64,000 nt of DNA from a virus, in the IMG/VR virus record IMGVR_UViG_3300021961_000040, positions 44,075-108,074 of that record. One strand, given 5' to 3'. The position numbers and the translations under genes were made by a program. Of the stretch, positions 1 through 64,000 are shown in pieces (positions within the stretch are counted from its first letter, which is position 1; each line of letters opens with the position of its first letter). Below the pieces are notes generated by a model, which searched no databases, had not been told where the DNA came from, and saw only the letters and a list, made by a program, of their open reading frames with translations.

Positions 1-17
1 ATTAAAGTGGCGTGGGT

Positions 18-368
18 ATGCTTAATTCTAATATTGTTTTCGGCGTCATGTTTGTCGTTACAGGTCATGTTCTCGCTTGGTATACACATAATCTACAGTT
101 TGTGTACGAGTATTGGAAAACTCGCCCCATACTTTCTAATATAATTTTTGGCATACCTTGCGGGTTTGCCTATTGGTATGCTACTAAGTTTTTTATGGCG
201 GTCACAGGTGAACTTTGGACTAGTAGATTTATTGCTTTTTCTTTGTCATATTTAACATTTCCTATTATGACGTGGTTTTATTTGGGTGAGTCAATGTTTA
301 CTCAAAAGACGCTAATTTGTACATTTTTGGCGTTTATGATTATATTAGTGCAATATATTTACAAATAA
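18..368 (+). CDS. small polytopic membrane protein
   Basis: About 116 residues, almost entirely hydrophobic, with roughly four membrane segments and short polar turns. The fold size resembles small DMT/EmrE-like transporters, but no diagnostic motif is visible, so the function is unknown. ATG at 18 is preferred over an in-frame GTG at 12. It ends one base before the tmRNA. Confidence 0.6.
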   Translation: MLNSNIVFGVMFVVTGHVLAWYTHNLQFVYEYWKTRPILSNIIFGIPCGFAYWYATKFFMAVTGELWTSRFIAFSLSYLTFPIMTWFYLGESMFTQKTLICTFLAFMIILVQYIYK

Positions 369-798
369 GGGCCTGACACGGTTTCGACGGGGTAGAATCA
401 AGGGAGAGTGCAAGCAGGAAAGATACATCCTTAAAAGTTCAAAAACAATAGTTGCAAACAACAACACACACTTCGACGCAGTCGCACTCGCGGCGTAATC
501 GGGTGGCCGCTTAAAGCCATCTATCCAATTTAAGCAAAACAACAGATAAGTTGTAAAAATCGAAATGGTTACCCAATATTGCTGCGGTGGTTAGACAGAC
601 AGGCTTAAATCGTACAATCTGGTGGCGCTTAGAAAGAAATTGCTAAGACAGTCAGATCAATATTGGTGGAGCGCAACAGGTCGGTAAGCGCAGGGAAAAC
701 CGACTATCTTTTCTAATTTGTGATAGTAAATTAGACAAGCTTGTGAATGACTCAAACTAAGACTGCTGCGGAAGCTGGTTCGACTCCAGCCAGGTCCA
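369..798 (+). ncRNA. ssrA: tmRNA (transfer-messenger RNA)
   Basis: The ends form a tRNA-like acceptor: GGGCCTG (369-375) pairs with CAGGTCC (791-797), followed by discriminator A798. The T-arm GCTGGTTCGACTCCAGC lies just upstream of the 3' end, and the 5' part has the typical ACGGTTTCGACGGGG block. The resume codon GCA at 454 opens a tag ORF to TAA at 496 encoding ANNNTHFDAVALAA, ending in the usual ALAA degradation signal. CCA is not encoded, so the 3' end needs a CCA-adding enzyme; one is encoded at 62998. It releases stalled ribosomes and tags products for proteolysis. Phage-encoded tmRNA is uncommon. Confidence 0.95.
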
Positions 799-863
799 CT
801 ATTTTTAATAAATTACTTATACAGGTGCATACTTAATAGCATGAGTGAAACGAAGAGGAGTCT

Positions 864-1754
864 ATGAGCGCAGAAACTTACAATAAAAACCAGTCTAGAA
901 GATTCGGATGGAAGCCTGACTGGTTCATACCTGATCATAAAGACTTTGATACAGTATTAACAGCTGCAATTAGAGAATTTCAGTCAGCACGAGGATTATC
1001 AGCAGACGGTATGTGCGGACCAGGAACCTATAGAATAATATTGTCCGAAAGAGAAGCTTTAGAAGCTGCACATAATTCAGAATGGATTACAGACAATTCT
1101 GATGTTCTATGGTGGGGCGACAAGCCTATCAAGATCGATTGGCCATCAGAAAAAGTTCACACCTTCAAGGATGCAGGTTTTCCCTATCCCATTAGTAAAG
1201 GTCTGACAAAATATAACAGCCAAAGAGATATCAAGTCTTTTGTAACGCATTGGGATGTATGCCTTAACAGCATGTCTTGCGCAAAAGTCCTTGCTAAAAG
1301 AAACGTATCAGTTCACTTTTGTATTGACAACGACGGCACAATTATTCAGCTTCATGACTTGAATGATGCATGCTGGCACGCCGGAAACTCTAAGGTCAAT
1401 AGCACGGGAGTCGGTGTAGAGATTGCAAATGCTTTTTACTTAAAGCATCAAAGCTGGTATAAAAGAAATGGATTTGGAGAAAGGCCAATCATGAGCGGCG
1501 CTCTTGCACAAAATAGAAAAGTAGAAGACTTTACTTGGTTCTACCCGGTTCAAATAGAAGCTCTCAAAGCTCTTTACAAAGCAATGCACGAAGGGTGCGG
1601 TATTCCTCTAGAAGCACCTGCAGAAAAATGGGCTTATGACTCTCATGCTGCTAGCGGGAGATTTAAAGGATTTATGAACCATTTTCACTGCAGTGAGAAA
1701 AAGATTGATTGCGCAGGTCTAGATATAGAAGAGATACTAAAGGAAATTAAATGA
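864..1754 (+). CDS. endolysin: N-acetylmuramoyl-L-alanine amidase with peptidoglycan-binding domain
   Basis: 296 residues. Residues 28-62 fit a PG_binding_1 domain (AIREFQSARGL, DGMCGPGTY). Residues 125-283 fit the Amidase_2/PGRP family: first zinc ligand in FVTHWDV (H129), the HFCIDNDGTI strand, WHAG (H172), GVGVEIAN, and a C-terminal His/Asp-Cys pair. It would cleave the MurNAc-L-Ala bond during lysis or DNA entry. A GAGGAG ribosome site precedes ATG 864. No signal peptide, so holin-dependent release is expected. The LysM gene at 1751 overlaps its stop by 4 bases. Confidence 0.9.
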   Translation: MSAETYNKNQSRRFGWKPDWFIPDHKDFDTVLTAAIREFQSARGLSADGMCGPGTYRIILSEREALEAAHNSEWITDNSDVLWWGDKPIKIDWPSEKVHTFKDAGFPYPISKGLTKYNSQRDIKSFVTHWDVCLNSMSCAKVLAKRNVSVHFCIDNDGTIIQLHDLNDACWHAGNSKVNSTGVGVEIANAFYLKHQSWYKRNGFGERPIMSGALAQNRKVEDFTWFYPVQIEALKALYKAMHEGCGIPLEAPAEKWAYDSHAASGRFKGFMNHFHCSEKKIDCAGLDIEEILKEIK

Positions 1755-2044
1755 AAATCACACGTAAAGAATTAAGAAGATTAATAGTAGAAACTGTTTT
1801 AAATGAAGACACAGTCAAGATGCATACAGTTAAAAAAGGAGAGACACTTTCTCAAATATACAGCAGACACATGGGTGTATCGTTATCATCAGATCAGATT
1901 AATCAACTAGTACAAATGCAAAACGACAGAGTCGACGCCGGAGACAGTGGGTTGACAAGAATAGAATCAGCTGATAGTGTCAAAGCAGGAGACAAAATTC
2001 TTTTGCCGGGTGAACAGACATCAATTGCTATAGGGGCAATGTAA
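1751..2044 (+). CDS. LysM protein with KITR-type N-terminal peptide
   Basis: 97 residues. Residues 1-20 are the shared amphipathic peptide (MKITRKELRRLIVET, then VLNE). Residues 25-80 fit a LysM domain (HTVKKGETLSQI ... VKAGDKILLP), which binds peptidoglycan glycans. There is no secretion signal. If the peptide is a capsid-targeting sequence, the mature protein would be the LysM domain delivered from the particle (inference). ATGA overlaps on both sides indicate translational coupling. Confidence 0.8.
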   Translation: MKITRKELRRLIVETVLNEDTVKMHTVKKGETLSQIYSRHMGVSLSSDQINQLVQMQNDRVDAGDSGLTRIESADSVKAGDKILLPGEQTSIAIGAM

Positions 2045-2583
2045 TGAAAATAAACAGAAGACAACTTCGTAAAATTATAAATGAGTTTCTTGATACGTCA
2101 AGGCCCATGATTGACCAACCCATTCCTGACCTCAAAGATTTGTCAAATACCTCAGTGTACGATCAACTTACAAACTCAGAGCGTGCAGCTTTTGTTTCCG
2201 CAATGGGAGTTGCAGGAGATGCAGGAGTTCCTGGAACCAGTCAAGAACTAAACGAAGGAGATATGATTCCGTTTCGTCAGCGTCAAAGAGCACTTCCAGA
2301 TTTAGATGGTGATATAACACCTGACGATTTAAGAGCTGCCGGGCTGGCGCCTGTTCACCACTTGCCTCCGACACCGGAGGAAGAAGAAAATCTTCAAAGA
2401 AAGCTGACCACTGCTAGACTGTCTAATCTTCCTGATGATGACGATCTAGATGAAATGATTGAATTGCTTGCACAACGATATGAAAAAGAAAAAAGACGCG
2501 CCGAAGATCTTGCATCGCAAGGAGTTGATGTATTACCTTCAAGATTCATGAGAGATGCCGACGCTGATTATGATGACTATTAA
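2044..2583 (+). CDS. hypothetical acidic protein with KITR-type N-terminal peptide
   Basis: 179 residues starting MKINRRQLRKIINEF, the shared peptide. The rest is Asp/Glu/Pro-rich and probably largely disordered or helical (DDDDLDEMIELLAQRYEKEKRRAEDL). No known domain recognised. Third gene of the 864-2583 operon. Its acidic composition would suit a head-internal protein, but that is inference. Confidence 0.7.
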   Translation: MKINRRQLRKIINEFLDTSRPMIDQPIPDLKDLSNTSVYDQLTNSERAAFVSAMGVAGDAGVPGTSQELNEGDMIPFRQRQRALPDLDGDITPDDLRAAGLAPVHHLPPTPEEEENLQRKLTTARLSNLPDDDDLDEMIELLAQRYEKEKRRAEDLASQGVDVLPSRFMRDADADYDDY

Positions 2584-2601
2584 AATTAAGTCAAAATAAA
2601 A

Positions 2602-2630
2602 GTGTACACTCTAAAAATCGTGTCTATGTT
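2602..2630 (+). promoter_or_regulatory. phage promoter, weak match
   Basis: GTGTAC at 2602-2607 and TATGTT at 2625-2630 with the 17-base spacing seen at other copies; drives hsp20 at 2693. Confidence 0.45.
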
Positions 2631-2692
2631 ATATTTGCGACGCCTAATGGGTCGCAAAATACTATCAAACTTGCTTAAATAAGGAGGACGAT

Positions 2693-3121
2693 ATGACACG
2701 TTTGATGATGAGAACCACACCTGCAATTATGAGCAGCAGAGCTTTTGACCAGTTTTTTGAAGGCTTTTTTGCAGAACCCGACCACTGGGTCAAGAATTCA
2801 ACAGAAGGATATCCACTGACAGATATTTGGCGTGAAGACGATGACACCCAAGTCATTCAGATGGCACTCGCAGGTTTTGCGCGAGATAGCTTAAGCGTCG
2901 AAACTGACAAAAACCGTATCACCATCTCTTCTGCCAAAACAGACGAAGATGACAAGCGGAGCGCAAGACGCATCGCGCGTCGAGCTTTTACCAAGACCTT
3001 TGTTGATCACCAGAATCAGTTGGATATGTCAAAGGCAGAAGCCGATTTTACAGATGGTTTACTTACTGTACGAATCCCACCCGTAATTAAATCTAAAAAG
3101 ACAACAATTAAAATCAAGTAA
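2693..3121 (+). CDS. small heat-shock protein, Hsp20 family
   Basis: 142 residues with an alpha-crystallin domain around residues 40-135: PLTDIWREDDDTQVIQMALAG opening strands, DSLSVETDKNRITISS, and the late FTDGLLTVRIP strand followed by a basic tail, like IbpA. It would be an ATP-independent holdase. T4-like cyanophages also carry Hsp20. Strong AAGGAGG site before ATG. Confidence 0.9.
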   Translation: MTRLMMRTTPAIMSSRAFDQFFEGFFAEPDHWVKNSTEGYPLTDIWREDDDTQVIQMALAGFARDSLSVETDKNRITISSAKTDEDDKRSARRIARRAFTKTFVDHQNQLDMSKAEADFTDGLLTVRIPPVIKSKKTTIKIK

Positions 3122-3172
3122 TTGTTAAGAATTTGAACTCCTCGCTGTATAGTTATAGTGAGGAGTTTTTGT

Positions 3173-3814
3173 ATGCGTATAACTAGGAAAAATCTTAGAA
3201 AAATAATATTAGAAAATATTAGAGAGGCTATAGACTTACAAGCATTGCAATCCGCTACAAATTTTATATATCGATCAAATGAAATTGAAGAATACATTGA
3301 CGATCCTAAAGAAATATTTAGTGCGCTTGAAGGTGTTGTGCAAGGATATCCAGCAAGCTACGTTACAAGAAGTGCAAATATAAAAGCACAAATTCTTGGA
3401 ATTCAAGCAACAACAACGTTTGAGGATAGAAAAGGCGCTACACTCGCAGAGGCTTTAGAGGTACATAGAGCGATGGGTGCTGATGTTTTAGACTCTGGCG
3501 TTCCAGGAATGCTTAGAGATAATGATGCGAGATCTGCAGGAGGAACCATTTATGTTTCTCCTGAGTTTGTAGCCGAAGCTATGTCATGGTGGGAATCTAG
3601 TGATTTTGGAACGCCTTTTGAAAGGCACGCTGTCTATGAGTTAATTCATCCATTTTCAGACGGAAACGGCCGGAGTGGCAGAATACTGCTGTTGTCAAAT
3701 ATGAATTACAACTATGCTGCCGCCAACGGAATGATTGGAGAAGGTTATTTTGATAGATTAGATATGTTTAATGATCAATATCAAAATTACTTTGCAGAAA
3801 GAGGTTGGCTGTGA
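3173..3814 (+). CDS. Fic-domain protein with KITR-type N-terminal peptide
   Basis: About 213 residues. Residues 1-19 are the shared peptide (MRITRKNLRKIILENIREA). The Fic core is HPFSDGNGRSGR at 159-170, matching HPFx(D/E)GNGRxxR, so AMPylation or a related nucleotidyl transfer from ATP is expected. SNEIEE at 35-40 resembles the inhibitory (S/T)xxxE(G/N) helix but ends in E. ATG 3173 is chosen over GTG 3158 because GAGGAG lies just before it and the peptide starts there. Possibly an effector injected with the DNA (inference). Confidence 0.88.
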   Translation: MRITRKNLRKIILENIREAIDLQALQSATNFIYRSNEIEEYIDDPKEIFSALEGVVQGYPASYVTRSANIKAQILGIQATTTFEDRKGATLAEALEVHRAMGADVLDSGVPGMLRDNDARSAGGTIYVSPEFVAEAMSWWESSDFGTPFERHAVYELIHPFSDGNGRSGRILLLSNMNYNYAAANGMIGEGYFDRLDMFNDQYQNYFAERGWL

Positions 3815-4392
3815 GAATTACAAAGGAACACCTAAAAAAGATTATTAGAGAAGAAGTTCTTTTTTCAGAAGGTCTGCGTTATCACCTGAGAGAAGGCGTT
3901 TCTTTATCAGAATCTGTATACAGACCCGGGTCTAAAGCATTTTTTGATCTTATAAATGAAGCGCGCGCAAGATGTCTTGCGCACGAGATAACGCTATCTG
4001 AAACTGACATGGAGCTTATTAACAGTGATCTAGGCAAGTGGGGATTATATGAGGGCTGTGAAGTGGCACTTGACTTTCCTCTCACAGAAGAAGCAGATGT
4101 CATGCTTGAAGCAGAATATCGTGGTCGCAAAGTTAAACTTAATAATCCATCCCGAGGTGGAACAAAAAAATTCTATGTCTATGTTAAAAACCCCAAAACA
4201 GGCAAGGTAATGAAAGTTGCATTTGGCGCGAAAGGTATGTCAACAGGTCTTCGAGATCCAAAGCGCAGAAAGTCATTTAAGGATAGGCACAATTGTGAAG
4301 ACAAGAACGACAAGACGAAAGCAGGTTATTGGTCTTGTAGAATCGGTAGATATCCAAAAGTGACAGGGGCACCCTATGTCACATGGTGGTAA
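3811..4392 (+). CDS. conserved phage protein of unknown function with KITR-type peptide
   Basis: Starts at GTG 3811 inside the fic stop (GTGA), giving MRITKEHLKKIIREEV and then LFSEG. The C-terminal ~70 residues (FYVYVKNPKTGKVMKV, DPKRRKSFKDRHNC, KTKAGYWSCRIGRYP) look like a small basic Cys-containing domain that I recall in many marine phage proteins, function unknown. A middle linker joins the two. Possibly packaged (inference). Confidence 0.75.
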   Translation: MRITKEHLKKIIREEVLFSEGLRYHLREGVSLSESVYRPGSKAFFDLINEARARCLAHEITLSETDMELINSDLGKWGLYEGCEVALDFPLTEEADVMLEAEYRGRKVKLNNPSRGGTKKFYVYVKNPKTGKVMKVAFGAKGMSTGLRDPKRRKSFKDRHNCEDKNDKTKAGYWSCRIGRYPKVTGAPYVTWW

Positions 4393-4657
4393 AAAACCTT
4401 ATTGGGATAAACAGCTAGATGAAAACTCTTTTTTAAGAACGTTTTCTCTCAATTGCGACTCGTCAGAGCTTGAGTGGCATCGAGATGTGCAGAATCGTCA
4501 AGTCGAAGTTATCTCAGGTAAAGATTGGAAGTTTCAATACGATAATTGTTTACCAGAAACGATAAAACCTGGCGATAAAATTATAGTTGAAAAGAACGAG
4601 TGGCATAGAATAATTAAAGGTAGTACAGATTTAATTTTGTTGGTACACGAAAAATGA
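4376..4657 (+). CDS. cupin-like protein
   Basis: 93 residues, single-domain cupin: WHRDVQNRQVEVISG gives the first motif and PGDKIIVEKNEWHRIIKG the second, with metal-binding His. The small-molecule or enzymatic role is not predictable. Overlaps the previous gene by 17 bases and the next by 4. Confidence 0.75.
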   Translation: MSHGGKKPYWDKQLDENSFLRTFSLNCDSSELEWHRDVQNRQVEVISGKDWKFQYDNCLPETIKPGDKIIVEKNEWHRIIKGSTDLILLVHEK

Positions 4658-4866
4658 GATTGATAGAAAAATTTTTAGAGCATCCAAGAGAACAGGGTGA
4701 AACATATCTTGAGCACCTTTACCACGCCCTTAGGTGTGGTTTGCTTTTAAGCATTGCAAGTATTGCATGCATTATTCACTCCTTTATTCCTTTTATATTT
4801 AAGAATACTGCGACAGGTATTATGCGCAACATTCTTTACCAAAGGTGTAAAGAAGAAAAAAATTAA
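4654..4866 (+). CDS. DUF6356-like small membrane protein
   Basis: 70 residues: EHPREQGETYLEHLYHA is followed by two hydrophobic segments (GLLLSIASIACIIHSFIPF). This fits the proteobacterial DUF6356 pattern of E-H-P...GETY-EH. Function unknown. Confidence 0.65.
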   Translation: MRLIEKFLEHPREQGETYLEHLYHALRCGLLLSIASIACIIHSFIPFIFKNTATGIMRNILYQRCKEEKN

Positions 4867-4893
4867 GTACAATACGCATAAACTGGAAAGTCC

Positions 4894-5235
4894 ATGAAAA
4901 AATTATTAATTGAAGAAAAATTTAAAAAAGCTAGACAGATTTTAGAAAAGAAAAAAGTTATGCAGCTTGAAATAGGCACTGATGAATATACAAGTGTTCT
5001 TGAAAGAATTATTAGCGATTTAAAAAATGTCAAAAGCTCTCTTCGGACTAGATCGAGAGAGGGTGCTGTACATAGAAAAGAGGCGGGTAGAATACAGGCA
5101 GCAATAAATGCAATGAAATACCTGAGCAACAAAAGCAGAAGAATGATTAATAGTTCAACACTGAAGGAAGAAAAAATCGACCGTGAGACGTTTACTCGTT
5201 CAGACGTCAAAAACTTTTTAAAAACTTTTAAATAG
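4894..5235 (+). CDS. hypothetical basic helical protein
   Basis: 113 residues, Lys/Arg/Glu-rich and almost entirely helical. No family recognised. Lies between the membrane gene and the RNase H-like gene, same direction. Confidence 0.6.
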   Translation: MKKLLIEEKFKKARQILEKKKVMQLEIGTDEYTSVLERIISDLKNVKSSLRTRSREGAVHRKEAGRIQAAINAMKYLSNKSRRMINSSTLKEEKIDRETFTRSDVKNFLKTFK

Positions 5236-5243
5236 GATTTTTT

Positions 5244-5726
5244 ATGATCTTGCTATCAAATAAACCGCTTTGGGTATGTCCGGGTGGAAACCAGCTGAAT
5301 AGTGAAGACTTTGCAAAAGAAGCTAAAAGCTTAATTGCTAGAGGATCTAATGTTTATGTCGGTACAGACTCTATGATCCGAGGAGAAAATTGTATATTTG
5401 TAACGGTTATTGCTTTTCACAGCAACGAAGGAAAAATAGCTAAGTACTATTATAAAAAATTTAAGATAATAAACAAAGAATACATGAATCTTAAAAATAA
5501 AATAAACGAAGAAGTTAACCTATCAGTTCAAGCCGCTCAAAAAATAAATGAACTTTCACCTAAGACGCCTATCGAACTACATGTAGACATCGGAAGAAAT
5601 AAAGAAAACAAGACCAGAATGATGTTGTCTTCTGTATCAGGTTGGGTAACTGGCATGGGTTATGATTTGAAAGTAAAACCTGATTCTTGGGCTTCGTCGT
5701 CCATCGCAGATAATCATACAAAGTAA
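5244..5726 (+). CDS. RNase H-like protein, DUF458/YkuK family
   Basis: 160 residues. VYVGTDSM near the N-terminus, IELHVDIGRNKENKT and VKPDSWASSSIADNHTK near the C-terminus match the DUF458 family. Conserved Asp residues fit a two-metal RNase H-like site. The substrate is unknown. Confidence 0.8.
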   Translation: MILLSNKPLWVCPGGNQLNSEDFAKEAKSLIARGSNVYVGTDSMIRGENCIFVTVIAFHSNEGKIAKYYYKKFKIINKEYMNLKNKINEEVNLSVQAAQKINELSPKTPIELHVDIGRNKENKTRMMLSSVSGWVTGMGYDLKVKPDSWASSSIADNHTK

Positions 5727-5744
5727 ATATAAGGAGGACCGTCA

Positions 5745-6065
5745 ATGTTTGGTCATTCACCTAGATCTACAATCGAAGAGCTAGTTCAAGAATCTATGCT
5801 TGGGATCATCAAAAGCAAAACAGGAATTAAAAAGTCAGATCAGATTAAATGCTTAGAGTTTATTACTACTTTTAAAAAAGACGAAGAGGGCGTTATTAGA
5901 ATTAATTCCATCTACCTTAAGTACAGAATGAAAGCTGGATACTCTAGAATATCATTAAAAGAAATAAAATTTAGCGGAGCGACAAGTAGTGAATTTGTAA
6001 CTTATTTGCGCCACTGCGGAGCAAGACAAACCACAGACAAAATAGGTTTTCTAGAAAGAATTTAG
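5745..6065 (+). CDS. hypothetical protein
   Basis: 106 residues with a strong TAAGGAGG site. The N-terminus is helical (TIEELVQESMLGIIKSKTG), the rest mixed. No family recognised. Last gene of this operon. Confidence 0.6.
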   Translation: MFGHSPRSTIEELVQESMLGIIKSKTGIKKSDQIKCLEFITTFKKDEEGVIRINSIYLKYRMKAGYSRISLKEIKFSGATSSEFVTYLRHCGARQTTDKIGFLERI

Positions 6066-6066
6066 T

Positions 6067-6095
6067 GTGTAAATCTTACTTATGTAAACTATAAT
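6067..6095 (+). promoter_or_regulatory. phage promoter
   Basis: GTGTAA 6067-6072, 17 bases, TATAAT 6090-6095, just after the 6065 stop; drives the helicase at 6118. Confidence 0.8.
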
Positions 6096-6117
6096 AGTGT
6101 AGCATAGGAGATTCACT

Positions 6118-7734
6118 TTGGATATTAGTAAACATTTTCCGTATCCTGTTCCACGCCCAGAACAGGAGCAGGCAATCGAAGCTGCACTTAAAGCTTTCTT
6201 AAAAAATGACAAGAAGTTTTTTATTCTTGAAGCAGGTACAGGTGTCGGAAAATCGGCGATCGGTTTAACACTGGCTCGTATCTTAAACGAACAGCTTTCA
6301 CATTCTGAAGAGTTTGCAAGAGGATCCTATTTCCTGACAACTCAGCGAGTTCTTCAAGAGCAGTACGAAAATGACTTCGGACATCCGAACGGAAAGATGA
6401 CGTCAGTTTACTCTTCTAAAAACTATCAGTGCGAGTATCACAAGAAAAATGACTGTCGCACTAGTCAACAGATGCTTAGAACAGAAGATAAGTCTTCGAG
6501 ATTTTTTAAGAAGTGCACTGCTGATTGTCTTTACAAGCGTGAGAAAAAGCTCTTTCTGGAATCTCCAGAATCAGTAACAAACTTTCCTTACTTTATTATG
6601 GAGTCAACTTATTCTGGAAAGATTACTCCTCGCAACTTTTTAGTTGTTGATGAGGCTCACAATGCTGAGTCTGTTCTTACAAATTTTGTTGAGATTTCTG
6701 TAAGTCAGTACTTTTGTGATAAGGTCGTCAAATGCAACTGGCCTGAAAAGATCACGCCTGTTGCTTTCTACAAGTGGCTTCGTGATGTTTATAATCCAAA
6801 ACTTCAGAAGCAAATTCTTTACTTTGAACAGCAGCTAGAAAATCTTGGTCTAAAATCTCGTGTAAAAGATTTGGCTTCAATTGCATTGAAGTATGACATG
6901 CTTAAGTCGCATTCGAATAAGCTCACTCTTTTCTTAGAAGATTACTCTCCAGACAATTGGGTTATGGAAGTGGGCGAGACCGAAAAGCGTGGCTATGTTC
7001 GTGTAACTTATCGCGCCATTGATGTGTCGAAGTATGCTGAGACTTATCTTTTCCGAATGGGTCGAAAGGTCCTGCTCATGTCTGCAACAATTCTTAACGC
7101 GAAAGGTTTTACTAAGTCAATGGGTATTTCTGAAGACGACTATGATTCAATTAGCATCGCGTCACCCTTTCCTGTGGAAAATCGTCCCATTATTCATGCC
7201 AATATTGGAAGTTTTAGTGCCAAGGTAATTGATTTTACTCTACCGAGAGCTAAAGACGCTGTCAAGGCAATTTTGGCAGAACACGAAGATGTCAAAGGTG
7301 TGATCCACTGTCATACTTATAAAATTGCTAATTATCTAAAGAAAGAGCTTCGATCGAAACGAATTCTTACACATAATAGCGATAATCGAGATGAGATTCT
7401 GCACAAACATATCACGTCCAAAGAGCCTACTGTTCTTTTAACACCTTCAATGACAGAAGGCGTGGACTTAAAAGGCGATGCTTCTCGATTCCAGATTATT
7501 GTCAAGGTGCCCTATCCTTATCTTGGTGATCCAATTATCAGAAAGCGAATGAACAAGAACGAAAAGTGGTATCCTATGCAAACTGCAATGACGATTGTTC
7601 AGGCATACGGCAGAAGTGTTAGATCAATGGACGACAATGCCGTTACTTATATTCTTGACAGTGACTGGAAACATTTTTACAGCCAGAACAAAGATGTATT
7701 CCCAGCTGGTTTTCATGAGTGCTTAGTTAAGTAA
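6118..7734 (+). CDS. DinG/XPD-like superfamily 2 helicase with Fe-S cysteines
   Basis: 538 residues from a TTG start with a GGAG site. Walker A EAGTGVGKS at ~38-46, four Cys in the Fe-S position (C104, C113, C133, C137), DEAH at 178-181, MSATIL, SMTEGVDLKG, and motif VI QAYGRSVRSMDD. This is the XPD/DinG 5'-3' DNA helicase layout. It would serve replication, repair or R-loop removal. Shorter than E. coli DinG (716), with no extra domains. Confidence 0.9.
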   Translation: MDISKHFPYPVPRPEQEQAIEAALKAFLKNDKKFFILEAGTGVGKSAIGLTLARILNEQLSHSEEFARGSYFLTTQRVLQEQYENDFGHPNGKMTSVYSSKNYQCEYHKKNDCRTSQQMLRTEDKSSRFFKKCTADCLYKREKKLFLESPESVTNFPYFIMESTYSGKITPRNFLVVDEAHNAESVLTNFVEISVSQYFCDKVVKCNWPEKITPVAFYKWLRDVYNPKLQKQILYFEQQLENLGLKSRVKDLASIALKYDMLKSHSNKLTLFLEDYSPDNWVMEVGETEKRGYVRVTYRAIDVSKYAETYLFRMGRKVLLMSATILNAKGFTKSMGISEDDYDSISIASPFPVENRPIIHANIGSFSAKVIDFTLPRAKDAVKAILAEHEDVKGVIHCHTYKIANYLKKELRSKRILTHNSDNRDEILHKHITSKEPTVLLTPSMTEGVDLKGDASRFQIIVKVPYPYLGDPIIRKRMNKNEKWYPMQTAMTIVQAYGRSVRSMDDNAVTYILDSDWKHFYSQNKDVFPAGFHECLVK

Positions 7735-9474
7735 ACCTGCTATTTTTAACCATCGTTCTTGAAGCTGCTGATTTTGCTGTTTATTGTATTTGATAAATAC
7801 TGGATTTTGCTCAATTGCTTCTCTATACCGCTTATTGCGCAATAAAGAATCTTCACTTCTATAAATTTGTAACAAAATATCAAGTGGCGTGTCAGGACTT
7901 TTTGCTAGCCGAATTGCAGCACTACCCTTAATGTACAAATCTTCTTTATTTAAAAGTTTTACTAAGACTTCTATCGGCGTACTACTCCTCTGTCTGGGTT
8001 GATCGGTAAAGATCCGTTCTCCATGGTTGAGCAATGCCATCGCGACCGTCATGTCTGGATCATCCGCGAGATCAAGTAATACATCAAGTGGTGTGCTTAT
8101 GTTATCTGCCACTGCTGCTCGGACGTGCTTATCTTCGTCTTTAGAATATTTAATTAAGACGTCAGGTGAAATACCAGGATTCGATGCTAACCATCTATTC
8201 ATTTTTGGCAAGTTGAGTTTTTCAAGCTTACGTATTGTCTTAGGTGAGATACTTGGATTTTTGGCAAGATTCAGTATAACATGGCTTTCTTTGTCATTAG
8301 CAAGATTTTCTAAAGTTTTTTTAGATGCGCTTCTGTTGAATGCTACGGCGGCTTTCACATCAGCGTCTTCATGCCTTGAAAGTTTATCAAGTTCTTCGGG
8401 TGCAGTATTAAGATCACTTGCTGCCCGAACTAGAAGATACTTTTCCATATTTTTGTTTTGGATCGAACCGTCTCTTCTAATCAACAAATTTTTAAGAACA
8501 TCTGTGTATTTTTGAAACAGTTTGTCACTCACTGGATTGTCATTAACGTCCATAAAATGCATGTGACCGTAAGAAAACTGGTATCGTTTTCCATTATCTT
8601 CAATATAATAAAGCGGATCTTCTGGGGTGTAGTAATCATCAAAAAAATCAAGTCCCGGCGCAGCCGTGCACCAGGCAGTATCAATACCTAATTTAACAGC
8701 TGCTGCTTTGCTGTGAATCTCGCCTACAACAAAACCGTTTTCATCAGGAATAGTATAAAAGCCCGTTTGAGGATTTTTCTGAGTCATATTTTCGGCTGCT
8801 ATATTTAATCCTCCTCGGAGCGGAATAAATCCTTTTATTACATTTTCTCCAGAAATTCTAGAGCCTAATCTCTTGTTTTCTGCATCTATTGCTTCTTCAT
8901 GTGCTTCTATTATTGAAAAAAGCTCTTGCATGTCTTTTATTTTAAATAAGTCTCTTTTTTCTGGCGGGCTAATTAAGTGTTTAAACTGGCCAAATTTTTC
9001 TAAACTATTTCTAATTTTATTAACTAAAGTAACCTCTCCTAAGTTTCCGTAATTATTTTCTATTACTTCTTCTTCTTCTGTTACTGCAAAAAACAATCCT
9101 AAGTCTGACTTAAATTGTTTTATTATCCATAAAATAGAGTTTGATCGATCAGCATCATCTACGTCTACGGGTATAAAATTATCAATATTTCTAAAAAGCT
9201 CATCGGCAGTAAGATGTTCTATCCCGTAAGAAGCTCCGTCAAGATGTGTTGGGCTTTCATCCCATTGATTTGTATATGGGCTAGGCTTGTAATTATATTT
9301 TTGAGCCGCAGATCTAATCGCTCCGATGCCATCTCTTTTTACAACAAAAATCAAAGATTTCCAGATCTTCATTTTTTCTTTTTCAAGCTTAGCCTCAGCT
9401 TGCTCAACTGATATCGCCTCAGTAAGCAAGCTTTCTAAAATTATTTTTCTGAGTTGTGATTTCTTAATTTTCAT
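7723..9474 (-). CDS. LRV/HEAT-repeat protein with KITR-type N-terminal peptide
   Basis: 583 residues from ATG at 9474, on the rare minus strand. Starts MKIKKSQLRKIILES then LLTEA, the shared peptide. A middle part around TAWCTAAPGLDFF...GKRYQFSYGHMHFMD looks like a globular domain I recall from other phage proteins, function unknown. The C-terminal ~240 residues are about eight leucine-rich-variant repeats (pattern NP.IS...L..L..D.D..VR.AVA.N). Size and peptide suggest a packaged effector (inference). Converges with the helicase (12-base overlap). Confidence 0.8.
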   Translation of the reverse strand: MKIKKSQLRKIILESLLTEAISVEQAEAKLEKEKMKIWKSLIFVVKRDGIGAIRSAAQKYNYKPSPYTNQWDESPTHLDGASYGIEHLTADELFRNIDNFIPVDVDDADRSNSILWIIKQFKSDLGLFFAVTEEEEVIENNYGNLGEVTLVNKIRNSLEKFGQFKHLISPPEKRDLFKIKDMQELFSIIEAHEEAIDAENKRLGSRISGENVIKGFIPLRGGLNIAAENMTQKNPQTGFYTIPDENGFVVGEIHSKAAAVKLGIDTAWCTAAPGLDFFDDYYTPEDPLYYIEDNGKRYQFSYGHMHFMDVNDNPVSDKLFQKYTDVLKNLLIRRDGSIQNKNMEKYLLVRAASDLNTAPEELDKLSRHEDADVKAAVAFNRSASKKTLENLANDKESHVILNLAKNPSISPKTIRKLEKLNLPKMNRWLASNPGISPDVLIKYSKDEDKHVRAAVADNISTPLDVLLDLADDPDMTVAMALLNHGERIFTDQPRQRSSTPIEVLVKLLNKEDLYIKGSAAIRLAKSPDTPLDILLQIYRSEDSLLRNKRYREAIEQNPVFIKYNKQQNQQLQERWLKIAGLLN

Positions 9475-9477
9475 GGT

Positions 9478-9506
9478 GTGCAAACCTCAATAATACACAT
9501 TATAAT
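9478..9506 (+). promoter_or_regulatory. phage promoter
   Basis: GTGCAA 9478-9483, 17 bases, TATAAT 9501-9506, in the divergent gap between the LRV gene and tilS. The reverse strand of the same gap also carries TATAAT-like bases that could serve the LRV gene. Confidence 0.8.
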
Positions 9507-9527
9507 ACAACAATAGGTAGGGGAAAA

Positions 9528-10145
9528 ATGTTTAAACTTGCATGCAAAATTCCAAAGAAAGTTGAAGTCGCGTTGAGCGGAGGCCCTGATTCTGTCGCGC
9601 TTCTTGGATTTCTTGCAAAGAGTCGCAGAGATGTCTCTGCGGCTTTTGTGCACCACGGAACAAAAACCTCAGATGAGTCTGTTTATGTTGTAACAAGGCT
9701 TTGTAAGCAGCTAGATATTCCTCTTAGAATGACCACGTTGTCTTCTGTTGAACAGGAAGGACAAGGCCTTGAGGCAACCTGGAGAGCTTCAAGATATGAC
9801 TTCCTGGATCAGGCAGAGCGCCCTGTGGCCACTGCACATCATCTTGATGATGCAGTTGAGTGGTGGATCTTTTCATCGCTTCATGGGGAAGGAAAGCTTA
9901 TCCCGCGAATTCGTGGAAACTATCTTAGGCCTCTTCTCTTGACTAGAAAAGAAAAACTAGTGGAGTATTGCAACTATAATAATTTGCCTTTTTATATCGA
10001 CGAAACCAATCTTTTGACTGATCGGCCTCGTGTTTTAATCCGCAATAAAATGATGTATGATTGTCTTGAGATTAATCCTGGTTTGCATAAGACCATTAAA
10101 AAGAAATACCTCAAGGAGATTGAAGATGAACGTCAGGGTTGGTGA
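9528..10145 (+). CDS. tilS: TilS-like tRNA(Ile)-lysidine synthase, N-terminal domain only
   Basis: 205 residues. PP-loop ATP-pyrophosphatase motif SGGPDSVALL at 17-26; AFVHHGTK, ATAHHLDDAVEWWI and RPLLLTRKEKLVEYC follow the TilS order. TilS lysidinylates C34 of CAU tRNA-Ile so it reads AUA. Bacterial TilS is ~430 residues; this lacks the C-terminal domains. Two identical CAU tRNAs at 54199 and 55029 are possible substrates. Another PP-loop tRNA enzyme is a weaker alternative. Confidence 0.8.
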   Translation: MFKLACKIPKKVEVALSGGPDSVALLGFLAKSRRDVSAAFVHHGTKTSDESVYVVTRLCKQLDIPLRMTTLSSVEQEGQGLEATWRASRYDFLDQAERPVATAHHLDDAVEWWIFSSLHGEGKLIPRIRGNYLRPLLLTRKEKLVEYCNYNNLPFYIDETNLLTDRPRVLIRNKMMYDCLEINPGLHKTIKKKYLKEIEDERQGW

Positions 10146-10329
10146 TAAAGTAGAAGCTTTATATCATATGAGCAACCGCGGTGTTGTTCAAGAAATTTAT
10201 TATGTATCAGTGACTGCTGGAAATGGCGGAGGCTCATTTTCTAAGATGCGGAGAATTAAGTTTTTAAGTGAACTTGACGGTAAAGTTTATGACATGAAAG
10301 CACAAGATCTTCGTGTAATTAGAGAATAA
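10126..10329 (+). CDS. small hypothetical beta-rich protein
   Basis: 67 residues; overlaps tilS by 20 bases, with AAGGAG inside tilS before ATG 10126. GDKVEALYHMSNRGVVQEIYYV resembles small SH3/KOW-like barrels. Function unknown. Confidence 0.6.
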   Translation: MNVRVGDKVEALYHMSNRGVVQEIYYVSVTAGNGGGSFSKMRRIKFLSELDGKVYDMKAQDLRVIRE

Positions 10330-10348
10330 TCAACATATTTATTATAGA

Positions 10349-10555
10349 GTGAACAGTCAGACACGAGATATAACACGAAAATTCATCAGAGACATGACTG
10401 ATGCATGCATCGTTACTAACATTTTGCTGATGGTTTTATCTGTCATTTTAGTCGATTGGAACCTATTTAAAATTGCGGCTTTATCTGGAAGCCTGTTAGT
10501 TTTAAGTCGGTTGTATCGTTATCATGAGCAAAAAGAAGAAGACAAAAAGCAGTAA
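10349..10555 (+). CDS. small membrane protein
   Basis: 68 residues from GTG; two hydrophobic segments (IVTNILLMVLSVILV, IAALSGSLLVLS), then a charged tail. No family recognised. Confidence 0.5.
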   Translation: MNSQTRDITRKFIRDMTDACIVTNILLMVLSVILVDWNLFKIAALSGSLLVLSRLYRYHEQKEEDKKQ

Positions 10556-10763
10556 ACTGAAAGATCTTTACTTAGATCGTCCAACTTCACACGGGGGTTG
10601 GCCTAGCGGTCATAGTGGAAGCTATAGAGACGCTGATACACCCGTCTACAAACAAATTGCAAAATACTTAGAAGATATGGGTCTTCTTGAGTCGCCTGAC
10701 CATGCTGTCTTGAGTGAACAAAAACTTAGACAGATCGTCAGGCGTTTTCTTTTAAACTCTTAA
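10524..10763 (+). CDS. conserved marine-phage-type small protein with KITR-like C-terminal helix
   Basis: 79 residues. DRPTSHGGWPSGHSG and YKQIAKYLEDMGLL form a core I recall in other phage proteins of unknown function. The C-terminal helix LSEQKLRQIVRRFLLNS resembles the shared N-terminal peptide, but at the other end. Overlaps the previous gene by 32 bases. Confidence 0.65.
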   Translation: MSKKKKTKSSKLKDLYLDRPTSHGGWPSGHSGSYRDADTPVYKQIAKYLEDMGLLESPDHAVLSEQKLRQIVRRFLLNS

Positions 10764-10771
10764 AATCAGGT

Positions 10772-11293
10772 ATGTTGATGAAAAATCTAGAAAAACTTAG
10801 AGTTCTGACCGAAAATATTAGCAGAGAAGAAGAAAAAAGAATACAAGAACTTTCTCTTTATCAGTCTTTTTTTAAAGAAATTCCTGTGAAAACATTTGTC
10901 TGGTCTATAGACAAAGATCTAAAAATAAGAGTTAAAAATAAAAAATCTTTAAAAGGTAATATCAGCGGAAAAGTTTTAAAAAACGGAACACTCAGAGACG
11001 CTTTTTCATGCAAAGACATGAATGAAATTAATATTCAATATCATAAATCTGCGCTTAAAGGATTTAAACAAACTTATCTTAGTTATGAAGAAGATTCTAC
11101 TTTTTTAACTACTTTAATTCCTGTAAAAGAAAATGATGAAAGAGTTGTTTACGGCTGTTCTTGGGACGTTACAACTATTATTGAAATTCTAGATTTGTCA
11201 AAGACATTGCCAGAAGATTGCAAAAAGTCTTTAACTCAAATTATAGAAAAAAATCCTATGTATAGCTTAGTAAGTCAATTGAGGTTAACATGA
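10772..11293 (+). CDS. PAS-like sensor domain protein
   Basis: 173 residues (start at 10772 or ATG 10778). The middle (FFKEIPVKTFVWSIDKDL ... VVYGCSWDVTTIIE) has the size and strand order of a PAS domain, flanked by helices; no kinase or cyclase follows. The ligand is unknown. Confidence 0.5.
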   Translation: MLMKNLEKLRVLTENISREEEKRIQELSLYQSFFKEIPVKTFVWSIDKDLKIRVKNKKSLKGNISGKVLKNGTLRDAFSCKDMNEINIQYHKSALKGFKQTYLSYEEDSTFLTTLIPVKENDERVVYGCSWDVTTIIEILDLSKTLPEDCKKSLTQIIEKNPMYSLVSQLRLT

Positions 11294-11616
11294 GTTCAGA
11301 TAGTCAAAATGGATGGGGCGAGTACTCTCGATTAGTTTTAAAAGAGCTTGAAACATTGGCAACGGGTATTGAATCTTTAAGATCTGAACTTCTTGATGTG
11401 AAGCAAGAACTTGCAGCAATTAGAGCAAAAGAAGACAAAATTCATGAACTGAGAGAATGGAAGTCTAAAATTGACGATGTGACTTCTCCTACACAACTTA
11501 AATCGCTTGTTAACGAAGTACAAGAATTAAAGCTTTTTAGGACAAAAGCCGTCACAGTATTTGCTGTAGTTCAGTTCTTGATGGCTGCCGCAGTTGCGGC
11601 TTCAAAGATTTTTTAA
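11290..11616 (+). CDS. coiled-coil protein with C-terminal membrane anchor
   Basis: 108 residues: long heptad region (LKELETLATGIESLRSELL...), then one C-terminal hydrophobic segment (VFAVVQFLMAAAVAASKIF). Topology fits a tail-anchored, holin-like or spanin-like accessory. No firm family. ATGA overlap with the PAS gene. Confidence 0.6.
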   Translation: MSSDSQNGWGEYSRLVLKELETLATGIESLRSELLDVKQELAAIRAKEDKIHELREWKSKIDDVTSPTQLKSLVNEVQELKLFRTKAVTVFAVVQFLMAAAVAASKIF

Positions 11617-11627
11617 AAAATCAAAGT

Positions 11628-11656
11628 ATGTAAACTTATTTCACTTAAGTTATTAT
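11628..11656 (+). promoter_or_regulatory. phage promoter
   Basis: ATGTAA 11628-11633, 17 bases, TATTAT 11651-11656, before the small gene at 11682. Confidence 0.7.
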
Positions 11657-11681
11657 ACATTTAAGAAACATAGGAATTTAA

Positions 11682-11852
11682 GTGAAAGAAGTTTTAAAAA
11701 AGTATTATCTACCGCATAGAGAGTCTAAAGAATCTGAGAAAGATCTAGTCGAGAGAATTGATAAAAAGATTATTGAAGATCAATTTAATTATATTTCTAA
11801 TAGAGATATATTTATAAAAGAGGATTTTTGTGGCGATTCGCGAGAGAATTGA
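11682..11852 (+). CDS. small hypothetical protein
   Basis: 56 charged residues from GTG, with AGGA 6 bases upstream and a promoter at 11628. Ends in ...CGDSREN. No family recognised. Confidence 0.45.
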   Translation: MKEVLKKYYLPHRESKESEKDLVERIDKKIIEDQFNYISNRDIFIKEDFCGDSREN

Positions 11853-11997
11853 ACTAAGAGAGATTAATGGTACGATGTACCTTATTAAATATAGCGAAGT
11901 GGATCGTCACGAAGGTTATACTAGTTATAGCTTTTGTTTTCTTCGTGAAGCATCTGAACAAGACATTAAAGAGCATAAATCTACAAAAGGAAAGTGA
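11830..11997 (+). CDS. small hypothetical protein
   Basis: 55 residues from GTG with GAGGA before it, overlapping the previous gene by 23 bases. It reads a sensible mixed sequence (GTMYLIKYSEVDRHEGYTSY), unlike the other frames. No family recognised. Confidence 0.45.
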   Translation: MAIRERIELREINGTMYLIKYSEVDRHEGYTSYSFCFLREASEQDIKEHKSTKGK

Positions 11998-11998
11998 C

Positions 11999-12385
11999 TT
12001 GAAAAAAAATAAACCAGTTCTAGAAACACTTACTGGAAGCAGTGATGATACATCTACCATAGAAGAATTAGAAAAAAGCTTTGAGTCAATTGAAGAACTT
12101 AAAGTAAATGCTGAAGATGTAGAAGAAATGTTGCAAAAGTTACTTGATACAGACTGGGATGATGATATTGTAAATGAAATGGCCGGCCCGGCCTATATGC
12201 TCTCTTTGTCAAAGGATATAGAATACTTCTATAGCATTAATAGAAAGACGTTTGTACCAGTTAAAAATAATATTGAAGTAATTCCTGTGAGTATTGATCA
12301 AAATACTACCTCTAATTATTTTGCAATTAATAATGAAATATTTAGCATTGATTCTAGCAAAGTTATTTGTATTGGTTGGAACTAA
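11999..12385 (+). CDS. hypothetical acidic protein
   Basis: 128 residues from TTG 11999, with AAGGA nearby. A longer upstream reading in this frame is a shadow of the 11830 gene. Acidic helical middle (SIEELKVNAEDVEEML), then beta-rich tail. No family recognised. Confidence 0.55.
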   Translation: MKKNKPVLETLTGSSDDTSTIEELEKSFESIEELKVNAEDVEEMLQKLLDTDWDDDIVNEMAGPAYMLSLSKDIEYFYSINRKTFVPVKNNIEVIPVSIDQNTTSNYFAINNEIFSIDSSKVICIGWN

Positions 12386-12723
12386 TGAAACTTGATCATG
12401 TCGCAGTAATTTCAACAGACATTGACGAGTCTGTTAAGTGGTATAAGAAAATGTGGGACGACGCAAAAGTCTTGTACCAGGATAATACGTGGGCGTTTTT
12501 AGAGTCTGAAGATTCTAAAATTGCTTTTGTTACTCCTAAACAACACCCATCTCATGTTGCTTTTAGAGTAGAAAGTAAAGAGCAAGAAGATTTTTTAAAT
12601 ACAATGTTTCCTAATCACGGGTGGAAGCTTCATAGAGATGGTTCAAAGTCTTTTTATGCCAAAGACCCTTCTGGTAATTTTGTTGAGTTTATAAAATATG
12701 AAGAAATTAAAAAAGAAAATTAA
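12385..12723 (+). CDS. VOC/glyoxalase-fold protein
   Basis: 112 residues. MKLDHVAVISTDIDESVKWY, HPSHVAFRVESKEQ and KSFYAKDPSGNFVEFIKYE give the paired beta-alpha-beta-beta-beta units of the vicinal oxygen chelate superfamily with His/Glu ligand positions. The substrate is unknown. Starts in TAATG overlap. Confidence 0.8.
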   Translation: MKLDHVAVISTDIDESVKWYKKMWDDAKVLYQDNTWAFLESEDSKIAFVTPKQHPSHVAFRVESKEQEDFLNTMFPNHGWKLHRDGSKSFYAKDPSGNFVEFIKYEEIKKEN

Positions 12724-12898
12724 AGACTTTGTTTACGTGGTCAACTATCCAGCAGGTGTAGATGAACAATGGGATAAGGAGGCTATTGAAAGCTTTAATA
12801 AGCTTTTAGATAGCTCAAATTTGATATTGCTTATTGTGATTTTTGGAATACCCGTAGGAAGCTTTCTTACACTATTGATACAAAATTATGGGAAATAA
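12698..12898 (+). CDS. small single-span membrane protein
   Basis: 66 residues; charged N-terminus, then LILLIVIFGIPVGSFLTLLI. Overlaps its neighbours on both sides. No family recognised. Confidence 0.45.
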   Translation: MKKLKKKIKDFVYVVNYPAGVDEQWDKEAIESFNKLLDSSNLILLIVIFGIPVGSFLTLLIQNYGK

Positions 12899-13127
12899 AT
12901 CAAGCCTATTTGAATACTTATTTATAATTGCGATTATAGTGCCTATTGTGTATTATCAAGTTATTAAGTTAGCAATTAAATCTGAGTTTTTATATGACAG
13001 AATTAGAAATAATAAAGCTTCTTCTAGAAGAGCTGGAAGGACAAGCTACACACTTAAGGGTATCAAGAGGTTACGGTGTTGGGCATCCTCACTGGGAAGA
13101 AAGAGCTGGAAAGCAGATGTTGGGTGA
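12888..13127 (+). CDS. small membrane protein overlapping 12994 gene
   Basis: 79 residues; the first ~40 are a plausible membrane protein (LFEYLFIIAIIVPIVYYQV). The rest is Arg/Ser/Trp-rich and lies in another frame of the 12994 gene, so the C-terminus may be off-frame because of a lost stop or frameshift. Confidence 0.35.
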   Translation: MGNKSSLFEYLFIIAIIVPIVYYQVIKLAIKSEFLYDRIRNNKASSRRAGRTSYTLKGIKRLRCWASSLGRKSWKADVG

Positions 13128-13215
13128 TACTCCTTATGCACCAGAAGAAGAAGAATCAAAAGAAACAACTCAAGAATTTAAAAAAGTAAAAGTAAGTAGA
13201 GTATTTAAAAAATGA
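12994..13215 (+). CDS. small hypothetical protein
   Basis: 73 residues: helical start (MTELEIIKLLLEELEG), a GYGVGHPHWEERAGKQML middle and acidic tail. No family recognised. Confidence 0.5.
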   Translation: MTELEIIKLLLEELEGQATHLRVSRGYGVGHPHWEERAGKQMLGDTPYAPEEEESKETTQEFKKVKVSRVFKK

Positions 13216-13400
13216 ATTACCTGAAAATGTATTGTGATATTTTTGGTTTAATACTCAAAAAAGACAGTGTCTTTGACAAAGAAAATAATCTAGTTGGGAA
13301 AGTCGAAGACAAAAAATATATCCACTTCACATATCAGAGCAACCCGGTCAAACTATCAGATCTTTGGTTAGCTGTATTTGAAAGAATTCGTGTACATTGA
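13212..13400 (+). CDS. small hypothetical protein
   Basis: 62 residues, ATGA-coupled to the previous gene; mixed strand/helix, no family recognised. The bS21 promoter overlaps its last codons. Confidence 0.45.
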   Translation: MNYLKMYCDIFGLILKKDSVFDKENNLVGKVEDKKYIHFTYQSNPVKLSDLWLAVFERIRVH

Positions 13401-13418
13401 TTAAATCCAAAGTATAAT
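13390..13418 (+). promoter_or_regulatory. phage promoter
   Basis: GTGTAC 13390-13395, 17 bases, TATAAT 13413-13418; drives bS21. Confidence 0.75.
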
Positions 13419-13446
13419 AAAAGCAACCATTTTAAAGGAGCAAAAA

Positions 13447-13638
13447 ATGGCAACCGTTAAAGCTAAGAAAAATGAAAGACCCGATTCTCTAATTAGACGT
13501 TTTCAGCTTGCAGTCGAGCAATCAGGAATTATGAAGGAACTTAAGCTTCGTCGATATTTTATGACAAATGCTGAAAAGAAAAAAGCAAAGCGTAAGGCAG
13601 CTGAAAAGCGCCGCCGCAAAGAAGCAGAAGGCAAGTAG
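13447..13638 (+). CDS. rpsU: ribosomal protein bS21 homologue
   Basis: 63 residues. VKAKKNERPDSLIRRFQLAVEQSG followed by ELKLRRYF and an extended Lys/Arg tail is the bS21 pattern (ENEPFDVALRRFKRxCEKAG...RREFYEKP). bS21 sits on the 30S platform and assists initiation. Phage-encoded bS21 is known from metagenomic phages and may replace the host copy. It has its own promoter and a good AAAGGAG site. Confidence 0.85.
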   Translation: MATVKAKKNERPDSLIRRFQLAVEQSGIMKELKLRRYFMTNAEKKKAKRKAAEKRRRKEAEGK

Positions 13639-13665
13639 AATTCCAGAAGTATATTTATATATACT

Positions 13666-14082
13666 ATGAAAATAACTAGACAACAACTTAAAAGTATCGT
13701 CAAAAAAACACTTTTTGAAAATACATTAAGTAAAAATAATGATATTAATATCACGATGGACGTCCCTAAAAGAGAGGGCGTAACTTTTTCAGTCAAAGCT
13801 ATTGGAACTAGAATAGTAGCAATTCTTGAATCAGAAGAAGGTCATCGTCGAATTGGCGACAATGATGAAGATAAGAAAATTCTTTTAGGAATTTTAAGAG
13901 CTACATTAGAAACAACTAGTAAAGAAGATACAAAAGAACACCTTGTTAGGTTGATTGCTAGACTGACAGGGGAATCTGAGTCTGAAATTGATATGCCGGC
14001 GATGATGTCTAAAATATTAAATGATAGATCTTTAGCATCTTATTCACAGCATATTCAAGACAAGAATACAAGACTAGTTTAG
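13666..14082 (+). CDS. hypothetical protein with KITR-type N-terminal peptide
   Basis: 138 residues starting MKITRQQLKSIVKKTLFEN, the shared peptide with an L-x-E-like site. The remainder (VTFSVKAIGTRIVAILESEE, then two helical stretches) is not recognised. Possibly packaged (inference). Confidence 0.7.
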   Translation: MKITRQQLKSIVKKTLFENTLSKNNDINITMDVPKREGVTFSVKAIGTRIVAILESEEGHRRIGDNDEDKKILLGILRATLETTSKEDTKEHLVRLIARLTGESESEIDMPAMMSKILNDRSLASYSQHIQDKNTRLV

Positions 14083-14355
14083 ATGTGGTATGTTTACATT
14101 GTAGAATGCAAAGACCAATCGCTCTACACAGGCATAACTAATGATATTGCTCGGAGAGTATCTGAGCATAATAATTCTAAGCGTGGTGCAAAATATACTA
14201 GATCAAGAAGACCTGTAAAATTAGTTGCACATTGTCTTGTAAAAGATAAATCAACAGCCCTAAGATTAGAACATAAAATAAAGTCTCTAAAGAAGAGCGA
14301 GAAAATTGCTTATTTACTAAAGGAGAAAAGCAATGAACTGGAAGACATTGAGTAA
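14083..14355 (+). CDS. GIY-YIG endonuclease domain protein
   Basis: 90 residues: WYVYIVECKDQSLYTGITND starts the GIY-YIG core, with R at DIARRVSEHN, a KYTRSRRPVKL strand and E in RLEHKIKSLKKSEK. This is the stand-alone YhbQ/URI type, a DNA nuclease of unknown target. It follows the previous stop directly. Confidence 0.9.
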   Translation: MWYVYIVECKDQSLYTGITNDIARRVSEHNNSKRGAKYTRSRRPVKLVAHCLVKDKSTALRLEHKIKSLKKSEKIAYLLKEKSNELEDIE

Positions 14356-14722
14356 AATTGAGATGAGAAACCGTGAAAACGAAACTGAGAATTTTGTAAT
14401 TCAATACGACGGTAATTTTTACCGAATCCAGAATGAGTTTGGTAACATTAGTTTTGAGTTCGATGTTTCGTCTGGGTATGCATTTGTAGAAGAGTTGAAC
14501 AGTATTATTTCTTCTGATATTGAGAGTGAGATTAATACTTTCTTGAATGAACAAAACATGCAAAATGACAATGATTGCTGCAGTGATGTTGACACCAATC
14601 CTCAAATGAACCTCTTTGATAATAAAAATATTAATTACAAGAATTCAAAGTCAGTAAAACCATCGAAGGGTCTTAATATTATCAAGAATGGCGTCGGTAT
14701 TACTTTAAAGAAGAATGGGTGA
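14333..14722 (+). CDS. hypothetical protein
   Basis: 129 residues with AAAGGAG before ATG. NFVIQYDGNFYRIQNEFGNISFEF is beta-rich; the tail is Asn/Lys-rich. No family recognised. Confidence 0.55.
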   Translation: MNWKTLSKIEMRNRENETENFVIQYDGNFYRIQNEFGNISFEFDVSSGYAFVEELNSIISSDIESEINTFLNEQNMQNDNDCCSDVDTNPQMNLFDNKNINYKNSKSVKPSKGLNIIKNGVGITLKKNG

Positions 14723-14725
14723 TAC

Positions 14726-15304
14726 GTGGGAAATCTTGCCACTGCAAAGTCTGTAACTTTTTTAGATATCGAAACAACGAATTTAGACCCTAAGAAAAGT
14801 GCAATCCTCCAGATCTGCTTTATTACAGATTGGGAAGGAGGACAACAAGATGTTTGGTCCACAAAGATCAAACCAAAAGATATAGAGCTTAGCTTTGCAT
14901 CAAAAGATGCATTAAAGATCTGTAACTACAGTGATGATGAATGGCAAGATGCACCCAGCTTTCAAGAGGTAGCCCCAGAAATTTCAAAAAGATTGACTTG
15001 GGGCCCTCTTGTAGCACATAATATCAATTTTGATCTTTCTCATATTCGATCTGTCTTTAAAAGATATGGGTGGACAGAAGTCGATCGGGTTGCTGAACTA
15101 GAAAAAGAAAAACGTTTTAAAGTAGGTTATCCAATTATTGATACATGTGCCCTCGCTTATCTTTTCTTGCCAACAGAAAGACAAAATCTTAATGAACTTA
15201 GAGAATATTTTGACATATCAGACGATGGAGCACACGAAGCCGCAAAAGATACACAAGATTGTAGGCAAGTCTTTTACAGCATAATCGGAGAAAAACTAGG
15301 ATAG
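14726..15304 (+). CDS. DEDDh 3'-5' exonuclease (DnaQ-like)
   Basis: 192 residues from GTG. ExoI FLDIETTNLDP, ExoII AHNINFDLSHIR, ExoIII HEAAKDTQDCRQVF with the H-x4-D spacing: a DEDDh exonuclease like Pol III epsilon. Proofreading or nucleic-acid turnover are the likely roles. Confidence 0.9.
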   Translation: MGNLATAKSVTFLDIETTNLDPKKSAILQICFITDWEGGQQDVWSTKIKPKDIELSFASKDALKICNYSDDEWQDAPSFQEVAPEISKRLTWGPLVAHNINFDLSHIRSVFKRYGWTEVDRVAELEKEKRFKVGYPIIDTCALAYLFLPTERQNLNELREYFDISDDGAHEAAKDTQDCRQVFYSIIGEKLG

Positions 15305-15310
15305 CGCTGA

Positions 15311-15339
15311 GTGCATAAAGTTAAAAAAGGAATTAAAAT
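15311..15339 (+). promoter_or_regulatory. phage promoter
   Basis: GTGCAT 15311-15316, 17 bases, TAAAAT 15334-15339, just after the exonuclease stop. Confidence 0.75.
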
Positions 15340-15345
15340 ACTTCT

Positions 15346-15552
15346 ATGGAAATAAAAAGAATTCTTTCTACTAAAGAAGCAGAAGAAGCATCACATGTCA
15401 AAAAAATTCAACCGATAACAGAGAGTTTTTTAAGAGAAAACTACGATATTATTTTGGAAGATATTGAGTGGGATAGGTATGCCCCGGAAAATACATTTCT
15501 AAATACGTATAGGAGACTTTATGAAAGTAGTGGAAATTCTAGAAGAAATTAA
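15346..15552 (+). CDS. small hypothetical protein
   Basis: 68 residues, charged and helical, starting 7 bases after the promoter, so its leader would be very short. Overlaps the ligase start by 32 bases. No family recognised. Confidence 0.4.
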   Translation: MEIKRILSTKEAEEASHVKKIQPITESFLRENYDIILEDIEWDRYAPENTFLNTYRRLYESSGNSRRN

Positions 15553-16762
15553 ATCAACTTCTAAGTCAACTGAAAAACTAGCAATTATGAAGAGAAATTC
15601 TAACAACATTTACTTCAAATCAGCGCTACACTATTCAAGTAACCCATTTAAACCTTTTCATGTTGCAAAAGTTCCAAGAGTAAAGGCGACTGAAAGAGCT
15701 GCAAATTTACTTTCTGAAGAAACTGCATGGCCTGCTTTTTACTCTTTGCTAGATCAGTGTGCATCAAGATCCGTGACAGGAAATGTTGCTATTGATTTGC
15801 TACATTCTCTTTTTCAAACTGTAGATAAAAATACAGAATCATGGATGCGAAAGGTTCTTAACAAGCATCTTGCAATTGGTATATCTGTCAAGTCTATTAA
15901 TAAGGCATTTCCAGGATTTATTCCTACTTTTGAAGTATCTTTAGCTCAAAAGTTTGACATGAAGCGAATCGGAAATAGGAAAACAGTTGCCGTCGAACCT
16001 AAGCTCGACGGCATTCGGTGTTTCACTATTGTTGAGGGCAAATCAGCAATTATGCTTGCTCGCTCCGGAAAGCCAATTACAAATTTTAACGATACTATTT
16101 TAAAAGAAATCATTAAGATGGGTGATGGCTGCTACGATGGCGAGCTTATGGGTAAAGACTTTATTGATCTTATGAAGCAGGCATATCGAAAAGAAGGTAC
16201 TGATATTTTAGGAACATATCTTGCACTTTTTGATTTTCTACCGATTCAAGAATGGAACTCAAAAAAGAGTACAACTTCTTGTCAAAAACGATTTGAAATG
16301 CTTTTCGATCGTTTAAGCAATCCAGAAGTAAATCTAGAGCTTATTAGACCTGTTGAAAGAATTGAGTGTTACCCTGACTATGAAGAAATTAAAGAAATAC
16401 ACGATTCTTATGTCAAGGAAGGTTTTGAAGGTGCCATGATTAAGTTTCTTGATGCACCTTATAAGTTTGGCCGAGGATATGAAGTTATGAAGCTTAAGGC
16501 TTTTCATGACGTTGACCTCCCTATTACAGGGCTTCTAGAGGGAACTGGAAAACATGCAGGGAAACTTGGATCTTTTCAGGTAGATTACCAGGGGGTGGAA
16601 GTTCAAGTAGGTTCTGGGTTAACAGACGATCTTAGAGAAGTTGTCTGGAAAGATCAAGAAAGCTTTCTAGGCAGAATCATTGAGGTTCGTTACCAAGAAG
16701 TCACGCCAGATGGGTCTCTTAGATTTCCTACTTTTGTATGCTTTAGAAATGACAAGAGTTAG
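15521..16762 (+). CDS. ATP-dependent DNA ligase
   Basis: 413 residues. Adenylation motif I EPKLDGIR with Lys at ~161, motif IIIa LFDFLP, motif IV EGFEGAMIK, motif V MKLKAFHD, then an OB-fold C-terminus (GKLGSFQV, GLTDDLRE). Resembles T4 gp30 but shorter. Joins nicks during replication. Confidence 0.9.
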   Translation: MKVVEILEEIKSTSKSTEKLAIMKRNSNNIYFKSALHYSSNPFKPFHVAKVPRVKATERAANLLSEETAWPAFYSLLDQCASRSVTGNVAIDLLHSLFQTVDKNTESWMRKVLNKHLAIGISVKSINKAFPGFIPTFEVSLAQKFDMKRIGNRKTVAVEPKLDGIRCFTIVEGKSAIMLARSGKPITNFNDTILKEIIKMGDGCYDGELMGKDFIDLMKQAYRKEGTDILGTYLALFDFLPIQEWNSKKSTTSCQKRFEMLFDRLSNPEVNLELIRPVERIECYPDYEEIKEIHDSYVKEGFEGAMIKFLDAPYKFGRGYEVMKLKAFHDVDLPITGLLEGTGKHAGKLGSFQVDYQGVEVQVGSGLTDDLREVVWKDQESFLGRIIEVRYQEVTPDGSLRFPTFVCFRNDKS

Positions 16763-17627
16763 ATCGATAATTCTATGGCTGATATTGTTATCCTGCAACC
16801 CACAGTCTGCAAGTGAAATAAAAGAAGTTCCAGGAGTCTTACCTTCGCAAACGCTTTTTGAAGAAGTAAGAATTGATCCAAAAAGATGTTCTTATCAAGA
16901 CTGTATTTGTACTGTAAGAATTCCTCCTTATCGACCACAATACGTTGAAAAGACTCGGAGATCTTGGACCAGCGTCTTTTTTCAAGAATCTGAGTACGAT
17001 CTAGCAGATGGGTACAAGAGTAGAATAAATGATTTTATGAGCGCCAGAATGAATGCTGACGCTGTTCTGGTAATAGGATATACAGATGGTTGTGGATCTT
17101 ATAATTACAATACAGTACTTTCTAAAAACAGAGCATTAGTAGTTTCTAGATTTATTAGAAGTTTAGGTTTTAGAAATAAAATTGTAACCGCAGGCATGAG
17201 TGAGATAACATCAACACACTCAGACCTTGCGAAGAGAACAGATGTAGTCGCTTCTTTTGACTTTAGAATGGAAGTGCCTCCGCCTAATTTAGTAGCCGAT
17301 CATTATCTTTTAGATGCTTCAGGGTCGGTGCAAGATTATTCATTTTGGGTTAATATAATTGCAGCAAATAAAAAACCTGCAAGCAAGCTGCACTTATCTT
17401 ACACTCTTGCTTGTAGTGACGGTACGAACGCAAATACAGTTAGTCCTGCAGGCCCAACAGAAATTTGGTGGTCATATTGGCAAGTTCTAGACAAAATGAG
17501 CCCAGGACAAACTCTGTTGATATTATCTGATTTTAATTCTAGATACAGTCTCACGGCAGCAGAAAGTAGTGCCTTTATGAAAAAAGTACAACAAAAAGGA
17601 GTAAGAGTTCATGCAATCAGACTTTAA
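16749..17627 (+). CDS. OmpA-like plus vWA-like lipoprotein
   Basis: 292 residues. ATG 16749 overlaps the ligase end and gives a lipoprotein signal (RSIILWLILLSCNPQ, lipobox Cys). Residues ~90-180 are an OmpA-C-like peptidoglycan-binding domain (VIGYTDGCGSYNYN, LSKNRALVVSRFIRSLGF). The C-terminal ~110 residues begin LLDASGSVQDY, a DxSxS metal-site motif of a von Willebrand A-like domain. I know of no standard family with this fusion. It would coat the host envelope; exclusion of other phages is one guess. Confidence 0.7.
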   Translation: MTRVRSIILWLILLSCNPQSASEIKEVPGVLPSQTLFEEVRIDPKRCSYQDCICTVRIPPYRPQYVEKTRRSWTSVFFQESEYDLADGYKSRINDFMSARMNADAVLVIGYTDGCGSYNYNTVLSKNRALVVSRFIRSLGFRNKIVTAGMSEITSTHSDLAKRTDVVASFDFRMEVPPPNLVADHYLLDASGSVQDYSFWVNIIAANKKPASKLHLSYTLACSDGTNANTVSPAGPTEIWWSYWQVLDKMSPGQTLLILSDFNSRYSLTAAESSAFMKKVQQKGVRVHAIRL

Positions 17628-18441
17628 AACTGTTGAAATTACAGATGTAGAAACTTTACAGGTGCTTTCACATCCAGTTGTTCAAAATGCTTTTCGGAGC
17701 GGCGGATGGATAGCGGGAGGTTTTCCTCGATTGGTTGGACGAACAATTCTAAGACCACATCGTCTTGATAGTATTTCATCTAACAAGTCAAAACTCTTTC
17801 AATTTTATTTTCAAAATAGAGGAGACATAGACTTCTTTTTTCGTAATCATGATGATTTTGCAAGTGCTGTGACGAAAGGAGCTTATCATCAGTCTGCTTT
17901 TGCACATAACATGTGGCTTCATAATCGCGAAGGCGTCTTATCACTTAAAGTACAGCTGGTAAATAAATTTTACTATGACACTATTAAACAAACATTCGAT
18001 TCTTTTGATTTTTTAAATTCTTGTTACGCAATTGTACAAATTAATCGAAAATATTATCTCACATACGATGAAGCCGCTAACGATGCAGATATTGCAAAAG
18101 AGCTTGTCATTAAACATGCAAATTCTCCGTATACTCTTCAAAGAATAGTCAAATATCTTAATGACCGAGGACTAGAAAAAGTCTCAAAAAGTTCTTCAAA
18201 AAATCTTGAAGAACTTTTGATAAGATCTGCTTCTAAAATTTTTGATAAAAAGTATTCTTTTAGTTTAGCTGAACCTTATATTAAAAAGTCAATAGATTTT
18301 ATTTTCACGTCAGGGTTGGTTAGTCCTGAAAATGCTATCTACTTTATCGGTAAATATAGTAAAGTCATTAAACAAAAATATGGACCATCAATTATGTCAG
18401 ACTGGGCTTCAGACATAATTGAAAAGAGTGCAACTTGCTAA
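17611..18441 (+). CDS. nucleotidyltransferase-like protein
   Basis: 276 residues. WIAGGFPRLVG followed by GDIDFFFRN is the G-G...D-x-D core of a minimal nucleotidyltransferase; the rest is helical. The substrate is unknown. Overlaps the lipoprotein gene by 17 bases. Confidence 0.6.
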   Translation: MQSDFKTVEITDVETLQVLSHPVVQNAFRSGGWIAGGFPRLVGRTILRPHRLDSISSNKSKLFQFYFQNRGDIDFFFRNHDDFASAVTKGAYHQSAFAHNMWLHNREGVLSLKVQLVNKFYYDTIKQTFDSFDFLNSCYAIVQINRKYYLTYDEAANDADIAKELVIKHANSPYTLQRIVKYLNDRGLEKVSKSSSKNLEELLIRSASKIFDKKYSFSLAEPYIKKSIDFIFTSGLVSPENAIYFIGKYSKVIKQKYGPSIMSDWASDIIEKSATC

Positions 18442-18456
18442 AAAAAGATATATGAT
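18428..18456 (+). promoter_or_regulatory. phage promoter
   Basis: GTGCAA 18428-18433, 17 bases, TATGAT 18451-18456, inside the end of the previous gene; drives 18479. Confidence 0.65.
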
Positions 18457-18478
18457 ATAAATAAAGAAGGAGTATACT

Positions 18479-18844
18479 TTGATTAAAAAGACAAAAGTTT
18501 GCATTCATTGTGAAATTGAATTCGATCTTAATTCTACTGCAAAGAAGTATGCTGGAGGAAAGATTAATGAATGCCCGGATTGCGTTGAAGAGCTAGGAAC
18601 AGAAACAGCAGTTAAGTATCTCGGACTCCAGGCCGGAGATGGCAAGGCTAATGCATTAAGCATTGTTGCATTCGAGTCAGATGACGACCGTGAAGCCTAT
18701 TCAAGCGCATGGAAAGCAGTTACGGGGCATCATAAGGGTAAGTCCTGTCAGCTTGGTGGAGTCCAGACTAATATTGGAAATAGACCGATGCGTCATGTTG
18801 CTTATGCCGGCGGAAATGGAAATCACAAAGGCAAAGCTGACTAA
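18479..18844 (+). CDS. zinc-ribbon protein
   Basis: 121 residues from TTG with AAGGAG upstream. CIHCEIEF...CPDC is a zinc ribbon at residues 7-37. A Gly/His/Asn-rich tail (TGHHKGKS, GGNGNHKGKAD) follows. Function unknown. Confidence 0.6.
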   Translation: MIKKTKVCIHCEIEFDLNSTAKKYAGGKINECPDCVEELGTETAVKYLGLQAGDGKANALSIVAFESDDDREAYSSAWKAVTGHHKGKSCQLGGVQTNIGNRPMRHVAYAGGNGNHKGKAD

Positions 18845-18901
18845 TCAATAAAAAGTCTCCTGATTCTATAATTACTATTAATAGATCAGGTAAAAATAAA
18901 A

Positions 18902-19717
18902 ATGAAAAAAATATTTGAAGATTGGAGAAGCTTTCTTTTAGAAAGAAAAACAGACGTTCTTTATGAAAAGATTGCAGACTATTTTTATAGTTTGTTACAA
19001 GAACATGAAAAATACTTTTGGAAATTTACAGATAATTCTCAAGATTATTTTGAACTTGCTTTGAAAAATCGTGTCATAACTAAAGAAGAATTTGCAAGAT
19101 ACCAAAAATTAACTGGTGATGACACAGTTATGTCAACATATACAGACTTTTATGTTGCAATGTCTAAGTTTGGAGTAAAAGCAACAAATCAAAACGTTCG
19201 TCCAGGAGCAGCAGCTGATATGTCTAATAAAGGCAAAATGAGAATCTTTGTTAGTAGTCAGCCAAAAACTGTTTCTTCTTTTGTTCAAAATATACATCCT
19301 TTAACTTTTAGACATGAAATAGCGCATTGGCTAAATTCAATAAGAAGCGGCTTTAAAAAATATCGTTCTAAAGGTGTTGGAAAAAGTACTTCAAAATCAT
19401 TTAATCCAAGAGAAGCTTACTATTACGCTAATAGCACAGAAGAGATACAAGCAAGAGCTGCAGAAGTTTTTAATATAATTAAAAAAGCAGTTTTTCGTCA
19501 AGTACCTGAAAATTCACAATTTCCAGACGATCTTATTGCAAAAGATTTTCAAAATTCTTTGCGCGAAAGAAAACCTAAGATGTTTGTCAAGCATGCTATA
19601 GAAAATTACGCCTACGATTACTTTTTCTACCATCTTTTAACAGAAAAAAATAAAAGAAGGCTAATAAAAAGATTTTATGAGATGTATAATCACCTTGTAG
19701 AAAAAGAAAATCTATAA
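18902..19717 (+). CDS. putative zinc metalloprotease with W-type N-terminal peptide
   Basis: 271 residues. N-terminus MKKIFEDWRSFLLERK is an amphipathic helix of the kind found on packaged T4-like head proteins. FRHEIAHWLNS gives an HExxH zinc motif near residue 140; the rest is helical. Cytoplasmic or packaged, as no signal peptide is seen. The substrate is unknown. Confidence 0.65.
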   Translation: MKKIFEDWRSFLLERKTDVLYEKIADYFYSLLQEHEKYFWKFTDNSQDYFELALKNRVITKEEFARYQKLTGDDTVMSTYTDFYVAMSKFGVKATNQNVRPGAAADMSNKGKMRIFVSSQPKTVSSFVQNIHPLTFRHEIAHWLNSIRSGFKKYRSKGVGKSTSKSFNPREAYYYANSTEEIQARAAEVFNIIKKAVFRQVPENSQFPDDLIAKDFQNSLRERKPKMFVKHAIENYAYDYFFYHLLTEKNKRRLIKRFYEMYNHLVEKENL

Positions 19718-19729
19718 AGGAAAAATCAG

Positions 19730-19921
19730 ATCAAAACTCTTAAAAAAGTTATTTTGTGGAGAATTTTATCAATTGCTTTAACTTATTTTGTAACTTACGC
19801 TTATACAGGTGATATAAAGTCTGCAACTGGATTCACAGCTATTTTACATTTAGTTTTAATGGCTGCTAATTATATATTCGAGATTTGTTGGGAAAATACT
19901 ATAGGCTCACAGAAAGAATAG
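19730..19921 (+). CDS. DUF2061-like small membrane protein, non-standard start
   Basis: 63 residues if started at ATC 19730: KTLKKVILWRILSIALTYF, TGDIKSATGFTA and YIFEICWENTIG follow the DUF2061 pattern. No ATG or GTG exists in frame; AAAGG lies 9 bases before ATC, and TTG 19754 is the only usual alternative. Its end overlaps the convergent 19899 gene. Confidence 0.5.
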   Translation: MKTLKKVILWRILSIALTYFVTYAYTGDIKSATGFTAILHLVLMAANYIFEICWENTIGSQKE

Positions 19922-20513
19922 TTTTTATGTAAGTTTCATAATCTACAAGATAAAAATCTTCTCCTATTTGCATCCATTCTGGATGCATGATGTGTCCTCT
20001 GATGTGTATATGACTCCAACCAAGAGCATGTCCTAACTCATGCTCTAAAGAAAGTCTTTTTTCTAAAACAAATTCCTTACAAATAACATCAGCATTTAAT
20101 ATTTCATAGGAATCAAATTTTGTGGCAGTTATAGTAACTGCAATTTTATTTTCTAAAATTTCTGCTTCGTTAGATCTTGGAAGTCTAATTCTAATGCTGT
20201 TAAAAAAAGGAGATTGTGCCATACACTCTCTAAATAAGTCTCCTTTTCTAACTTCTCCGAATTCATATCCGAGTTTTTCCCAAAACAACAAGACACTTCT
20301 TATTTCTTCTGTTGTAGCAATTTCGTCACAGATAATAATACTAGGATAAGATTGCTTAGGCCAGTAAGCTAATAAATTATTCTTCTTGATAAACTTTGAT
20401 TCTTCAGTATCAATAATAGAAGTTGGATTATTTTTTAACTGATCAAAGTTTTTTTCTTCGAGATTACAACTAGAAATGCAGAATAAAATAATAAAAAATC
20501 GTAAAATGTTCAT
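19899..20513 (-). CDS. matrixin-like metalloprotease lipoprotein
   Basis: 204 residues on the minus strand. Signal MNILRFFIILFCISSC with lipobox Cys. Zinc motif HELGHALGWSH (HExxHxxGxxH) and Met-turn GHIMHPEW identify a metzincin. It would be lipid-anchored at the cell surface or periplasm. A second secreted matrixin is at 28277. Confidence 0.85.
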   Translation of the reverse strand: MNILRFFIILFCISSCNLEEKNFDQLKNNPTSIIDTEESKFIKKNNLLAYWPKQSYPSIIICDEIATTEEIRSVLLFWEKLGYEFGEVRKGDLFRECMAQSPFFNSIRIRLPRSNEAEILENKIAVTITATKFDSYEILNADVICKEFVLEKRLSLEHELGHALGWSHIHIRGHIMHPEWMQIGEDFYLVDYETYIKTILSVSL

Positions 20514-20530
20514 GAAATAAATATTTTAAA

Positions 20531-20559
20531 ATGTTTAAAATTTTGTTTTGTGTTATAAT
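20531..20559 (+). promoter_or_regulatory. phage promoter, weak upstream box
   Basis: ATGTTT 20531-20536, 17 bases, TATAAT 20554-20559; in the divergent gap, drives thyX. Confidence 0.55.
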
Positions 20560-20586
20560 TTTTTGAAGACTAATTTTGGAGAACAA

Positions 20587-21237
20587 ATGAAAAACAAAGT
20601 AGAACTAATAGGGTCTTATGGAAGTGACCTAACACACGCACTTTCGGCTTGGACCTCGACATCCAGGCAGATCGGACCAAAGAAACTCGCAAGAGTTGGG
20701 AAATTGCTCAAAATGCTTGCAACTGAAGGGCACCACACGCCGTTCGAAAAGTCGTCTCTTCACTTTCTCGTAACGACCGACATCGCTACGCACATCCACC
20801 TACTTAAGCACCGCATTGGCGTAAACATCAATGCAGAGTCCGCACGCTACAAAGAGTTTAAGATCGATAAGTATTACTTGCCTGTTGATTGGGACGAAGA
20901 AGATCAGGAAGATTTAGAATCGTTTATCAAGGACGCTTATGAGCGTTATCACAAGTGTATTACTCGCCTAGAAGAGAAGGGCTATTCGCGAAAGCGTGCG
21001 AAGGAAAGTGCACGTCTTTATCTGCCTTACGGCATTCAGATCACTTGTGACATTATGTTCAACTGGCGCTCTTTCGCTCATTTCCAGAAACTACGAAATG
21101 ACGAACACGCCCAACTGGAGGTCCGTGAGGTCGCAGCAGAAATGCTACGACTTGTAGAAGATCAGGGTGATTTCCCTATGACGATTGAGGCTATGACCGC
21201 AGCAGGAATGCTTTCAGGCAAGGAGAAAGAAGAATGA
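20587..21237 (+). CDS. thyX: flavin-dependent thymidylate synthase
   Basis: 216 residues from ATG 20587 (GGAG site). HTPFEKSSLHFLVTTDI, LLKHRIGVNINAESARYKE (ThyX motif in its cyanophage-type form), YGIQITCDIMFNWRSFAHF and HAQLEVREVA are all characteristic. Makes dTMP from dUMP using FADH2 and methylene-tetrahydrofolate. Confidence 0.95.
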   Translation: MKNKVELIGSYGSDLTHALSAWTSTSRQIGPKKLARVGKLLKMLATEGHHTPFEKSSLHFLVTTDIATHIHLLKHRIGVNINAESARYKEFKIDKYYLPVDWDEEDQEDLESFIKDAYERYHKCITRLEEKGYSRKRAKESARLYLPYGIQITCDIMFNWRSFAHFQKLRNDEHAQLEVREVAAEMLRLVEDQGDFPMTIEAMTAAGMLSGKEKEE

Positions 21238-21464
21238 AAATCAAAGAAAATATGGTTAAAACAAAAACTTTGTATTTTACATCTATGTGGGGGACAGGCG
21301 AAAATAAAAATGCTTACATTACTCTTACAGAATGGATCAATGGTGAAGGATACGATGTGTCATTGTGTCACTGTGGTAATGAAAAGAACTTTTCTCTAAC
21401 ATGTGAAGAGTTCGACGCGATTATTGCTCTTTTTCATGCTTTTAATTTAAATATTGCTTCTTAG
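21234..21464 (+). CDS. small hypothetical protein
   Basis: 76 residues, ATGA-coupled to thyX through a GGAGAAAGAAGAATGA junction. CHCGNEKNFSLTCEEFDAII; no family recognised. Confidence 0.5.
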   Translation: MKIKENMVKTKTLYFTSMWGTGENKNAYITLTEWINGEGYDVSLCHCGNEKNFSLTCEEFDAIIALFHAFNLNIAS

Positions 21465-21473
21465 GACAAAAAA

Positions 21474-21740
21474 ATGAGATATAATCAACACTTTCCTGTT
21501 GCTATTGCTTTAACTAAAAGCCATGGGTGGCAGGCAGTCTATGAGGAGTCACAGTGTAGAGGCGTCGCTTTCGATACAGTTTTCTGGCTAAGACAGCCCT
21601 CTGAAGAGTTAGGTCTAATGATAGACACATGTTTAGGACCTAATTCTGATTGCATTCAGATGCCGAATTTACTTGTGCCTGAGATATTTAGGATGTTAAA
21701 AAAAATAGACTTAGACTTTGATTTTACCAAGATTAATTGA
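21474..21740 (+). CDS. hypothetical protein
   Basis: 88 residues, mixed composition (FPVAIALTKSHGWQAVYEES). No family recognised. Same direction and spacing as its neighbours. Confidence 0.5.
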   Translation: MRYNQHFPVAIALTKSHGWQAVYEESQCRGVAFDTVFWLRQPSEELGLMIDTCLGPNSDCIQMPNLLVPEIFRMLKKIDLDFDFTKIN

Positions 21741-21761
21741 TCTTATGCAAGGAGAAGAAAA

Positions 21762-22100
21762 ATGAACGAAAAAAGAAAAGAACCTAGATTTTTGATAGAT
21801 GTTCCTATCAAGTGGAAAAACTCTAATCGAATTATTGAATCTGTTACAAAAGATATCTCCTATTCAGGAGTTTTTGTTGAAACTCTCGCTCCTTGCGAAG
21901 TGGGAGAAAGAATCAATATTTCAATTCCTGTTGTAAACGGAAGCATTGAAATGGAAGGTGAAGTACGCTGGATTCGCGTAGGTGATGATGGATATCCTGA
22001 AGGAATGGGTGTCTACTTTTTAAGAGATCTGACTTCTGCCGAGAAAAGTTTAATGAGGATTATGCTTATTGGAAGCAAAACTGAGACCCTAATTGGCTGA
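21762..22100 (+). CDS. single-domain PilZ protein (copy 1)
   Basis: 112 residues. R5KEPR9 is the RxxxR motif and DISYSG the D/N-x-S-x-x-G motif of c-di-GMP-binding PilZ domains; EGEVRWIRV and GMGVYFLRDL complete the barrel, as in a Myxococcus PilZ paralogue family. It would bind c-di-GMP and alter host motility or biofilm control (inference). Paralogue at 28983; each is followed by a related small gene. Confidence 0.85.
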   Translation: MNEKRKEPRFLIDVPIKWKNSNRIIESVTKDISYSGVFVETLAPCEVGERINISIPVVNGSIEMEGEVRWIRVGDDGYPEGMGVYFLRDLTSAEKSLMRIMLIGSKTETLIG

Positions 22101-22465
22101 TGTTAAGCCAATTTGCAATAGGCTTGGCTATCCTAATTGATCAGCAGCCATCGTGGTCTATTGAGGTGCCTTGGTATTTCCATAAACTTGCTCGTCAAGA
22201 GTGTTATGACTATCAGCATTATGACATAGAGAAAGTAAAAATTAGAAAAACGAATGTTGAGAATATTCACTTTACGTACTTTTATTCTAAATTGCTGTAT
22301 GTCAACATACCTAGTACTCAAACAGATCCTGTTTCCGCAGTTTGGTTCAAAATTCAAAAAAAAAGAAAAGCAAAATTGAGACTAGAAATACAAACAGAAC
22401 AGGTATTAGTCACGGGTGATGGTAAAAAAATATGTTTAAAAACAAGAAGGCCGAAGAATGAATAG
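22100..22465 (+). CDS. hypothetical protein paired with PilZ (full-length copy)
   Basis: 121 residues, TGATG-coupled to PilZ. N-terminus FAIGLAILI...WSIEVPWYFHKLARQECY is shared with the short 29327 protein; the remainder is beta-rich with a basic tail. Function unknown; its pairing with PilZ twice suggests a partner. Confidence 0.6.
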   Translation: MLSQFAIGLAILIDQQPSWSIEVPWYFHKLARQECYDYQHYDIEKVKIRKTNVENIHFTYFYSKLLYVNIPSTQTDPVSAVWFKIQKKRKAKLRLEIQTEQVLVTGDGKKICLKTRRPKNE

Positions 22466-22673
22466 AAAACAAAGAAGAGCAATGAAGAAGCAATACGGTG
22501 CAAAAGCCGTTGAAAAAATGCAAGATCTTGAAGAAGCAATATCGAACATGTCTAACATATGCACAGTCTGTGAAGCTGCTTTCGACAAAAATGACAAGTC
22601 TTTGCTTGATTCTTGGCGAGTTACAATTGATGAATCAGGTTTTAGACTATTGTGTCCGAGCTGCACCAATTAA
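22458..22673 (+). CDS. small zinc-ribbon protein
   Basis: 71 residues. MNRKQRRAMKKQYG start, CTVC (residues ~36-39) and CPSC (~66-69) form a ribbon. Function unknown. Confidence 0.6.
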   Translation: MNRKQRRAMKKQYGAKAVEKMQDLEEAISNMSNICTVCEAAFDKNDKSLLDSWRVTIDESGFRLLCPSCTN

Positions 22674-22674
22674 A

Positions 22675-22749
22675 ATGACAGTTGGCACAGAAGCTGTTTT
22701 TATTTTTTATGCTGTATTTTTCTGTGTCTTGCAATGCTCTATTTTTTAA
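22675..22749 (+). CDS. possible 24-residue membrane peptide
   Basis: ATG 22675 opens a 24-residue ORF made of one hydrophobic segment (FIFYAVFFCVLQC). Start directly follows the zinc-ribbon stop. Weak evidence. Confidence 0.25.
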   Translation: MTVGTEAVFIFYAVFFCVLQCSIF

Positions 22750-22806
22750 GTAAGACTTGTTAAAGATAATATGCTTTTAAAGAAATAATTACTCTAAAGA
22801 GGAAAA

Positions 22807-24375
22807 ATGAATTTAAAAGACTTAGTTTTGGAATGGAAAAATTATATTCGTAAGCCTGTTATTCTTGCAGAAGGCGGTAACGCAACTGCCCTTATTCATG
22901 ATGCCGAAGGTAAAGCGTCCCCTGTTATTTGGGATGGAAATATAGCGCAAGCTAAACCTATTGTTTTTGATGAAAAAGTTTCTAGATCTGATTTTGTAAG
23001 AGATGTTAGAAATATGATTAGAAAAATTGATGATATTCACCGTCGAGCTTTTGGAGTGGGTTTATACAGTAAAGGCACAAGAGATGCTATGCTTGAGTCT
23101 GGATACACATTTATGGGCTCATCGGAATTTCTGTTTGCACCTATTTCTAAAATTGATGATAACGAATATACAAAGTATAAAAAGAAAACCGGAGACATAG
23201 ACTTACTTGTTTCAAAAGAAAGAATTAAGACACTTTTTCAACTTTTAAACGAGCTTCGAGAAAGAAAGTTAACTGAAACAATTACTTTTGTTGGACATAA
23301 CAAGCTGTCTGAAGCGCAAATAAGAGAAGAACAGATCAATGGTATTTTTGAATACAAGAGAAGTGGTAGATCGTTCCTTTTTCAAGTAGATTTTGTATTT
23401 GTACCCTTTGATGAAGAAGGTATGCCTTATCCAGAAGAAAAATTTTTAAGAGGTAGTACATGGGAGGATATAAAGGTAGGAATAAAAGGAATTGGTCACA
23501 AGCTTCTACTTCAGTCGTTAGGATCTAAGATTAGAACTATTCCTTATGGTTCTGCCTTGTTGGCAACAGATTCAAGCAAACCTGAAAAAATTAGACTTAA
23601 AACTTTACTCCCTAAAATTGATAATATTAGAATAGGTCTTGCTGGAATTACACCACTTGACTTAGACGCTTTAACATCTATTGTCAATATTAAAAAAATA
23701 CCCAAATCTTTTATGAGCAAAGTGTCTAATGAAGAAATTAAAAGATTTTTAGAAAGTCTTGATGAAAAAAGAATCAGAATGTTAAACGACATTATAAACA
23801 AAGAGGGTTTAGCACAAAATCAAACAATTGAGCTTTTAGTTACTTTTATTGTTCATTCTCCGACAGTTTCTGATTTTGAGCTTGATAGTTACTTTGATTC
23901 ATTTTCTAGTTTAATGTCTTTTTCGATGGGTCGTGGTCTTTCTTCTAAATATAAAAAAGAACCATATCAGGTCGCCGGCAAAGATGTTTATCGCTATCTT
24001 AAATTTGAAGAGCGAGAAGAAAAATTTAGAAAAGCAGAAGATATTTTTGAAGCAATTTTTGGTAACAGAGCTACTGTAGAAGACGTTAGAGATATTGCTT
24101 CTTTTTTAGGCTTGCTAAGAATTATTAATCGCTATCTTTCTCCTGAAAAGAAAATTGCTGCATATGACGGTTTATTTTTCTATTTTTATGAATCTACAAA
24201 CTTTATGTCTGCACATGATATACAAGATGACTTGATTCCTAAAGTAAAGATTATGGAGGCTTTTGAAAATATTGTACCCGAAGTTAGGCAATCTAAAAAG
24301 TATCAAAACAAAGAAGAGTATTTATCTATTTGGATAGACACTTATAACGCAAGACTAGAAAAAGATAGAGTGTAA
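22807..24375 (+). CDS. large nucleotidyltransferase-like protein with W-type N-terminal peptide
   Basis: 522 residues. The N-terminus MNLKDLVLEWKNYI ... ILAEGGN combines an amphipathic helix with an L-A-E-G site. MGSSEFLFAP and TGDIDLLVS (G-S...D-x-D) suggest a nucleotidyltransferase core at ~100-150, with IFEYKRSGRSFLFQVDFVF giving a third acidic strand. The rest is helical. No toxin family identified. Possibly packaged (inference). Confidence 0.65.
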   Translation: MNLKDLVLEWKNYIRKPVILAEGGNATALIHDAEGKASPVIWDGNIAQAKPIVFDEKVSRSDFVRDVRNMIRKIDDIHRRAFGVGLYSKGTRDAMLESGYTFMGSSEFLFAPISKIDDNEYTKYKKKTGDIDLLVSKERIKTLFQLLNELRERKLTETITFVGHNKLSEAQIREEQINGIFEYKRSGRSFLFQVDFVFVPFDEEGMPYPEEKFLRGSTWEDIKVGIKGIGHKLLLQSLGSKIRTIPYGSALLATDSSKPEKIRLKTLLPKIDNIRIGLAGITPLDLDALTSIVNIKKIPKSFMSKVSNEEIKRFLESLDEKRIRMLNDIINKEGLAQNQTIELLVTFIVHSPTVSDFELDSYFDSFSSLMSFSMGRGLSSKYKKEPYQVAGKDVYRYLKFEEREEKFRKAEDIFEAIFGNRATVEDVRDIASFLGLLRIINRYLSPEKKIAAYDGLFFYFYESTNFMSAHDIQDDLIPKVKIMEAFENIVPEVRQSKKYQNKEEYLSIWIDTYNARLEKDRV

Positions 24376-24398
24376 AGTTTATAAACTCCTACTATGAT
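24370..24398 (+). promoter_or_regulatory. phage promoter
   Basis: GTGTAA 24370-24375 (contains the TAA stop of the previous gene), 17 bases, TATGAT 24393-24398. Confidence 0.7.
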
Positions 24399-24417
24399 AA
24401 AAGTAGGAGAACAAGCA

Positions 24418-24984
24418 ATGCTGGCAAAATCTAATAATAAAAAGATTGTTCAGAAAAACTTTTTTGCACACAGAAAAAAGACTCGAAAGCAGCGATATGC
24501 AGAAAAAATGAATTCTGCACAGTTTTTGCCTATTTCTATTGGATGTGTTAATTTTATGCATGACGGAAATCTTGCTTTCTTAATTAGATCGGCTGTTTGT
24601 TTTGGTGTAAAAGATATCCATGTAATTGGATCAATACCTGCAAGATCAGAGCTTAGGCGCTTGTCAGGTTCTACGTGCGATTTTATCAATCTCATTCAAC
24701 ACAGTTCACCTGGAAGCTTTAATCGATGGACAGAAGAAAACTCAGTTCAAGTTGTAGCTGCTGAACTTTGTGACAAATCAAAAAAGCTAAGAAATTATCG
24801 TTTTAATTTTGACAAAGAAGTCTGTATTTTTACTGGGCATGAGACATACGGCGTGCCAGTTGATGTGACTCAAATTGCTGATTGTGTTGAGATCGACATG
24901 CCAGGTCCAGGTTTTTGCCTAAATACTGCGCAAGCAGCTAATATTGTGCTTTACGAAGCATCAAAACAATATCTGGAGAGATAA
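24418..24984 (+). CDS. SpoU/TrmH-family RNA 2'-O-methyltransferase
   Basis: 188 residues from ATG 24418 (AGGAGA site; an upstream in-frame ATG at 24394 lies in the promoter). NLAFLIRSAVCFGV, IFTGHETYGVP, DMPGPGFCLNTAQAANIVLYE are SPOUT motifs 1-3. It would methylate a tRNA or rRNA ribose; the target is unknown. Confidence 0.85.
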   Translation: MLAKSNNKKIVQKNFFAHRKKTRKQRYAEKMNSAQFLPISIGCVNFMHDGNLAFLIRSAVCFGVKDIHVIGSIPARSELRRLSGSTCDFINLIQHSSPGSFNRWTEENSVQVVAAELCDKSKKLRNYRFNFDKEVCIFTGHETYGVPVDVTQIADCVEIDMPGPGFCLNTAQAANIVLYEASKQYLER

Positions 24985-25220
24985 ATGAAAAAAGAAGCTG
25001 TTAATCATCCTAGTCACTACGGTGGTGAAAAAAACCCATATGAAGCAATTAAAGTAATTGAAGCATGGGATTTAAACTTTAGCTTAGGAATGTTTTAAAA
25101 TATATGAGTCGAGCTGGTAAAAAGTCTGATAACATACTAGAAGATCTTAAAAAAGCTGCTTGGTATCTTAATAGAGAGATTAAAAGAATTGAAGACGCAT
25201 CAAAGTATGATTTCAAGTAG
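24985..25220 (+). pseudogene. DUF3310 gene with one-base frameshift
   Basis: Frame one reads VNHPSHYGGEKNPYEAIKV and ...WDLNFSLG, the DUF3310 start, then stops at 25096. Shifting -1 near 25089-25092 continues LKYMSRAGKKSD and EDLKKAAWYLNREIKRIE, the DUF3310 end, to 25218. One missing A fully explains it. Mutation, sequencing error or recoding cannot be told apart here; no classic slippery heptamer is present. Confidence 0.75.
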
Positions 25221-25253
25221 ATTTGTATCTGACCATCTTAGAGATAAAGAAAA

Positions 25254-25421
25254 ATGACAAAACCAGAAATTGCCAGACTGCTTGCAATGATTGCGCACGA
25301 AGATGGTGACCAAGATACTTTTAATTTTGTTTTAGATAGAATCTTTGGTGCAATTCAAGGTAAGGGTGTAAACAAGTGGTATAAAAGTTCTCGTTATACA
25401 GGTTATACAGAACAAGAATGA
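25254..25421 (+). CDS. small hypothetical protein
   Basis: 55 residues (MTKPEIARLLAMIAHEDGDQ, then FGAIQGKGVNKWYKSSRY). No family recognised. The next gene starts inside its stop (ATGA). Confidence 0.45.
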   Translation: MTKPEIARLLAMIAHEDGDQDTFNFVLDRIFGAIQGKGVNKWYKSSRYTGYTEQE

Positions 25422-25549
25422 ACCATTATTTCTATTGTCTAAAATGTAATTCCAAAACTTACTATCGGTATGTAAATGGGTTTTATCCACAACCGGGTTG
25501 TCTAAAATGCAATATTTGGTTTGAGAAACCAGAACCAAGGAGCAAATAA
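25418..25549 (+). CDS. 43-residue zinc-ribbon protein
   Basis: Two CxxC knuckles (CLKCN at 7-11 and CLKCN at ~31-35) in a 43-residue protein. ATGA start overlap, TAATG end overlap. Function unknown. Confidence 0.5.
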   Translation: MNHYFYCLKCNSKTYYRYVNGFYPQPGCLKCNIWFEKPEPRSK

Positions 25550-25848
25550 TGAATCTAATTCCACCCACACAGTGGGACTCTTACTTTGACCTTTTTGGGT
25601 CAGGACGAGTTTATTTTGCAAGAGCCACATTTGGCAAAGGACAAAGAGTTGGAACAGCCCCTATTGTTGCCATGTTTCAGGGGTTAGAGCCTTATTATCC
25701 AACAGAGCCTTTTATCGTGACTTCACGAGACTCTATGTTAAAAATCAATAAAGAAATGGAAGGCAATAGAAATATTCCCGACTGGCTTCGTGCTGATTGT
25801 TTTGAATATTTTTGGAGGAAGAGAAATGAGATGTTACTACTGCGATGA
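25549..25848 (+). CDS. hypothetical protein
   Basis: 99 residues; GRVYFARATFGKG and EPYYPTEPFIVTSRD are beta-rich. No family recognised. Confidence 0.5.
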   Translation: MNLIPPTQWDSYFDLFGSGRVYFARATFGKGQRVGTAPIVAMFQGLEPYYPTEPFIVTSRDSMLKINKEMEGNRNIPDWLRADCFEYFWRKRNEMLLLR

Positions 25849-26119
25849 CGGTGTTCTACAAATAACCGCTCTAACACCCCCAGACGAAGGGTGGGCTGTT
25901 GATTGTAACAAATGTGATTATTCCACTCGGAAGCCAACAGCAGACCAAATGATTATAGAACAACCAATGACTGCGCCAACAAGCATCAAATGGAAAGTTA
26001 AATGGATACCTAAAAGAGAAAGTTCTTATCAAGGATTATCTGAACACTCGCTTGACTGTCTATGGCATCGCGATTGGCACGCTTGCAATTGTGGTTTCTT
26101 TGATGGAGAAGAAGAATGA
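25826..26119 (+). CDS. zinc-ribbon protein
   Basis: 97 residues from ATG 25826 (GGAGG upstream, 23-base overlap). CYYC...CNKC ribbon at the N-terminus, HACNCGFFDG at the end. Function unknown. Confidence 0.55.
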   Translation: MRCYYCDDGVLQITALTPPDEGWAVDCNKCDYSTRKPTADQMIIEQPMTAPTSIKWKVKWIPKRESSYQGLSEHSLDCLWHRDWHACNCGFFDGEEE

Positions 26120-26328
26120 AGTTTGAAAAAACTACTCATTGGCGCGCCGAGATTGAAAACTGGGTCGCTACGATTACAAAATACAGCGACGCTGATGATT
26201 ATTTCTGGAAAATCCAAACCAGAACTTTAGATTTTGGATTTGGTGATAGCTGGGAATGGAAGATTCTTACTGAGGGAAAAGAAGAATCTCTTGTTAAGGC
26301 TAAAAGCGCCATTAAAGAATGGAGATAA
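26116..26328 (+). CDS. small hypothetical protein
   Basis: 70 residues, ATGA-coupled via GGAGAAGAAGAATGA. Aromatic beta-rich (HWRAEIENWVATITKY); no family recognised. Confidence 0.45.
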   Translation: MKFEKTTHWRAEIENWVATITKYSDADDYFWKIQTRTLDFGFGDSWEWKILTEGKEESLVKAKSAIKEWR

Positions 26329-26336
26329 AAGTAAGA

Positions 26337-26753
26337 ATGGAAAACCATTACGAAGTTTGTTCTTATTGTGAGGGCAACGGTTACGATGAAGAAAGTGAGT
26401 GTCCTAACTGCCTTTCTCGCTGTGTTGTTCCTACTCTTGAAGCCCTCGATCTGGTCGATAGTCTGAGAGCAGAAAACAAAAGACTAATCCTGCTGAGAGA
26501 AAAACTCCGTGCCGAGATTACTAAACTTGAAATGGAAAGAACAGACGACGAACTACGCGAAATGCTAGATCTTGCAGCAAAGCATGAAAACGAAGCAACA
26601 GCAGAGAACGAGATTATGAGAGAAAGGCTAAAAAAGATCAATAACCTTTCTCGCTATGCCGCAGAACAAGTAGCAAGAAAGCCAAAAGAAGCACAACTAA
26701 TTTTTGAAAAGATTTATGATCTTTCTGGAGGCATGTATGGGAAAATTTGCTAA
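26337..26753 (+). CDS. zinc knuckle plus coiled-coil protein
   Basis: 138 residues (ATG 26337 follows GGAG; ATG 26319 lacks a site). CSYCEGNG...CPNC is a DnaJ-like zinc knuckle; then a long coiled coil (RAENKRLILLREKLRAEI...). Function unknown. Confidence 0.55.
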   Translation: MENHYEVCSYCEGNGYDEESECPNCLSRCVVPTLEALDLVDSLRAENKRLILLREKLRAEITKLEMERTDDELREMLDLAAKHENEATAENEIMRERLKKINNLSRYAAEQVARKPKEAQLIFEKIYDLSGGMYGKIC

Positions 26754-26835
26754 ATGGTATCTTTATTTTGCATCTTGCATAGAAGAAGGTCTTCACAGAA
26801 GCATCGAATATGATCCTATTGAATTTGGAAAATAA
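26737..26835 (+). CDS. 32-residue hypothetical protein
   Basis: MGKFAKWYLYFASCIEEG start, GGAGG 8 bases upstream inside the previous gene, stop at 26835. Conservation is unknown. Confidence 0.35.
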   Translation: MGKFAKWYLYFASCIEEGLHRSIEYDPIEFGK

Positions 26836-26838
26836 GTA

Positions 26839-27117
26839 ATGTCTACTTGGAAATACGGTATGATTAAGGTCGCAGAAGATCACGGAGAAGATGTTTGTGA
26901 ACTTGTGGAAGTTTATTCCCAGTCTGGGCTTATTAGTGGACCTTATACAAGTTTCTGTCGCCCTTTTTTAACTTCGCTTAAGTGTCTTCAAATGGCCCTC
27001 AAAGACGTTGAACAAGACGGAATCAACACTTGGTTTTGGGAGAATGGAACTTTCTCTTGGAACCAGAATGAATACTTTTGGGATTGGAAGCCAAACAAAG
27101 AGGAGAACGAAGAATGA
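26839..27117 (+). CDS. hypothetical protein, source copy of a duplicated tail
   Basis: 92 residues. Its last ~52 residues (from RPFLTSLKCLQMALKDVE) recur almost unchanged at 48283-48444. Trp/Phe-rich end (TWFWENGTFSWNQNEYFW). Ends -ENEE via the shared junction. Function unknown. Confidence 0.55.
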   Translation: MSTWKYGMIKVAEDHGEDVCELVEVYSQSGLISGPYTSFCRPFLTSLKCLQMALKDVEQDGINTWFWENGTFSWNQNEYFWDWKPNKEENEE

Positions 27118-27287
27118 TTTATCAGTTTTGCGAACCTCATCCTACTGGCGGCGACGCACTTATTGAGATTACAGAAGAACAGATCCGCGTTTGGATGAGA
27201 AAGGCTTATCCAAATGTAAAAGATGAAGATCAGATCGAAGAGTTTTGTACACTTCATTGGGCCTGGGCGAAGGAAAACGAAGAATGA
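27114..27287 (+). CDS. small hypothetical protein
   Basis: 57 residues, starts in ATGA junction, ends WAKENEE with the same junction. GDALIEITEEQIRVWMRKAYP helical. No family recognised. Confidence 0.45.
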   Translation: MIYQFCEPHPTGGDALIEITEEQIRVWMRKAYPNVKDEDQIEEFCTLHWAWAKENEE

Positions 27288-27529
27288 ATTTACCTAAGCA
27301 TATCAACTTGGTCATTGAACATAACCCACACAAGGCAAGTTATATGACCGTTGAAGAATGGTGCAAGCATGTGGAGATCGAATGGATTTCGATGGAAGAA
27401 GAGTGGTTAGCAAAAAATAATAATGAAATGTGGACGATTATCTGGTACCCAGATAATCCTGTTGGTTCTTATTCTGAATCTGCTTTTGACTTACAAAACT
27501 TGCTAATCTATATTCAAAATCATTATTAA
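27284..27529 (+). CDS. small hypothetical protein
   Basis: 81 residues, ATGA-coupled. Trp-rich, mixed structure (YMTVEEWCKHVEIEW). No family recognised. Confidence 0.45.
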   Translation: MNLPKHINLVIEHNPHKASYMTVEEWCKHVEIEWISMEEEWLAKNNNEMWTIIWYPDNPVGSYSESAFDLQNLLIYIQNHY

Positions 27530-27541
27530 GGAGAACGAAGA

Positions 27542-27766
27542 ATGAGTTTACATGTCGGGGACAAAGTCCGTGTAAACAAAGATATTGCTCGTGTAGAGGG
27601 ACCATACGCTCAAGCTGGAGAGCAAGGAACTATTATTGAGATCTTTCGTCCACAATCCACTGGGGCTTTTGAACAGAAGCCACCCTGTGCAAAAGTGAGA
27701 ATCATTCGGGAATGGAGCATTCCTATTCTGACGTTTCGACTTACGTCTCTTGAGAGAGTAGAATGA
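27542..27766 (+). CDS. small SH3/KOW-like protein
   Basis: 74 residues. MSLHVGDKVRVNKDIARVEG...GEQGTIIEIF reads like a small SH3-type barrel; similar in style to 10126. Function unknown. Confidence 0.5.
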   Translation: MSLHVGDKVRVNKDIARVEGPYAQAGEQGTIIEIFRPQSTGAFEQKPPCAKVRIIREWSIPILTFRLTSLERVE

Positions 27767-27993
27767 GCACCAAATCAACAATAAGCTATGATAAAGGTTA
27801 TCATCTTTATGCTGAATGTTTTGATGAAAACTTAGTCTATCTAAGGCTCGATGACCCGATTATGTTGAAGGCAGATTTTTGGGAAGGATCGAAGTCTTCT
27901 GTCACTGTAGCACTCTCTAAAGAAGATATGCTTCAGTTATGTAAGGAATTTGTAAACAAATATAACTATTATTCCGGTGAGGAAGAAGAATGA
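27763..27993 (+). CDS. small hypothetical protein
   Basis: 76 residues, ATGA-coupled, ending GEEEE. Beta strands around HLYAECFDENLVYLRL. No family recognised. Confidence 0.45.
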   Translation: MSTKSTISYDKGYHLYAECFDENLVYLRLDDPIMLKADFWEGSKSSVTVALSKEDMLQLCKEFVNKYNYYSGEEEE

Positions 27994-28193
27994 AAGTTAA
28001 ATCTATCAAATCAATCTATCTTTCTGAAAAGGAACTAAAAGGCGCAATCTGTAATTGGCTTTATATTTATGGACGCCATGATTTAGCGACGCACTTGGAA
28101 GATAATTCGTGTGAGTTTGAATGGACCCATCAAGATGATGGTGCCTATCTTGCTATCGATATGGATGGAACATTTAACGAGAGCGAAGAATGA
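27990..28193 (+). CDS. small hypothetical protein (donor of a chimeric tail)
   Basis: 67 residues. Its tail AYLAIDMDGTFNESEE closely matches the end of the 29327 protein. No family recognised. Confidence 0.5.
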   Translation: MKVKSIKSIYLSEKELKGAICNWLYIYGRHDLATHLEDNSCEFEWTHQDDGAYLAIDMDGTFNESEE

Positions 28194-28279
28194 GTTATTG
28201 TTGAAATCAAACTAACAGAAATTAAGTATGTTGAAGAGCCAAATCTATTTGGACAGCTTCGAGGAGGAGAACCAAAATG
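28194..28279 (+). pseudogene. gene remnant without start
   Basis: The ATG at 28190 meets a stop after four codons (MSYC). A shifted frame stays open as IVEIKLTEIKYVEEPNLFG...GGEPK to 28279. It looks like the 3' end of a gene truncated at a duplication edge. Confidence 0.4.
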
Positions 28280-28990
28280 AAAGGACTTGTTTTATTCTTG
28301 ATGTTTGCCGCCTCCGCTAATGCTTTTTCATTTAAAACCACAGAAGAAGGCGAGCAGATTAAATGGCAACAACCTATTGTTGATTACTACATCAATATTG
28401 AACCAGACAGCAATTTAAACGAGGATGATTATATTGAAGCCGTTCAAGGGTCTTTTGAGGAATGGAATAGCGTTCCTGATAATCCACTTTACTTAAATTA
28501 TAGTGGCTTGACTAGAGACCATGGAACAGATTATACAGATAAAAACATTATTTTTTTTAATAGGGACGAATGGCCAGAGAATTTAGAACCTAATTTCATG
28601 GCTTCTACTTTTGTCTGGAATAACGATGAAGGTGAGATTCTTGCGTTTGATATTATAATCAATAATAGTTTTAAGTGGGGAACCAATGGAGAACCATACA
28701 CGCAGGATCTACAAAATGCTCTAACTCATGAAATAGGACATGTCCTCGGACTGGGACACTCAGAAGAGGACACTGCTACGATGTTCGGAACCAGTTATAC
28801 TGGTGAAAAAAGCAAAAGGACACTAGATGAAGATGATATCCAAGGGATCTCCTATCTTTACTCTGGTTTGACACCCGGCTATTATCAAGGCGGATCTTGT
28901 TCTATCCTAAACGGGACTAAATCATATAATTTTGCTATTTTGAGTTTAATGATAATTATAACTTTAACAAGGAGAAAGAGAAATGACTGA
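28277..28990 (+). CDS. secreted matrixin metalloprotease with MYXO-CTERM-like tail
   Basis: 237 residues. Signal peptide MKGLVLFLMFAASANAFSF; metzincin motif HEIGHVLGLGH near 156-166 and Met-turn TATMFG. C-terminus: GGSCS linker, a membrane segment (FAILSLMIIITL) and TRRKR, the layout of a MYXO-CTERM/PEP-CTERM sorting tail. It would be exported by the host. Possibly a moron gene. Confidence 0.85.
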   Translation: MKGLVLFLMFAASANAFSFKTTEEGEQIKWQQPIVDYYINIEPDSNLNEDDYIEAVQGSFEEWNSVPDNPLYLNYSGLTRDHGTDYTDKNIIFFNRDEWPENLEPNFMASTFVWNNDEGEILAFDIIINNSFKWGTNGEPYTQDLQNALTHEIGHVLGLGHSEEDTATMFGTSYTGEKSKRTLDEDDIQGISYLYSGLTPGYYQGGSCSILNGTKSYNFAILSLMIIITLTRRKRND

Positions 28991-29327
28991 GAAAAGAAGT
29001 GAAATGAGGTTTTCAGTAAGTGTCCCCATTAGGTGGACAAATGCAAATCGGATCATTGAGTCTAGTACGAGAGATATTTCATATTCAGGAGTATTTATCC
29101 AGACTCTTGCTCCTTGTTCAATAGGAGACAAGATAAACGCCACAATTCCAGTCGAAAATGGAGATACTAAAATTCAAATAGAAGGAGAAGTTCGCTGGAT
29201 CCGTGTGGACGAAAATGGAAATCCAGAAGGTATGGGCGTCTTCTTTCTAAGAGATTTAACGCCGACTGAGAGAGTCGCAATGGAGGCTATGCTTATTGAC
29301 AGCAATACTGAGACTTTAATTGCATAA
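28983..29327 (+). CDS. single-domain PilZ protein (copy 2)
   Basis: 114 residues; R5SEMR9, DISYSG, EGEVRWIRV and GMGVFFLRDL are kept from copy 1 (21762), so c-di-GMP binding is expected. Overlaps the protease by 8 bases. Confidence 0.85.
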   Translation: MTEKRSEMRFSVSVPIRWTNANRIIESSTRDISYSGVFIQTLAPCSIGDKINATIPVENGDTKIQIEGEVRWIRVDENGNPEGMGVFFLRDLTPTERVAMEAMLIDSNTETLIA

Positions 29328-29485
29328 TGTTGAGTCGCTTTGCCGCAGACTTGGCTATCCTATTAGGACAACAAGTCTTATGGTCTATTAAAATTCCTTG
29401 GTACTTCCACAGGTCTGGTCAACAGAAATGTTACAACTATCTTGCTATCGATATAGATGGCACATTTGATGAGAATGAAGAATGA
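29327..29485 (+). CDS. chimeric short PilZ-partner protein
   Basis: 52 residues. First ~36 match the 22100 partner (FAADLAILLGQQ, WSIKIPWYFH); the last ~15 (YLAIDIDGTFDENEE) match the 27990 protein. TAATG coupling to PilZ, ATGA to the exonuclease. Likely a recombination product; functionality uncertain. Confidence 0.6.
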   Translation: MLSRFAADLAILLGQQVLWSIKIPWYFHRSGQQKCYNYLAIDIDGTFDENEE

Positions 29486-30018
29486 GTTATTTTTTTATTG
29501 ATGTAGAAGCAGACGGCCCTTGTCCAGGACTCTATTCAATGGTGAGTTTTGGAGCCGTTAAGTTTGATGATGATCTTAAGACCACGTTTTACGGAAGAAC
29601 ACGGCCAATTACAAATAATTACAAGCTAGAAGCTCTTCAAATCTCTTGCCCGGATCGAGAAACACATCTTAGTTATGATAATCCAGTCGAAGTAATGAAA
29701 GAGTTTAACCAATGGGTACTTGACAACAATACGGGCTCTCGTCCTATTTTTATGTCTGATAATCCTGCTTTTGACTGGCAGTGGATCAACTATTATTTTC
29801 ATCTAGCAGTGGGTAGTAATCCTTTTGGATACTCAGCACGACGCATCGGTGATGTTTATTGCGGAGCAATGGGAAATATGAGAGCAAAGTGGAAGCACCT
29901 TCGAAAGACTCCACATGATCATAATCCGGTCAATGACGCAAAAGGAAATGCTGAGGCGTTTCGCGTGATGCAAGAGTTGATGCGCGAAGTGAAGCAACTT
30001 CGAAAAAACAACATGTAA
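29482..30018 (+). CDS. DEDD 3'-5' exonuclease
   Basis: 178 residues. FFIDVEADGP (ExoI), SDNPAFDWQWINYYF (ExoII), HNPVNDAKGNAEAF (ExoIII) fit a DEDDh exonuclease of the RNase T-like type found in phages. DNA or RNA substrate unclear. Confidence 0.85.
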   Translation: MSYFFIDVEADGPCPGLYSMVSFGAVKFDDDLKTTFYGRTRPITNNYKLEALQISCPDRETHLSYDNPVEVMKEFNQWVLDNNTGSRPIFMSDNPAFDWQWINYYFHLAVGSNPFGYSARRIGDVYCGAMGNMRAKWKHLRKTPHDHNPVNDAKGNAEAFRVMQELMREVKQLRKNNM

Positions 30019-30026
30019 ATATTTGT

Positions 30027-30055
30027 GTGTAAATTTTACATCAATAAAGTAAAAT
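30027..30055 (+). promoter_or_regulatory. phage promoter
   Basis: GTGTAA 30027-30032, 17 bases, TAAAAT 30050-30055; drives the topoisomerase genes. Confidence 0.8.
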
Positions 30056-30084
30056 ATAATTGTACTTTCACACACTAAGGAATT

Positions 30085-31842
30085 ATGTCTGATTTACTCA
30101 AATACAAAAAGCTGACTGACATTGAGCATGTCTTACTTCGGCCAGGAATGTACGTGGGTTCTATCAAGCATAGGACTGACGATATTTCTATTTACAATGA
30201 AGGCCGATTTAAAACTGAAAGTGTCACTTATAACCCGGCATTTTTAAAGATTTTTGATGAGATTGTATCTAACTCTGTTGATGAACACAGGAGAAATCCA
30301 CACAAGCTAAACCAACTTAATGTACTTGTCAATCCTGAAAAAGGTGCAATCCTAGTTAAAGATAACGGTGGTATTATCGTTGATAAGCATCCTGAGCATA
30401 ACGAGTGGATTCCAGAGCTTATTTTTAGCAATCTCAAAGCAGGATCAAACTTTGATGACACTGAAGAGCGTCTTGTTGCTGGAACAAATGGCGTAGGCTC
30501 GACGCTTACTAATATTTTCTCAAGAGTCTTTCGCGTAAAGACATGTGACGGCAAGAAGCAGTTTTCGCAAAAGTTTGTCGATAATATGACAGACCGCGAA
30601 GAACCAGAAGTTGTGAAGGCAACGTCTCCTAAAGGTTTTACAGAAATTGCTTTTATGCCTGATTTTGAACGCTTTGAGATGGAGACAATTGACGAAGATC
30701 ATATGATGATGCTCCAGAAGCGTGTCATTGATCTAGCAGCTTGCAATCCTAAATTAAAAGTTTCATTTAATAACGAAGATCACACTTTCAAATCTTTTGA
30801 AGAATACTGCAAGCTCTATGTAGAAGATGTAATCTATGTTGAAGGCAGTCGATGGAAAATTGGTATGGCACCTTCTAACGGTTCAATGCAACAAGTAAGC
30901 TTTGTTAATTCTGTTGAAACCTCAGATGGAGGCACACATGTTGATTATATTGCAAATCAGATTGTAACACATCTTCGTGCACTAATTAAAAAGAAGCACA
31001 AGATTGATGTCCGCCCTCAGGAAATCAAGAATCACTTGTTTTTGTTTGTGCAGGCTGATATTGTCAATCCTATCTTTTCTTCACAGACTAAAGAAAAACT
31101 TATTACTGAGCCTAAGCAATTCGGATCGTCTTTTGAGTTTTCACCGGCTACGATTAAGAAGATTGCTTCTTCTGAAGTAGTTGAAAGAATCCTAGACTGG
31201 GCACAGCAAAAAGCAATTGCTGAAGAGAAGAAAGAGCTTAGAAATCTTAATAAAAACTTAAGCAAATCAAAGATTCTTAAGTTAATTGATGCAAAAGCAA
31301 GAACCCAGCGTCAAGACTGTTCACTTGCCATCTTTGAGGGAGATTGCTTAGAAGAAAATACTTCTATTTTTGCACTTAGAGAAACAGATGAAGAAATGTT
31401 TCGATCAATTAAAGATGTTGAAGTTGACGATTATGTTTTGACTCATAAAAATCGATTCAAGAGAGTTGTTGCCAAGACTTCAAAAATTGCAAAGTCGATA
31501 ACTATCAAGACAAAAAAAGGCAATGTAGAATCATCAGAAAATCACAGATTGTGGGTTTACGATACAGAGCTTAAAGAATTCTGTTTTGTAAAGTCTTCTA
31601 GCTTGATTCCAGGAAAGCACAAGCTTGTCAAGTCGAAACTAGCAAACAGCCCTGTGTTTTTAAAAATTTCTGAAGTTAGAAAATGCAAAGATTGTATTGT
31701 GATCAAAACAGAAGACGGAATTGTTACTTCTTCTTATGCACATAAATTTCTTGTTTTTTCAATAGAAGATCAAAACTTCATTCTTAAGCTTGCTGAGGAG
31801 ATAAATGGAGAAATTCATCTCTTAGTCTTGAATTCTAATTAG
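30085..31842 (+). CDS. topoisomerase II large subunit, N-terminal half fused to split N-intein
   Basis: 585 residues. Residues 1-420 are GyrB/T4 gp39-like: HVLLRPGMYVGS, EIVSNSVDEH (Bergerat N box), VKDNGGI, GTNGVGSTLTNIFS, a transducer domain, ending at AIFEGD. Residue 421 is Cys of CLEENTSIF, the first intein residue; block B is ESSENHRLWVY. The N-intein (165 residues) ends in a stop, with no endonuclease fused. The C-intein and the rest of the subunit are at 32941. Trans-splicing would restore EGD-SASS, the conserved TOPRIM EGDSA site. Confidence 0.92.
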   Translation: MSDLLKYKKLTDIEHVLLRPGMYVGSIKHRTDDISIYNEGRFKTESVTYNPAFLKIFDEIVSNSVDEHRRNPHKLNQLNVLVNPEKGAILVKDNGGIIVDKHPEHNEWIPELIFSNLKAGSNFDDTEERLVAGTNGVGSTLTNIFSRVFRVKTCDGKKQFSQKFVDNMTDREEPEVVKATSPKGFTEIAFMPDFERFEMETIDEDHMMMLQKRVIDLAACNPKLKVSFNNEDHTFKSFEEYCKLYVEDVIYVEGSRWKIGMAPSNGSMQQVSFVNSVETSDGGTHVDYIANQIVTHLRALIKKKHKIDVRPQEIKNHLFLFVQADIVNPIFSSQTKEKLITEPKQFGSSFEFSPATIKKIASSEVVERILDWAQQKAIAEEKKELRNLNKNLSKSKILKLIDAKARTQRQDCSLAIFEGDCLEENTSIFALRETDEEMFRSIKDVEVDDYVLTHKNRFKRVVAKTSKIAKSITIKTKKGNVESSENHRLWVYDTELKEFCFVKSSSLIPGKHKLVKSKLANSPVFLKISEVRKCKDCIVIKTEDGIVTSSYAHKFLVFSIEDQNFILKLAEEINGEIHLLVLNSN

Positions 31843-31869
31843 CACCTCCCACAAAAGTAGAGAAGTCTC

Positions 31870-31900
31870 CCTCCAAGATAGATAATTATCTAAAAGGAGG
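31870..31900 (+). promoter_or_regulatory. hairpin hiding the homing-endonuclease ribosome site
   Basis: CCTCC (31870-31874) can pair with the GGAGG ribosome site (31896-31900); between them TAGATAATTATCTA is a perfect palindrome extending the stem. ATG follows at 31905. Homing endonuclease mRNAs in T-even phages use similar sequestration. Confidence 0.65.
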
Positions 31901-31904
31901 CAGT

Positions 31905-32948
31905 ATGTTTATCAGCGTATTTGAAGATTTTAAAAGCTTGGGCAAAATTGAAGTCAAAACAAAAAAACTTGATAAGAAAATTATCGAGATATCAATGAGA
32001 AAAAAATTAAACAAACATTATGACTTTCAACTATTTGAAGATTTTTTTCAAAAAAATAATTTGAAAGTTCCAATATGCAATATTTGTAAATCTCATCACG
32101 TTCCCTATAGTTTTAAAATAACGATTGAATCTGGATTGATTAAAATTCTAGGCGTCAATCTACTTAAGAAATATCAATATTGTTACGCAAAAAGTGATCA
32201 CTGTGCAAAACTAAGTGCAGGAAGAAAAATGAATCCAAATTCAGCCAAGTTTATTTCACTTGTAACGGGAGTAAGCGAGACAGAAGCGAAGCAATATATT
32301 AGAAACAACAATAAAAGTACTTTTTACAGAGAGAATTTTAACTCATACGAAGAGTATAAAAACGCTCAGAAGCGTGATTTGAAATACTTTGTTTCTAAGT
32401 ACGGAGACAAAGAAGGGCAAGAAAAGTATAAAAGTGCAATCAGGAAACAAAATTATAAAAGATCAAAAGAATTTTATATAAAAAAATTTGGCCCTTTGAA
32501 GGGTATTGAAAAATTTCTTAAGTACAATAGGGCGAGAACGAACAAATTTAGAGGTACGTCAAAGTGGTCACTTAAACTTATCAATCGTGTTTTGGCAAAT
32601 GTTGACAAAGAATCATTTGACAAGATTATGTTTGGTAATAAGGAATATTCTTATACAGATGTCTCATGTAAAAAAACATATTTTTGTGACTTCTACATAG
32701 AAAAAGATGGCAAAACAAAAGTAGTAGAATTTAATGGTCATGCTTGGCATGCTCCGCCTAATTTGTCTGAATCTGAGAAACTTCAATGGAAGCCTGCAAG
32801 AGGAAATAGATCGTGGGCAGATGTGCATAAAGGTGATATAAGAAAGTATAATACTTTAAGATGCGCTGACTTTGAAGTCCTGGTCGTTTGGGACTTCGAA
32901 GATGAAGAACAAATAGTAGAAAAAATTTTGGATTTTTTGAATGATTGA
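31905..32948 (+). CDS. free-standing homing endonuclease, Vsr/EDxHD-like
   Basis: 347 residues between the intein halves. N-terminal CNICKSHH is zinc-finger-like; repeats such as FVSKYGDKEGQEKYKSA and FYIKKFGPLKGIEKF suggest DNA-binding modules. The C-terminal ~100 residues (FCDFYIEKDGKTKVVEFNGHAWHA, then HKGDIRKYNTLRCADFEVLVVW) resemble the Vsr-like nuclease fold. This gene order matches the fractured-gene split-intein arrangement reported from marine metagenomes. Stop overlaps the next ATG. Confidence 0.8.
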   Translation: MFISVFEDFKSLGKIEVKTKKLDKKIIEISMRKKLNKHYDFQLFEDFFQKNNLKVPICNICKSHHVPYSFKITIESGLIKILGVNLLKKYQYCYAKSDHCAKLSAGRKMNPNSAKFISLVTGVSETEAKQYIRNNNKSTFYRENFNSYEEYKNAQKRDLKYFVSKYGDKEGQEKYKSAIRKQNYKRSKEFYIKKFGPLKGIEKFLKYNRARTNKFRGTSKWSLKLINRVLANVDKESFDKIMFGNKEYSYTDVSCKKTYFCDFYIEKDGKTKVVEFNGHAWHAPPNLSESEKLQWKPARGNRSWADVHKGDIRKYNTLRCADFEVLVVWDFEDEEQIVEKILDFLND

Positions 32949-33708
32949 CATTGTTGAAAACTTTTTAGAGTTAGTTGAGATTGATGATCTTATTAAGACT
33001 GACGAATACAAAAACATGATTGACATTACTGTGGAAGATGATGAGACCTTTGTTTTAGAAAACGGAATTGTATCTCACAATTCAGCATCTTCTGCATTCC
33101 GAAAATATCGCAATCCTAACCTCCAAGGTGCATTTCCACTCCGAGGAAAATTTATCAACGTGTCAGGATTGAGCCCACTTAAAGTAGTTAAAAACAAAGA
33201 GGTGACTTCTCTTCTTGGCGCAATCGGATTAAAACTGGGTGAAGAAGCAAAAAATCTACAGTATGGAAAAATTCTAATCTATTCAGACGCAGATCCTGAT
33301 GGTGACTCTATTGCAGGTTTGCTCATTAACTTTTTTGGTCGCTATTGGCCTGAAATGTTTGAGCAAGGGATAATTTGTCGTGTAATCACGCCAATTGTTG
33401 TTGCAAAGAAAGGCAAGCAGAAGAAATCTTTCTATACAAACGAAGAGTTTGATGAATGGGTGTCTGATCGTAGTAAAATTAAAGGCTGGGAAATTGAATA
33501 CAAGAAGGGTCTTGCCGCGCTTGAAGATGAAGAATACAAAGAAATCATTCAAGATCCTAAAATGTTTGTGATCGAGAAAGGCGATAACTTTCATGCCACT
33601 CTAAATCACTGGTTCTCAAAGAACCCTATACACAGAAAAATGAAGATTCTTGGTCGAGACTTAAGTGATCAAGAAGTAGATGAAACTAACGACGAAGAGG
33701 ATGAATAA
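32941..33708 (+). CDS. split C-intein fused to topoisomerase II large subunit C-terminal half
   Basis: 255 residues. Residues 1-47 are a C-intein ending in DDETFVLENGIVSHN, with S48 as the +1 nucleophile. Residues 48-255 continue the subunit: SASSAFRKYRNPNLQ, PLRGKFINVSG and the TOPRIM acidic motif YSDADPDGDSIAGLL. Exteins total ~628 residues, near T4 gp39 plus gp60. Confidence 0.92.
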   Translation: MIDIVENFLELVEIDDLIKTDEYKNMIDITVEDDETFVLENGIVSHNSASSAFRKYRNPNLQGAFPLRGKFINVSGLSPLKVVKNKEVTSLLGAIGLKLGEEAKNLQYGKILIYSDADPDGDSIAGLLINFFGRYWPEMFEQGIICRVITPIVVAKKGKQKKSFYTNEEFDEWVSDRSKIKGWEIEYKKGLAALEDEEYKEIIQDPKMFVIEKGDNFHATLNHWFSKNPIHRKMKILGRDLSDQEVDETNDEEDE

Positions 33709-33998
33709 TGGGAAGTAGCGTCCCTGCAAAAGGACAAGTAAAGTTTGATGAAGTTGTAGTAACTTTTAAAAGAGAACATGACGGATCTTACACGAAACAA
33801 ACAAAACGTCTCACACGAGATCGACAGACTAGCGCTGTAAATTATTACAAAAAGAACAATCCGATAATTGAAGAAGGTCCTTATGTAGCTGTCATATCAG
33901 GTGAAGACTACGACGAAATAATGTCTTTTGAAGGTATAAATGGCGAAACAGTCAACATGTACTTTAAAAAGATTGAAGTAGAAGGGATCGAAGAATGA
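33708..33998 (+). CDS. hypothetical protein
   Basis: 96 residues, TAATG-coupled to the topoisomerase half. Beta-rich (KFDEVVVTFKREHDGSY). No family recognised. Confidence 0.5.
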   Translation: MGSSVPAKGQVKFDEVVVTFKREHDGSYTKQTKRLTRDRQTSAVNYYKKNNPIIEEGPYVAVISGEDYDEIMSFEGINGETVNMYFKKIEVEGIEE

Positions 33999-34156
33999 AG
34001 ATTCTCATTGAGGTAGAAATCAACATTAATCTTGAAACAAGCGAATGGACAGAAGAAAGTCTTTTTGAAGTTTTGAATGACCAGCTTCTTAATATCGATT
34101 TGCTCGAAGAAGATGAGTACGTTAGTAATGTTACTCTACTGAAGAACGAAGAATGA
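33995..34156 (+). CDS. small hypothetical protein
   Basis: 53 residues (MKILIEVEININ start, LLKNEE end), ATGA-coupled on both sides through the shared junction. No family recognised. Confidence 0.45.
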   Translation: MKILIEVEININLETSEWTEESLFEVLNDQLLNIDLLEEDEYVSNVTLLKNEE

Positions 34157-34260
34157 ACAATCAAAAGTTTTTGTTCAATACTGTCATTGTGGCAATAACT
34201 GATTTTTCTGTAGGTTACGTTTTTGGACGCTGGATTATACATTCTTTACCTGCATTTTAG
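34153..34260 (+). CDS. 35-residue membrane peptide
   Basis: MNNQKFLFNTVIVAIT then GYVFGRWIIHSLPAF; one hydrophobic span. ATGA start. Conservation is unknown. Confidence 0.35.
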   Translation: MNNQKFLFNTVIVAITDFSVGYVFGRWIIHSLPAF

Positions 34261-34271
34261 GAGAAGAAAAA

Positions 34272-34436
34272 ATGAAATGGGAAGTTAGACCTCTCGAAGA
34301 CGGTAGCTGGGGAGTTTTTTTAATGCAAAAGTTTTGCAAAACAAAAGAACCGGTTTGTTACGGAAGAGCAACTTTAAAATCAACTGCCGAAAGTGTAGTC
34401 GAAAGAATGAACAATTGGCAGCAGGAATTAGAATAA
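34272..34436 (+). CDS. small hypothetical protein
   Basis: 54 residues with AGGAG before ATG; WEVRPLEDGSWGVFL beta hairpin, helical end. No family recognised. Confidence 0.45.
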   Translation: MKWEVRPLEDGSWGVFLMQKFCKTKEPVCYGRATLKSTAESVVERMNNWQQELE

Positions 34437-34993
34437 TGAAACCTGAGCTTGATAAGATTCTTGCAACATCGTATCCGCTTCTTTACGCTGACAGACATGA
34501 AAATAAAAAAAATACATTTATGTGCTGGGGCTTTTCTTGTGGTGATGGATGGTTTGATCTAATTTCAGAACTTAGTCAAAAGATTGAGTCTGAAATTAGT
34601 GATATGTTAAAAGAATATTCTGACTTCTCATGCGTGACGTGTGGTTGTGAAAAACGTAAACATTACGGTTGCGCAACTTCTCAAGTCGGAAAGTGTCTTG
34701 CAATTTACAAAGACCCGACATCAAAAGAAGAACCTCCTGGTAATTATCGTGCTTGTTTTTGTGAAAAATATAAAAGCTCACATCCGAGAGCAGCGCAAGT
34801 GAAAGAAAAATATGGAGGTCTTAGATTCTATATGACTTTGACTAATGACAAAATTAGTGCACTAATTTCTGAAGCTGAGGCTCTTTCTTTGAAGACGTGT
34901 GAACTGTGTGGGAGTGAAGGCAAACTTAGAAAAGATGGCTGGTATTCTACAAGATGTGATGAATGTTACAAAAATAAGAAAGTAAAATATTAG
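34436..34993 (+). CDS. conserved phage Cys-rich protein
   Basis: 185 residues from ATG 34436 (TAATG). YPLLYADRH, MCWGFSCGDGWFDLI and QVKEKYGGLRFY are hallmarks of a widespread phage protein of unknown function. Two Cys groups (CVTCGC..., CELCG...CDEC) could bind zinc. Confidence 0.65.
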   Translation: MKPELDKILATSYPLLYADRHENKKNTFMCWGFSCGDGWFDLISELSQKIESEISDMLKEYSDFSCVTCGCEKRKHYGCATSQVGKCLAIYKDPTSKEEPPGNYRACFCEKYKSSHPRAAQVKEKYGGLRFYMTLTNDKISALISEAEALSLKTCELCGSEGKLRKDGWYSTRCDECYKNKKVKY

Positions 34994-35003
34994 CTAAGGA
35001 ATC

Positions 35004-35210
35004 ATGATAGACATGTTCGATATCAAAGAAGGTGAGCTTATACAAGTTTTAGATAGTAACGGAAGTATTATAGATACAGGAATGTACATTGGTAAAAAGC
35101 GTATTAACAATATACATCACTGGTTAATTTTAAGTGGAAAAGGATATCGAAAACTAGATACATCTTTTCACACTCTTTTAAAACTGGAAGAAACAAATGA
35201 ATGCAGTTAA
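35004..35210 (+). CDS. small hypothetical protein
   Basis: 68 residues; beta-rich (GELIQVLDSNGSIIDTGMYI). Overlaps the gp52-like gene by 14 bases. No family recognised. Confidence 0.45.
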   Translation: MIDMFDIKEGELIQVLDSNGSIIDTGMYIGKKRINNIHHWLILSGKGYRKLDTSFHTLLKLEETNECS

Positions 35211-36537
35211 AAGAAAAGCACAAGACTTTTTCGATACTGAATATCTTGGATATGCGAGATATGTTGTCGAAAATCGCGCCATTCCAAGTCTAGTAGACGG
35301 TTTTAAACCAAGCCAGCGCAAGATTGCTTACGCGGCCAACAAACTCTGGAAGACAGGCAAGGAAAAGCCGATGAAAGTCTTTCAGCTAGGCGGGCAAGCT
35401 GCTGCAATCTCATTCTTCCATCACGGTTCTCTTGACGGAACCATTATCGGAATGACTCAGACATTTAAAAACTCCATGCCTATCTTTCAAGGTGTGGGCC
35501 AGTTTGGCTCACTTAGATCGCCAGAAGCGGGTGCGCCTCGATACATCGGTGTGAAGTTTAACGAGAACTTTCGACGTCTCTACATGGACTTTGGTCTTAC
35601 AACACCGAAGTTTGAGGAAGGACAAGAGATTGAGCCTAAGTACTTCCTCCCGATTGTTCCCACAGTGCTTCTTAATGGTGGTTCAGGGATCGCTGTGGGC
35701 TTCGCAACCAATATTTTGAACCGCAACCCATCTGACATTATTGAAGCCTGCCTGGATCATCTGTCAGACAGGAAGATTAATCGACTCAAACCATGGATTA
35801 ATGGATTTTATGGTACGGTTACTCCTATCCCTGACACACCGAGAAGCTGGATCTTTCACGGAGATTATGAAGTCAAGAACACGTCTACAATAATTATCAA
35901 TGAGATCCCGCCCAGTTGGACGTATGAGAAGTACGAAGCACATCTTGATAACCTTCAGGAAAAAGGTGTTATCACAAGTTATGACGATGAATCTTCCGAC
36001 CGCGTAAAATACACAATCAAATTTCAGAGAGTAAAACTTAAAGAGCTTATGGATAAGAACAAGCTCGTGTCAACTTTAAAACTCGAAGAGCGTCAGACAG
36101 AGAACATTACTACGCTTGACGAAAGAGGCGAGCTTAAGATTTTCGAGACAACTGAAGAATTGCTTGCTTATTTTGTAGACTTTCGGTTGGGTTATTACGT
36201 CAAGCGCAAAGAGTACTTGCTTAACAAGATTGATTGTGATCTATTTATTATCAACAATCGGGTCAAGTTTATTAAGTCTATCATCGACACGAAGCTCGAG
36301 CTGCGTAATAGAAAAAGATCAGATATTGAAAAAGATCTGCCTCTTCTTGATATTCAAAAGCATGAAGAGTCCTATCGGTATCTACTTGACATGTCCGTTC
36401 ACTCACTAACAAAAGAGAAATGGGAAGAGCTTCAAAAGCATGCTGCTGATCTAAAGAAAGAACGCGAGAAAATTGAAAAGACCTCACCTGAAGATTTTTA
36501 TAGAAAAGACTTGAGAGAACTTAAAAAGTTTGTTTGA
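35197..36537 (+). CDS. topoisomerase II medium subunit, T4 gp52-like
   Basis: 446 residues, GyrA/ParC-like breakage-reunion domain: IPSLVDGFKPSQRKI, then catalytic Tyr in GAPRYIG (~Y116), GSGIAVGFATNI, coiled-coil tower at the end. T4 gp52 is 442 residues. Works with the trans-spliced large subunit to relax and decatenate DNA. Confidence 0.95.
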   Translation: MNAVKRKAQDFFDTEYLGYARYVVENRAIPSLVDGFKPSQRKIAYAANKLWKTGKEKPMKVFQLGGQAAAISFFHHGSLDGTIIGMTQTFKNSMPIFQGVGQFGSLRSPEAGAPRYIGVKFNENFRRLYMDFGLTTPKFEEGQEIEPKYFLPIVPTVLLNGGSGIAVGFATNILNRNPSDIIEACLDHLSDRKINRLKPWINGFYGTVTPIPDTPRSWIFHGDYEVKNTSTIIINEIPPSWTYEKYEAHLDNLQEKGVITSYDDESSDRVKYTIKFQRVKLKELMDKNKLVSTLKLEERQTENITTLDERGELKIFETTEELLAYFVDFRLGYYVKRKEYLLNKIDCDLFIINNRVKFIKSIIDTKLELRNRKRSDIEKDLPLLDIQKHEESYRYLLDMSVHSLTKEKWEELQKHAADLKKEREKIEKTSPEDFYRKDLRELKKFV

Positions 36538-36545
36538 TTATTAGA

Positions 36546-36574
36546 GTGCATATTACATTAATGCAATTTAAAAT
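36546..36574 (+). promoter_or_regulatory. phage promoter
   Basis: GTGCAT 36546-36551, 17 bases, TAAAAT 36569-36574. Confidence 0.75.
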
Positions 36575-36595
36575 AATCTCACCAAGGAGGCTGTT

Positions 36596-37096
36596 ATGGG
36601 TGGTAAAGCTCACGGCGGAAAACGCATTAGTAGAGAAACAGCACTGAGTCTATATTCTGAGATTGTAGACCAGATGCCGACTGTTGAAAGTATCATTTTG
36701 TGCGGGAGCGCAAGACGTCTAAAGCCCACGTGCGGTGATCTAGACATTGTCGTTGTGCCTGCTCAAGATCCGAATCTCGCAGGCGAACTTGACAAGTTCT
36801 TTGTACAAATGTTCGGACATCAAAAGAGCGGAAAGTCTGCAAAGAACGGTTTGTTCCGAGGCGTCCAGACAGAGTTTTATATTGCATCTCCGAATAATTA
36901 CGGAACTTTTAAGCAGATGTGGACTGGTAGTGCCTATCATAACGTTTCTTTGCGTCGTAAGGCAACCAAGATGGGATATTCTCTTTCCCAATATGGTCTT
37001 AAATGTAAATCTACGGGTGAGATTGTAGAATTCAAAAGTGAAGAGGATCTTTACAAGGCACTTGACACACCATTTAAAAAACCGGAGGATAGGTAA
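36596..37096 (+). CDS. family X DNA polymerase-like nucleotidyltransferase
   Basis: 166 residues. ILCGSARR...CGDLDIVVV is the G-S...D-x-D palm site, EFYIASP the third strand, and SLSQYGLK...SEEDLYKALDTPFKKPEDR matches the PolX thumb end (normally ...LGLPY.PPELR). It lacks the 8-kDa and HhH domains. Gap filling in repair is plausible. Confidence 0.8.
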   Translation: MGGKAHGGKRISRETALSLYSEIVDQMPTVESIILCGSARRLKPTCGDLDIVVVPAQDPNLAGELDKFFVQMFGHQKSGKSAKNGLFRGVQTEFYIASPNNYGTFKQMWTGSAYHNVSLRRKATKMGYSLSQYGLKCKSTGEIVEFKSEEDLYKALDTPFKKPEDR

Positions 37097-37099
37097 ATT

Positions 37100-37330
37100 A
37101 TGGCTAATACTGAAATACTAAAAGAGTTTATTGCAAAAGTGAAACAGCTCGAGTCTGAAAAGGAAGAGCTTAAAGAATATGAGAAGCAGCTGTTTGCTGA
37201 ATACAAAGATCAACTTGATGTCAAGGCTTTTCGCTATGCACTTCGAATTGCAAAGATCAAGCAGAAGCTTTCCAACACAGAAGATGCAGAAGTTGAACAG
37301 CAAGTAGAAGTTCTTCTCGAGCAGTTTTGA
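37100..37330 (+). CDS. small coiled-coil protein
   Basis: 76 residues, one long charged helix (KQLESEKEELKEYEKQLF). No family recognised. Confidence 0.5.
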   Translation: MANTEILKEFIAKVKQLESEKEELKEYEKQLFAEYKDQLDVKAFRYALRIAKIKQKLSNTEDAEVEQQVEVLLEQF

Positions 37331-37566
37331 TGGATGCACCAGAAGTCTCTGATGTCAAATCAATTCTGGTAGAGCATTGGGAAAATGCTTTTCATGTGTC
37401 TTCAACTTCTTCAGAAGTACATGTTTATGTTGAAGTTGAAGATACTGATGCCGACCCAGGGCTTTGGAATCACATTCCTATGCGCTATGGCAAAAAGTAT
37501 GTGATGATATTTAAAGTTCCTATAGGTTATATTGATGTCTTCTTACGTGCTAAGACCAAAAGTTGA
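37330..37566 (+). CDS. hypothetical protein
   Basis: 78 residues, TGATG-coupled. VHVYVEVEDTDADPGLW and KKYVMIFKVPIG. No family recognised. Confidence 0.45.
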   Translation: MDAPEVSDVKSILVEHWENAFHVSSTSSEVHVYVEVEDTDADPGLWNHIPMRYGKKYVMIFKVPIGYIDVFLRAKTKS

Positions 37567-38029
37567 TGTAGTTATTGTTGAGAAAAAAACTCGAGGAAAG
37601 TTCCCGGGTGAGAAAGCTCCAGCAGGTACAGTAGGCTTGGTATGGTCTAGATGGGTATCAAACAGTCAATGGTCAACAGAAAAGATTTCTCTTTTAACAG
37701 AAAGCGGAACTATGCTGTTTACAACAGCAAGTTGTGCTTCTAAAACAGGTAATATAACTAATTTTCCTAAATTAATGGAAGCTTATAAACGGCATGCTGA
37801 AGAAGAATTTGTCCCTGTTTTTGGTTTTGTTAAAAAACCTGCACAGGAGTATCAACAACAGGTACAATCTTTAATTGTAAAATTCATATCGAAAGATCGT
37901 TTTACCTCAGTGCCTATTTCTTGTATTCATTACGAAGACTTGGACGAAATATTTAATTCTAACTCAGAAGAGAATTTTTTCTGTATAAGAATTGAACCTT
38001 GGTTCTTAGAAAAAGCAGGCATACTTTAG
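37535..38029 (+). CDS. hypothetical protein
   Basis: 164 residues, 32-base overlap with the previous gene. VGLVWSRWVSNSQWSTEKI then mixed; no family recognised. Its stop lies just before the next promoter box. Confidence 0.5.
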   Translation: MSSYVLRPKVDVVIVEKKTRGKFPGEKAPAGTVGLVWSRWVSNSQWSTEKISLLTESGTMLFTTASCASKTGNITNFPKLMEAYKRHAEEEFVPVFGFVKKPAQEYQQQVQSLIVKFISKDRFTSVPISCIHYEDLDEIFNSNSEENFFCIRIEPWFLEKAGIL

Positions 38030-38030
38030 A

Positions 38031-38059
38031 GTGTATAGCTTCAAAATATGTTTTAAAAT
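38031..38059 (+). promoter_or_regulatory. phage promoter
   Basis: GTGTAT 38031-38036, 17 bases, TAAAAT 38054-38059. Confidence 0.75.
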
Positions 38060-38079
38060 AATCTTATCAAGGAGGAAAA

Positions 38080-38847
38080 ATGAGCCTTTACATTACTGAA
38101 AATGATGCTAGAGAAATTCTGAGCCGCATGAAGGGATTTGAATCAGACCTACGCAGCGTTTACGAAAACTGGTCTTACGACTTCCGAGAAAATCTTGGCA
38201 GACGAAATGCTCTTGTGTCTATGGCACAGGAAACTGAAACTGCACGCGTCTTGTCACGTAAGTTCCGCGATGTTTCTTCTGATGGTGCACCAGGCAAACC
38301 TGATATTGTTATCGGCGAAATCAATGTTGAGCTTGAGTGTAAACTGACAAGTGGATCTAGGGCTGGTAATTGTGTCAGCTTCGATTTTCGAACTGACTGG
38401 GAAACCATCTGTAACAAGGCGCAGCTTGACTACATTTACATTCTTGCAGATGAAAACTTCGAGAAGTTTGCCTTTCTATTTTTTGAAGGTCTTACTTCTG
38501 ACGACTTCTTTCCGCCAGCAAGCGGTTCACGTGGAAAGTCTCGTATGAACAAGGAGAAGGGGATGAAGAAGTGTACTCCACTCTTTGGAGCCTTTATCAG
38601 GCGAAACGATACATATATCGATGCACTTAATGCTGACATCAAAGAAGCAACTACAAAGTTCAAGGACAGAATGTATGAGCTTCGTAATCGCTCTGTTTCT
38701 ACTAAAACGCAGAGTGATAGAATTCGTTATCTCATTGCTTCTGAAATGGGCCGTCTTGAAAAGAAAATGACGAAGCTCCAGGAGCGAATTTCTTACTGGG
38801 AAGATTCTCCCGACAGTTTTACTTTCATTCTCGAGAGTTTGAATTAA
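38080..38847 (+). CDS. putative PD-(D/E)XK endonuclease
   Basis: 255 residues. GAPGKPDIVIG...VELECK at ~65-88 is a PD-x(n)-ExK metal site; N- and C-terminal parts are helical. Restriction-like or recombination nuclease; target unknown. Confidence 0.65.
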   Translation: MSLYITENDAREILSRMKGFESDLRSVYENWSYDFRENLGRRNALVSMAQETETARVLSRKFRDVSSDGAPGKPDIVIGEINVELECKLTSGSRAGNCVSFDFRTDWETICNKAQLDYIYILADENFEKFAFLFFEGLTSDDFFPPASGSRGKSRMNKEKGMKKCTPLFGAFIRRNDTYIDALNADIKEATTKFKDRMYELRNRSVSTKTQSDRIRYLIASEMGRLEKKMTKLQERISYWEDSPDSFTFILESLN

Positions 38848-38858
38848 TTGCACATTGA

Positions 38859-38887
38859 GTGCAATTGCAACCTAATTAATATATAAT
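38859..38887 (+). promoter_or_regulatory. phage promoter
   Basis: GTGCAA 38859-38864, 17 bases, TATAAT 38882-38887; drives the RadA-like gene. Confidence 0.85.
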
Positions 38888-38913
38888 AAAAAAGCCAACA
38901 TACAGGAGATACA

Positions 38914-39669
38914 ATGAAAATCAATGTGGCAATCGATGAAATCCCGTTTGGAACCTCTATCCAGGACATTACTGTTCCTGATGTTCTAAAAAAGCGAATT
39001 CCGACAGGCTTGGAGTACTTCGATGCTGCAATTGGCGGCGAAGGCTTTACGCCCTCCATGGTAACACTTTTTACTGGAACACCAGGTTGCGGAAAGACTA
39101 CCATGATGTTGACACTTGCAAATTCTCTGCAGGGCCACGGTGCCCAGGTAATCTTCAATACTGCTGAGGAGTCTCTCCACCAGGTAAAGATGACAACTGA
39201 TCGTCTTCGACTTCGTAATTCGTTTATGGTCGGTGGCCTAGACAATGTCGAAACTCTGCTTAAGGGTTGTGACAAGGTGCGTGCTGCTTATCCTGATCGT
39301 CCATTTTTTCTAATTGTTGATTCTTTGCAGTGTATGAACGACGGTTATTTCAAGAGTAATCGGATTACTTCTGCAACAAGCGAACGCGCACTGCAGCTGA
39401 TTACTAACTACGCAAAGGAACATGCTTGCAATATTCTTGTAATCGGACAGGTTACCAAGGATGGCAAGATGGCCGGCTCTAACAAACTTAAGCACATGGT
39501 TGACTCTCATATTCATCTTTCTGTTGAAGAGAAGGATGAGGACCTCCGGGGCTGTCGTGTTCTTGAAACGCAGAAAAATCGTTTTGGTGGTTGCGGCCAT
39601 ATTGTCTTCCTTAACCTTCGCAAGAGCGGTTTCCAGGAAGTTGCACGAATCTCCGCAGCAGGTATTTAA
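38914..39669 (+). CDS. RadA/Sms-like RecA-family ATPase
   Basis: 251 residues. Walker A GTPGCGKTT at 55-63, Walker B FFLIVDSLQ, and the RadA-specific KNRFG motif. It lacks RadA's zinc finger and Lon-like domain. Probably branch migration or recombination, or phage helicase loading. Confidence 0.85.
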   Translation: MKINVAIDEIPFGTSIQDITVPDVLKKRIPTGLEYFDAAIGGEGFTPSMVTLFTGTPGCGKTTMMLTLANSLQGHGAQVIFNTAEESLHQVKMTTDRLRLRNSFMVGGLDNVETLLKGCDKVRAAYPDRPFFLIVDSLQCMNDGYFKSNRITSATSERALQLITNYAKEHACNILVIGQVTKDGKMAGSNKLKHMVDSHIHLSVEEKDEDLRGCRVLETQKNRFGGCGHIVFLNLRKSGFQEVARISAAGI

Positions 39670-39672
39670 TCA

Positions 39673-39705
39673 ATATTCCTCGGGGAATTTTTCCCCGAGG
39701 AATAT
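39673..39705 (+). terminator. strong perfect hairpin after radA-like gene
   Basis: 15-base perfect inverted repeat (ATATTCCTCGGGGAA / TTCCCCGAGGAATAT) with a TTT loop, 4 bases after the stop. No U tract follows, so it may be a bidirectional barrier, a 3' end stabiliser or a processing site. Confidence 0.65.
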
Positions 39706-39736
39706 AAATAATCTTGTTAAGATGTGTGGGAGTCAC

Positions 39737-39967
39737 ATGACAAAAATTTTAAAGACCGCAGCTATGTGCTTAGCTGCTATAACAGTTGTAATTTTATTTG
39801 CGCTCATCTCTCTGGTCAACCAGGAAGAAGTAGCTACAGATTACGTTTTAGAACCTTATAATACACAATACGTTCTGCATGACTTAGTCAAGACATACGA
39901 AGTTACTGAAGATACTGGAATATTTTTATCTGACGGCCGCAAGGTCGACTACTGTGAATACGAATAG
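39737..39967 (+). CDS. small membrane-anchored protein
   Basis: 76 residues from ATG 39737 (GGGAG site). N-terminal anchor MCLAAITVVILFALISLV, then a soluble domain. Function unknown. Confidence 0.5.
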   Translation: MTKILKTAAMCLAAITVVILFALISLVNQEEVATDYVLEPYNTQYVLHDLVKTYEVTEDTGIFLSDGRKVDYCEYE

Positions 39968-39975
39968 AGGTAGTT

Positions 39976-40375
39976 ATGAACATGGTGACTGTAGTACGAT
40001 GCTGTAACTAAGGTTGCGCCTAAACAAGATACAACTTCGTATCATGTTGTTGCTTTTGTGAAGCGAGGTAATCATATCGTCGCTGCAGCAAATAACGAAA
40101 AGTCTTCTCCTAAGTTTCTTAGGTTTTATGCAAAGGGCTGTACTACGCGTGCGTATACCGGTCATGCTGAAATGATCCTTTGTGACAAGCTCAAGGGTGA
40201 TATAAAGGGTAAGACTGTGTATGTTGCTAGGTTTTTGCGTGACGGAACACCCACAATGGCACGGCCATGCAAGCATTGCCAGCGTCATCTCTTTGAGCAT
40301 GGTGTTCGGCGTGTTCGGTATACCGACTGGAATGGAAAGTGGAAGAAGATGAAGATTGTGGAAGTTCCTTATTGA
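39976..40375 (+). pseudogene. cytidine/deoxycytidylate deaminase-like gene, probably frameshifted
   Basis: From GTG 40058 the protein has the zinc site TGHAEMIL ... RPCKHCQRHL (HAE plus PCxxC). The same frame is open back to 39995 (YDAVTKVAPKQDTTSY) without a start codon. A GAGG-preceded ATG at 39976 reads MNMVTV one frame off, so a +1 shift near 39992 would give a full N-terminus. GTG 40058 start is the alternative. Confidence 0.65.
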
Positions 40376-40404
40376 GTGTAAAAGTAACAAAAGAAGAGTA
40401 AAGT
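40376..40404 (+). promoter_or_regulatory. phage promoter
   Basis: GTGTAA 40376-40381, 17 bases, TAAAGT 40399-40404; the box abuts the deaminase TGA. Confidence 0.7.
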
Positions 40405-40426
40405 AACAAAACAAAGAGGAGGAAAT

Positions 40427-40951
40427 ATGAAAAATCTTCATCCAAACATCAGAACACTGGGTAACCACCAGATGGTAACGAATTCTCAACGTGATCGTCA
40501 CATCGATAATATTAACAGCTATAATAACAATTATAGTGATGGGTCAATTTCTTTTTTTGGCGTCGAAATTGACTTCGAGTGGGATAACCAAGTAAAGAGT
40601 TGGCAATGCAGCTTTCCACACATGGTAAATGATGAAGATCTTGTAAGCGCACTTGATAAACTTTATAAGGTTCTTGATACTTCGACTATTGCCTCCACAG
40701 AAGAAGTTTTTTCTGACGAAGCTAAATTGGAATATATCGACTTTATTGAAAAATATGGACATGATAATTCTCGTTCTCCTATTTTTTATGACGGAGAAGC
40801 TTCAACATGGGTCGCCGCACGAGGTAGTAAATATCTTGCAATTAAGGTTAACAAAGTAACTTCTGGAAATTTTGAAGATTGGATTCTTACACCAGAAATT
40901 AGATCCTTTGATCATGATGATGTAGTTTACTTTTACGATGACTGGATGTGA
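40427..40951 (+). CDS. hypothetical protein
   Basis: 174 residues, acidic, with AGGAGG before ATG. ISFFGVEIDFEWDNQ; no family recognised. Confidence 0.55.
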   Translation: MKNLHPNIRTLGNHQMVTNSQRDRHIDNINSYNNNYSDGSISFFGVEIDFEWDNQVKSWQCSFPHMVNDEDLVSALDKLYKVLDTSTIASTEEVFSDEAKLEYIDFIEKYGHDNSRSPIFYDGEASTWVAARGSKYLAIKVNKVTSGNFEDWILTPEIRSFDHDDVVYFYDDWM

Positions 40952-40953
40952 AA

Positions 40954-41151
40954 ATGTACTGTGTAACGATTTATAACAAAAAGAAGCACTGTGATGTAGG
41001 GCCTGCTTTCTTTTCTGGGCATGGTGAAAAATACAAGTCCTTGTCAGATGCAAGAAAAGCTGCCGAAGACTGGCTTGCGCAGCAAAACGAATCAGAAGAT
41101 TTACAAATCAAAGATTTACAAATCAATGCACAGATTGTAGGGTGTCTATAG
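40954..41151 (+). CDS. small hypothetical protein
   Basis: 65 residues (ATG 40954; GTG 40948 also possible). MYCVTIYNKKKHCD and SDARKAAEDWLAQQ; no family recognised. Ends 7 bases before tRNA-Thr. Confidence 0.45.
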   Translation: MYCVTIYNKKKHCDVGPAFFSGHGEKYKSLSDARKAAEDWLAQQNESEDLQIKDLQINAQIVGCL

Positions 41152-41158
41152 GTTAATT

Positions 41159-41234
41159 GCCATTGTAGCTCAGTTGGTAGAGCTTCGGTTTTGTAAACCG
41201 ACGGTCGCAGGTTCGACTCCTGTCAATGGCTCCA
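41159..41234 (+). tRNA. tRNA-Thr(UGU)
   Basis: Acceptor GCCATTG/CAATGGC, D-arm GCTC...GAGC, anticodon arm TCGGT-TTTGTAA-ACCGA, T-arm GCAGGTTCGACTCCTGT, encoded CCA. Confidence 0.95.
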
Positions 41235-41238
41235 TTTT

Positions 41239-41263
41239 AGAAGTGTGGCCGAGCGATTGAAGG
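41239..41263 (+). other. tRNA-Ser 5' remnant
   Basis: AGAAGTG plus a canonical Ser D-arm (TGGCCGAGCGATTGAAGG), then AT-rich sequence with no anticodon arm. It would fit the anticodon-to-3' part of the tRNA-Ser at 41334 if ~93 bases between AGGA repeats were removed. Confidence 0.6.
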
Positions 41264-41333
41264 AATTTAAATGGAAATGTTTTCCTTTTAAAATAAAGAT
41301 ATTGTTCAAAGAAGATATAGAAAAGTTAGAATT

Positions 41334-41421
41334 GGAAGTGACCCGGCTGGATGAGGACACCGCCTTGAAAGCGGCTGGAGTTTAAAAGCTCTTCGGGGTT
41401 CGAGTCCCCGCGCTTCCGCCA
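41334..41421 (+). tRNA. tRNA-Ser(UGA) with atypical D-arm
   Basis: Acceptor GGAAGTG/CGCTTCC, anticodon arm CCGC-CTTGAAA-GCGG (UGA), long variable arm, T-arm GGGGTTCGAGTCCCC, G73 and encoded CCA. The D-arm (CCCGGCTGGATGAGG) pairs poorly, unlike the remnant at 41239. Confidence 0.8.
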
Positions 41422-41446
41422 CTACTCAATTAAGACAGGTGATAAA

Positions 41447-41602
41447 ATGTATCCTAAGTTTTTCCAAACCATGATGGGGCAGTCTTTCTTTGAAGGTCAA
41501 GTCCCAAGACTTATCAAAGCACTTGAGAAACTAGCCTGTGAGATCCAACGCTATAACGACGCACAAGAAAGAAAAAAGTCAAAGGATGAAAAAGATGTAT
41601 GA
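41447..41602 (+). CDS. small hypothetical protein
   Basis: 51 residues (MYPKFFQTMMGQSFFEGQ, then charged helix). Overlaps the nuclease start by 17 bases. No family recognised. Confidence 0.5.
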   Translation: MYPKFFQTMMGQSFFEGQVPRLIKALEKLACEIQRYNDAQERKKSKDEKDV

Positions 41603-41930
41603 ATACAGAGCTTTTGTTAGAAAAGTATACGACGGAGATACGATTACAGTTGACATTGATCTAGGCTTTGAAGTAATGCTAAAGAATCAGAAACTTAGGC
41701 TTTACGGAATTAATACGCCCGAAGTTCGAGGAGAATCAAGAGAAGAAGGCACCAAGGTAAGAGATGCTTTGAGAACAAGAATCTCCAACAAGTGGATTAA
41801 AGTCAAGACTCATCGAGATCAAAAGGGTAAATATGGCCGGTGGCTAGCAGAAATTTACGATGATTCCGAAGAGTCAATTAACCAGTGGTTACTTAGTGAA
41901 GGCCATGCAGTAGAATTTATGAAAGGATAA
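41586..41930 (+). CDS. thermonuclease-like (SNase) nuclease
   Basis: 114 residues from ATG 41586. VYDGDTITVDIDLGFE, KLRLYGINTPEVRGE (catalytic R and E), YGRWLAEIY and LSEGHAVEF are SNase motifs. No signal peptide. A Ca2+-dependent DNA/RNA nuclease. Confidence 0.88.
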   Translation: MKKMYEYRAFVRKVYDGDTITVDIDLGFEVMLKNQKLRLYGINTPEVRGESREEGTKVRDALRTRISNKWIKVKTHRDQKGKYGRWLAEIYDDSEESINQWLLSEGHAVEFMKG

Positions 41931-41932
41931 AA

Positions 41933-42259
41933 ATGTTAAACGTAACAGATAGTACATTTAAAGAAGAAGTATTAGATTTTGACGGAACAGTCTTTGTTGA
42001 TTTTTGGGCGCCCTGGTGTGGGCCCTGTAAAGTCATGTTACCTATTTATGAAAAACTAGCAGACACTTACACTTCAGAATCTGTTAAGTTTGTCAAGTAC
42101 GAAGCAGGCGCTGAAGATTGCACACAAGCATTAAAAGAATACGGAATCAGCGGAATTCCTACCTTTATTGCTTTTCGTTCGAGCAGAGATCCTATTAAAT
42201 TTGTAGGTGCCGGCGACTTAGAAGGTTTTATTAACAGGACTTTAACATCTAATGATTGA
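41933..42259 (+). CDS. thioredoxin
   Basis: 108 residues. FVDFWAPWCGPCK with WCGPC at 28-32, GISGIPTFIAF with the cis-Pro. Reduces disulfides, for example of ribonucleotide reductase. Confidence 0.93.
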   Translation: MLNVTDSTFKEEVLDFDGTVFVDFWAPWCGPCKVMLPIYEKLADTYTSESVKFVKYEAGAEDCTQALKEYGISGIPTFIAFRSSRDPIKFVGAGDLEGFINRTLTSND

Positions 42260-43304
42260 TTACGTAGACATCGTATGTGGTTTGTCTTGGGGTGACGAAG
42301 GAAAAGGTAAAGTAACTTCTCACCTAGTTTCAAAAAATGATTATGATTATGTCTGTCGATGGGCTGGCGGCTCCAATGCTGGACATACTATTTACGTAGA
42401 CGGAAAAAAATACAAGACGCATATTGTTCCAGCAGGCGTGTTTCATGGAATCAAGTCTGTAATTGGCCCGGGCTGCGTATTACATGTAGAGTCTTTTTAT
42501 AAAGAACTCAAATATCTTTCAGAAGCAGGTTTTGATACTTCCCTGGTTAAGGTTTCACCAAGAGCACATATTGTAACAGAAGCTCATCGAAATATTGACA
42601 GCGGCACCTATGCAAAAAGGTTAGGCACGACTTCGTCCGGTATTGGTCCTGCTTATTCAGACAAAGCTTCACGTACAGGAAATCGTGCTCAAGACGTCTT
42701 ACCTGAAAATCTACTTTGGAATGAAAAGTTTGATTCTGACCCAAGAGATTCTGACCCAAGAGATCTCGGTGCAAAGATCTTGTGCGAAGGAGCACAGGGG
42801 ATCTGGTTAGATATCGACTGGGGTAACTATCCGTATGTAACGTCATCTAACACACTACCTTATGCTGCCTGCAGCCTTGGATTCCCGCCCCAGAAAATTA
42901 GACAAGTGTGGGGTTGCGCAAAAGCTTATGACACACGCTCAGGATATGATCCTGAATTTCCAGAAGAACTTGCAGAAGACGCACATCTTAGCTTTCTTCA
43001 AGAAGAGGGTCAAGAGTTTGGAGTCACAACAGGACGCAAGCGTGCTGTAAATTGGTTAAATATTGACAGGCTCATTCGCGCTATGAACATGACAGGGACA
43101 ACTCACCTTGTTGTTTCAAAATGTGATGTGCTAGAAAAGTCAGATGTTATAAAAGTAAAGTTTGCTGGGGGTCGTTTTGAACCCGACACTTACATGAAGA
43201 TTCCTTCTATTTCTAAGTTTGAAAGCTTTATTATCAAGCAAATTAGAGAAAACTGTGAAGAGATTAAAACGATCAAGTTTTCTTATTCACCTGAGACAAT
43301 TTGA
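42252..43304 (+). CDS. purA: adenylosuccinate synthetase, short form
   Basis: 350 residues against ~430 in bacteria; the size is nearer archaeal PurA and phage PurZ. GLSWGDEGKGK keeps the catalytic Asp that I recall being replaced by Ser in PurZ of 2-aminoadenine phages, so ordinary IMP plus Asp chemistry is favoured. SNAGHTI, TTSSGIGPAYSDK, EGAQGIWLDIDWG, VTTGRKR follow the family order. The DSDPRDSDPRD tandem repeat marks a shortened linker. Overlaps thioredoxin by 8 bases. Confidence 0.88.
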   Translation: MIDYVDIVCGLSWGDEGKGKVTSHLVSKNDYDYVCRWAGGSNAGHTIYVDGKKYKTHIVPAGVFHGIKSVIGPGCVLHVESFYKELKYLSEAGFDTSLVKVSPRAHIVTEAHRNIDSGTYAKRLGTTSSGIGPAYSDKASRTGNRAQDVLPENLLWNEKFDSDPRDSDPRDLGAKILCEGAQGIWLDIDWGNYPYVTSSNTLPYAACSLGFPPQKIRQVWGCAKAYDTRSGYDPEFPEELAEDAHLSFLQEEGQEFGVTTGRKRAVNWLNIDRLIRAMNMTGTTHLVVSKCDVLEKSDVIKVKFAGGRFEPDTYMKIPSISKFESFIIKQIRENCEEIKTIKFSYSPETI

Positions 43305-43311
43305 GCTCGGA

Positions 43312-43327
43312 GCGCAAGATGTCTTGC
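43312..43327. repeat. palindromic element
   Basis: GCGCAAGATGTCTTGC, next to an alternating purine-pyrimidine stretch. A very similar site is at 3965-3982 (in a gene) and an inverted degenerate one at 57886. Confidence 0.4.
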
Positions 43328-43361
43328 ACTATATACGTACGTGCGCGAGAGACATATTAGA

Positions 43362-43390
43362 GTGCAAATAAAATAAAAGTACTTTAAAAT
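43362..43390 (+). promoter_or_regulatory. phage promoter
   Basis: GTGCAA 43362-43367, 17 bases, TAAAAT 43385-43390. Confidence 0.85.
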
Positions 43391-43414
43391 AATCTCAAAG
43401 GAAGGGAAAGAGAG

Positions 43415-43876
43415 ATGTTTTCTACGGCACGAAAGAAGGCCCGGGACATTTTGCTTGAAGAAGCAAAGCGTCAAATGTACAGAAATCAGGTTGTCTTTAC
43501 TGAAGACACGAGACCTGTTGACTCTGTCAGGGCACTATACGCTCAACTTAATACAGAGTTGTTTGAAGGTCTCTTGCCTCAAATTGAAGTCAAAATGAAT
43601 AGTCGTCTAAGAAAAACTCTTGGCAAAGCCTTCTATATTATTGAGTCGGGTGGAAAGATTCGTCCGACTAGAATTGAGATTAAGAAGAATCATAAGTGGA
43701 CCCCTCGCTTTCTTAGAAAAGTTATGACTCATGAGATGTGTCATATCTGGGCTTATCACTTCCACAATGAAAAAGGACATGGAAAGATGTTCTGGTCTAA
43801 GATGAAAGAGCTGGGTTATCCAAAGACTCATGTCTGGGATGATGCTTTGACCTGCGAGAAAGATATTTGGTCTTGA
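43415..43876 (+). CDS. SprT-like zinc metalloprotease
   Basis: 153 residues. ALYAQLNTELFEGLLP and SRLRKTLGKAFY open the SprT domain; HEMCHIWAYHFHNEKGHGKMFW gives HExxH and the third His. Spartan relatives cleave DNA-protein crosslinks; the phage role is unknown. Confidence 0.85.
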   Translation: MFSTARKKARDILLEEAKRQMYRNQVVFTEDTRPVDSVRALYAQLNTELFEGLLPQIEVKMNSRLRKTLGKAFYIIESGGKIRPTRIEIKKNHKWTPRFLRKVMTHEMCHIWAYHFHNEKGHGKMFWSKMKELGYPKTHVWDDALTCEKDIWS

Positions 43877-43906
43877 GTGTAAAACTCAACAATGATGTGT
43901 TAATAT
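43877..43906 (+). promoter_or_regulatory. phage promoter (18-base spacing)
   Basis: GTGTAA 43877-43882 directly after the TGA, TAATAT 43901-43906. Confidence 0.6.
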
Positions 43907-43937
43907 ACAAATTACCTAAGTGGAGAAAACAAACTGT

Positions 43938-44213
43938 ATGTCACGTAATGATGATTTGGAAATTGAGTCCGGACCTTATGTTGTGTTGAGCGACGGAAGT
44001 CTTTTTGATGATGCTTTTGAGTGTGAAATCGCTTATATGAGCAGAATTGCCGAAGATGAAGTCTTGATTACACAGAATAGAGGGTGGAAATCGGGTGATG
44101 GGCCAGCTATACATTTTGATGCTGCTGAACCCGACCAAATTTATTCTATTCCTCTTCGAGAAATTATTCGATTTTACTTTGAGAATCACCCAGAAGAGGA
44201 TCCGATGAGATGA
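43938..44213 (+). CDS. hypothetical protein
   Basis: 91 residues; start ATG 43938 preferred over GTG 43920. Acidic, beta-rich middle (PYVVLSDGSLFDDAFECEI). No family recognised. Confidence 0.5.
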   Translation: MSRNDDLEIESGPYVVLSDGSLFDDAFECEIAYMSRIAEDEVLITQNRGWKSGDGPAIHFDAAEPDQIYSIPLREIIRFYFENHPEEDPMR

Positions 44214-44398
44214 TTTATACAGCCATCTATTGGAGTACATGCTCTGGTGAGTTTTCTCGGGCAGTTGTTTTTAACGCGTCTTATAATAAAGAAGATGCCT
44301 GGAACATCGCTCTAGAAATGCTGGGTAAACATGAGTGGGAAATGCTCGTTTGTCTTGTTCCGGGCAGCCATGAAACTTGGGCCCCTTGTATGCATTAA
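44210..44398 (+). CDS. small hypothetical protein
   Basis: 62 residues, ATGA-coupled; IYWSTCSGEFSRAVVF and ALEMLGKHEWEMLVCL. No family recognised. Confidence 0.45.
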   Translation: MIYTAIYWSTCSGEFSRAVVFNASYNKEDAWNIALEMLGKHEWEMLVCLVPGSHETWAPCMH

Positions 44399-44436
44399 GC
44401 CTCACTTAAGTATTAAAATATCAATACGAGGTAAAA

Positions 44437-45177
44437 ATGATCAATTACAACATTATTGAAGAACTTAATAGTTTTACTGAAACGATTGCTGATACCGTTT
44501 GTGAAAGTGTTATGTCGACAAGCTTTGACGCGACCTTTAATGACGAATGGTTTGTAAGTGAGATTCGAGAAAGAGTAAATGTTCCTTTCCCGATCAAACA
44601 GTTCTTTTATCTCGATTTTGACATCCCAAATACAATCAGTTCAATCAACGATGAAACTGACAATATTGTAGTGACAATTGCACTTTTCGTGGGAAATGAT
44701 TCTCTTTCTATTTCTGCAGATAACAGTCCAGTTGATGGATCACCTGTCGGAATGCATATCAATATCTTCCTAACAGACGAATGTGATCTAAAAAGTGATG
44801 TCAACATAGATATTTTTATGTTTGAGCTTGAAAACTCTATTAGACACGAACTTGAGCATATTCTGCAAGAAGAGTTTTCCGAAGCAGTAGAGTACCTTGA
44901 CTATCACAAGATTGATTTTAGATCCTGCAAGGATCCTTCAAGTCTCTGTCTATATCTCGTGCAGCCTGCAGAAGTCTCTGCACATGTTCGAGGTTACGAG
45001 AAGGTATCTCAAACTCATTTTGACTTTTATAGGGCAGTCATTAGTCTTCTTCGTGGATATACTCAGAAAGGATTCTTATCTGATGATGAAGAAATGCGCG
45101 TCTTTTTGTGTTGGAAAGACTGGTTTGAGAGAAATACTTATATTAAAGAAAAGGGAGCAGAACTATGTGCGAAGTAG
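44437..45177 (+). CDS. putative zinc metallopeptidase
   Basis: 246 residues. SIRHELEHILQEEF near residue 140 gives HExxH; VQPAEVSAHVRGYEKV could supply a downstream Glu ligand. N-terminal half beta-rich. No signal peptide. Family not identified. Confidence 0.55.
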   Translation: MINYNIIEELNSFTETIADTVCESVMSTSFDATFNDEWFVSEIRERVNVPFPIKQFFYLDFDIPNTISSINDETDNIVVTIALFVGNDSLSISADNSPVDGSPVGMHINIFLTDECDLKSDVNIDIFMFELENSIRHELEHILQEEFSEAVEYLDYHKIDFRSCKDPSSLCLYLVQPAEVSAHVRGYEKVSQTHFDFYRAVISLLRGYTQKGFLSDDEEMRVFLCWKDWFERNTYIKEKGAELCAK

Positions 45178-45452
45178 TTTCCTTGTCTGAATACAAAAAG
45201 TCTCTTGAGAAAAAGCAGACTCAGATTGAGCTAGATTTTCTCTATCAACAGGTAGATGAAATTATGGAGAAAATTGGCGAAATCGAACCAGAACCCTTTT
45301 ATAATAACGACGAAATTGTTGACGGTTTACTTAAGAACGGGCTTCAGCTCGGACCGTCCGAATCTGCGCTTTTTAGCGCATACTATTCCCTGGTTGGTGA
45401 AGGCAGAGAAGATCTGGCTGAGCTTGTCTTGGGAATCCTTGAGATGAAATGA
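45165..45452 (+). CDS. hypothetical helical protein
   Basis: 95 residues, 13-base overlap with the metallopeptidase; helical (SLEKKQTQIELDFLYQQVDEI). Its TGA abuts the next promoter box. Confidence 0.5.
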   Translation: MCEVVSLSEYKKSLEKKQTQIELDFLYQQVDEIMEKIGEIEPEPFYNNDEIVDGLLKNGLQLGPSESALFSAYYSLVGEGREDLAELVLGILEMK

Positions 45453-45481
45453 GTGCAAATAATTCCAATATGATTTAAGAT
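45453..45481 (+). promoter_or_regulatory. phage promoter
   Basis: GTGCAA 45453-45458, 17 bases, TAAGAT 45476-45481. Confidence 0.8.
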
Positions 45482-45496
45482 AAAATGGGAGCAATA

Positions 45497-45685
45497 ATGA
45501 AGTACTCACTTAAGCAAGTAGTTGTAGATAGCCTCGGAAATCGTGGGCAGATTGTAGACTTTAAAGCTCTTGACGGACAAAACTTTTATCAAGTTTTGCT
45601 TGACAAGGATTGGGCCACAGGAAAGGCAGACTTTTTTCCCGAAGAAAATCTTAGGCTTCCCCCGAGACTCCAGAAGGCATCTTAG
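45497..45685 (+). CDS. small hypothetical protein
   Basis: 62 residues from ATG 45497 (GGAG upstream). VVVDSLGNRGQIVDFKALDG is SH3-like. No family recognised. Confidence 0.5.
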   Translation: MKYSLKQVVVDSLGNRGQIVDFKALDGQNFYQVLLDKDWATGKADFFPEENLRLPPRLQKAS

Positions 45686-45705
45686 GCGCTCTACGTTGAT
45701 CTCTG

Positions 45706-45737
45706 TTGATCTTTAAAACAATCTATGATTGTATAAT
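45706..45737 (+). promoter_or_regulatory. variant promoter
   Basis: TTGATC 45706-45711 and TATAAT 45732-45737; lacks the GTGYAA box. Confidence 0.4.
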
Positions 45738-45757
45738 CATTTCGAAGGAGAAAAGAA

Positions 45758-46222
45758 ATGAGTGCTTATATCAAGAACGGCGTGTACTATGCCCTCGATG
45801 CTGCAAACAATGAAATGAGCGGGATTTTTTATCCGCATGCTTTCTTTGTCAAGCGCGATGGAGATAATCCGCTTGCTGAGACTATGACTAGCGGTGTATA
45901 TAATTGCAGCGCTTCGGGCCTTGAGGCTCATGTAAATATCGATTACAAGTCTGCTATTGGGTGGGACAAGGTCCCGAAAGGTGTTGAGTATTATATTCTT
46001 TCAGACTCAGAAAGTGATTATGCAGTAACTGCAAATCATGCTCGAGAAAATTATGAGCTTCTTTTCTCATCTGGCCAGGTTCGAAACATGATTTGCAACG
46101 TTGCGCTCGACGTTTTTTACAACACCGGAGAAGATGCCTGGGGAGATAGAACAGCTAACCAAATCGAGGTAGACATGACCATGGCAGAAGCCGCGCAATG
46201 GGACGAAGAGGAGGCAGCATGA
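45758..46222 (+). CDS. hypothetical protein
   Basis: 154 residues with GGAG site. GYDKVPKG-type strands and an acidic C-terminus (MTMAEAAQWDEEEAA). No family recognised. Confidence 0.5.
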   Translation: MSAYIKNGVYYALDAANNEMSGIFYPHAFFVKRDGDNPLAETMTSGVYNCSASGLEAHVNIDYKSAIGWDKVPKGVEYYILSDSESDYAVTANHARENYELLFSSGQVRNMICNVALDVFYNTGEDAWGDRTANQIEVDMTMAEAAQWDEEEAA

Positions 46223-46401
46223 AGCACGTGCAGATGTTTTCTGAACTAATGGCAGAAGAACTCGATCGACAGTTTTGGGGAATGATCGATCCAAACCTTT
46301 TTCATGAAATTGCTGAGAATGCAAATAGCAGTTTTGACGACATGACGTCAGATGCGCAGTCTTTGGCGAAGATTATTCAGTATGCGCTGGAGCGTGAATA
46401 A
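46219..46401 (+). CDS. small hypothetical protein
   Basis: 60 residues, ATGA-coupled with GAGGAGG upstream; helical (FSELMAEELDRQFWGM). No family recognised. Confidence 0.45.
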   Translation: MKHVQMFSELMAEELDRQFWGMIDPNLFHEIAENANSSFDDMTSDAQSLAKIIQYALERE

Positions 46402-46839
46402 GTGAAACAGTCAGCTGGAATTATTCTTTTAGATGTAAGGCACGACCCGGTAAAAATTCTCTGCCTCAGAGCTTACGCCAACTGGGACTTTCCAAAAGGT
46501 CAACTTGATCCAGGAGAAACTCATCAGCAGGCAGCGTTGCGAGAACTCGAAGAAGAGACCGGATACAACATAGATGATATCCGAATGATCGGAAGTCTTC
46601 TCAATACGCCTGAGTCTGTAACTTATGGTAAGGGTAAAAAACAGAAGACAGCAACGTATTTCTACGCTGTTCTGGAAAACTTTGATAAGGAGCCTTACCT
46701 TCCGATCAATCCTGAACTAGGGAAGCCAGAACATGATGAATGGCGATGGGTTTCTGTGGAAGATCTTCCTGACTTGCTTCCTAAGCGGTTACAGCTTATT
46801 GCACAGAAGCTGAGTGCAAGTTCTCAAAACTCGTATTAA
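46402..46839 (+). CDS. NUDIX hydrolase
   Basis: 145 residues from GTG. Nudix box GQLDPGETHQQAALRELEEETGY at 33-55 with all catalytic Glu. Tail LPINPELGKPEHDEWRWVS resembles diadenosine polyphosphate or RNA 5' pyrophosphohydrolases. Nucleotide sanitation or decapping-like activity. Confidence 0.9.
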   Translation: MKQSAGIILLDVRHDPVKILCLRAYANWDFPKGQLDPGETHQQAALRELEEETGYNIDDIRMIGSLLNTPESVTYGKGKKQKTATYFYAVLENFDKEPYLPINPELGKPEHDEWRWVSVEDLPDLLPKRLQLIAQKLSASSQNSY

Positions 46840-46842
46840 GAT
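46814..46842 (+). promoter_or_regulatory. phage promoter
   Basis: GTGCAA 46814-46819, 17 bases, TAAGAT 46837-46842, within the end of the NUDIX gene; drives RNA ligase. Confidence 0.8.
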
Positions 46843-46867
46843 ATACACACAATAAAGGAGGTGCTTT

Positions 46868-48079
46868 TTGCATCCAAACATTCGTGAGCTGGTCACGCTT
46901 ATCACGTCCGACATTCGTTCCAACGCTGACAAAAAGGAGAAGTGGGCTGACTTCAAGTGTAACAACGTTGAAGAACTGACTCGCCTGCTCCAGCTTGAAG
47001 GTAAGGGGATGGATAATCCTGGTGCACTCATCGGAATTGACTTCGACGAAGATCGAAAGCTCATGTTGCTTAACTACACAGGTCAGGCACACAACTTCCT
47101 TCACGAGATTGAAGGCGGATGGACTCCCGTTCTGCGGCAGCTTCGTGGTTTGATTGTTGCTTATGATGGCGTGCCTCGAATGGTGTCTCGTGGTTTCGAG
47201 AAGTTCTTCAATTACAACGAGCTCCATGAGTGTTCTGTCGAAGGCTTGTCTGAAAAGTTTGGTGCTGATACAAAGTTTCTTGCACGTGAAAAGGCCGATG
47301 GCCATATGATTGAGTATTTTGTTCACAATGATGAACTCTGTGCTTCGACCCGTGGCAAGTTTGGCACTGCAAGCTCCGATCTTGCAACTGACATGTTCAA
47401 TCTTGAAACATTCAACATCGTTTCTGCTAATGTACCGAACGGCGTCATGTCTATCGTTGTCGAGCTTGTTCATCCTGACACTCGAGTCCATGTTGACTAC
47501 GATAGGTCTCATTTGTTCTTGCTCGCTATTTTTGATAAGGATGGTAATCGGTACAGCAATGAGATTCTTGAATCGCTTTGTGAGCAGCCGGAGTTTTTCT
47601 GCTTTACACCGCCTGCGGCGACAATGATGTCTCTCAACGACATGATTGCTGAAATCAACGATCGTAGTGTCGTTAACAACGAAGGTTGGGTCATGGACTT
47701 CGACGGATACCTTGTCAAGTTCAAGTACATCTCGTACATTGGTGAGATGGTCAAGTCCAAGCTTTCCTACAAATATATCATGAACTGCATGAAGAACGAT
47801 CGTCTCGATAAGATGCTCTTTACTCTGCCCGAAGAGATTCGTGAGGAAGCGTATCGAATGGTTGATGATGTTAAGGCAGCATCTGATCGTGCTATTCGGG
47901 CGGGTACTTATCAGCCACTATACGACTTGTTTAATCCAGACATGGAAGGTTCCAAGGGTTATTTTACTCAGGTTTGTCGGACCTATTGGCACGAGCACGT
48001 GATTCCGAACGGTCTGGATGAGGCTCGCCGAGCTGCGCAGGGTCGACTTCCGGCACTTCCATTTGCATTTGCTGGGTAA
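46868..48079 (+). CDS. RNA ligase, T4 Rnl1-like
   Basis: 403 residues from TTG 46868 (AAAGGAGG site). RQLRGLIVAYDG, SRGFEKFFNY, motif I EKADGHM with nucleotidyl Lys ~142, VELVHPDTRVHVDY, EGWVMDF and VKFKYISY match Rnl1-type ligases. It would repair cleaved tRNAs after host defence nucleases; the phage tRNA set fits. Confidence 0.9.
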   Translation: MHPNIRELVTLITSDIRSNADKKEKWADFKCNNVEELTRLLQLEGKGMDNPGALIGIDFDEDRKLMLLNYTGQAHNFLHEIEGGWTPVLRQLRGLIVAYDGVPRMVSRGFEKFFNYNELHECSVEGLSEKFGADTKFLAREKADGHMIEYFVHNDELCASTRGKFGTASSDLATDMFNLETFNIVSANVPNGVMSIVVELVHPDTRVHVDYDRSHLFLLAIFDKDGNRYSNEILESLCEQPEFFCFTPPAATMMSLNDMIAEINDRSVVNNEGWVMDFDGYLVKFKYISYIGEMVKSKLSYKYIMNCMKNDRLDKMLFTLPEEIREEAYRMVDDVKAASDRAIRAGTYQPLYDLFNPDMEGSKGYFTQVCRTYWHEHVIPNGLDEARRAAQGRLPALPFAFAG

Positions 48080-48194
48080 CGATTCGAGGAAGATCTTTCT
48101 TTCCAATTAGAAAGTCTAATACTCCGAGCCTTGCAAAAGCAAAGAATGCTAAGACAATTCCGATAATAAGAGATCCGAATATCGAATCGAACAT
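47964..48194 (-). CDS. possible small membrane protein, antisense overlap
   Basis: 76 residues; MFDSIFGSLIIGIVLAFFAFARLG is a good membrane segment, the rest soluble. It fills the 48080-48194 gap but its last ~115 bases lie antisense to RNA ligase. Weak ribosome site. Confidence 0.35.
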   Translation of the reverse strand: MFDSIFGSLIIGIVLAFFAFARLGVLDFLIGKKDLPRIVTQQMQMEVPEVDPAQLGEPHPDRSESRARANRSDKPE

Positions 48195-48282
48195 ACTTTC
48201 TTTTTCCATGTAAATAAATATTCTTCTCGTATGCAGGTTTGTCACTTGTTTGTTACATGCAGACAATGAATCTCCTTCGTAC

Positions 48283-48444
48283 ACCCGCCCTTTTTTAACT
48301 TCCCTCAGATGTCTTCAAATGGCCCTCAAAGACGTTGAACGAGACGGAATAAACACTTGGTTTTGGGAGAATGGAACTTTCTCTTGGAACCAGAATGAAT
48401 ATTTTTGGGATTGGAAGTCAAACAAAGAGGAACAGGAAAAATAA
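48283..48444 (+). pseudogene. duplicated 3' fragment of the 26839 gene
   Basis: Nearly identical to 26961-27117 (RPFLTSLRCLQMALKDVE ... FSWNQNEYFWDWK) but without the first ~40 codons. In-frame TTG 48250 lacks a good site. Confidence 0.65.
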
Positions 48445-48638
48445 TGTGGTTTACTGATTATCCTATCACATCTTTTGGTGATACACCCGGTCAAGAAGCT
48501 CCGAAAAGAAAGGTAAGGATTATCTCTCTTGAAAGACATCCGTATGTTTTAGTAGACATATTTGATGTTGATACAAAAAAGACGATCAGAGAATCTATCA
48601 AGTCATTCTATATCTACATCGAGGAGAACGAAGAATGA
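48444..48638 (+). CDS. small hypothetical protein
   Basis: 64 residues; starts in TAATG overlap, ends -ENEE with the GGAGAACGAAGAATGA junction. KVRIISLERHPYVLVDIF. No family recognised. Confidence 0.5.
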   Translation: MWFTDYPITSFGDTPGQEAPKRKVRIISLERHPYVLVDIFDVDTKKTIRESIKSFYIYIEENEE

Positions 48639-48943
48639 CACGATTAGTTTTGTTAAGTCTTCTTGTAGGGTGTTCACAGGCAGACTACGACGTGATCGAC
48701 ACAGGTGCATTTGAAGAAGTCGTCTGTTCACACCCAAACTCTCAGTTTGAGGCACAGGTAGAAGTTAACTATCAGGATGAAGATTTCACATCAGTTGAGA
48801 TTATTCTGGGACAGAACGAAGAGTTTTGGATTGCAGATTTGCAGCGCCCAAACGAAGATGTCACAACTTGGCATGCAACAATGCAGATTCTCGAGTTCGA
48901 CTGTTACACAGATTTTACATATAACTTTGTTACTGAGAACTAG
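48635..48943 (+). CDS. small lipoprotein
   Basis: 102 residues. Signal TRLVLLSLLVGCSQADYD with lipobox Cys and a DVIDTG linker; soluble beta domain. Surface or periplasmic moron-like protein; function unknown. Confidence 0.65.
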   Translation: MTRLVLLSLLVGCSQADYDVIDTGAFEEVVCSHPNSQFEAQVEVNYQDEDFTSVEIILGQNEEFWIADLQRPNEDVTTWHATMQILEFDCYTDFTYNFVTEN

Positions 48944-48945
48944 GC

Positions 48946-49164
48946 ATGACTGATTTTACGGAATTACTATATTTTTGGCTCATTTTAGGATTTTTAACTA
49001 TTTTTTATAGTATTCAGATTTGGGCTCTTGATTTTCTCTTAGTCAAGCTTAAGAACAAGTTTGATATTGGCAGATTTTTTACTCCGCTTTATCTCTTCAT
49101 TATTTGGGTTTTTGGAGGAGAACTTATTGCCTGGGTTTATCTTTTTACTTGTTTGACAGAATAA
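48946..49164 (+). CDS. small membrane protein
   Basis: 72 residues with two hydrophobic spans (FWLILGFLTIFYSIQIWAL, FTPLYLFIIWVFGGELIAW). Function unknown. Confidence 0.5.
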   Translation: MTDFTELLYFWLILGFLTIFYSIQIWALDFLLVKLKNKFDIGRFFTPLYLFIIWVFGGELIAWVYLFTCLTE

Positions 49165-49165
49165 A

Positions 49166-49194
49166 GTGTAAAAGGTACAAAAAAGAGTTAAAAT
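49166..49194 (+). promoter_or_regulatory. phage promoter
   Basis: GTGTAA 49166-49171, 17 bases, TAAAAT 49189-49194. Confidence 0.85.
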
Positions 49195-49223
49195 AACTAT
49201 GCCAACAACAAAGGAGGCCAATC

Positions 49224-49679
49224 ATGGCTAAGGCAATTGACAACGCAACTGCTGCTTTGATTTCTAATATTCAGAATGGTGACACGACAGCAAATCAGAT
49301 CTTGGCTACTGAAGCTGTAGGACTCTCTGTTCGTGGCTTTATCGAGCTAGACGACAACGGGGATCTTGCTCTGACTGGTAAGGCATTCCGTGCTCTTCGT
49401 CGCTTCGAGAAGGAAAATGAGATTGATGTCGTAACCGAAGCTGTTCGTGGAGTTATTGACGATATTCTTACTGAGCCTGGTGCAGTTACTCAGCACCGCG
49501 CGGTCTGGAATGCAGTCGGAGGTCCTGATAAGTTTGAGCGGGACATTGTTCTGCAGGCTCTCAATGTTCTAAAGGCTGAGGGCGTTCTCAACAATCATCG
49601 GACTAGCGGCAACAATTTCCAGATTTTCTGGAAGCGTGCTGATGATGTTGCTCCTACTCCTGACTTTGAGGAAAACTGA
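49224..49679 (+). CDS. hypothetical protein with winged-helix-like C-terminus
   Basis: 151 residues, AAAGGAGG site. The last ~50 residues (RDIVLQALNVLKAEGVLNNHR...FQIFWKR) have winged-helix spacing. A DNA-binding role is possible but unproven. Confidence 0.5.
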   Translation: MAKAIDNATAALISNIQNGDTTANQILATEAVGLSVRGFIELDDNGDLALTGKAFRALRRFEKENEIDVVTEAVRGVIDDILTEPGAVTQHRAVWNAVGGPDKFERDIVLQALNVLKAEGVLNNHRTSGNNFQIFWKRADDVAPTPDFEEN

Positions 49680-50038
49680 TGAGTCGACACGGCAAAAGGG
49701 GCCATGGCCCTGCTTATATCTTTTTGCTTGGAATGATTGTACTTGTCTCTGTTGGAGTCAGCGAAGGAACAGAGTTTGAAGACACAATTACCGTCGAAAA
49801 GACTTGGACCAAGATGCAATGCGACGGGGACGGAAGTTGTCATGACAAGTATCTTGTCCGAGCTACTTCGGGCGAAGTATTTCAGATCACCGACTCTCTG
49901 TATCGAGCTCAGTTCCGAAGCAGTGATATTTGGTCTGATATGGACCCCGGAGAAACTTTCAAGATCAAGGGCGATGGGTATCGATTCGGCTGTACCAGCT
50001 CTTATCGACGTATCTACAGCGTAGAGGCAGTAAAGTGA
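49679..50038 (+). CDS. membrane-anchored hypothetical protein
   Basis: 119 residues. N-terminal anchor (YIFLLGMIVLVSVGVSEG), then beta-rich domain with Cys pair (MQCDGDGSCHDKYLVRA). Function unknown. Confidence 0.55.
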   Translation: MSRHGKRGHGPAYIFLLGMIVLVSVGVSEGTEFEDTITVEKTWTKMQCDGDGSCHDKYLVRATSGEVFQITDSLYRAQFRSSDIWSDMDPGETFKIKGDGYRFGCTSSYRRIYSVEAVK

Positions 50039-50262
50039 TGAAAGAACTTTATTTGGTAGAAGTTGTTAGATTTGGAAATCCAGATTTGGGAGTGCATGTT
50101 TTCGGAGTTTTTGATGAATTTGAAAAGATTGCACCCGCTATGACAGAATACAATGCCCACAGGGGCGGAATATATCCCGAATATTACGTCACTAGCATCG
50201 GTGTCGTAAATCCTACGGATTCTGAGTTTAATAGACGACATGGATATAAAGTTGAATATTAG
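50038..50262 (+). CDS. small hypothetical protein
   Basis: 74 residues, TGATG-coupled. LYLVEVVRFGNPDLGVHVFGVFD. No family recognised. Confidence 0.45.
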   Translation: MKELYLVEVVRFGNPDLGVHVFGVFDEFEKIAPAMTEYNAHRGGIYPEYYVTSIGVVNPTDSEFNRRHGYKVEY

Positions 50263-50263
50263 T

Positions 50264-50292
50264 GTGTAAATAAATCAAAGATGAGTTAAGAT
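50264..50292 (+). promoter_or_regulatory. phage promoter, tRNA operon
   Basis: GTGTAA 50264-50269, 17 bases, TAAGAT 50287-50292, followed by leader hairpin GTAAGG...CCTTAC before tRNA-Lys. Confidence 0.85.
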
Positions 50293-50326
50293 ACAAAGGT
50301 AAGGCAGGAAATAAACCTTACAAAAT

Positions 50327-50402
50327 GGGCCTATAGCTCAATTGGCAGAGCATCGGACTCTTAATCCGCAGGTTCCAGGTTCGATTCCTGGTGGGCCCAC
50401 CA
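50327..50402 (+). tRNA. tRNA-Lys(CUU)
   Basis: Acceptor GGGCCTA/TGGGCCC, anticodon loop CTCTTAA, T-arm CCAGGTTCGATTCCTGG, encoded CCA. One mismatch at the top of the anticodon stem. Confidence 0.9.
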
Positions 50403-50419
50403 TTTAAAAAATAATCAAA

Positions 50420-50492
50420 GGGGATATAGCTCAGCTGGGAGAGCATCTGCTTTGCACGCAGAAGGTCAAGGGTTCGAATCCCTTTGTCTCCA
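50420..50492 (+). tRNA. tRNA-Ala(UGC)
   Basis: Acceptor GGGGATA/TGTCTCC with the G3-U70 alanine identity pair, anticodon loop TTTGCAC. CCA is not encoded (A73 is followed by CTC). Confidence 0.93.
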
Positions 50493-50497
50493 CTCTT

Positions 50498-50574
50498 CGG
50501 GGTATAGCGCAGCCTGGCAGCGCATCTGGTTTGGGACCAGAGGGTCGTAGGTTCAAATCCTGCTACCCCGACCA
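50498..50574 (+). tRNA. tRNA-Pro(UGG)
   Basis: Acceptor CGGGGTA/TACCCCG, anticodon loop TTTGGGA, encoded CCA; starts 6 bases after tRNA-Ala. Confidence 0.95.
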
Positions 50575-50596
50575 CTTTATTTGACAAATAAGTTAT

Positions 50597-50681
50597 GACA
50601 CCGTGGCCGAGTGGTTTATGGCAGCAGGCTGTTAACCTGCCGGGTTTCCCATCGTAGGTTCGAATCCTACCGGTGTCGCCA
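50597..50681 (+). tRNA. class II tRNA with GUU (Asn) anticodon
   Basis: Acceptor GACACCG/CGGTGTC, Ser-like D-arm TGGCCGAGTGG...GGCA, anticodon arm GCAGG-CTGTTAA-CCTGC, a 13-base variable arm with GGG/CCC stem, T-arm GTAGGTTCGAATCCTAC, G73 and CCA. tRNA-Asn is normally class I, so this is a chimeric body. Confidence 0.85.
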
Positions 50682-50746
50682 CTTTTATTTTTTTCATGTG
50701 TGTATAAACACAACTTTTATATTAAAAAAATAATAAAAAGGAAATC

Positions 50747-50989
50747 ATGTCTGAACTTATTGAGAAAGTCTACATCGATCAAGATCAGTGTGAAGAGTTT
50801 GGGTCTGAATATTTTAATTCGTGTGGGCTAGTTATTTCTTGTCGAGAGCTACGTCACAGCAAGCGATATGATAGTGCGCACACAAAGCTTTTTGATACGT
50901 ACCCAGACAGTATTTTTCATCTCCAGCGAGAAGAGAGAGACGCTCCTGGCTGGTATAGCTGGTCTATTTACATTAACCAAAAGGTTTGA
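50747..50989 (+). CDS. hypothetical protein
   Basis: 80 residues between tRNAs; acidic, Cys and Ser rich (EEFGSEYFNSCGLVISCREL). No family recognised. Confidence 0.5.
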   Translation: MSELIEKVYIDQDQCEEFGSEYFNSCGLVISCRELRHSKRYDSAHTKLFDTYPDSIFHLQREERDAPGWYSWSIYINQKV

Positions 50990-51019
50990 AAAATCACTCT
51001 TATTGGTATAGATAAAACT

Positions 51020-51214
51020 ATGAAAGTAATCAAAACAGACAAAAAACCTGTTGCAATTCCAGATTACTATAAGTTTTACTTGAGCTGGTTGAGCAGAGCA
51101 GAGTTGACAGGTGAGAACCATGCTTACACTGAAGCATTTAGGCTTGCTCGCCTGGCAGAAGAATTTGGCTTGGCTGTCATTGAAGACGACGAAACAATGG
51201 AAGATATGATTTAG
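51020..51214 (+). CDS. small hypothetical protein
   Basis: 64 residues; VAIPDYYKFYLSWLSRAELTG and an acidic end. Its TAG shares one base with tRNA-Leu. Confidence 0.5.
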   Translation: MKVIKTDKKPVAIPDYYKFYLSWLSRAELTGENHAYTEAFRLARLAEEFGLAVIEDDETMEDMI

Positions 51215-51300
51215 CCAGCGTGGTGGAATCGGTATACACAGGAGATTCAAAATCTCCCGCTCTTTCGAGCTTGCGAGTTCGAGTCTCGCCGCTGGTACCA
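51214..51300 (+). tRNA. tRNA-Leu(CAA)
   Basis: Acceptor GCCAGCG/CGCTGGT (G1-U72), anticodon loop TTCAAAA, variable arm, T-arm GCGAGTTCGAGTCTCGC, A73, CCA. Confidence 0.95.
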
Positions 51301-51322
51301 TTTTAAAATAAAAAGATTTTGA

Positions 51323-51351
51323 GTGTAAAAACACAAAATAGGTTATAAGAT
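51323..51351 (+). promoter_or_regulatory. phage promoter for Y-like RNAs and Ro60-like gene
   Basis: GTGTAA 51323-51328, 17 bases, TAAGAT 51346-51351; transcription would start near 51358, at the 5' end of the structured element. Confidence 0.85.
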
Positions 51352-51364
51352 ACAAAAGTAATCA

Positions 51365-51427
51365 AGGAAGCTAACAGCAATCTTTTACTTACCGCAATTC
51401 TACAAGTAAAATGCTTCCTGTCTTTTT
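51365..51427 (+). ncRNA. Y-RNA-like element A
   Basis: AGGAAGC (51365-51371) pairs with GCTTCCT (51413-51419). An 11-base one-sided loop TAACAGCAATC follows, then stem TTTTACTT/AAGTAAAA (51383-51390/51404-51411) and a 13-base loop. A T-rich tail follows the closing stem. End-to-end pairing plus oligo-U tail is the general Y RNA plan. Element C at 54282 has the same layout with compensatory changes. Confidence 0.6.
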
Positions 51428-51428
51428 A

Positions 51429-51520
51429 AGGGTAGTTACAGCAACATCCAATCAAATGGAGAGAATTGTCTAACAATTCGCACAGTTTGCAAGAGTTCTG
51501 ACAAACTTGCAACCTACCCT
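51429..51520 (+). ncRNA. Y-RNA-like or tRNA-like element B
   Basis: 7-bp closing stem AGGGTAG (51429-51435)/CTACCCT (51514-51520), then TTACAGCAA as in elements A and C. Three inner arms: TCCA/TGGA (51447/51457), GAATTG/CAATTC (51463/51474), TTGCAAG/CTTGCAA (51487/51506). This is a four-way cloverleaf without an anticodon or T-loop consensus. It ends 21 bases before the Ro60-like start. Confidence 0.6.
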
Positions 51521-51541
51521 GTTTATTTTATTGGAGATACG

Positions 51542-53005
51542 ATGTCGAACACATTTCTCAATTCTATGTCAAATAGTGCACAGACTGCAAACGGCGGGGC
51601 AACCAATACTTCTTCTTTGAATAACTGTGTTGATCTGTTCTTCCAGATTGGAAGTATGCGCAGCAATTCCGAAGAGGATATTCTTGTTGCCTGGACTAAG
51701 GCATTTCTAGAAAATCCTCAGACCGCGCTTAAGATCCTGTTTTGGGCCCGCGATGTCCGCCAAGGCGCCGGTGAACGACGAGTGTTTCGGACAATTCTGA
51801 CTCATTTGGCTGAGCGCAATCCTGAGTTGTTTTCGCAGCAACTCATTGCTCAGATTCCTGAGTTTGGGCGATGGGACGATTTGTTCGTGTTTTTTGGAAC
51901 CAAGCTCGAAGGGCGCGCGTCGAACGTTATTGAAAATGCGCTACAGCGTGGCGATGCGCTCTGCGCCAAGTGGATGCCTCGCGAGAAAGGATCAAAGTTA
52001 CACATCGCTCGAGCACTTCGACGCCACATGGGTATGACTCCGAGAGCTTATCGTAAGACGCTTTCTAACTTGACTGCTGTTGTCGAAACGCAGATGTGTA
52101 ATAGCGAGTGGTCTGACATCAACTACTCACATGTTCCTTCTCAAGCTATGCGTATCTACAAAAATGCTTTTCAGCGAAACGCACCCGAGACTTGGGCAGG
52201 ATATCTGTCGCAGATCGCCTCGGGAGAAGCAAAAGTAAATGCTGGTGCCATTCATCCGCACCAGATTCTGGGTCCTTATATTCGTTGTTCGAATAACAGT
52301 GTAGGATATGGATATGGATCGACGACTTACACGACCCATATTGAACCGGTTCCCCAGATTGTTGAAGAGCAGTGGAATGCATTGCCCGACTGGATGGATT
52401 CAAACAAGGGAGGCATCTTGCCTGTTGTTGACACTTCAGGGTCTATGATGGGGCTTCCCATTGAGGTGGCTGTTTCGCTTGGGATTTACATCGCCGAGCG
52501 CACTGTGGGTCCTTTCCAGAATTATTTTATCACCTTCTCTAATCAGCCAAAGATGCAGAAGATGAATGGAGAAACTCTTCATCAGAAGTTGACTTCTGTG
52601 TGCAGCGCCGAGTGGGGTATGTCTACAAACATTGAAGGCACTTTTGAGGCTATTCTGCATCACGCGACCACTAGCGGTGCTGCTAGCGAAGATATGCCTA
52701 AGACGATTCTTATCCTGTCGGACATGGAGTTTAATGCTGCAGCAAACATTAACGAGACTGCAATGCAGTCGATTCGTCGGCAGTACAACGAGGCCGGATT
52801 CGATCTGCCTAACATCGTTTTCTGGAACCTGAATGCTCGGCTGGGCAACGTTCCTGTGCGCTTCGACGAGCAGGGCACGGCTTTAGTTTCTGGATTCTCT
52901 CCGACTATCATGAAGTCAATTCTGAGTGCTGACAACTTTACCGCTGAAAGCATTATGCGTTTGACGATTGACTCTGAACGATACAATAACATCACTTTTG
53001 ACTAA
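51542..53005 (+). CDS. Ro60-like TROVE/DUF2828 plus vWA protein
   Basis: 487 residues. Residues ~30-250 are a helical-repeat module (ILFWARDVRQGAGERRVFR, LIAQIPEFGRWDDLF, AGAIHPHQILGPYI, compare IHPFHI in Ro60). Residues ~285-480 are a vWA domain with MIDAS DTSGSM (~296-301), ITFS and ILSDMEF. Ro60 and bacterial Rsr bind Y RNAs and misfolded RNAs and work with PNPase. Two Y-like RNAs lie in its leader and it sits in the tRNA cluster, supporting an RNA quality-control role. DUF2828 is the closest family name; RNA binding is inferred. Confidence 0.8.
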   Translation: MSNTFLNSMSNSAQTANGGATNTSSLNNCVDLFFQIGSMRSNSEEDILVAWTKAFLENPQTALKILFWARDVRQGAGERRVFRTILTHLAERNPELFSQQLIAQIPEFGRWDDLFVFFGTKLEGRASNVIENALQRGDALCAKWMPREKGSKLHIARALRRHMGMTPRAYRKTLSNLTAVVETQMCNSEWSDINYSHVPSQAMRIYKNAFQRNAPETWAGYLSQIASGEAKVNAGAIHPHQILGPYIRCSNNSVGYGYGSTTYTTHIEPVPQIVEEQWNALPDWMDSNKGGILPVVDTSGSMMGLPIEVAVSLGIYIAERTVGPFQNYFITFSNQPKMQKMNGETLHQKLTSVCSAEWGMSTNIEGTFEAILHHATTSGAASEDMPKTILILSDMEFNAAANINETAMQSIRRQYNEAGFDLPNIVFWNLNARLGNVPVRFDEQGTALVSGFSPTIMKSILSADNFTAESIMRLTIDSERYNNITFD

Positions 53006-53015
53006 GGAAAATAAA

Positions 53016-53258
53016 ATGGCAACTTATCTAGAAAAAGGTACAAAGGTACTTCTCAGCCAGCGAGGACATAAAGGATTTTTCTATCCAGACCCAGAAGTCT
53101 GGGAGACGACTGCAGTTCGTTCACAAGTTATTCCTCAGACTTGGCTAGGTTCAGACATGTCTGCTGTTCTGATTTCAGAAGATGCTATCTACGGAACTGG
53201 TCGCGAAGATCGCTTGATTCCTGTCTGGGTAGAAAAGTCAGATCTGATTGAGGCATAA
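53016..53258 (+). CDS. hypothetical protein
   Basis: 80 residues from ATG 53016 (AAGGA). YLEKGTKVLLSQRGHKGFFY, ending WVEKSDLIEA. No family recognised. Confidence 0.5.
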   Translation: MATYLEKGTKVLLSQRGHKGFFYPDPEVWETTAVRSQVIPQTWLGSDMSAVLISEDAIYGTGREDRLIPVWVEKSDLIEA

Positions 53259-53260
53259 TA

Positions 53261-53548
53261 GTGATTAAAAAGGCACAAGTAGTACCGGGAGCTCGGGCAA
53301 GAGTAAAAAAGTCTAAGTCTTCTTCTGGCTTTTCCTTTTGGCCACTAATTGATAACCACTCTGAAATTGGTGATCAGTGGTCAAACTTAGGCGTCGTGCT
53401 TAAACCCGGTACTACATTCACAATCCTGTCAGAGCCTTTTAAAGCAAGTGGTGTGTCAGGTCTTTTTGTAAATATTCAAATTGACGGCTTAGATGAGCTT
53501 AGTCAAACTTTTTATGTCGATGTTTATCGACGTGCGGAGTTGATTTAA
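53261..53548 (+). CDS. hypothetical protein
   Basis: 95 residues from GTG; beta-rich, ending VDVYRRAELI, similar in style to the previous protein. No family recognised. Confidence 0.5.
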   Translation: MIKKAQVVPGARARVKKSKSSSGFSFWPLIDNHSEIGDQWSNLGVVLKPGTTFTILSEPFKASGVSGLFVNIQIDGLDELSQTFYVDVYRRAELI

Positions 53549-53569
53549 AAAATAAAATCTCACCTTTGA

Positions 53570-53598
53570 GTGTAAATGAAGCAAAGGTGAGTTAAGAT
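53570..53598 (+). promoter_or_regulatory. phage promoter, tRNA operon
   Basis: GTGTAA 53570-53575, 17 bases, TAAGAT 53593-53598, then GGTAAGG...CCTTAC leader hairpin. Confidence 0.85.
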
Positions 53599-53644
53599 AT
53601 AAAGGTAAGGCAGGAAACAAGGGGAAACAAACCTTACGTGATAA

Positions 53645-53928
53645 GCCTCGATAGTTCAATGGATAGAACACCGGCCTTCAAATAGGAGCCTCATATCGGA
53701 AACGATATGTTGCATACACTCTCAAATTCGGGGAAGCCTTTAAAATGGTAATCCCGAGCCAAGCCCGAAAGGGAAGGTGTAGAGACTTGACGGGAGTGGC
53801 CTAAAAGAATCAATTGATTCTCATGGTTGAGAGAAAGTCCAGACCACAAACAACTTCGGTTGGCAGCGAAAGCTGTAGAGGGTACGCTAAGCCGTAGGTT
53901 CCAGGTTCGAGTCCTGGTCGAGGCGCCA
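53645..53928 (+). tRNA. tRNA-Arg(UCU) interrupted by a group I intron
   Basis: 5' exon 53645-53678 (acceptor GCCTCGA, D-arm, anticodon stem CCGGC, CTT); 3' exon 53887-53928 (CTAA, GCCG, T-arm CCAGGTTCGAGTCCTGG, TCGAGGC, G73, CCA). Joined loop CTTCTAA reads UCU. A second UCU tRNA at 54115 is uninterrupted. Confidence 0.9.
53679..53886 (+). mobile_element. group I intron (tRNA anticodon-loop type)
   Basis: 208 bases. The core resembles the IC3-like introns of Azoarcus tRNA-Ile and cyanobacterial tRNA-Leu: AATCCCGAGCCAAG, CCCGAAAGGGAAGGTGTAG, AGAGACTTGACGGGAG, AGAAAGTCCAGACCACAAAC. The 5' exon ends in U and the last intron base is G. No endonuclease ORF inside. Confidence 0.9.
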
Positions 53929-53942
53929 TTTTAAAAAGTACT

Positions 53943-54019
53943 ACAAGCTCTCGAAAGAGTAAGCGTCCGGATTAAGCTCCCGGAGGGGCAATGTTTGTGG
54001 GTCGACAAGAGGCACTTGT
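53943..54019 (+). ncRNA. cloverleaf-like structured RNA
   Basis: ACAAG (53943-53947) pairs with CTTGT (54015-54019), enclosing hairpins CTCT/AGAG, TCCGG/CCGGA and TTGT/ACAA. No anticodon or T-loop consensus. Lies between two tRNA operons. Confidence 0.4.
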
Positions 54020-54048
54020 TATCTCTTTTAAAATAAAAAATCTTTTGA

Positions 54049-54077
54049 GTGTAAATGAAGCAAAGGTGAGTTAAGAT
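54049..54077 (+). promoter_or_regulatory. phage promoter, tRNA operon
   Basis: GTGTAA 54049-54054, 17 bases, TAAGAT 54072-54077, then GGTAAGG/CCTTACC leader hairpin before tRNA-Arg. Confidence 0.85.
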
Positions 54078-54114
54078 ATAAAGGTAAGGCGGGAAACAAA
54101 CCTTACCAAAACAC

Positions 54115-54192
54115 GCACTCTTAGCTCAGTTGGATTAGAGCAGCGGGTTTCTACCCCGCAGGTCGTAGGTTCGAGTCCTACAGAGTGTGCCA
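54115..54192 (+). tRNA. tRNA-Arg(UCU), uninterrupted
   Basis: Acceptor GCACTCT/AGAGTGT (G1-U72), anticodon arm GCGGG-TTTCTAC-CCCGC, T-arm GTAGGTTCGAGTCCTAC, G73, CCA. Confidence 0.92.
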
Positions 54193-54198
54193 CTTTTT

Positions 54199-54277
54199 GG
54201 GGTGGTAGCTCAATTTGGTTAGAGCACCTGTCTCATAAACAGGCGGTTTGTGGGTTCAAGTCCCACCCACCCTACCA
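54199..54277 (+). tRNA. tRNA with CAU anticodon (Met or Ile2), copy 1
   Basis: Acceptor GGGGTGG/CCACCCT (G1-U72), anticodon loop CTCATAA, T-arm GTGGGTTCAAGTCCCAC, A73, CCA. Not an initiator (no C1-A72). Could be Ile2 if modified by the TilS-like enzyme. Confidence 0.93.
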
Positions 54278-54281
54278 TTTT

Positions 54282-54350
54282 AGGATGCTAACAGCAAACT
54301 TTTACAAGATATTACCACGAAAATAACAATGTAAATGCATCCTGTTTTTT
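54282..54350 (+). ncRNA. Y-RNA-like element C
   Basis: AGGATGC (54282-54288)/GCATCCT (54337-54343), one-sided loop TAACAGCAAACT, stem TTTACA/TGTAAA (54301/54330), T-rich tail. Same plan and loop as element A, with A-T to T-A exchanges in the closing stem. Confidence 0.6.
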
Positions 54351-54405
54351 AAAATTGTTAGTAATAAAAGAAAAATTTCCTGAGTGTTGTTATACTTATG
54401 TATAC

Positions 54406-54491
54406 GGGGCGATGGCGGAATGGTAGACGCGCGGGCCTTAAAAGCCTGTTCTTGTAAGAGAGTGTGGGTTCGAGTCCCATTCGCCCTACCA
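54406..54491 (+). tRNA. tRNA-Leu(UAA)
   Basis: Acceptor GGGGCGA/TCGCCCT (G1-U72), anticodon loop CTTAAAA, variable arm, T-arm GTGGGTTCGAGTCCCAT, A73, CCA. Confidence 0.93.
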
Positions 54492-54505
54492 CTTAGGAGA
54501 TTTTT

Positions 54506-54949
54506 ATGTATAGTAAGAAAAAAGTATCTGACGAAGAGATAATCGAGGCATGTAACAGTTCTCAATCTATGGCCGCGGCGGCATCGAAAGTTGGTTTACA
54601 TTACAACACTTTTCGAGGCCGTGCAAAAAAGATCGGCTGCTATAGTCCTAATCAAGGCGGGAAAGGAAAAACAAAAAAGCGTGTGCCTGTTTACAGATTG
54701 TCAGATATTTTAGAAGGAAAAGTTCCACATTATCAGACTTATAAGTTAGGCCGCCGGATCATAAAGGAAGGTATTTTAACTTATGAGTGTAAAATATGTG
54801 GAATATCAGAGTGGGAAGGTACTAAGCTCAGTCTAGAGCTTGATCATATAGACGGAAATAGCAGAAATCATCGTTTAGAAAACTTACGATGGTTATGCCC
54901 AAACTGCCACTCACAAACACCTTCTTTTAGAAGTAAAAAAAGAACTTAA
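54506..54949 (+). CDS. HNH homing-type endonuclease
   Basis: 147 residues. HTH-like start (IIEACNSSQSMAAAASKVG), HNH core CKICG...LELDHIDGNSRNHRLENLRWLCPNCH. Directly after tRNA-Leu, a common insertion neighbourhood. Confidence 0.9.
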   Translation: MYSKKKVSDEEIIEACNSSQSMAAAASKVGLHYNTFRGRAKKIGCYSPNQGGKGKTKKRVPVYRLSDILEGKVPHYQTYKLGRRIIKEGILTYECKICGISEWEGTKLSLELDHIDGNSRNHRLENLRWLCPNCHSQTPSFRSKKRT

Positions 54950-54965
54950 CAATAAAATACTTTGA

Positions 54966-54994
54966 GTGTAAATACCTTAAAGTTGTGCTAAAAT
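54966..54994 (+). promoter_or_regulatory. phage promoter, tRNA operon
   Basis: GTGTAA 54966-54971, 17 bases, TAAAAT 54989-54994. Confidence 0.85.
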
Positions 54995-55028
54995 AATAAA
55001 GGTAAGGAAAAGGCAAAACCTAAAATAA

Positions 55029-55107
55029 GGGGTGGTAGCTCAATTTGGTTAGAGCACCTGTCTCATAAACAGGCGGTTTGTGGGTTCAAGTCCCACCCAC
55101 CCTACCA
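55029..55107 (+). tRNA. tRNA with CAU anticodon, copy 2
   Basis: Identical over 79 bases to 54199-54277. Confidence 0.93.
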
Positions 55108-55113
55108 TTTCAA

Positions 55114-55217
55114 AATCCTGTTACTTGGGAAGGTTGCCGTTTAGGCTGTAAAACCGCGAGGAATCTATCCTTTTACCAGCAGGTGCCGCGTCGCACCGGT
55201 TAAAGTGTGCTACTTAT
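55114..55217 (+). other. structured region between tRNAs
   Basis: Nested hairpin GGTT-GCC-GTTTA-GGC-TGTA-AACC (55132-55155), CGCG/CGCG pairing, and GCAC...GTGC near 55193-55210. No tRNA fold is complete. May be a degenerate tRNA or another structured RNA. Confidence 0.35.
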
Positions 55218-55291
55218 TGGGGTGTCGTTCAAAGGCAGGACCTTGGTTTTTGGCACCAATGATGGGGGTTCGAATCCCTCCACCCCAGCCA
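55194..55291 (+). repeat. 98-base direct repeat, copy 1 (copy 2 at 56469-56566)
   Basis: CACCGGTTAAAGTGTGCTAC plus the whole tRNA-Gln is repeated identically at 56469-56566. Confidence 0.9.
55218..55291 (+). tRNA. tRNA-Gln(UUG), copy 1
   Basis: Acceptor TGGGGTG/CACCCCA, anticodon arm TTGGT-TTTTGGC-ACCAA, T-arm GGGGGTTCGAATCCCTC, G73, CCA. Confidence 0.9.
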
Positions 55292-55322
55292 GTTACATTA
55301 CAAGAGTAAGGAGAGAATCAAT

Positions 55323-55607
55323 ATGTCGTATTGTATCCACATTATTGTTGCGCAATATAAGCATATTTCACACGGTACTGCCGAGTCTTATCTCACAACT
55401 CGCGTCATTCAGGATTATAACTTTGAGATTATGTCTTTTGGTTCTCGCGAAGAAGCAGAAGAATACCTCAAAGAAGGGATCTACGACGAAATTTGGGGCT
55501 ATGACGTGAAGGGGTATGAGATCAGAGAGTTTGTTCCGTTTGGCAACACCCCGGAACTGAACATTTCGAGGGCGTCTATATCTAAGTCAGACAATAAAAC
55601 CACTTGA
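55323..55607 (+). CDS. hypothetical protein
   Basis: 94 residues with GGAG site. YCIHIIVAQYKHISHG; MSFGSREEAEEYLKEG resembles small ferredoxin-like folds. No family recognised. Confidence 0.5.
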   Translation: MSYCIHIIVAQYKHISHGTAESYLTTRVIQDYNFEIMSFGSREEAEEYLKEGIYDEIWGYDVKGYEIREFVPFGNTPELNISRASISKSDNKTT

Positions 55608-55654
55608 CAGCCCACGATCGTCGGGTCACATTACAAGAGTATGGAGAACGAAGA

Positions 55655-55813
55655 ATGATTGTCTATGTTGTCTTTGAACACGAACGACACGAAGGGAGCA
55701 GGATTGCTGCTATCTTTGATTCAGAAGAAAAGGCAGAAGATTACATTCACAACCATTATCCAGATGATGACTCTGTTTTCTGGCTTGAATGGGAAGAGTA
55801 CAGAGTTCAGTAA
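55655..55813 (+). CDS. small hypothetical protein
   Basis: 52 residues, start in GGAGAACGAAGAATGA. IVYVVFEHERHEGSRIAAIF...SEEKAEDYI, a compact alpha/beta pattern shared with its neighbour. No family recognised. Confidence 0.5.
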   Translation: MIVYVVFEHERHEGSRIAAIFDSEEKAEDYIHNHYPDDDSVFWLEWEEYRVQ

Positions 55814-55835
55814 AAAACTTAATGATATACTTTGA

Positions 55836-55864
55836 GTGCAAATACCTCAAAGTTGTGCTAAAAT
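55836..55864 (+). promoter_or_regulatory. phage promoter
   Basis: GTGCAA 55836-55841, 17 bases, TAAAAT 55859-55864. Confidence 0.85.
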
Positions 55865-55883
55865 AATAAAGCAAGGAGATACA

Positions 55884-55988
55884 ATGCGAAACGTTATTAT
55901 GATGGCAGCTGCAATGCTCGTAGCATGTGGCGACAAGGAGAGCGATTCTGCTTCCGATACTGCGGTCGCTGAAGATACCGCAGAGTGA
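55884..55988 (+). CDS. 34-residue lipoprotein
   Basis: AAGGAG site; signal MRNVIMMAAAMLVACGDKES with lipobox Cys at 15, then Ser/Asp/Thr/Ala tail (DTAVAEDTAE). Typical tiny deltaproteobacterial-style lipoprotein; acts like an entry-exclusion or lysis peptide only by guess. Confidence 0.65.
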   Translation: MRNVIMMAAAMLVACGDKESDSASDTAVAEDTAE

Positions 55989-55996
55989 ATCAAAAC

Positions 55997-56106
55997 TGAA
56001 GCGCGGCGAGAGCACGCAGGGTTCTACTGACAATATACGACCCGGTAAGGAATAAGAGTCTAAAAGGAATACTTACCAATTTGCAGGTGAAAATCCTGTC
56101 GCTTCA
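55997..56106 (+). ncRNA. class II tRNA-like RNA with 15-base anticodon loop
   Basis: 7-bp acceptor TGAAGCG/CGCTTCA (55997-56003/56100-56106), 2-base gap, D-stem GCG/CGC, 5-bp anticodon stem GGGTT/GACCC (56019/56039) with a 15-base loop, 6-bp variable stem GGTAAG/CTTACC (56044/56072), and 5-bp T-stem GCAGG/CCTGT with a 7-base loop TGAAAAT. Elbow bases (GG in D-loop, T-C in T-loop) and CCA are missing. Confidence 0.55.
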
Positions 56107-56492
56107 ATACAGGTGTGCAAAAATACTTTGGTACTACTATAAGCCGCGCAATGAGCGGACGTAGCGCATGGGACGCAGACTGATCCACTGCACTGTAAAA
56201 ACGGATTACCGCTGGCACACCGTTTAAAGTGTGCTCCTTATGCTCACCGCCAACATAGGGCCCGAGTAGGTACAGGGAACTGGCTTCAGCGCTAATGCTG
56301 ACTAAGATGCTCCAGTAACGGAAACAACGCTCACCCGTGAGCGGGTCATGCTAATGATGTTGGAAAATGTAGTACCAGAAGTGATGACAGGGTGGGCGTC
56401 CCGTCTGCGTCAGACTTGGTGTCGGAAGGTGAACGCCGCCTCTGACTTTAACTACAAACCCGCTAGCACACCGGTTAAAGTGTGCTACTTAT
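56107..56492 (+). other. about 390 bases of structured non-coding sequence
   Basis: No credible gene. Contains a 7-bp long-range stem GGTGTGC/GCACACC (56112/56215) enclosing CCGC-GCAATGA-GCGG and GCAG/CTGC hairpins, CAGC/GCTG, alternative hairpins CGCTCA/TGAGCG and ACCCG/CGGGT, GTCTG/CAGAC, and CTTTAAC/GTTAAAG competing with AGCACAC/GTGTGCT. Probably one or more structured RNAs. Confidence 0.4.
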
Positions 56493-56566
56493 TGGGGTGT
56501 CGTTCAAAGGCAGGACCTTGGTTTTTGGCACCAATGATGGGGGTTCGAATCCCTCCACCCCAGCCA
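56493..56566 (+). tRNA. tRNA-Gln(UUG), copy 2
   Basis: Identical to 55218-55291, inside the second copy of the 98-base repeat. Confidence 0.9.
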
Positions 56567-56592
56567 CTTTAAAATAAACACAAGGAGGAACC

Positions 56593-57102
56593 ATGACTTA
56601 CGAATACAAGGTCTCTCACCGAGCCGATGGCTCGGTGGAGTTGGAGGAGTTCTTCAAGGAGGGTCTCCGTCACCGGGAGGGTGACCGACCGGCGTGGGTC
56701 CGTTACCGAGCCGATGGCTCGGTGGAGTTGGAGTCGTTCTGGAAGGAGGGTCAGCGTCACCGGGAGGGTGACCGACCGGCTGTGGTCCGTTACCGAGCCG
56801 ATGGCTCGGTGGAGTGGGAGGAGTTCTGGAAGGAGGGCCTCCTTCACCGGGAGGGTGACCTCCCGGCTGTGGTCCGGTATCGAGCCGATGGCACGGTGGC
56901 GTGGGAGTCGTTCTGGAAGGAGGGTCAGCTTCACCGGGAGGGTGACCGACCGGCTGTGGTCCGGTATCGAGCCGATGGCTCGGTGGAGCGGGAGCTGTTC
57001 TACAAGGAGAATCAGACGTACACTCCGAGCAAGGCAAAGCCTTACGAGGGCAAGACCGTGGAGATTGACGGCGTCAAGTACGTCTTGACGCCTGTGGATT
57101 GA
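56593..57102 (+). CDS. MORN-like repeat protein 1
   Basis: 169 residues: short MTYEYKVSH head, five ~29-residue repeats (core RADGSVE, F.KEG, HREGDRPA), C-terminal tail KTVEIDGVKYVLTPVD. Similar to MORN_2/YwqK-type repeats; ligand unknown. GC far above its neighbours. Paralogues at 59665 and 63760 share near-identical DNA. Confidence 0.75.
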   Translation: MTYEYKVSHRADGSVELEEFFKEGLRHREGDRPAWVRYRADGSVELESFWKEGQRHREGDRPAVVRYRADGSVEWEEFWKEGLLHREGDLPAVVRYRADGTVAWESFWKEGQLHREGDRPAVVRYRADGSVERELFYKENQTYTPSKAKPYEGKTVEIDGVKYVLTPVD

Positions 57103-57131
57103 GTGCAAACTCTTTCAAAGTAAGATAAAAT
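57103..57131 (+). promoter_or_regulatory. phage promoter
   Basis: GTGCAA 57103-57108 follows the TGA directly; TAAAAT 57126-57131. Confidence 0.85.
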
Positions 57132-57150
57132 ACTTTCACAAGGAGGAACA

Positions 57151-57336
57151 ATGTTCAATACAAATCGTGAAACGGCTTTTGATATTCTTGAAGAGTTGAG
57201 GATGTATGCTGTCTCTGATGAGAAGATTCTCGACTACATCGTAGGAAACAATCTACCAGCACATATCGCACTTCAGATGATGCGTGATGCTCGTGACGAG
57301 TTTCTTTCAGAGCTTAATGATTACGAGGATGAATAG
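57151..57336 (+). CDS. small hypothetical protein
   Basis: 61 residues, helical (TAFDILEELRMYAVSDEKIL; DYIVGNNLPAHIALQMM). No family recognised. Confidence 0.5.
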   Translation: MFNTNRETAFDILEELRMYAVSDEKILDYIVGNNLPAHIALQMMRDARDEFLSELNDYEDE

Positions 57337-57675
57337 ATGACGTTGAATATCCCGCAGCTTTTTCTAATTGGTTGGTCTGTGCTTGCTGTATGTGTAAACA
57401 TTTACAAAGACGGCCAACCTAAAACTTCAAAGGAAAACTTTTATATTCATTCTGCCTGTTGGCTGTTTGAAGTATGTATTCTTGGTACGACTGAATTTTT
57501 TAGTAGTTTTGGTTTTGCACAAAGTATTTGGGGCCTGCTTTCTGTAATCGGCCTTATTAGTGCTGCTAAAAATCACGGCCAGATTCCAACAGGTGCCTTT
57601 TATCAAGGACTTCAGTCCGTGGCGTCGTTTTTCATTGCAATGACTATTTACTATTTCGGTGGATTCTTTAACTAG
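57337..57675 (+). CDS. polytopic membrane protein
   Basis: 112 residues, about four hydrophobic segments (LFLIGWSVLAVCVNIY ... FFIAMTIYYFGGFF). Function unknown. Confidence 0.55.
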   Translation: MTLNIPQLFLIGWSVLAVCVNIYKDGQPKTSKENFYIHSACWLFEVCILGTTEFFSSFGFAQSIWGLLSVIGLISAAKNHGQIPTGAFYQGLQSVASFFIAMTIYYFGGFFN

Positions 57676-57684
57676 GGAGAAAAT

Positions 57685-57879
57685 ATGAGCATGAAGAATA
57701 TTGATATTTTTGACAACTACTATGACTACGACGACAGTGAGTTTCCAAAGCTTGTAACTTGGTCCTCTCCTGAAGACGGGCAAGGCCGCTCTCGAATCAT
57801 TCGAGATGAGCGGGAGTCCGACGAGTTCTTTTCCTGGTTTAGACGGAAGTACCCGGAGGTCTCTGTTACAATCAAGTAA
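57685..57879 (+). CDS. small acidic hypothetical protein
   Basis: 64 residues; DNYYDYDDSEFPKL then RIIRDERESDEFFSWF. GGAG site. No family recognised. Confidence 0.45.
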   Translation: MSMKNIDIFDNYYDYDDSEFPKLVTWSSPEDGQGRSRIIRDERESDEFFSWFRRKYPEVSVTIK

Positions 57880-57885
57880 CAACCG

Positions 57886-57925
57886 AGCGCGAGACATCTT
57901 ACGCTACGCGCGCACGCGCGCGGGG
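57886..57925. other. palindrome and alternating GC tract
   Basis: GCGCGAGACATCTTACGC (inverted relative of 43312) followed by CGCGCGCACGCGCGCG, alternating purine-pyrimidine, in an intergenic gap. Confidence 0.35.
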
Positions 57926-57932
57926 AGGTAAA

Positions 57933-58550
57933 ATGATTAAGAATAGCTTGACTGAAATCGAATATCTTTGTCTGCGAATGATGCTGAACCCGGGCCGGAC
58001 CACTACTTTTTATGCTAAGCATGCTCGCATGTACCGGAATCCTTTTCGGTGGCAGAAAAACTCTAGCAAGAATCTAATCTGCTGGGATCAAATGATAACC
58101 AAAAGTATTCTGACTAATAGAACTGACTATTTTATCGATGCACAAATTAGAGATTTGGGCCCGAAAGAAAAGTCTCGGTGGTTTTTGACGTCTAAAGGAT
58201 TAAGTGAGGCAATCAATGCTGCAAGAGTTATCGGTATTGAGTCGGAAAAGGTAGTGTCAACTGCCCCTCCTGCTCTAACTTTTACAAGGCAGCTTTTGAT
58301 GAAGATGATCGAAGAAGGAGGCATGACTCGCGCGGATGCTAAAGCATATTATGACCAGATTTCAAACGCGAGTCCTCATCACTCTTCGTTGAGGCTTACG
58401 AGGATTATTCGAACTTATTGCACGACTCACGACTGCAGGACTTCGCAAGCCACTGGAAGAGATTCTATCTGGTGCAAGGTCGACGCAAAAATCTTGTGCA
58501 GCATGCTGAGCGAGAATACTTATTCTACTGACAGCACTCTCGTGCATTGA
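57933..58550 (+). CDS. hypothetical winged-helix-like protein, possible C-terminal frameshift
   Basis: 205 residues. TEIEYLCLRMMLNPGRTTTFYAK parallels GIEYLLVCIQANPGRSQRYY of the 60223 protein, and both have a SKGL/SAGN helix later. After ~residue 145 the sequence turns Ser/Thr/Cys/Arg-rich, while another frame reads a sensible LFVEAYEDYSNLLHDSRL to 58531, suggesting a frameshift near 58360. Confidence 0.5.
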   Translation: MIKNSLTEIEYLCLRMMLNPGRTTTFYAKHARMYRNPFRWQKNSSKNLICWDQMITKSILTNRTDYFIDAQIRDLGPKEKSRWFLTSKGLSEAINAARVIGIESEKVVSTAPPALTFTRQLLMKMIEEGGMTRADAKAYYDQISNASPHHSSLRLTRIIRTYCTTHDCRTSQATGRDSIWCKVDAKILCSMLSENTYSTDSTLVH

Positions 58551-58579
58551 GTGCAAACTCATATTCAACGTGTTATAAT
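58551..58579 (+). promoter_or_regulatory. phage promoter
   Basis: GTGCAA 58551-58556 directly after TGA; TATAAT 58574-58579. Confidence 0.88.
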
Positions 58580-58596
58580 ATTCTCACGAGGTGATT

Positions 58597-58854
58597 ATGG
58601 AAATCAAAATCGGTCAAACTGTTTTCCTAAAACATAATCGATTTGCATGCAATCGAACAAAGAATCGTATTCGTGAGCACGGGTCCAAGGGCTTCGTTAT
58701 CCAGAAGTTTGTTCCGGGCTGCGGGCTGTTTGACGGCTGTCCGGCTATTCTGTTCAATTCCGTTACTGCATTTTCGAGCGACGGAGCAGGTGGAAAAGAG
58801 CCTTGGATGGATTGGTTGCCAGTTGACGAAATTGAAATGTCTGAAGGAGCTTGA
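58597..58854 (+). CDS. small hypothetical protein
   Basis: 85 residues from ATG 58597. IKIGQTVFLKHNRFACN...GFVIQKFVPGCG, SH3-like. No family recognised. Confidence 0.5.
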   Translation: MEIKIGQTVFLKHNRFACNRTKNRIREHGSKGFVIQKFVPGCGLFDGCPAILFNSVTAFSSDGAGGKEPWMDWLPVDEIEMSEGA

Positions 58855-59195
58855 TGATGGAAAACTTGCTTGAACTTTTTGAAAATGTAACCGATGTGAT
58901 GTATCAACTAGGGATTGACCCGCGAGACGTCTTAGCAGGACTTCCTGAAGCAGAAGAGCAGGCGGCCGCTGTTCGAGTTGTCGGTGCACACCAGCCAAAC
59001 TATCCTCTTGCTGAAAATATCAGCGGGCTTGTGCTTCTACCTTCAGATGACGATGATGAAGTTGATGAAGACGACTACGACTACGATGAAATTGATTTGA
59101 GTGGAGATAAGAATCTGATCTGTTGGCTGGTTCTAAATGGCCACCCGAGTGATCTAAGTCCTTATGCTCCGCGCAGTTGTTTTAACTTTTACTAG
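58854..59195 (+). CDS. hypothetical acidic protein
   Basis: 113 residues, AGGAG site; helical head, then a DDDDEVDEDDYDYDE stretch. No family recognised. Confidence 0.5.
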   Translation: MMENLLELFENVTDVMYQLGIDPRDVLAGLPEAEEQAAAVRVVGAHQPNYPLAENISGLVLLPSDDDDEVDEDDYDYDEIDLSGDKNLICWLVLNGHPSDLSPYAPRSCFNFY

Positions 59196-59231
59196 ACCTG
59201 AATATTCTCAAATAAACTCAAGGAGAGAAAA

Positions 59232-59513
59232 ATGAACGGAAACACTTGTTACTTCTACCACAACGGAACTTACCGAACCACCATTGCATACCGGCGCAAT
59301 TCTGACGGGTCTGTCTCTTACGGTGCTTCTTTCTGTCGGCCATCCGATCAGTTTACAAAGGCCCGTGGGCGAAAGATTGCTGAAGGGCGGATGGATCAGA
59401 TGATTCCGACTATTGTGAATGCTCCTTCTGAGCGTTGGGCCCTTCACGAGGAGATTCTTTGTCGACTTGAGGCTCAGGAGTTTGGGTATGTCCCGTCCTG
59501 CTTCCGAAGCTAA
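59232..59513 (+). CDS. hypothetical protein
   Basis: 93 residues; YFYHNGTYRTTIAYRRNSDG beta hairpins, helical end. No family recognised. Confidence 0.5.
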   Translation: MNGNTCYFYHNGTYRTTIAYRRNSDGSVSYGASFCRPSDQFTKARGRKIAEGRMDQMIPTIVNAPSERWALHEEILCRLEAQEFGYVPSCFRS

Positions 59514-59616
59514 GTACTACTGTCGTTTTTGCGGATGTAAGGCATACAGCCCGCAGTGGCTTTGGTCTCATCGGTGTCCAAAGTGCGGTACAACCGTTCC
59601 GCCAAAAAAGTTTTGA
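59488..59616 (+). CDS. 42-residue zinc-ribbon protein
   Basis: ATG 59488 with GGAG upstream; CRFCGCKAYSPQW...CPKCGTT, two CxxC knuckles. Its TGA abuts the next promoter. Confidence 0.5.
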   Translation: MSRPASEAKYYCRFCGCKAYSPQWLWSHRCPKCGTTVPPKKF

Positions 59617-59645
59617 GTGCAAACCCTCATTCACTGTGATAAGAT
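59617..59645 (+). promoter_or_regulatory. phage promoter
   Basis: GTGCAA 59617-59622, 17 bases, TAAGAT 59640-59645. Confidence 0.85.
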
Positions 59646-59664
59646 AAAGAGGTAAGGAGGAACC

Positions 59665-60174
59665 ATGACTTACGAATACAAGGTCTCTCACCGAGCCGAT
59701 GGCTCGGTGGCGTCGGAGCAGTTCTACAAGGAGGGTCTCCGTCACCGGGAGGGTGACCGCCCGGCTGTGGTCATGTACCGAGCCGATGGCTCGGTGGAGT
59801 GGGAGGAGTTCTTCAAGGAGGGTCTCCGTCACCGGGAGGGTGACCGACCGGGACGGGTCAGTTACCGATCCGATGGCTCGGTGGAGTGGGAGGAGTTCTG
59901 GAAGGAGGATGAGCTTCACCGGGAGGGTGACCGACCGGCTATGGTCTGGTATCAAACCGATGGCTCGGTGGAGACGGAGGCGTTCTACAAGGAGGGTCAG
60001 TGTCACCGGGAGGGTGACCGACCGGCGTGGGTCCGTTACCAAGCCGATGGCTCGGTGGCGTGGGAGGAGTTCTGGAAGGAGGATGAGCAGTACACTCCAA
60101 GCAAGGCAAAGCCTTGCGAGGGCAAGACCGTGGAGATTGACGGCGTCAAGTATGTCTTGACGCCTGTGGATTGA
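59665..60174 (+). CDS. MORN-like repeat protein 2
   Basis: 169 residues, five ~29-residue repeats and the same head and tail as the 56593 protein; differences cluster at a few positions per repeat (EEF/EQF/EAF, FYKEG/FWKED). Confidence 0.75.
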   Translation: MTYEYKVSHRADGSVASEQFYKEGLRHREGDRPAVVMYRADGSVEWEEFFKEGLRHREGDRPGRVSYRSDGSVEWEEFWKEDELHREGDRPAMVWYQTDGSVETEAFYKEGQCHREGDRPAWVRYQADGSVAWEEFWKEDEQYTPSKAKPCEGKTVEIDGVKYVLTPVD

Positions 60175-60203
60175 GTGCAAACCCTCATTCAATGTGATAA
60201 AAT
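60175..60203 (+). promoter_or_regulatory. phage promoter
   Basis: GTGCAA 60175-60180 directly after TGA; TAAAAT 60198-60203. Confidence 0.88.
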
Positions 60204-60222
60204 ACTCTCATAAGGAGGAACA

Positions 60223-60567
60223 ATGATTAATCCTAAAACTGCTCTTTCTGGTATCGAATATCTTCTTGTCTGTATTCAGGCAAATCCTGGTCGTAGTCAG
60301 CGGTACTATTTGCGCCGACTGTACGAGTACAAGCACAATTCGATCGATCCTCACAGTGGTGCCACAAACTGTGGTTACTTCACCAACCCGAGATATCGCG
60401 GTCGTCTATTCGAAGATGCAGCACCTAAGAACTCTCGCGGCCGCATTTGGCTTGGATGGAAGCCGAAGGCACACACTTCACAGATGCATTTGACTTCTGC
60501 TGGAAATCGACGTGCCAACGAAGCAAGAGTAAAGATTGGTTTGCCTGCCATTCCTTTCATCAAGTGA
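60223..60567 (+). CDS. hypothetical winged-helix-like protein
   Basis: 114 residues, related in its first ~60 to the 57933 protein (GIEYLLVCIQANPGR; YYLRRLYEY). C-terminal MHLTSAGNRRANEARVKIG. No family recognised. Confidence 0.5.
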   Translation: MINPKTALSGIEYLLVCIQANPGRSQRYYLRRLYEYKHNSIDPHSGATNCGYFTNPRYRGRLFEDAAPKNSRGRIWLGWKPKAHTSQMHLTSAGNRRANEARVKIGLPAIPFIK

Positions 60568-60575
60568 GCTGTCTT

Positions 60576-60776
60576 ATGAATCTTGAAGTCACGCGATCTG
60601 AGCTGTCGATTATTATCAACGCTCTTGATGTTTATGCACAGCGTCTATCAGATGAAGTTGTATGGACCGGAGATCCTGAGTCTGAAGAAGATCTCGATGC
60701 TATTCGGATTCTTGATGCCAAGATTAAGGATCTTTTGGTGACTAACGATGATAACCCAGCGTCACATCGATGTTGA
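60576..60776 (+). CDS. small hypothetical protein
   Basis: 66 helical residues (VTRSELSIIINALDVYAQRL). No strong ribosome site. No family recognised. Confidence 0.45.
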   Translation: MNLEVTRSELSIIINALDVYAQRLSDEVVWTGDPESEEDLDAIRILDAKIKDLLVTNDDNPASHRC

Positions 60777-60805
60777 GTGCAAACTCACACTCATAATGAT
60801 AAAAT
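60777..60805 (+). promoter_or_regulatory. phage promoter
   Basis: GTGCAA 60777-60782 directly after TGA; TAAAAT 60800-60805. Confidence 0.88.
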
Positions 60806-60824
60806 AATCCCACAAGGAGGCAGC

Positions 60825-61040
60825 ATGCCAACATCTGACTACATGTACGACGACGAGATCGAGTACGAAGTCAACAACCGTGATTCTGGATACGTTGACG
60901 TCTGGGAAACTGTTCCTGTTGATGAGCAAGATTCCGGAGCCAATGACGAAGGCTACGGATACGAGAACTGCTACGAGTGTGGTCGCATTACAGAGCACGA
61001 TGACTGCGGAAACTGCCTCGAGCACGATTACTACCTCTAA
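60825..61040 (+). CDS. acidic zinc-ribbon protein
   Basis: 71 residues; very acidic, then CYECGRITEHDDCGNC. AAGGAGG site. Function unknown. Confidence 0.5.
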   Translation: MPTSDYMYDDEIEYEVNNRDSGYVDVWETVPVDEQDSGANDEGYGYENCYECGRITEHDDCGNCLEHDYYL

Positions 61041-61049
61041 GGAGACGAC

Positions 61050-61232
61050 ATGAAGTACACCATCCGAAAGTTTGATGGGGACGACAGCTATAGCTGGGCG
61101 GTCTTCAAGAAGTCTGATCTTCCCAAGGGACATCGAGGAATCGTGTTCTGGGGTGAAGCCCGGCCGATTGTCAGTGGTTGCAGTCGATACCAGGCAAGTA
61201 GCTACAAGAAGTCGTTGGAGAACGAAGAATGA
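61050..61232 (+). CDS. small hypothetical protein
   Basis: 60 residues; YTIRKFDGDDSYSWAVF, ends -LENEE at the shared junction. No family recognised. Confidence 0.45.
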   Translation: MKYTIRKFDGDDSYSWAVFKKSDLPKGHRGIVFWGEARPIVSGCSRYQASSYKKSLENEE

Positions 61233-61441
61233 AAGTCTACGGAACCAGTTACTTCCCGACTCGGTCGGACGTCTATCGATACTACAGTGCTCAGCACTAC
61301 AGCGGAGACGCAATTAAGTACGTGCTCGACCAGGGTGGTGTCCATATTGGCAAGCCACCCAAGGTGAGCCCGAGTGACAAGATTCTTCTCAAGTCTGACG
61401 TCGGTGGCTCGCGTCGCTATCACATCGAGGTGATTGCATGA
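61229..61441 (+). CDS. small hypothetical protein
   Basis: 70 residues, ATGA-coupled; YGTSYFPTRSDVYRYYSAQH. No family recognised. Confidence 0.45.
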   Translation: MKVYGTSYFPTRSDVYRYYSAQHYSGDAIKYVLDQGGVHIGKPPKVSPSDKILLKSDVGGSRRYHIEVIA

Positions 61442-61491
61442 AATGGTTTGAGCAGATCAAGAAAGCAATCGAAGCTTTGGAATGGATTTAG
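61438..61491 (+). CDS. possible 17-residue peptide
   Basis: MKWFEQIKKAIEALEWI, an amphipathic helix, ATGA-coupled. Weak evidence. Confidence 0.25.
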   Translation: MKWFEQIKKAIEALEWI

Positions 61492-61496
61492 TTTGA

Positions 61497-61525
61497 GTGC
61501 AAACTCGCGCTTACAGTGATAAGAT
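61497..61525 (+). promoter_or_regulatory. phage promoter
   Basis: GTGCAA 61497-61502, 17 bases, TAAGAT 61520-61525. Confidence 0.85.
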
Positions 61526-61547
61526 AACACCATAAAGGAGACCAATC

Positions 61548-61892
61548 ATGGCAATGACTACACGAAAGAAGTCCGCTCACCTGCGAAAGCTCGGCTTTCA
61601 GAAGGCTCGGATGCAGCTTACTCGAGTCGGAACCACCTACATGCGTGGAAGCACGTCTGTTACCATCGTCAAGGGTGACCAGGGAGGTGGTAACTTTATT
61701 GCAGTGACCCCCGGTCAGGGGTCTTTTAACTCTGGTCTGCTTCACATCGGAAACACGGCCGCAGGCATGAAGCAATCGATTCGAGTTTACCGCGATCATG
61801 GCGTTGACCTGCCTGACCCGGATGATGCTGACTTCGGCATGACCGACTGGAATGATCGTCTATTCGTCGGTATCACTGAAGCTCTTCCGTAG
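61548..61892 (+). CDS. hypothetical protein
   Basis: 114 residues with AAAGGAG; basic start (TTRKKSAHLRKLGFQKARMQ), beta-rich middle (SVTIVKGDQGGGNFIAVTPG). No family recognised. Confidence 0.5.
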   Translation: MAMTTRKKSAHLRKLGFQKARMQLTRVGTTYMRGSTSVTIVKGDQGGGNFIAVTPGQGSFNSGLLHIGNTAAGMKQSIRVYRDHGVDLPDPDDADFGMTDWNDRLFVGITEALP

Positions 61893-61905
61893 GACTGACA
61901 GATTA

Positions 61906-62448
61906 ATGTCTTCAGATGCACAAACCGTCGCCAAGCTTCTCAGTGGGCCTCAGTATAACTGGGTCGGCGAAGAGCGAGACAACTACTGTATTTCTTACAC
62001 AAACAACTCGTCCATCGGCAATCGATACATCAACTGGCATGGGCTCTGGGCTTACAAGTCAATTGAAGAAGAGAAGCCTCCCAAGGGGTCTGTTGTCGAC
62101 ACAGAAAGTGCACACGATCTTATCAGAGAATACGACTGGCGTTGTGTGTTTGCGTTTATCGAGCATGGAATCTTCGTTGGCCCAGCAACGCAAGAAGCCC
62201 TACTTAACTGTATCAAATTGATCGAAAATACCGAGCTTCCTGAAGAAGGGGCTCAAAAGTTTCGAGTGTGGAATGGTATGACTTATGTCTATGTAACTAA
62301 GCACACTCAAAAGACGTGGGAACTTCAAGACAGGGTCCGTCAGCACATGCTTGAAGGGTTTAGGGCAGATCGCGATGAAAAGAAACTACTTTCCAATGAC
62401 TGGGTCTATATGACTCACAGACATAGCGGATGGAGCCGAAGCTGCTGA
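61906..62448 (+). CDS. hypothetical protein
   Basis: 180 residues; SDAQTVAKLLSGPQYNWVGEE, mixed fold. No family recognised. TGATG-coupled to the next gene. Confidence 0.5.
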   Translation: MSSDAQTVAKLLSGPQYNWVGEERDNYCISYTNNSSIGNRYINWHGLWAYKSIEEEKPPKGSVVDTESAHDLIREYDWRCVFAFIEHGIFVGPATQEALLNCIKLIENTELPEEGAQKFRVWNGMTYVYVTKHTQKTWELQDRVRQHMLEGFRADRDEKKLLSNDWVYMTHRHSGWSRSC

Positions 62449-62723
62449 TGGATACACACACATACAAAGATTGCAGAAGAAAAGAGTTTTGTCGAATTGT
62501 GTTTTCTGATTCGTGGAGAAGTTTTTCTCAAGGCGACTATTTTGACACAAATAACTCTGATGACATTAGTGTAATTCCGGGTGTCCCTGACATGTATTAC
62601 GTCCAAAATCTTGGATATGTCCCGAGAGCTGTTGTAAAAGAAGTTCAGATTATTGAAAAGACGATTACGACAACTACGATAGAGACACTTCAAGTTATTG
62701 ATACGATGAGTTTTATTGCTTGA
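62448..62723 (+). CDS. hypothetical protein
   Basis: 91 residues (MDTHTYKDCRRKEFCRIVF; later VVKEVQIIEKTITTTTIE). No family recognised. Confidence 0.5.
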   Translation: MDTHTYKDCRRKEFCRIVFSDSWRSFSQGDYFDTNNSDDISVIPGVPDMYYVQNLGYVPRAVVKEVQIIEKTITTTTIETLQVIDTMSFIA

Positions 62724-62729
62724 GATTGA

Positions 62730-62758
62730 GTGCAAACTCACTCAAAATAAGATATAAT
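62730..62758 (+). promoter_or_regulatory. phage promoter
   Basis: GTGCAA 62730-62735, 17 bases, TATAAT 62753-62758. Confidence 0.88.
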
Positions 62759-62788
62759 ATTCTCACCAACCCCACCAAGAGGTGAAAC

Positions 62789-62974
62789 ATGGAAAGCTTT
62801 TGGACAGAGATTTATGCAGCAATCTACCACGCTACTTGCGATAAATGCGGGAAGTCTGGTAACGGGTGGTTTTACATTCTTGACGGAAGTCATGATAACG
62901 GAACGGTCTGTTCTGATTGTCATTCCTGCTTGACTAAATTGCGCTTGAGTGCAAACTTACAACAAGTATGGTAA
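62789..62974 (+). CDS. small zinc-ribbon protein
   Basis: 61 residues; CDKCGKSG...CSDC ribbon with HSC. Its last ~9 codons overlap the next promoter. Confidence 0.5.
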   Translation: MESFWTEIYAAIYHATCDKCGKSGNGWFYILDGSHDNGTVCSDCHSCLTKLRLSANLQQVW

Positions 62975-62977
62975 AAT
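62949..62977 (+). promoter_or_regulatory. phage promoter
   Basis: GTGCAA 62949-62954, 17 bases, TAAAAT 62972-62977, inside the end of the 62789 gene. Confidence 0.85.
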
Positions 62978-62997
62978 ATCTCCACAAGGAGGAAGAT

Positions 62998-63711
62998 ATG
63001 ACTATCAAACTTTTTGAAGTGGGTGGTTCCATTCGGGACGAGCTCATGGGTCTGGAGTCTGCAGATCGCGACTTCTGTGCAGTGTCGCCCAAGGGTTGGG
63101 AGTCTCTTCTCAGCTGGGCAAACAACAAGATGCTTGTCTTCAAGGTCACACCTGAGTTTTTCACGATTCGTGGTTCGCTCGGCCCAGATATCATTGACAT
63201 CGTCATGTGTCGAAAGGACGGCGCTTCGAGTGACGGTCGCCACCCTGACGAGGTGGAACCCGGAACTTTGCTTGATGACCTCGCTCGTCGAGATTTCACT
63301 TGCAACGCACTGGCCCGTCCGGTCAATCGGAATCTCGAGATCATCGGCGAGATTGTCGACCCTTTTGGCGGAGCTGAAGATATTCAGCATCGTCGCTTGG
63401 TCTCGGTCGGAAATGGTCAGGCTCGATTCGAAGAGGACAATTTGCGTCTGCTTCGTGCCGTTCGATTCTCATTGACTAAGTCCATGACGCCCTCTAACGA
63501 TCTTGCGCACATGATTTCTGATCCTCGCAACTGGCAACAGATGATGTCCACTGTTTCTATCGAGCGTGTTCGAGAGGAAATGAACAAGATGTTTGTTTTT
63601 TCCACGGCAGGCACACTTCGATTCATGAACATGCATTTGCCCCGAATTGCTTTCGATGCGCTGTTCGAAGACACGGGCTTGTGGCTCAAGCCGACGCTGG
63701 CAAGGCGCTGA
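62998..63711 (+). CDS. CCA-adding enzyme / poly(A) polymerase-like nucleotidyltransferase
   Basis: 237 residues. FEVGGSIRDELMGLESADRDF gives the G-G...D-x-D core (D23, D25), DDLARRDFTCNALA the second block, EEDNLRLLRAVRF the third, as in class II tRNA nucleotidyltransferases. The C-terminal body is short (full enzymes ~400). It could finish the tRNA-Ala and tmRNA, which lack encoded CCA. Confidence 0.85.
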   Translation: MTIKLFEVGGSIRDELMGLESADRDFCAVSPKGWESLLSWANNKMLVFKVTPEFFTIRGSLGPDIIDIVMCRKDGASSDGRHPDEVEPGTLLDDLARRDFTCNALARPVNRNLEIIGEIVDPFGGAEDIQHRRLVSVGNGQARFEEDNLRLLRAVRFSLTKSMTPSNDLAHMISDPRNWQQMMSTVSIERVREEMNKMFVFSTAGTLRFMNMHLPRIAFDALFEDTGLWLKPTLARR

Positions 63712-63740
63712 GTGCAAACTCACTCAAAATAAGATAAAAT
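63712..63740 (+). promoter_or_regulatory. phage promoter
   Basis: GTGCAA 63712-63717 directly after TGA; TAAAAT 63735-63740. Confidence 0.88.
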
Positions 63741-63759
63741 ACTCTCTTAAGGAGGAATA

Positions 63760-64000
63760 ATGACTTACGAATACAAGGTCTCTCACCGAGACGATGGCTC
63801 GGTGGTGTGGGAGCAGTTCTACAAGGAGGGTCTCCGTCACCGGGAGGGTGACCGCCCGGCTGTGGTCATGTATCGAGCCGATGGCTCGGTGGGGGAGGAG
63901 GAGTTCTTCAAGGAGGGCCTCCTTCACCGGGAGGGTGACCGACCGGGACGGGTCCGTTACCGATCCGATGGCTCGGTGGAGTTGGAGGAGTTCTGGAAGG
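63760..64000 (+). CDS. MORN-like repeat protein 3 (partial, runs off the window)
   Basis: At least 80 residues: the same MTYEYKVSH head and the first repeats as at 56593 and 59665. The 3' end is outside the window. Confidence 0.75.
   Translation, partial: MTYEYKVSHRDDGSVVWEQFYKEGLRHREGDRPAVVMYRADGSVGEEEFFKEGLLHREGDRPGRVRYRSDGSVELEEFWK

What the first reader, a model, noticed from the sequence alone, without database searches (positions are those of the whole stretch)
30085..33708. Topoisomerase II subunit split by a trans-splicing intein with a Vsr-like homing gene between halves
N-extein ends EGD, intein begins CLEENTSIF; the other half ends VSHN with S as +1, restoring EGDSA of the TOPRIM domain. 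A 347-residue stand-alone nuclease with a Vsr-like end lies between, with its ATG before and stop overlapping the C-half. This is the fractured-gene layout described for other enzymes in marine metagenomes; the GyrB-type EGDSA site is a strong position.
Basis: partly seen in the sequence, partly recalled or inferred. Interest (0 to 1): 0.82.

Follow-up and report, generated by a model that had tools for sequence, protein, structure and literature searches.

The report
Topoisomerase gene fractured by split intein
A phage makes one subunit of its DNA-untangling enzyme as two proteins that very probably weld themselves together through a split intein, with a selfish DNA-cutting gene parked between the halves; the layout is known, but the site, the enlarged intein and the interchangeable cutting domains are new here.

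Summary
The large subunit of a T4-type topoisomerase II is encoded as an N-half (420-aa extein + 165-aa IntN) and a C-half (47-aa IntC + 208-aa extein), with a 347-aa homing-endonuclease gene between. Near relatives (84% DNA identity in the flanks) have the uninterrupted gene; the difference is exactly 31345-33081, 1737 bp. The tools added three things. (1) It is an old allelic family: 13 distinct split topoisomerases at the same EGD|SA joint, nested among intact genes, all keeping the splicing residues, including four with no complete homing gene, two of which carry its relic. (2) IntN carries a tandem copy of its block-B subdomain in every member, giving a 212-aa split intein. (3) The homing proteins share an N-terminal region but end in at least three nuclease types (Vsr-like here; HNH-like; another). 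Splicing and homing themselves are inferred, not shown. New variant of a known kind; interest about 0.6.

The parts
30085..31344 (+). N-extein: topoisomerase II large subunit (gp39/GyrB type), 420 aa, ends FEGD
   Evidence: PHROG 543 E 6.9e-123; Pfam DNA_gyraseB E 1.2e-22; collinear with empty-site genes L020-L024
31345..31638 (+). IntN core (aa 1-98): Cys1, block B with His67
   Evidence: Alignment of 13 split homologues; nearest PDB match gp41-1 intein, E 1.2e-6
31651..31839 (+). IntN extra subdomain (aa 103-165): tandem copy of the block-B subdomain; stop codon 31840-31842
   Evidence: Profile comparison 98.1% probability, score 63.0 against at most 14.3 for 60 column-shuffled controls; each copy's HMM finds the other; repeated strand order in the AlphaFold2 model
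31866..31903 (+). predicted hairpin holding the Shine-Dalgarno (31894-31900) of the nuclease gene
   Evidence: RNA fold -12.9 kcal/mol, z -1.6, so weak here; strong equivalents in L104 (z -7.3) and L105 (z -4.5)
31905..32948 (+). stand-alone homing endonuclease, 347 aa: N-terminal region shared by all sister HEGs (four conserved Cys), Vsr-like PD-(D/E)XK end
32941..33081 (+). IntC, 47 aa, blocks F and G, ends SHN
   Evidence: TIGR01443 29.0 bits, cut-off 15.6; conserved in 14 homologues
33082..33708 (+). C-extein: rest of TOPRIM and C-terminal part of the large subunit, 208 aa, +1 Ser
   Evidence: PHROG 543 E 8.9e-62; Pfam TOPRIM_C and Toprim
31345..33081 (+). whole insert, 1737 bp, absent from near-identical intact alleles
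   Evidence: blastn against L020-L024: flanks 74-84% identical, insert absent

Best explanation
A fractured topoisomerase II large-subunit gene held together by protein trans-splicing. Shown from sequence: the gene is cut at the TOPRIM active-site joint EGD|SA by IntN on one ORF and IntC on another, with a homing endonuclease gene between, and intact relatives lack precisely this insert. Inferred: both halves are translated, IntN and IntC associate, Cys1 forms the thioester, the +1 Ser attacks, Asn47 of IntC cyclises, and the exteins are joined into a 628-residue subunit (about 71 kDa) with a restored EGDSA motif. The nuclease is inferred to recognise the intact EGDSA sequence in co-infecting phages and cut it, so that repair copies in the insert; the insert destroys its own target. 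When the nuclease gene later decays, the split intein must stay because the topoisomerase now depends on it.
For: Exact empty site. Splicing residues kept in all 13 distinct full pairs. Intein models and gp41-1 similarity. Distribution: split genes scattered among intact ones on the extein tree, at least 8 state changes forced by starred branches. Decay series: L119 keeps 58 codons of a Vsr-like HEG end (62% identity, E 8e-23), L121 keeps 66 codons of an HNH-like end with the catalytic DH changed to YH (E 8e-22), L133 and L156 have none, yet all four keep Cys1, His, HN and +1 Ser. SD-sequestering hairpins before some HEGs, as described for T4 endonucleases (PMC2988022). No RNA intron.
Against: No splicing, expression or cleavage data. 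IntN of the window falls below Pfam detection. The pairing of IntN with IntC could not be modelled. The HEG's target is unknown. Intein and extein trees share groupings, so the family may be mostly old and inherited, with losses, rather than actively homing.
Confidence: 0.92

Rival explanations
1. Two-piece enzyme without splicing, as in T4 gp39/gp60: the homing gene simply broke the topoisomerase and the halves assemble non-covalently; the intein pieces are inert.
For: T4 topoisomerase is broken by an HNH homing-gene insertion in the same gene and works as separate subunits (PMC2988022).
Against: T4 gp39 continues through EGDSAIG and breaks later, about 60 residues downstream, with no intein. 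Here the catalytic residues of the intein are kept across deep divergence and after loss of the HEG, which inert appendages would not be.
Confidence: 0.05
2. The insert is an RNA intron carrying a homing gene; the halves are joined at the RNA level.
For: A group I intron does occur elsewhere in this window (53668-53860).
Against: No intron model matches 29800-34300 at E up to 1; the only two hits are unrelated families far below their cut-offs. The insert is coding except for 62 bp, and its ends are intein motifs.
Confidence: 0.01
3. The intein splices, but the middle ORF is no longer a mobile homing gene, or serves another role such as a host-DNA nuclease or regulator.
For: No activity data; nuclease match to known families is weak; trees give no recent transfer between distant phages.
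Against: Catalytic-type residues D, E-x-N-G, H and W are invariant across seven Vsr-like ends; the ORF is intact, has a strong SD, and sister ORFs lie in the same insert in all nine distinct loci that have one.
Confidence: 0.15

Closest known systems
Fractured genes with split inteins (Dassa et al. 2009, NAR 37:2560; not held, known from memory and from citing papers)
   Same: Host gene cut by a split intein with a free-standing homing endonuclease gene between the halves; the HEG family named there is Vsr-like
   Different: To my knowledge topoisomerase II was not among the listed hosts; IntN here is much longer with a doubled subdomain; sister loci have HNH-like or other nucleases at the same site
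Split PolB intein with HNH HEG of Pseudomonas jumbo phage MIJ3 (PMC6892783)
   Same: Same three-ORF layout in a large phage, in a replication gene
   Different: Different host gene, insertion site and nuclease
gp41-1 split intein (PDB 6qaz, 6riz)
   Same: Nearest solved intein to IntN (E 1.2e-6)
   Different: gp41-1 construct is 128 residues in all; here IntN + IntC is 212 residues with no nuclease domain in it; different gene
Ssp GyrB intein (cis)
   Same: C-intein GVFVHN followed by SAG (PMC2794532), fitting the homologous GyrB joint
   Different: Bacterial, contiguous in nature; the native insertion site was recalled, not tested
T4 gene 39 / mobA / 60
   Same: The same gene broken by a homing-gene insertion
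   Different: Different breakpoint, no intein, non-covalent assembly
I-Bth0305I and Vsr (EDxHD family)
   Same: Weak profile hits with D, ENG, H and W positions matching
   Different: Different N-terminal targeting region; catalytic residues not verified structurally

Membership tests
Split intein | N-terminal Cys/Ser nucleophile and block B His in IntN | tested here: met
   C1 and H67 invariant in 13 distinct IntN
Split intein | C-terminal His-Asn followed by Ser/Thr/Cys, recognised by a curated model | tested here: met
   TIGR01443 29.0 bits, cut-off 15.6; SHN|S in all
Split intein | Two halves of one host protein on separate ORFs, exteins rejoin to the intact sequence | tested here: met
   Empty-site alleles L020-L024
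Split intein | Trans-splicing activity | not testable with these tools
   Needs co-expression
Fractured gene with HEG | Free-standing endonuclease gene between the halves | tested here: met
   ORF 31905-32948; nine distinct complete loci with one
Fractured gene with HEG | Endonuclease cleaves the empty allele and drives homing | not testable with these tools
   Inferred from empty sites and scattered distribution
Vsr-like / EDxHD homing endonuclease | Sequence relation to Vsr or I-Bth0305I | tested here: inconclusive
   3r3p, 1odg, 1vsr, 1cw0 among six PDB hits but E 0.6-1.2; sister L104 passes DUF559 cut-off; Foldseek of a low-confidence model gives no significant hit
T4-type gp39/gp60 non-spliced split | Break at the gp39/gp60 position without intein | tested here: not met
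   T4 gp39 contains EGDSAIG uninterrupted and ends later
Group I or II intron | Catalytic intron RNA in the insert | tested here: not met
   cmscan at E up to 1 finds none

The most novel reading that the evidence does not exclude
This is a member of a so far undescribed topoisomerase-specific split-intein clan whose IntN contains a third Hint subdomain, made by tandem duplication and kept in every member even after HEG loss. Its homing proteins are modular: one conserved targeting region for the EGDSA site joined to interchangeable Vsr-like, HNH-like or other nuclease domains.
Probability: 0.7. Interest if true: 0.68.

Novelty: new variant of a known kind. Interest (0 to 1): 0.6.

Why it matters
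It captures, at one conserved active-site joint, the states of a selfish-gene cycle: empty gene, split gene with nuclease, split gene with nuclease relic, split gene with none. That makes it directly testable why the split persists once the nuclease is gone, and gives more than a dozen natural split inteins in an essential replication enzyme. The doubled subdomain may set how the halves recognise each other, which matters for intein tools. The swapped nuclease ends on one targeting region show how homing endonucleases can change chemistry without changing address.

Tried and rejected
Direct viral scan with the window HEG alone found no relative; the alignment with L037 and LR756500 found only the L037 type in two contigs. 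Pfam and NCBIfam give no family for the window HEG. Foldseek of the HEG model (mean pLDDT 64.5) gave only insignificant PD-(D/E)XK-like hits; Foldseek of IntN (pLDDT 79.5, pTM 0.38) listed Hedgehog Hint and gp41-1 but with E above 0.08. A T4-like late promoter before the HEG was considered: exact TATAAATA only in L105 and L120, not in the window. Codon-based selection tests on near-identical pairs were uninformative, almost no differences. The Dassa 2009 paper is not held.

Full report
What is there. The window is part of a 108-kb linear viral record (window = bases 44075-108074). Three ORFs lie at 30085-31842, 31905-32948 and 32941-33708. The first and third are the two parts of one T4-type topoisomerase II large subunit: they match PHROG 543 consecutively, positions 27-445 and 445-651, and a gp52-type partner subunit follows at 35197-36537 (PHROG 551). 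The N-extein stops after EGD; what follows is CLEENTSIF. The C-half starts with 47 residues ending in SHN, then SASSAF. The joint is the TOPRIM glutamate motif.

Empty site. A scan of viral contigs with the N-extein found five contigs 81-93% identical in protein with an uninterrupted gene, FEGDSASSAFRKYRNP in the closest. At the DNA level L020 matches window 30001-31343 (83.7%) and resumes at 33082 (82.2%) up to 33983, beyond the gene. The insert is therefore 31345-33081, 1737 bp. Nothing else is missing or duplicated at the joint.

A family. Scans with the IntN and IntC alignments, plus the huge-phage record LR756500.1, gave the same joint broken by the same kind of split intein in L013, L101/L037, L104, L105, L116, L119, L120, L121/L122, L123/L124, L127, L129/L130, L133 and L156. 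Thirteen distinct complete pairs remain after merging extein sequences at 90% identity, the window included. The residue before the joint varies (EGD, EGL, EGM, EGN), and intact relatives show EGL and EGM too. All pairs keep Cys1, His67 (window numbering), SHN and +1 Ser. On a tree of 59 extein sequences the split state is scattered; at least eight changes are needed (quick method, some long branches). The intein tree has mostly weak support but repeats two extein groupings, L116-L119 and L013/L120/L121/L123, so much of the distribution could be ancient presence with many losses, or homing mostly between relatives. These counts come from searches aimed at the intein and are not a prevalence estimate.

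Decay series. Four split loci have no complete nuclease gene. L119 retains a 58-codon piece whose best match is the Vsr-like end of its sister L116 (62%, E 8e-23). L121 retains a 66-codon piece of the HNH-like end, with the DH changed to YH (E 8e-22). In L133 the two halves are 4 bp apart and in L156 they overlap by 10 bp. In all four the splicing residues are intact. Appendages without function would not be expected to survive this divergence; this is the strongest indirect evidence that splicing is real and needed.

The enlarged IntN. Residues 103-165 of IntN repeat residues 38-98. A pairwise BLAST already sees it in the window (30% identity). With 13 sequences the two profiles align at 98.1% probability, score 63.0, against a best of 14.3 for 60 column-shuffled controls, and an HMM of the second copy finds the first copy at E down to 3e-11. 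Among the loci held, the doubled arrangement occurs only in the topoisomerase split inteins; two other inteins, in L115 and L197, match with a single copy. The AlphaFold2 model repeats the strand order. IntN plus IntC is 212 residues, against 128 for the gp41-1 construct in the PDB. Its function is unknown; because HEG-less members keep it, I infer that it serves the intein and not homing.

The nuclease. All sister HEGs share an N-terminal region of roughly 150-200 residues (E-values from about 1e-11 to 1e-35 across nuclease types), but their ends differ: Vsr-like in the window, L101, L104, L116, L127 and L129; an HNH-like motif (DH...IENL...N..K) in L013, L120 and L123; a third type in L105. 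HNH-like is by motif reading only. The Vsr-like end has invariant D, E-x-N-G, H and W and weak profile hits to I-Bth0305I and Vsr; the HEG of L104 passes the DUF559 cut-off. In the window, L104 and L105 the Shine-Dalgarno of the HEG lies in a predicted hairpin, weak in the window and strong in the other two. T4 homing genes are known to be held back in this way (PMC2988022).

Mechanism and rivals. The best reading is trans-splicing plus homing. T4's own large subunit is broken by a homing-gene insertion too, but further along, without an intein. No RNA intron is present. Splicing, target cutting and homing are inferred, not shown.

Novelty. The layout is known (Dassa et al. 2009, from memory and from citing papers; MIJ3 PolB). 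I found no paper in the held library that has 'intein', 'phage' and 'topoisomerase II large subunit' together; most subscription papers are not held. New points are the host gene and site for a natural split intein, the doubled IntN subdomain, and the swap of nuclease ends on a shared targeting region. I file it as a new variant of a known kind.

Noticed in passing
Same viral record, L017 13078-14664 and about 17950-20000 (record coordinates, outside the window): DnaE-type DNA polymerase is also fractured by a second split intein (FLGRHR|CVDPTT... and ...FVLTHN|TSWPDIDSD); 3.3 kb of other small genes lie between the halves and no recognised homing gene. Its IntC passes TIGR01443.
   Followed up: partly
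L017 11905-13078 (outside the window): A nuclease-like ORF (12014-12940) sits in the 5' part of dnaE; the coding stretch TRFVGLHGHTG is present on both sides of it, and the downstream copy carries two in-frame stops (GFS**SVFDG) before the rest of the gene.
   Followed up: partly
L104 482-4876: Topoisomerase large subunit in three pieces: split intein at EGD|SA and a second one at the TOPRIM DAD|CDG motif, so the middle fragment carries IntC at its start and IntN at its end.
   Followed up: partly
L013 9658-12380 (LR756500.1): In this 462-kb phage the partner subunit (gp52 type) is also fractured, at HHGD|SAL, with its own Vsr-like nuclease gene between.
   Followed up: partly
L016 244-4094 (LR756504.1): Ribonucleotide reductase gene that looks split by an intein, with a Vsr-like nuclease gene after the first half.
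   Followed up: no
L127 1471-3594 and L129 6001-8151: C-half of the large subunit is fused to the gp52/ParC-type subunit in one 707-716-aa ORF, so splicing would give a single-chain topoisomerase II.
   Followed up: no
window 53668-53860: Group I intron (57 bits) that appears to interrupt a tRNA gene near the anticodon loop.
   Followed up: partly
window 369-801: tmRNA gene in the phage (82.5 bits); a permuted-tmRNA model also hits nearby at 188-498.
   Followed up: no
window 56593-57102 and 59665-60174: Two 169-aa ORFs made of near-identical repeats (HREGDRPAVVRYRADGSVE...).
   Followed up: no

Follow-up and report, generated by a model that had tools for sequence, protein, structure and literature searches.

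Organization of the Ro-like locus

The window analysed here, a single strand of 64,000 nt, corresponds to positions 44,075-108,074 of the IMG/VR virus record IMGVR_UViG_3300021961_000040. On its plus strand, a promoter-like repeat is followed by two putative small RNA elements (A and B), a gene for a Ro-like protein and, 1.3 kb downstream of the gene and among tRNAs, a third element, C (Table 1). An earlier note on this DNA had proposed that a promoter drives two candidate Y RNAs in the leader of a Ro-like gene. The open reading frame (487 aa) was confirmed, and A and B indeed possess exact 7-bp closing stems, a common T(A/T)ACAGCAA and T-rich tails; C, which the note had named without a location, could be placed between a tRNA-Met and a tRNA-Leu.

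Table 1. Features of the Ro-like locus (positions in the window)
Feature	Position	Strand	Description
Promoter-like repeat	51319..51351	+	TTGAGTGTAAA at 51319-51329, TATAAGAT at 51344-51351
Element A	51365..51419	+	AGGAAGC-TAA-CAGCAA...GCTTCCT-G; stem AGGAAGC/GCUUCCU; motif UAACAGCAA at 51372-51380; inner helix UUUUACUU/AAGUAAAA; 3' flank GU
Element B	51429..51520	+	AGGGTAG-TTA-CAGCAA...CTACCCT-G; stem AGGGUAG/CUACCCU; motif UUACAGCAA at 51436-51444; three inner hairpins; 3' flank GU
Ro-like protein gene, 487 aa	51542..53005	+	helical N-terminal domain + vWA; DUF2828, DUF7788; phrog_850
Element C	54282..54343	+	AGGATGC-TAA-CAGCAA...GCATCCT-G; stem AGGAUGC/GCAUCCU; motif UAACAGCAA at 54289-54297; 3' flank GU; tRNA-Met/tRNA-Leu interval

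The presumed promoter is real as a repeat: if up to one mismatch is allowed, 20 copies of TTGAGTGTAAA are present in the window, all on the plus strand, against an expectation of 2.1, and one of these copies precedes A. These promoter-like TTGAGTG(T/C)AAA sites, counted with at most one mismatch, are spread over the second half of the window at positions 38333-62955, and a repeat family of 50-67 nt stands 5' of tRNA and other RNA genes of the window. The tmRNA gene (369-801), the RNA ligase gene (46868-48079) and the tRNA cluster (13 tRNAs) that had been mentioned as the surroundings of the locus are all present.

Several other features of the window were recorded. The tmRNA gene scores 82.5 bits, and a weaker match to a permuted-tmRNA family overlaps it at 188-498. 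A group I intron (RF00028, 57 bits) splits the anticodon loop of a tRNA gene at 53645-53928, which was missed by ARAGORN. Untranslated-looking repeats (e.g. CACCGGTTAAAGTGTGCTACTTATTGGGGTG) at 55107-55217 and 56000-56492 precede two 99% identical copies of tRNA-Gln and are possibly further structured RNA, and a gene at 56593-57102 is built of 87-bp tandem repeats, corresponding to 29-aa repeats RYRADGSVE...HREGDRPA.

Elements A, B and C obey one strict rule: a 7-nt arm, 3 nt, CAGCAA, a variable middle, the complementary arm and a G. This rule is met at only three of the 53 CAGCAA sites in the window, namely those of A, B and C (0.075 expected, P ~7e-5); the short loop motif by itself occurs 3 times in the window against 1.4 expected, which is not significant. 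C is a 74% paralogue of A. Folding of B yields the closing stem and three hairpins, that is, the cloverleaf that had been read from its sequence (z of -4.35 and -3.52 against shuffles in two runs); A by itself has only modest stability (z roughly -1.7 to -1.8), and that of C is somewhat greater (z -2.3). The earlier note had proposed a covariance-model search as a check. A model built from 39 phage elements with the window left out (R1) matched only C (39.1 bits, E 6.6e-8) and A (28.5 bits, E 4.5e-5) in the whole 108-kb record. B gave no more than a weak partial match (E 0.07), probably owing to its long middle, and was kept in the set because it fits the strict rule and the neighbourhood. None of the three elements is matched by Rfam at its curated cut-offs.

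The Ro-like protein

The 487-aa product carries the Pfam domains DUF2828 and DUF7788 and matches the PHROGs family phrog_850 ('RNA-binding protein') at 1e-145. The Pfam TROVE profile PF05731 does not match its sequence, nor did a sequence search of the PDB return any match. With 38 proteins from the window and viral contigs as input, AlphaFold2 produced a confident model (pLDDT 88.4, pTM 0.88), for which the best eight Foldseek matches in the PDB were all Ro60 (E 4.9e-7 to 9e-5, TM 0.45-0.60), Ro60-RNA complexes among them; no other match fell below 1e-3. Since the model is confident and its best eight matches are without exception Ro60, we assign the protein to the Ro60 fold, an assignment that is based on predicted structure instead of a sequence profile. 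The MIDAS metal site of the vWA domain (D297, S299, S301, T362, D394) is invariant in the 38 proteins. The protein had previously been described as a TROVE/DUF2828-vWA protein: DUF2828, vWA and the Ro60 fold stand, whereas the TROVE sequence profile is unmatched. A structure prediction outside TROVE, which would have counted against that description, was not obtained, the predicted fold being that of Ro60.

Members of the family are encoded in 682 phage records (phrog_850) and at 66 loci of bacterial genomes, four of which are confirmed by Pfam; some of the latter loci may be prophages. That the Ro-like protein binds Y RNA or misfolded RNA is an inference, for which there are no binding data.

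A family of RNA elements with a fixed geometry

The closest relative of the window protein with elements at its locus (47% identity) has two copies directly 3' of the gene, and this is why the loci were tested systematically. The set of 280 loci comprised the window, loci retrieved for the similarity of their protein and those phage records that were examined. For each CAGCAA, a 7-mer ending at a set distance 5' of the motif was taken and a perfect partner was sought 18-110 nt downstream; the decoy offsets are a control that is independent of folding programmes. At an offset of 3 nt, 235 of the 1923 CAGCAA sites possess a perfect partner arm, and 225 of these arms are followed by G; decoy offsets of 6-30, in contrast, gave 7-27 partners each, followed by G in 2.7 (~3) cases on average. 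The DUF2828 loci of bacterial genomes alone yielded 39 at offset 3 versus 3-9 at other offsets. A wider count, in which CAGCAT, CCGCAA and longer elements were allowed while partner and G were required, identified 339 elements with 114 different stem 7-mers in 153 of the 280 loci. Owing to partial redundancy among the metagenome contigs, these counts do not represent independent events, and the 114 different arms are the better measure. The RNA family and its exact geometry are thus matters of observation, and homologous RNAs, whose absence beside related Ro-like genes would have refuted the original proposal, adjoin such genes in viral and bacterial loci alike.

When the strict rule is applied, about 127 of the 280 loci are without an element, among them those of most of the closest sequence relatives of the window protein (L005-L017); some contigs are truncated or may rely on variants of the motif. 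No credible element was found at the loci of phages Munch, DLP_6 and Lak-B2. The stable RNAs C and D of phage T4, checked as relatives, are without the module, and the partner RNAs in the phage records examined stay below the cut-off of every Rfam family. The 100% pairing seen in one alignment (A3) was dropped as evidence, its members having been picked for perfect stems. As to length, 184 of the 339 elements are shorter than 75 nt, nearly all of these without a tRNA. Elements of 150-240 nt with a large middle were encountered at L022 7443, L035 7793, L054 7560, L079 7799, L099 310 and L100 2350, and comparison of these with Rfam gave no convincing family.

All but three of the 339 elements (336) match the strand of the gene and most lie within 500 nt of it, 201 upstream, 133 downstream and 5 within the gene match. 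The location in the gene's own leader is therefore correct for A and B but incidental across loci, many elements, C among them, being downstream. Proximity and common strand could nevertheless indicate that the elements act in cis within the transcript of the gene, the binding of the Ro-like protein controlling its own translation or mRNA decay, the more so as the leader is taken up by A and B, with the end of B ~12 nt 5' of a GGAG ribosome site. We consider this unlikely: elements downstream of the gene would be at odds with it, as would the presence of several elements per locus, some of them kilobases off among tRNAs, like C or those of KVP40 (L100), which stand among tRNAs at 995-2562, 5 kb upstream of the gene. 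The closed end-to-end folds and conserved ends, moreover, suggest separate RNAs.

Co-occurrence of the RNA and the gene

The association also holds when the search starts from the RNA. Viral contigs were searched with one arm version of it (114 stretches). Within a first set of 80 loci, the gene is present in the examined stretch of 26, where each of the 27 elements shares its strand; of 45 additional records, taken whole, 17 encode it as well. Overall, the gene was detected in 43 of the 71 element-bearing contigs tested and in 3 of 50 control contigs selected for tRNAs (E<1e-100; p 2e-10). At E<1e-3, R1 matches exactly these three gene-bearing records among the 50 controls, with one marginal match at 0.007. 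In phages as in bacterial genomes, RNA and gene occur together well above chance expectation. A TROVE protein was sought in the element-bearing records without the gene and was found in none. One record of 249,606 bases (G011, locus L303) contains an element, with neither phrog_850 nor TROVE detected; this element may have another partner, or the record may be incomplete.

The control contigs bear on the question of whether the RNAs could be unrelated to the Ro-like protein and serve as tRNA or anticodon-nuclease decoys, or as processing punctuation of tRNA operons. Elements do sit in tRNA clusters and have T-rich tails, and YrlA has been proposed to act as a decoy (PMC7790460). However, their presence tracks the Ro-like gene and not the tRNAs, only the gene-bearing ones among the tRNA-selected controls being matched at E<1e-3, and a terminator has no need of a conserved CAGCAA spacing, which leaves both roles highly improbable in our view. 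It is also possible that motif and stem are used by a different RNA-binding protein, one that moves together with the cluster.

Permuted and interrupted tRNAs

A T-loop sequence is present in 65 of the 85 elements of 95-145 nt, and 38 elements parse as a permuted tRNA, with the T arm, the 3' acceptor strand, a short linker, the 5' acceptor strand and the D arm in this order. Such a domain is not detectable in A, B or C and is seen in these 38 parsed relatives; the cloverleaf did not emerge from a single RNA fold of one permuted element (L101). Among the viral contigs, permuted tRNA genes were noted at L139, L202, L227, L239, L258 and others, several of them (e.g. L227 and L239) encoding NCCA after the acceptor. 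NCCA is encoded at this place in 9 of the 38 parsed permuted tRNAs, and those that bear it are possibly processable tRNAs and not pure mimics.

Four tRNA genes of normal order were found in Citrobacter phage Ci1 (L098 9885-10122) and Synechococcus phage BUCT-ZZ01 (L108 9578-9824), just 3' of the Ro-like gene, their anticodon arm being split by a GNRA-capped CAGCAA/CTGCAA module. Removal of the insert gives, by eye, a canonical anticodon arm in both tRNA genes of BUCT-ZZ01. Joining across the module likewise restores a canonical anticodon arm in 15 of the 38 permuted tRNAs, compared with 6.3 (maximum 9) in swapped pairs. Together with the nine encoded NCCA ends, these interrupted genes would be in line with a module that acts as a splicing or excision element, the Ro-like protein and RNA ligase cutting and joining permuted or interrupted tRNA genes to give functional tRNAs. 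Perfect anticodon arms were not adopted as proof of splicing, since only 15 of 38 permuted tRNAs regain them. The other 23 do not, most have a capped acceptor loop of 2-7 nt, and the small elements that make up more than half of the family, nearly all devoid of a tRNA, would be left unexplained; furthermore, YrlA already has its tRNA parts in this permuted order and is a stable mimic of tRNA. Splicing is not excluded, and we judge it quite unlikely.

A possible role for the phage RNAs

We consider it likely that A, B and C act in trans as small RNAs to which the phage Ro60-like protein binds, in other words as its Y-RNA-like partners, their expression, binding and function being inferred. The constant terminal module, consisting of a 7-bp stem of drifting sequence, 5' NUW-CAGCAA, an A-rich 3' side and a G after the stem, would serve as the protein's handle, and the variable middle would be a swappable effector: a short loop in A and C, a cloverleaf in B, and a circularly permuted tRNA or a domain of 150-240 nt in their relatives. 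The middle would determine which molecules are recruited and which are kept away, in the manner of Y RNAs and Ro60, and the RNP may gate or guide a ring-shaped RNA chaperone during infection, alongside the phage RNA ligase. Its targets would probably be tRNA/tmRNA-like or damaged RNAs, because the window possesses a tmRNA, 13 tRNAs and an RNA ligase. Transcription, target and the gating or guiding itself are all inferred.

The 'RNA quality-control module' envisaged for this region is plausible and not shown. An RNA ligase lies two genes upstream in Salmonella phage Munch, with one small gene between, a tRNA-splicing ligase is found nearby in Listeria phage LMTA-57, and TROVE proteins have been noted with RNA repair genes in a survey of jumbo phages (PMC7824862). 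Ligase homologues were found in few of the loci, so that a fixed partnership with the ligase is unsupported.

Ro60 is a human lupus autoantigen, and here a virus carries a relative of it together with small hairpin RNAs. For a protein family annotated merely as 'RNA-binding' in hundreds of phages, this provides a likely RNA partner whose geometry of recognition is fixed and whose effector parts can be exchanged, so that the proposal is open to simple binding and sequencing experiments.

Comparison with known systems

The phage protein shares with Ro60 (PDB 1YVR, 1YVP, 2I91) the overall fold, a helical (HEAT-like) ring plus vWA with DxSxS (D297, S299, S301), T362 and D394. It differs from Ro60 in having 13-14% identity to it and DUF2828/DUF7788 in place of TROVE. 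The window protein belongs to the same family as phrog_850 and the mycobacteriophage 'Ro-like RNA binding protein', but that family is known by annotation only, and its partner RNAs are unannotated in the phage records examined.

Bacterial Y RNAs adjoin Ro60/Rsr genes and can mimic tRNA, and Chen is said to have reported Y RNAs in some phages in 2014. YrlA (RF02553), a partner of Ro60/Rsr, resembles the phage RNAs in that it adjoins a Ro60-fold gene, its ends close in a stem, and it has the permuted tRNA order, T arm - capped acceptor - D arm, of the parsed relatives of A-C. Its termini, on the other hand, read GgCgaAUGC / ACUuGucGcc in place of NUW-CAGCAA, and most phage elements are without a tRNA domain. 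With the Rfam YrlA model, the permuted relatives score 38-46 bits against a cut-off of 69, the match being for the most part confined to their tRNA-like portion; the element L239 aligns to it end to end, poorly so outside the tRNA-like domain. When the model was run on the window, A and B were unlisted up to E 10 and the only match spanned two ordinary tRNAs; the YrlA terminal consensus is absent from the phage elements. Judging from these alignments, the phage RNAs appear to have the architecture of YrlA with a different handle. The label 'Y RNA' consequently holds in the sense of 'works like', since the terminal module differs from that of YrlA, the YrlA model recognises none of the window elements and the protein is unmatched by the TROVE profile. 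If true, this would be a second way of tethering RNA to the Ro60 fold, distinct from that of YrlA.

A further and striking likeness concerns the Class I RNAs of dictyostelids (RF01414). These RNAs of ~60 nt have a terminal stem of drifting sequence, a motif beside its 5' arm, a variable A-rich middle and the ends AAG...CUGU; they are unreported outside dictyostelids (PMC7919456). Their known binder is the RRM protein Rnp1A; its binding and a DUSE promoter are eukaryotic features of the class. At E<=0.01, RF01414 has matches in 25 of the 50 records with the gene (best E 3.6e-6, top score 34.8 bits) and in 1 of 50 controls, where the sole match sits 262 nt downstream of a phrog_850 gene; it has no match on 14 control genomes. 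Its alignments to the small elements run from one end to the other, also in the case of A, whose 14.6 bits are not significant alone. In both groups, the terminal stem varies in sequence and its pairing is kept (114 phage stem sequences), and the 11-nt motif beside the 5' stem, with the consensus CUUACAGCAA, has its phage counterpart UNACAGCAA at the same place. The ends AAG...CUGU are exact in A and B, while C has UAG...CUGU. Unlike the phage RNAs, Class I RNAs have no known Ro-like partner, and B is longer. Homology is suggested by this likeness and not proved, since every phage element stays below the gathering score of 41.5 (best 34.8), and convergence on one binding geometry is possible instead.

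As the defining scores of both families are unreached, the phage RNAs are classed neither as YrlA nor as Class I RNA proper; their kind, Y-RNA-like partners of Ro60, is supported. The name DUF2828 occurs in plant papers, and eukaryotic members therefore exist. It is a tentative possibility, one for which we would not claim even chances, that the DUF2828-associated RNAs of phages and bacteria and the dictyostelid Class I RNAs form one family, the latter being Y-RNA-like partners of a DUF2828-type Ro60-fold protein of social amoebae. If so, this RNA family would be common to viruses, bacteria and eukaryotes. Class I RNAs have been reported only from social amoebae and have no settled function; for them, the likeness leads to a definite prediction, namely that a DUF2828 protein will be found on them.
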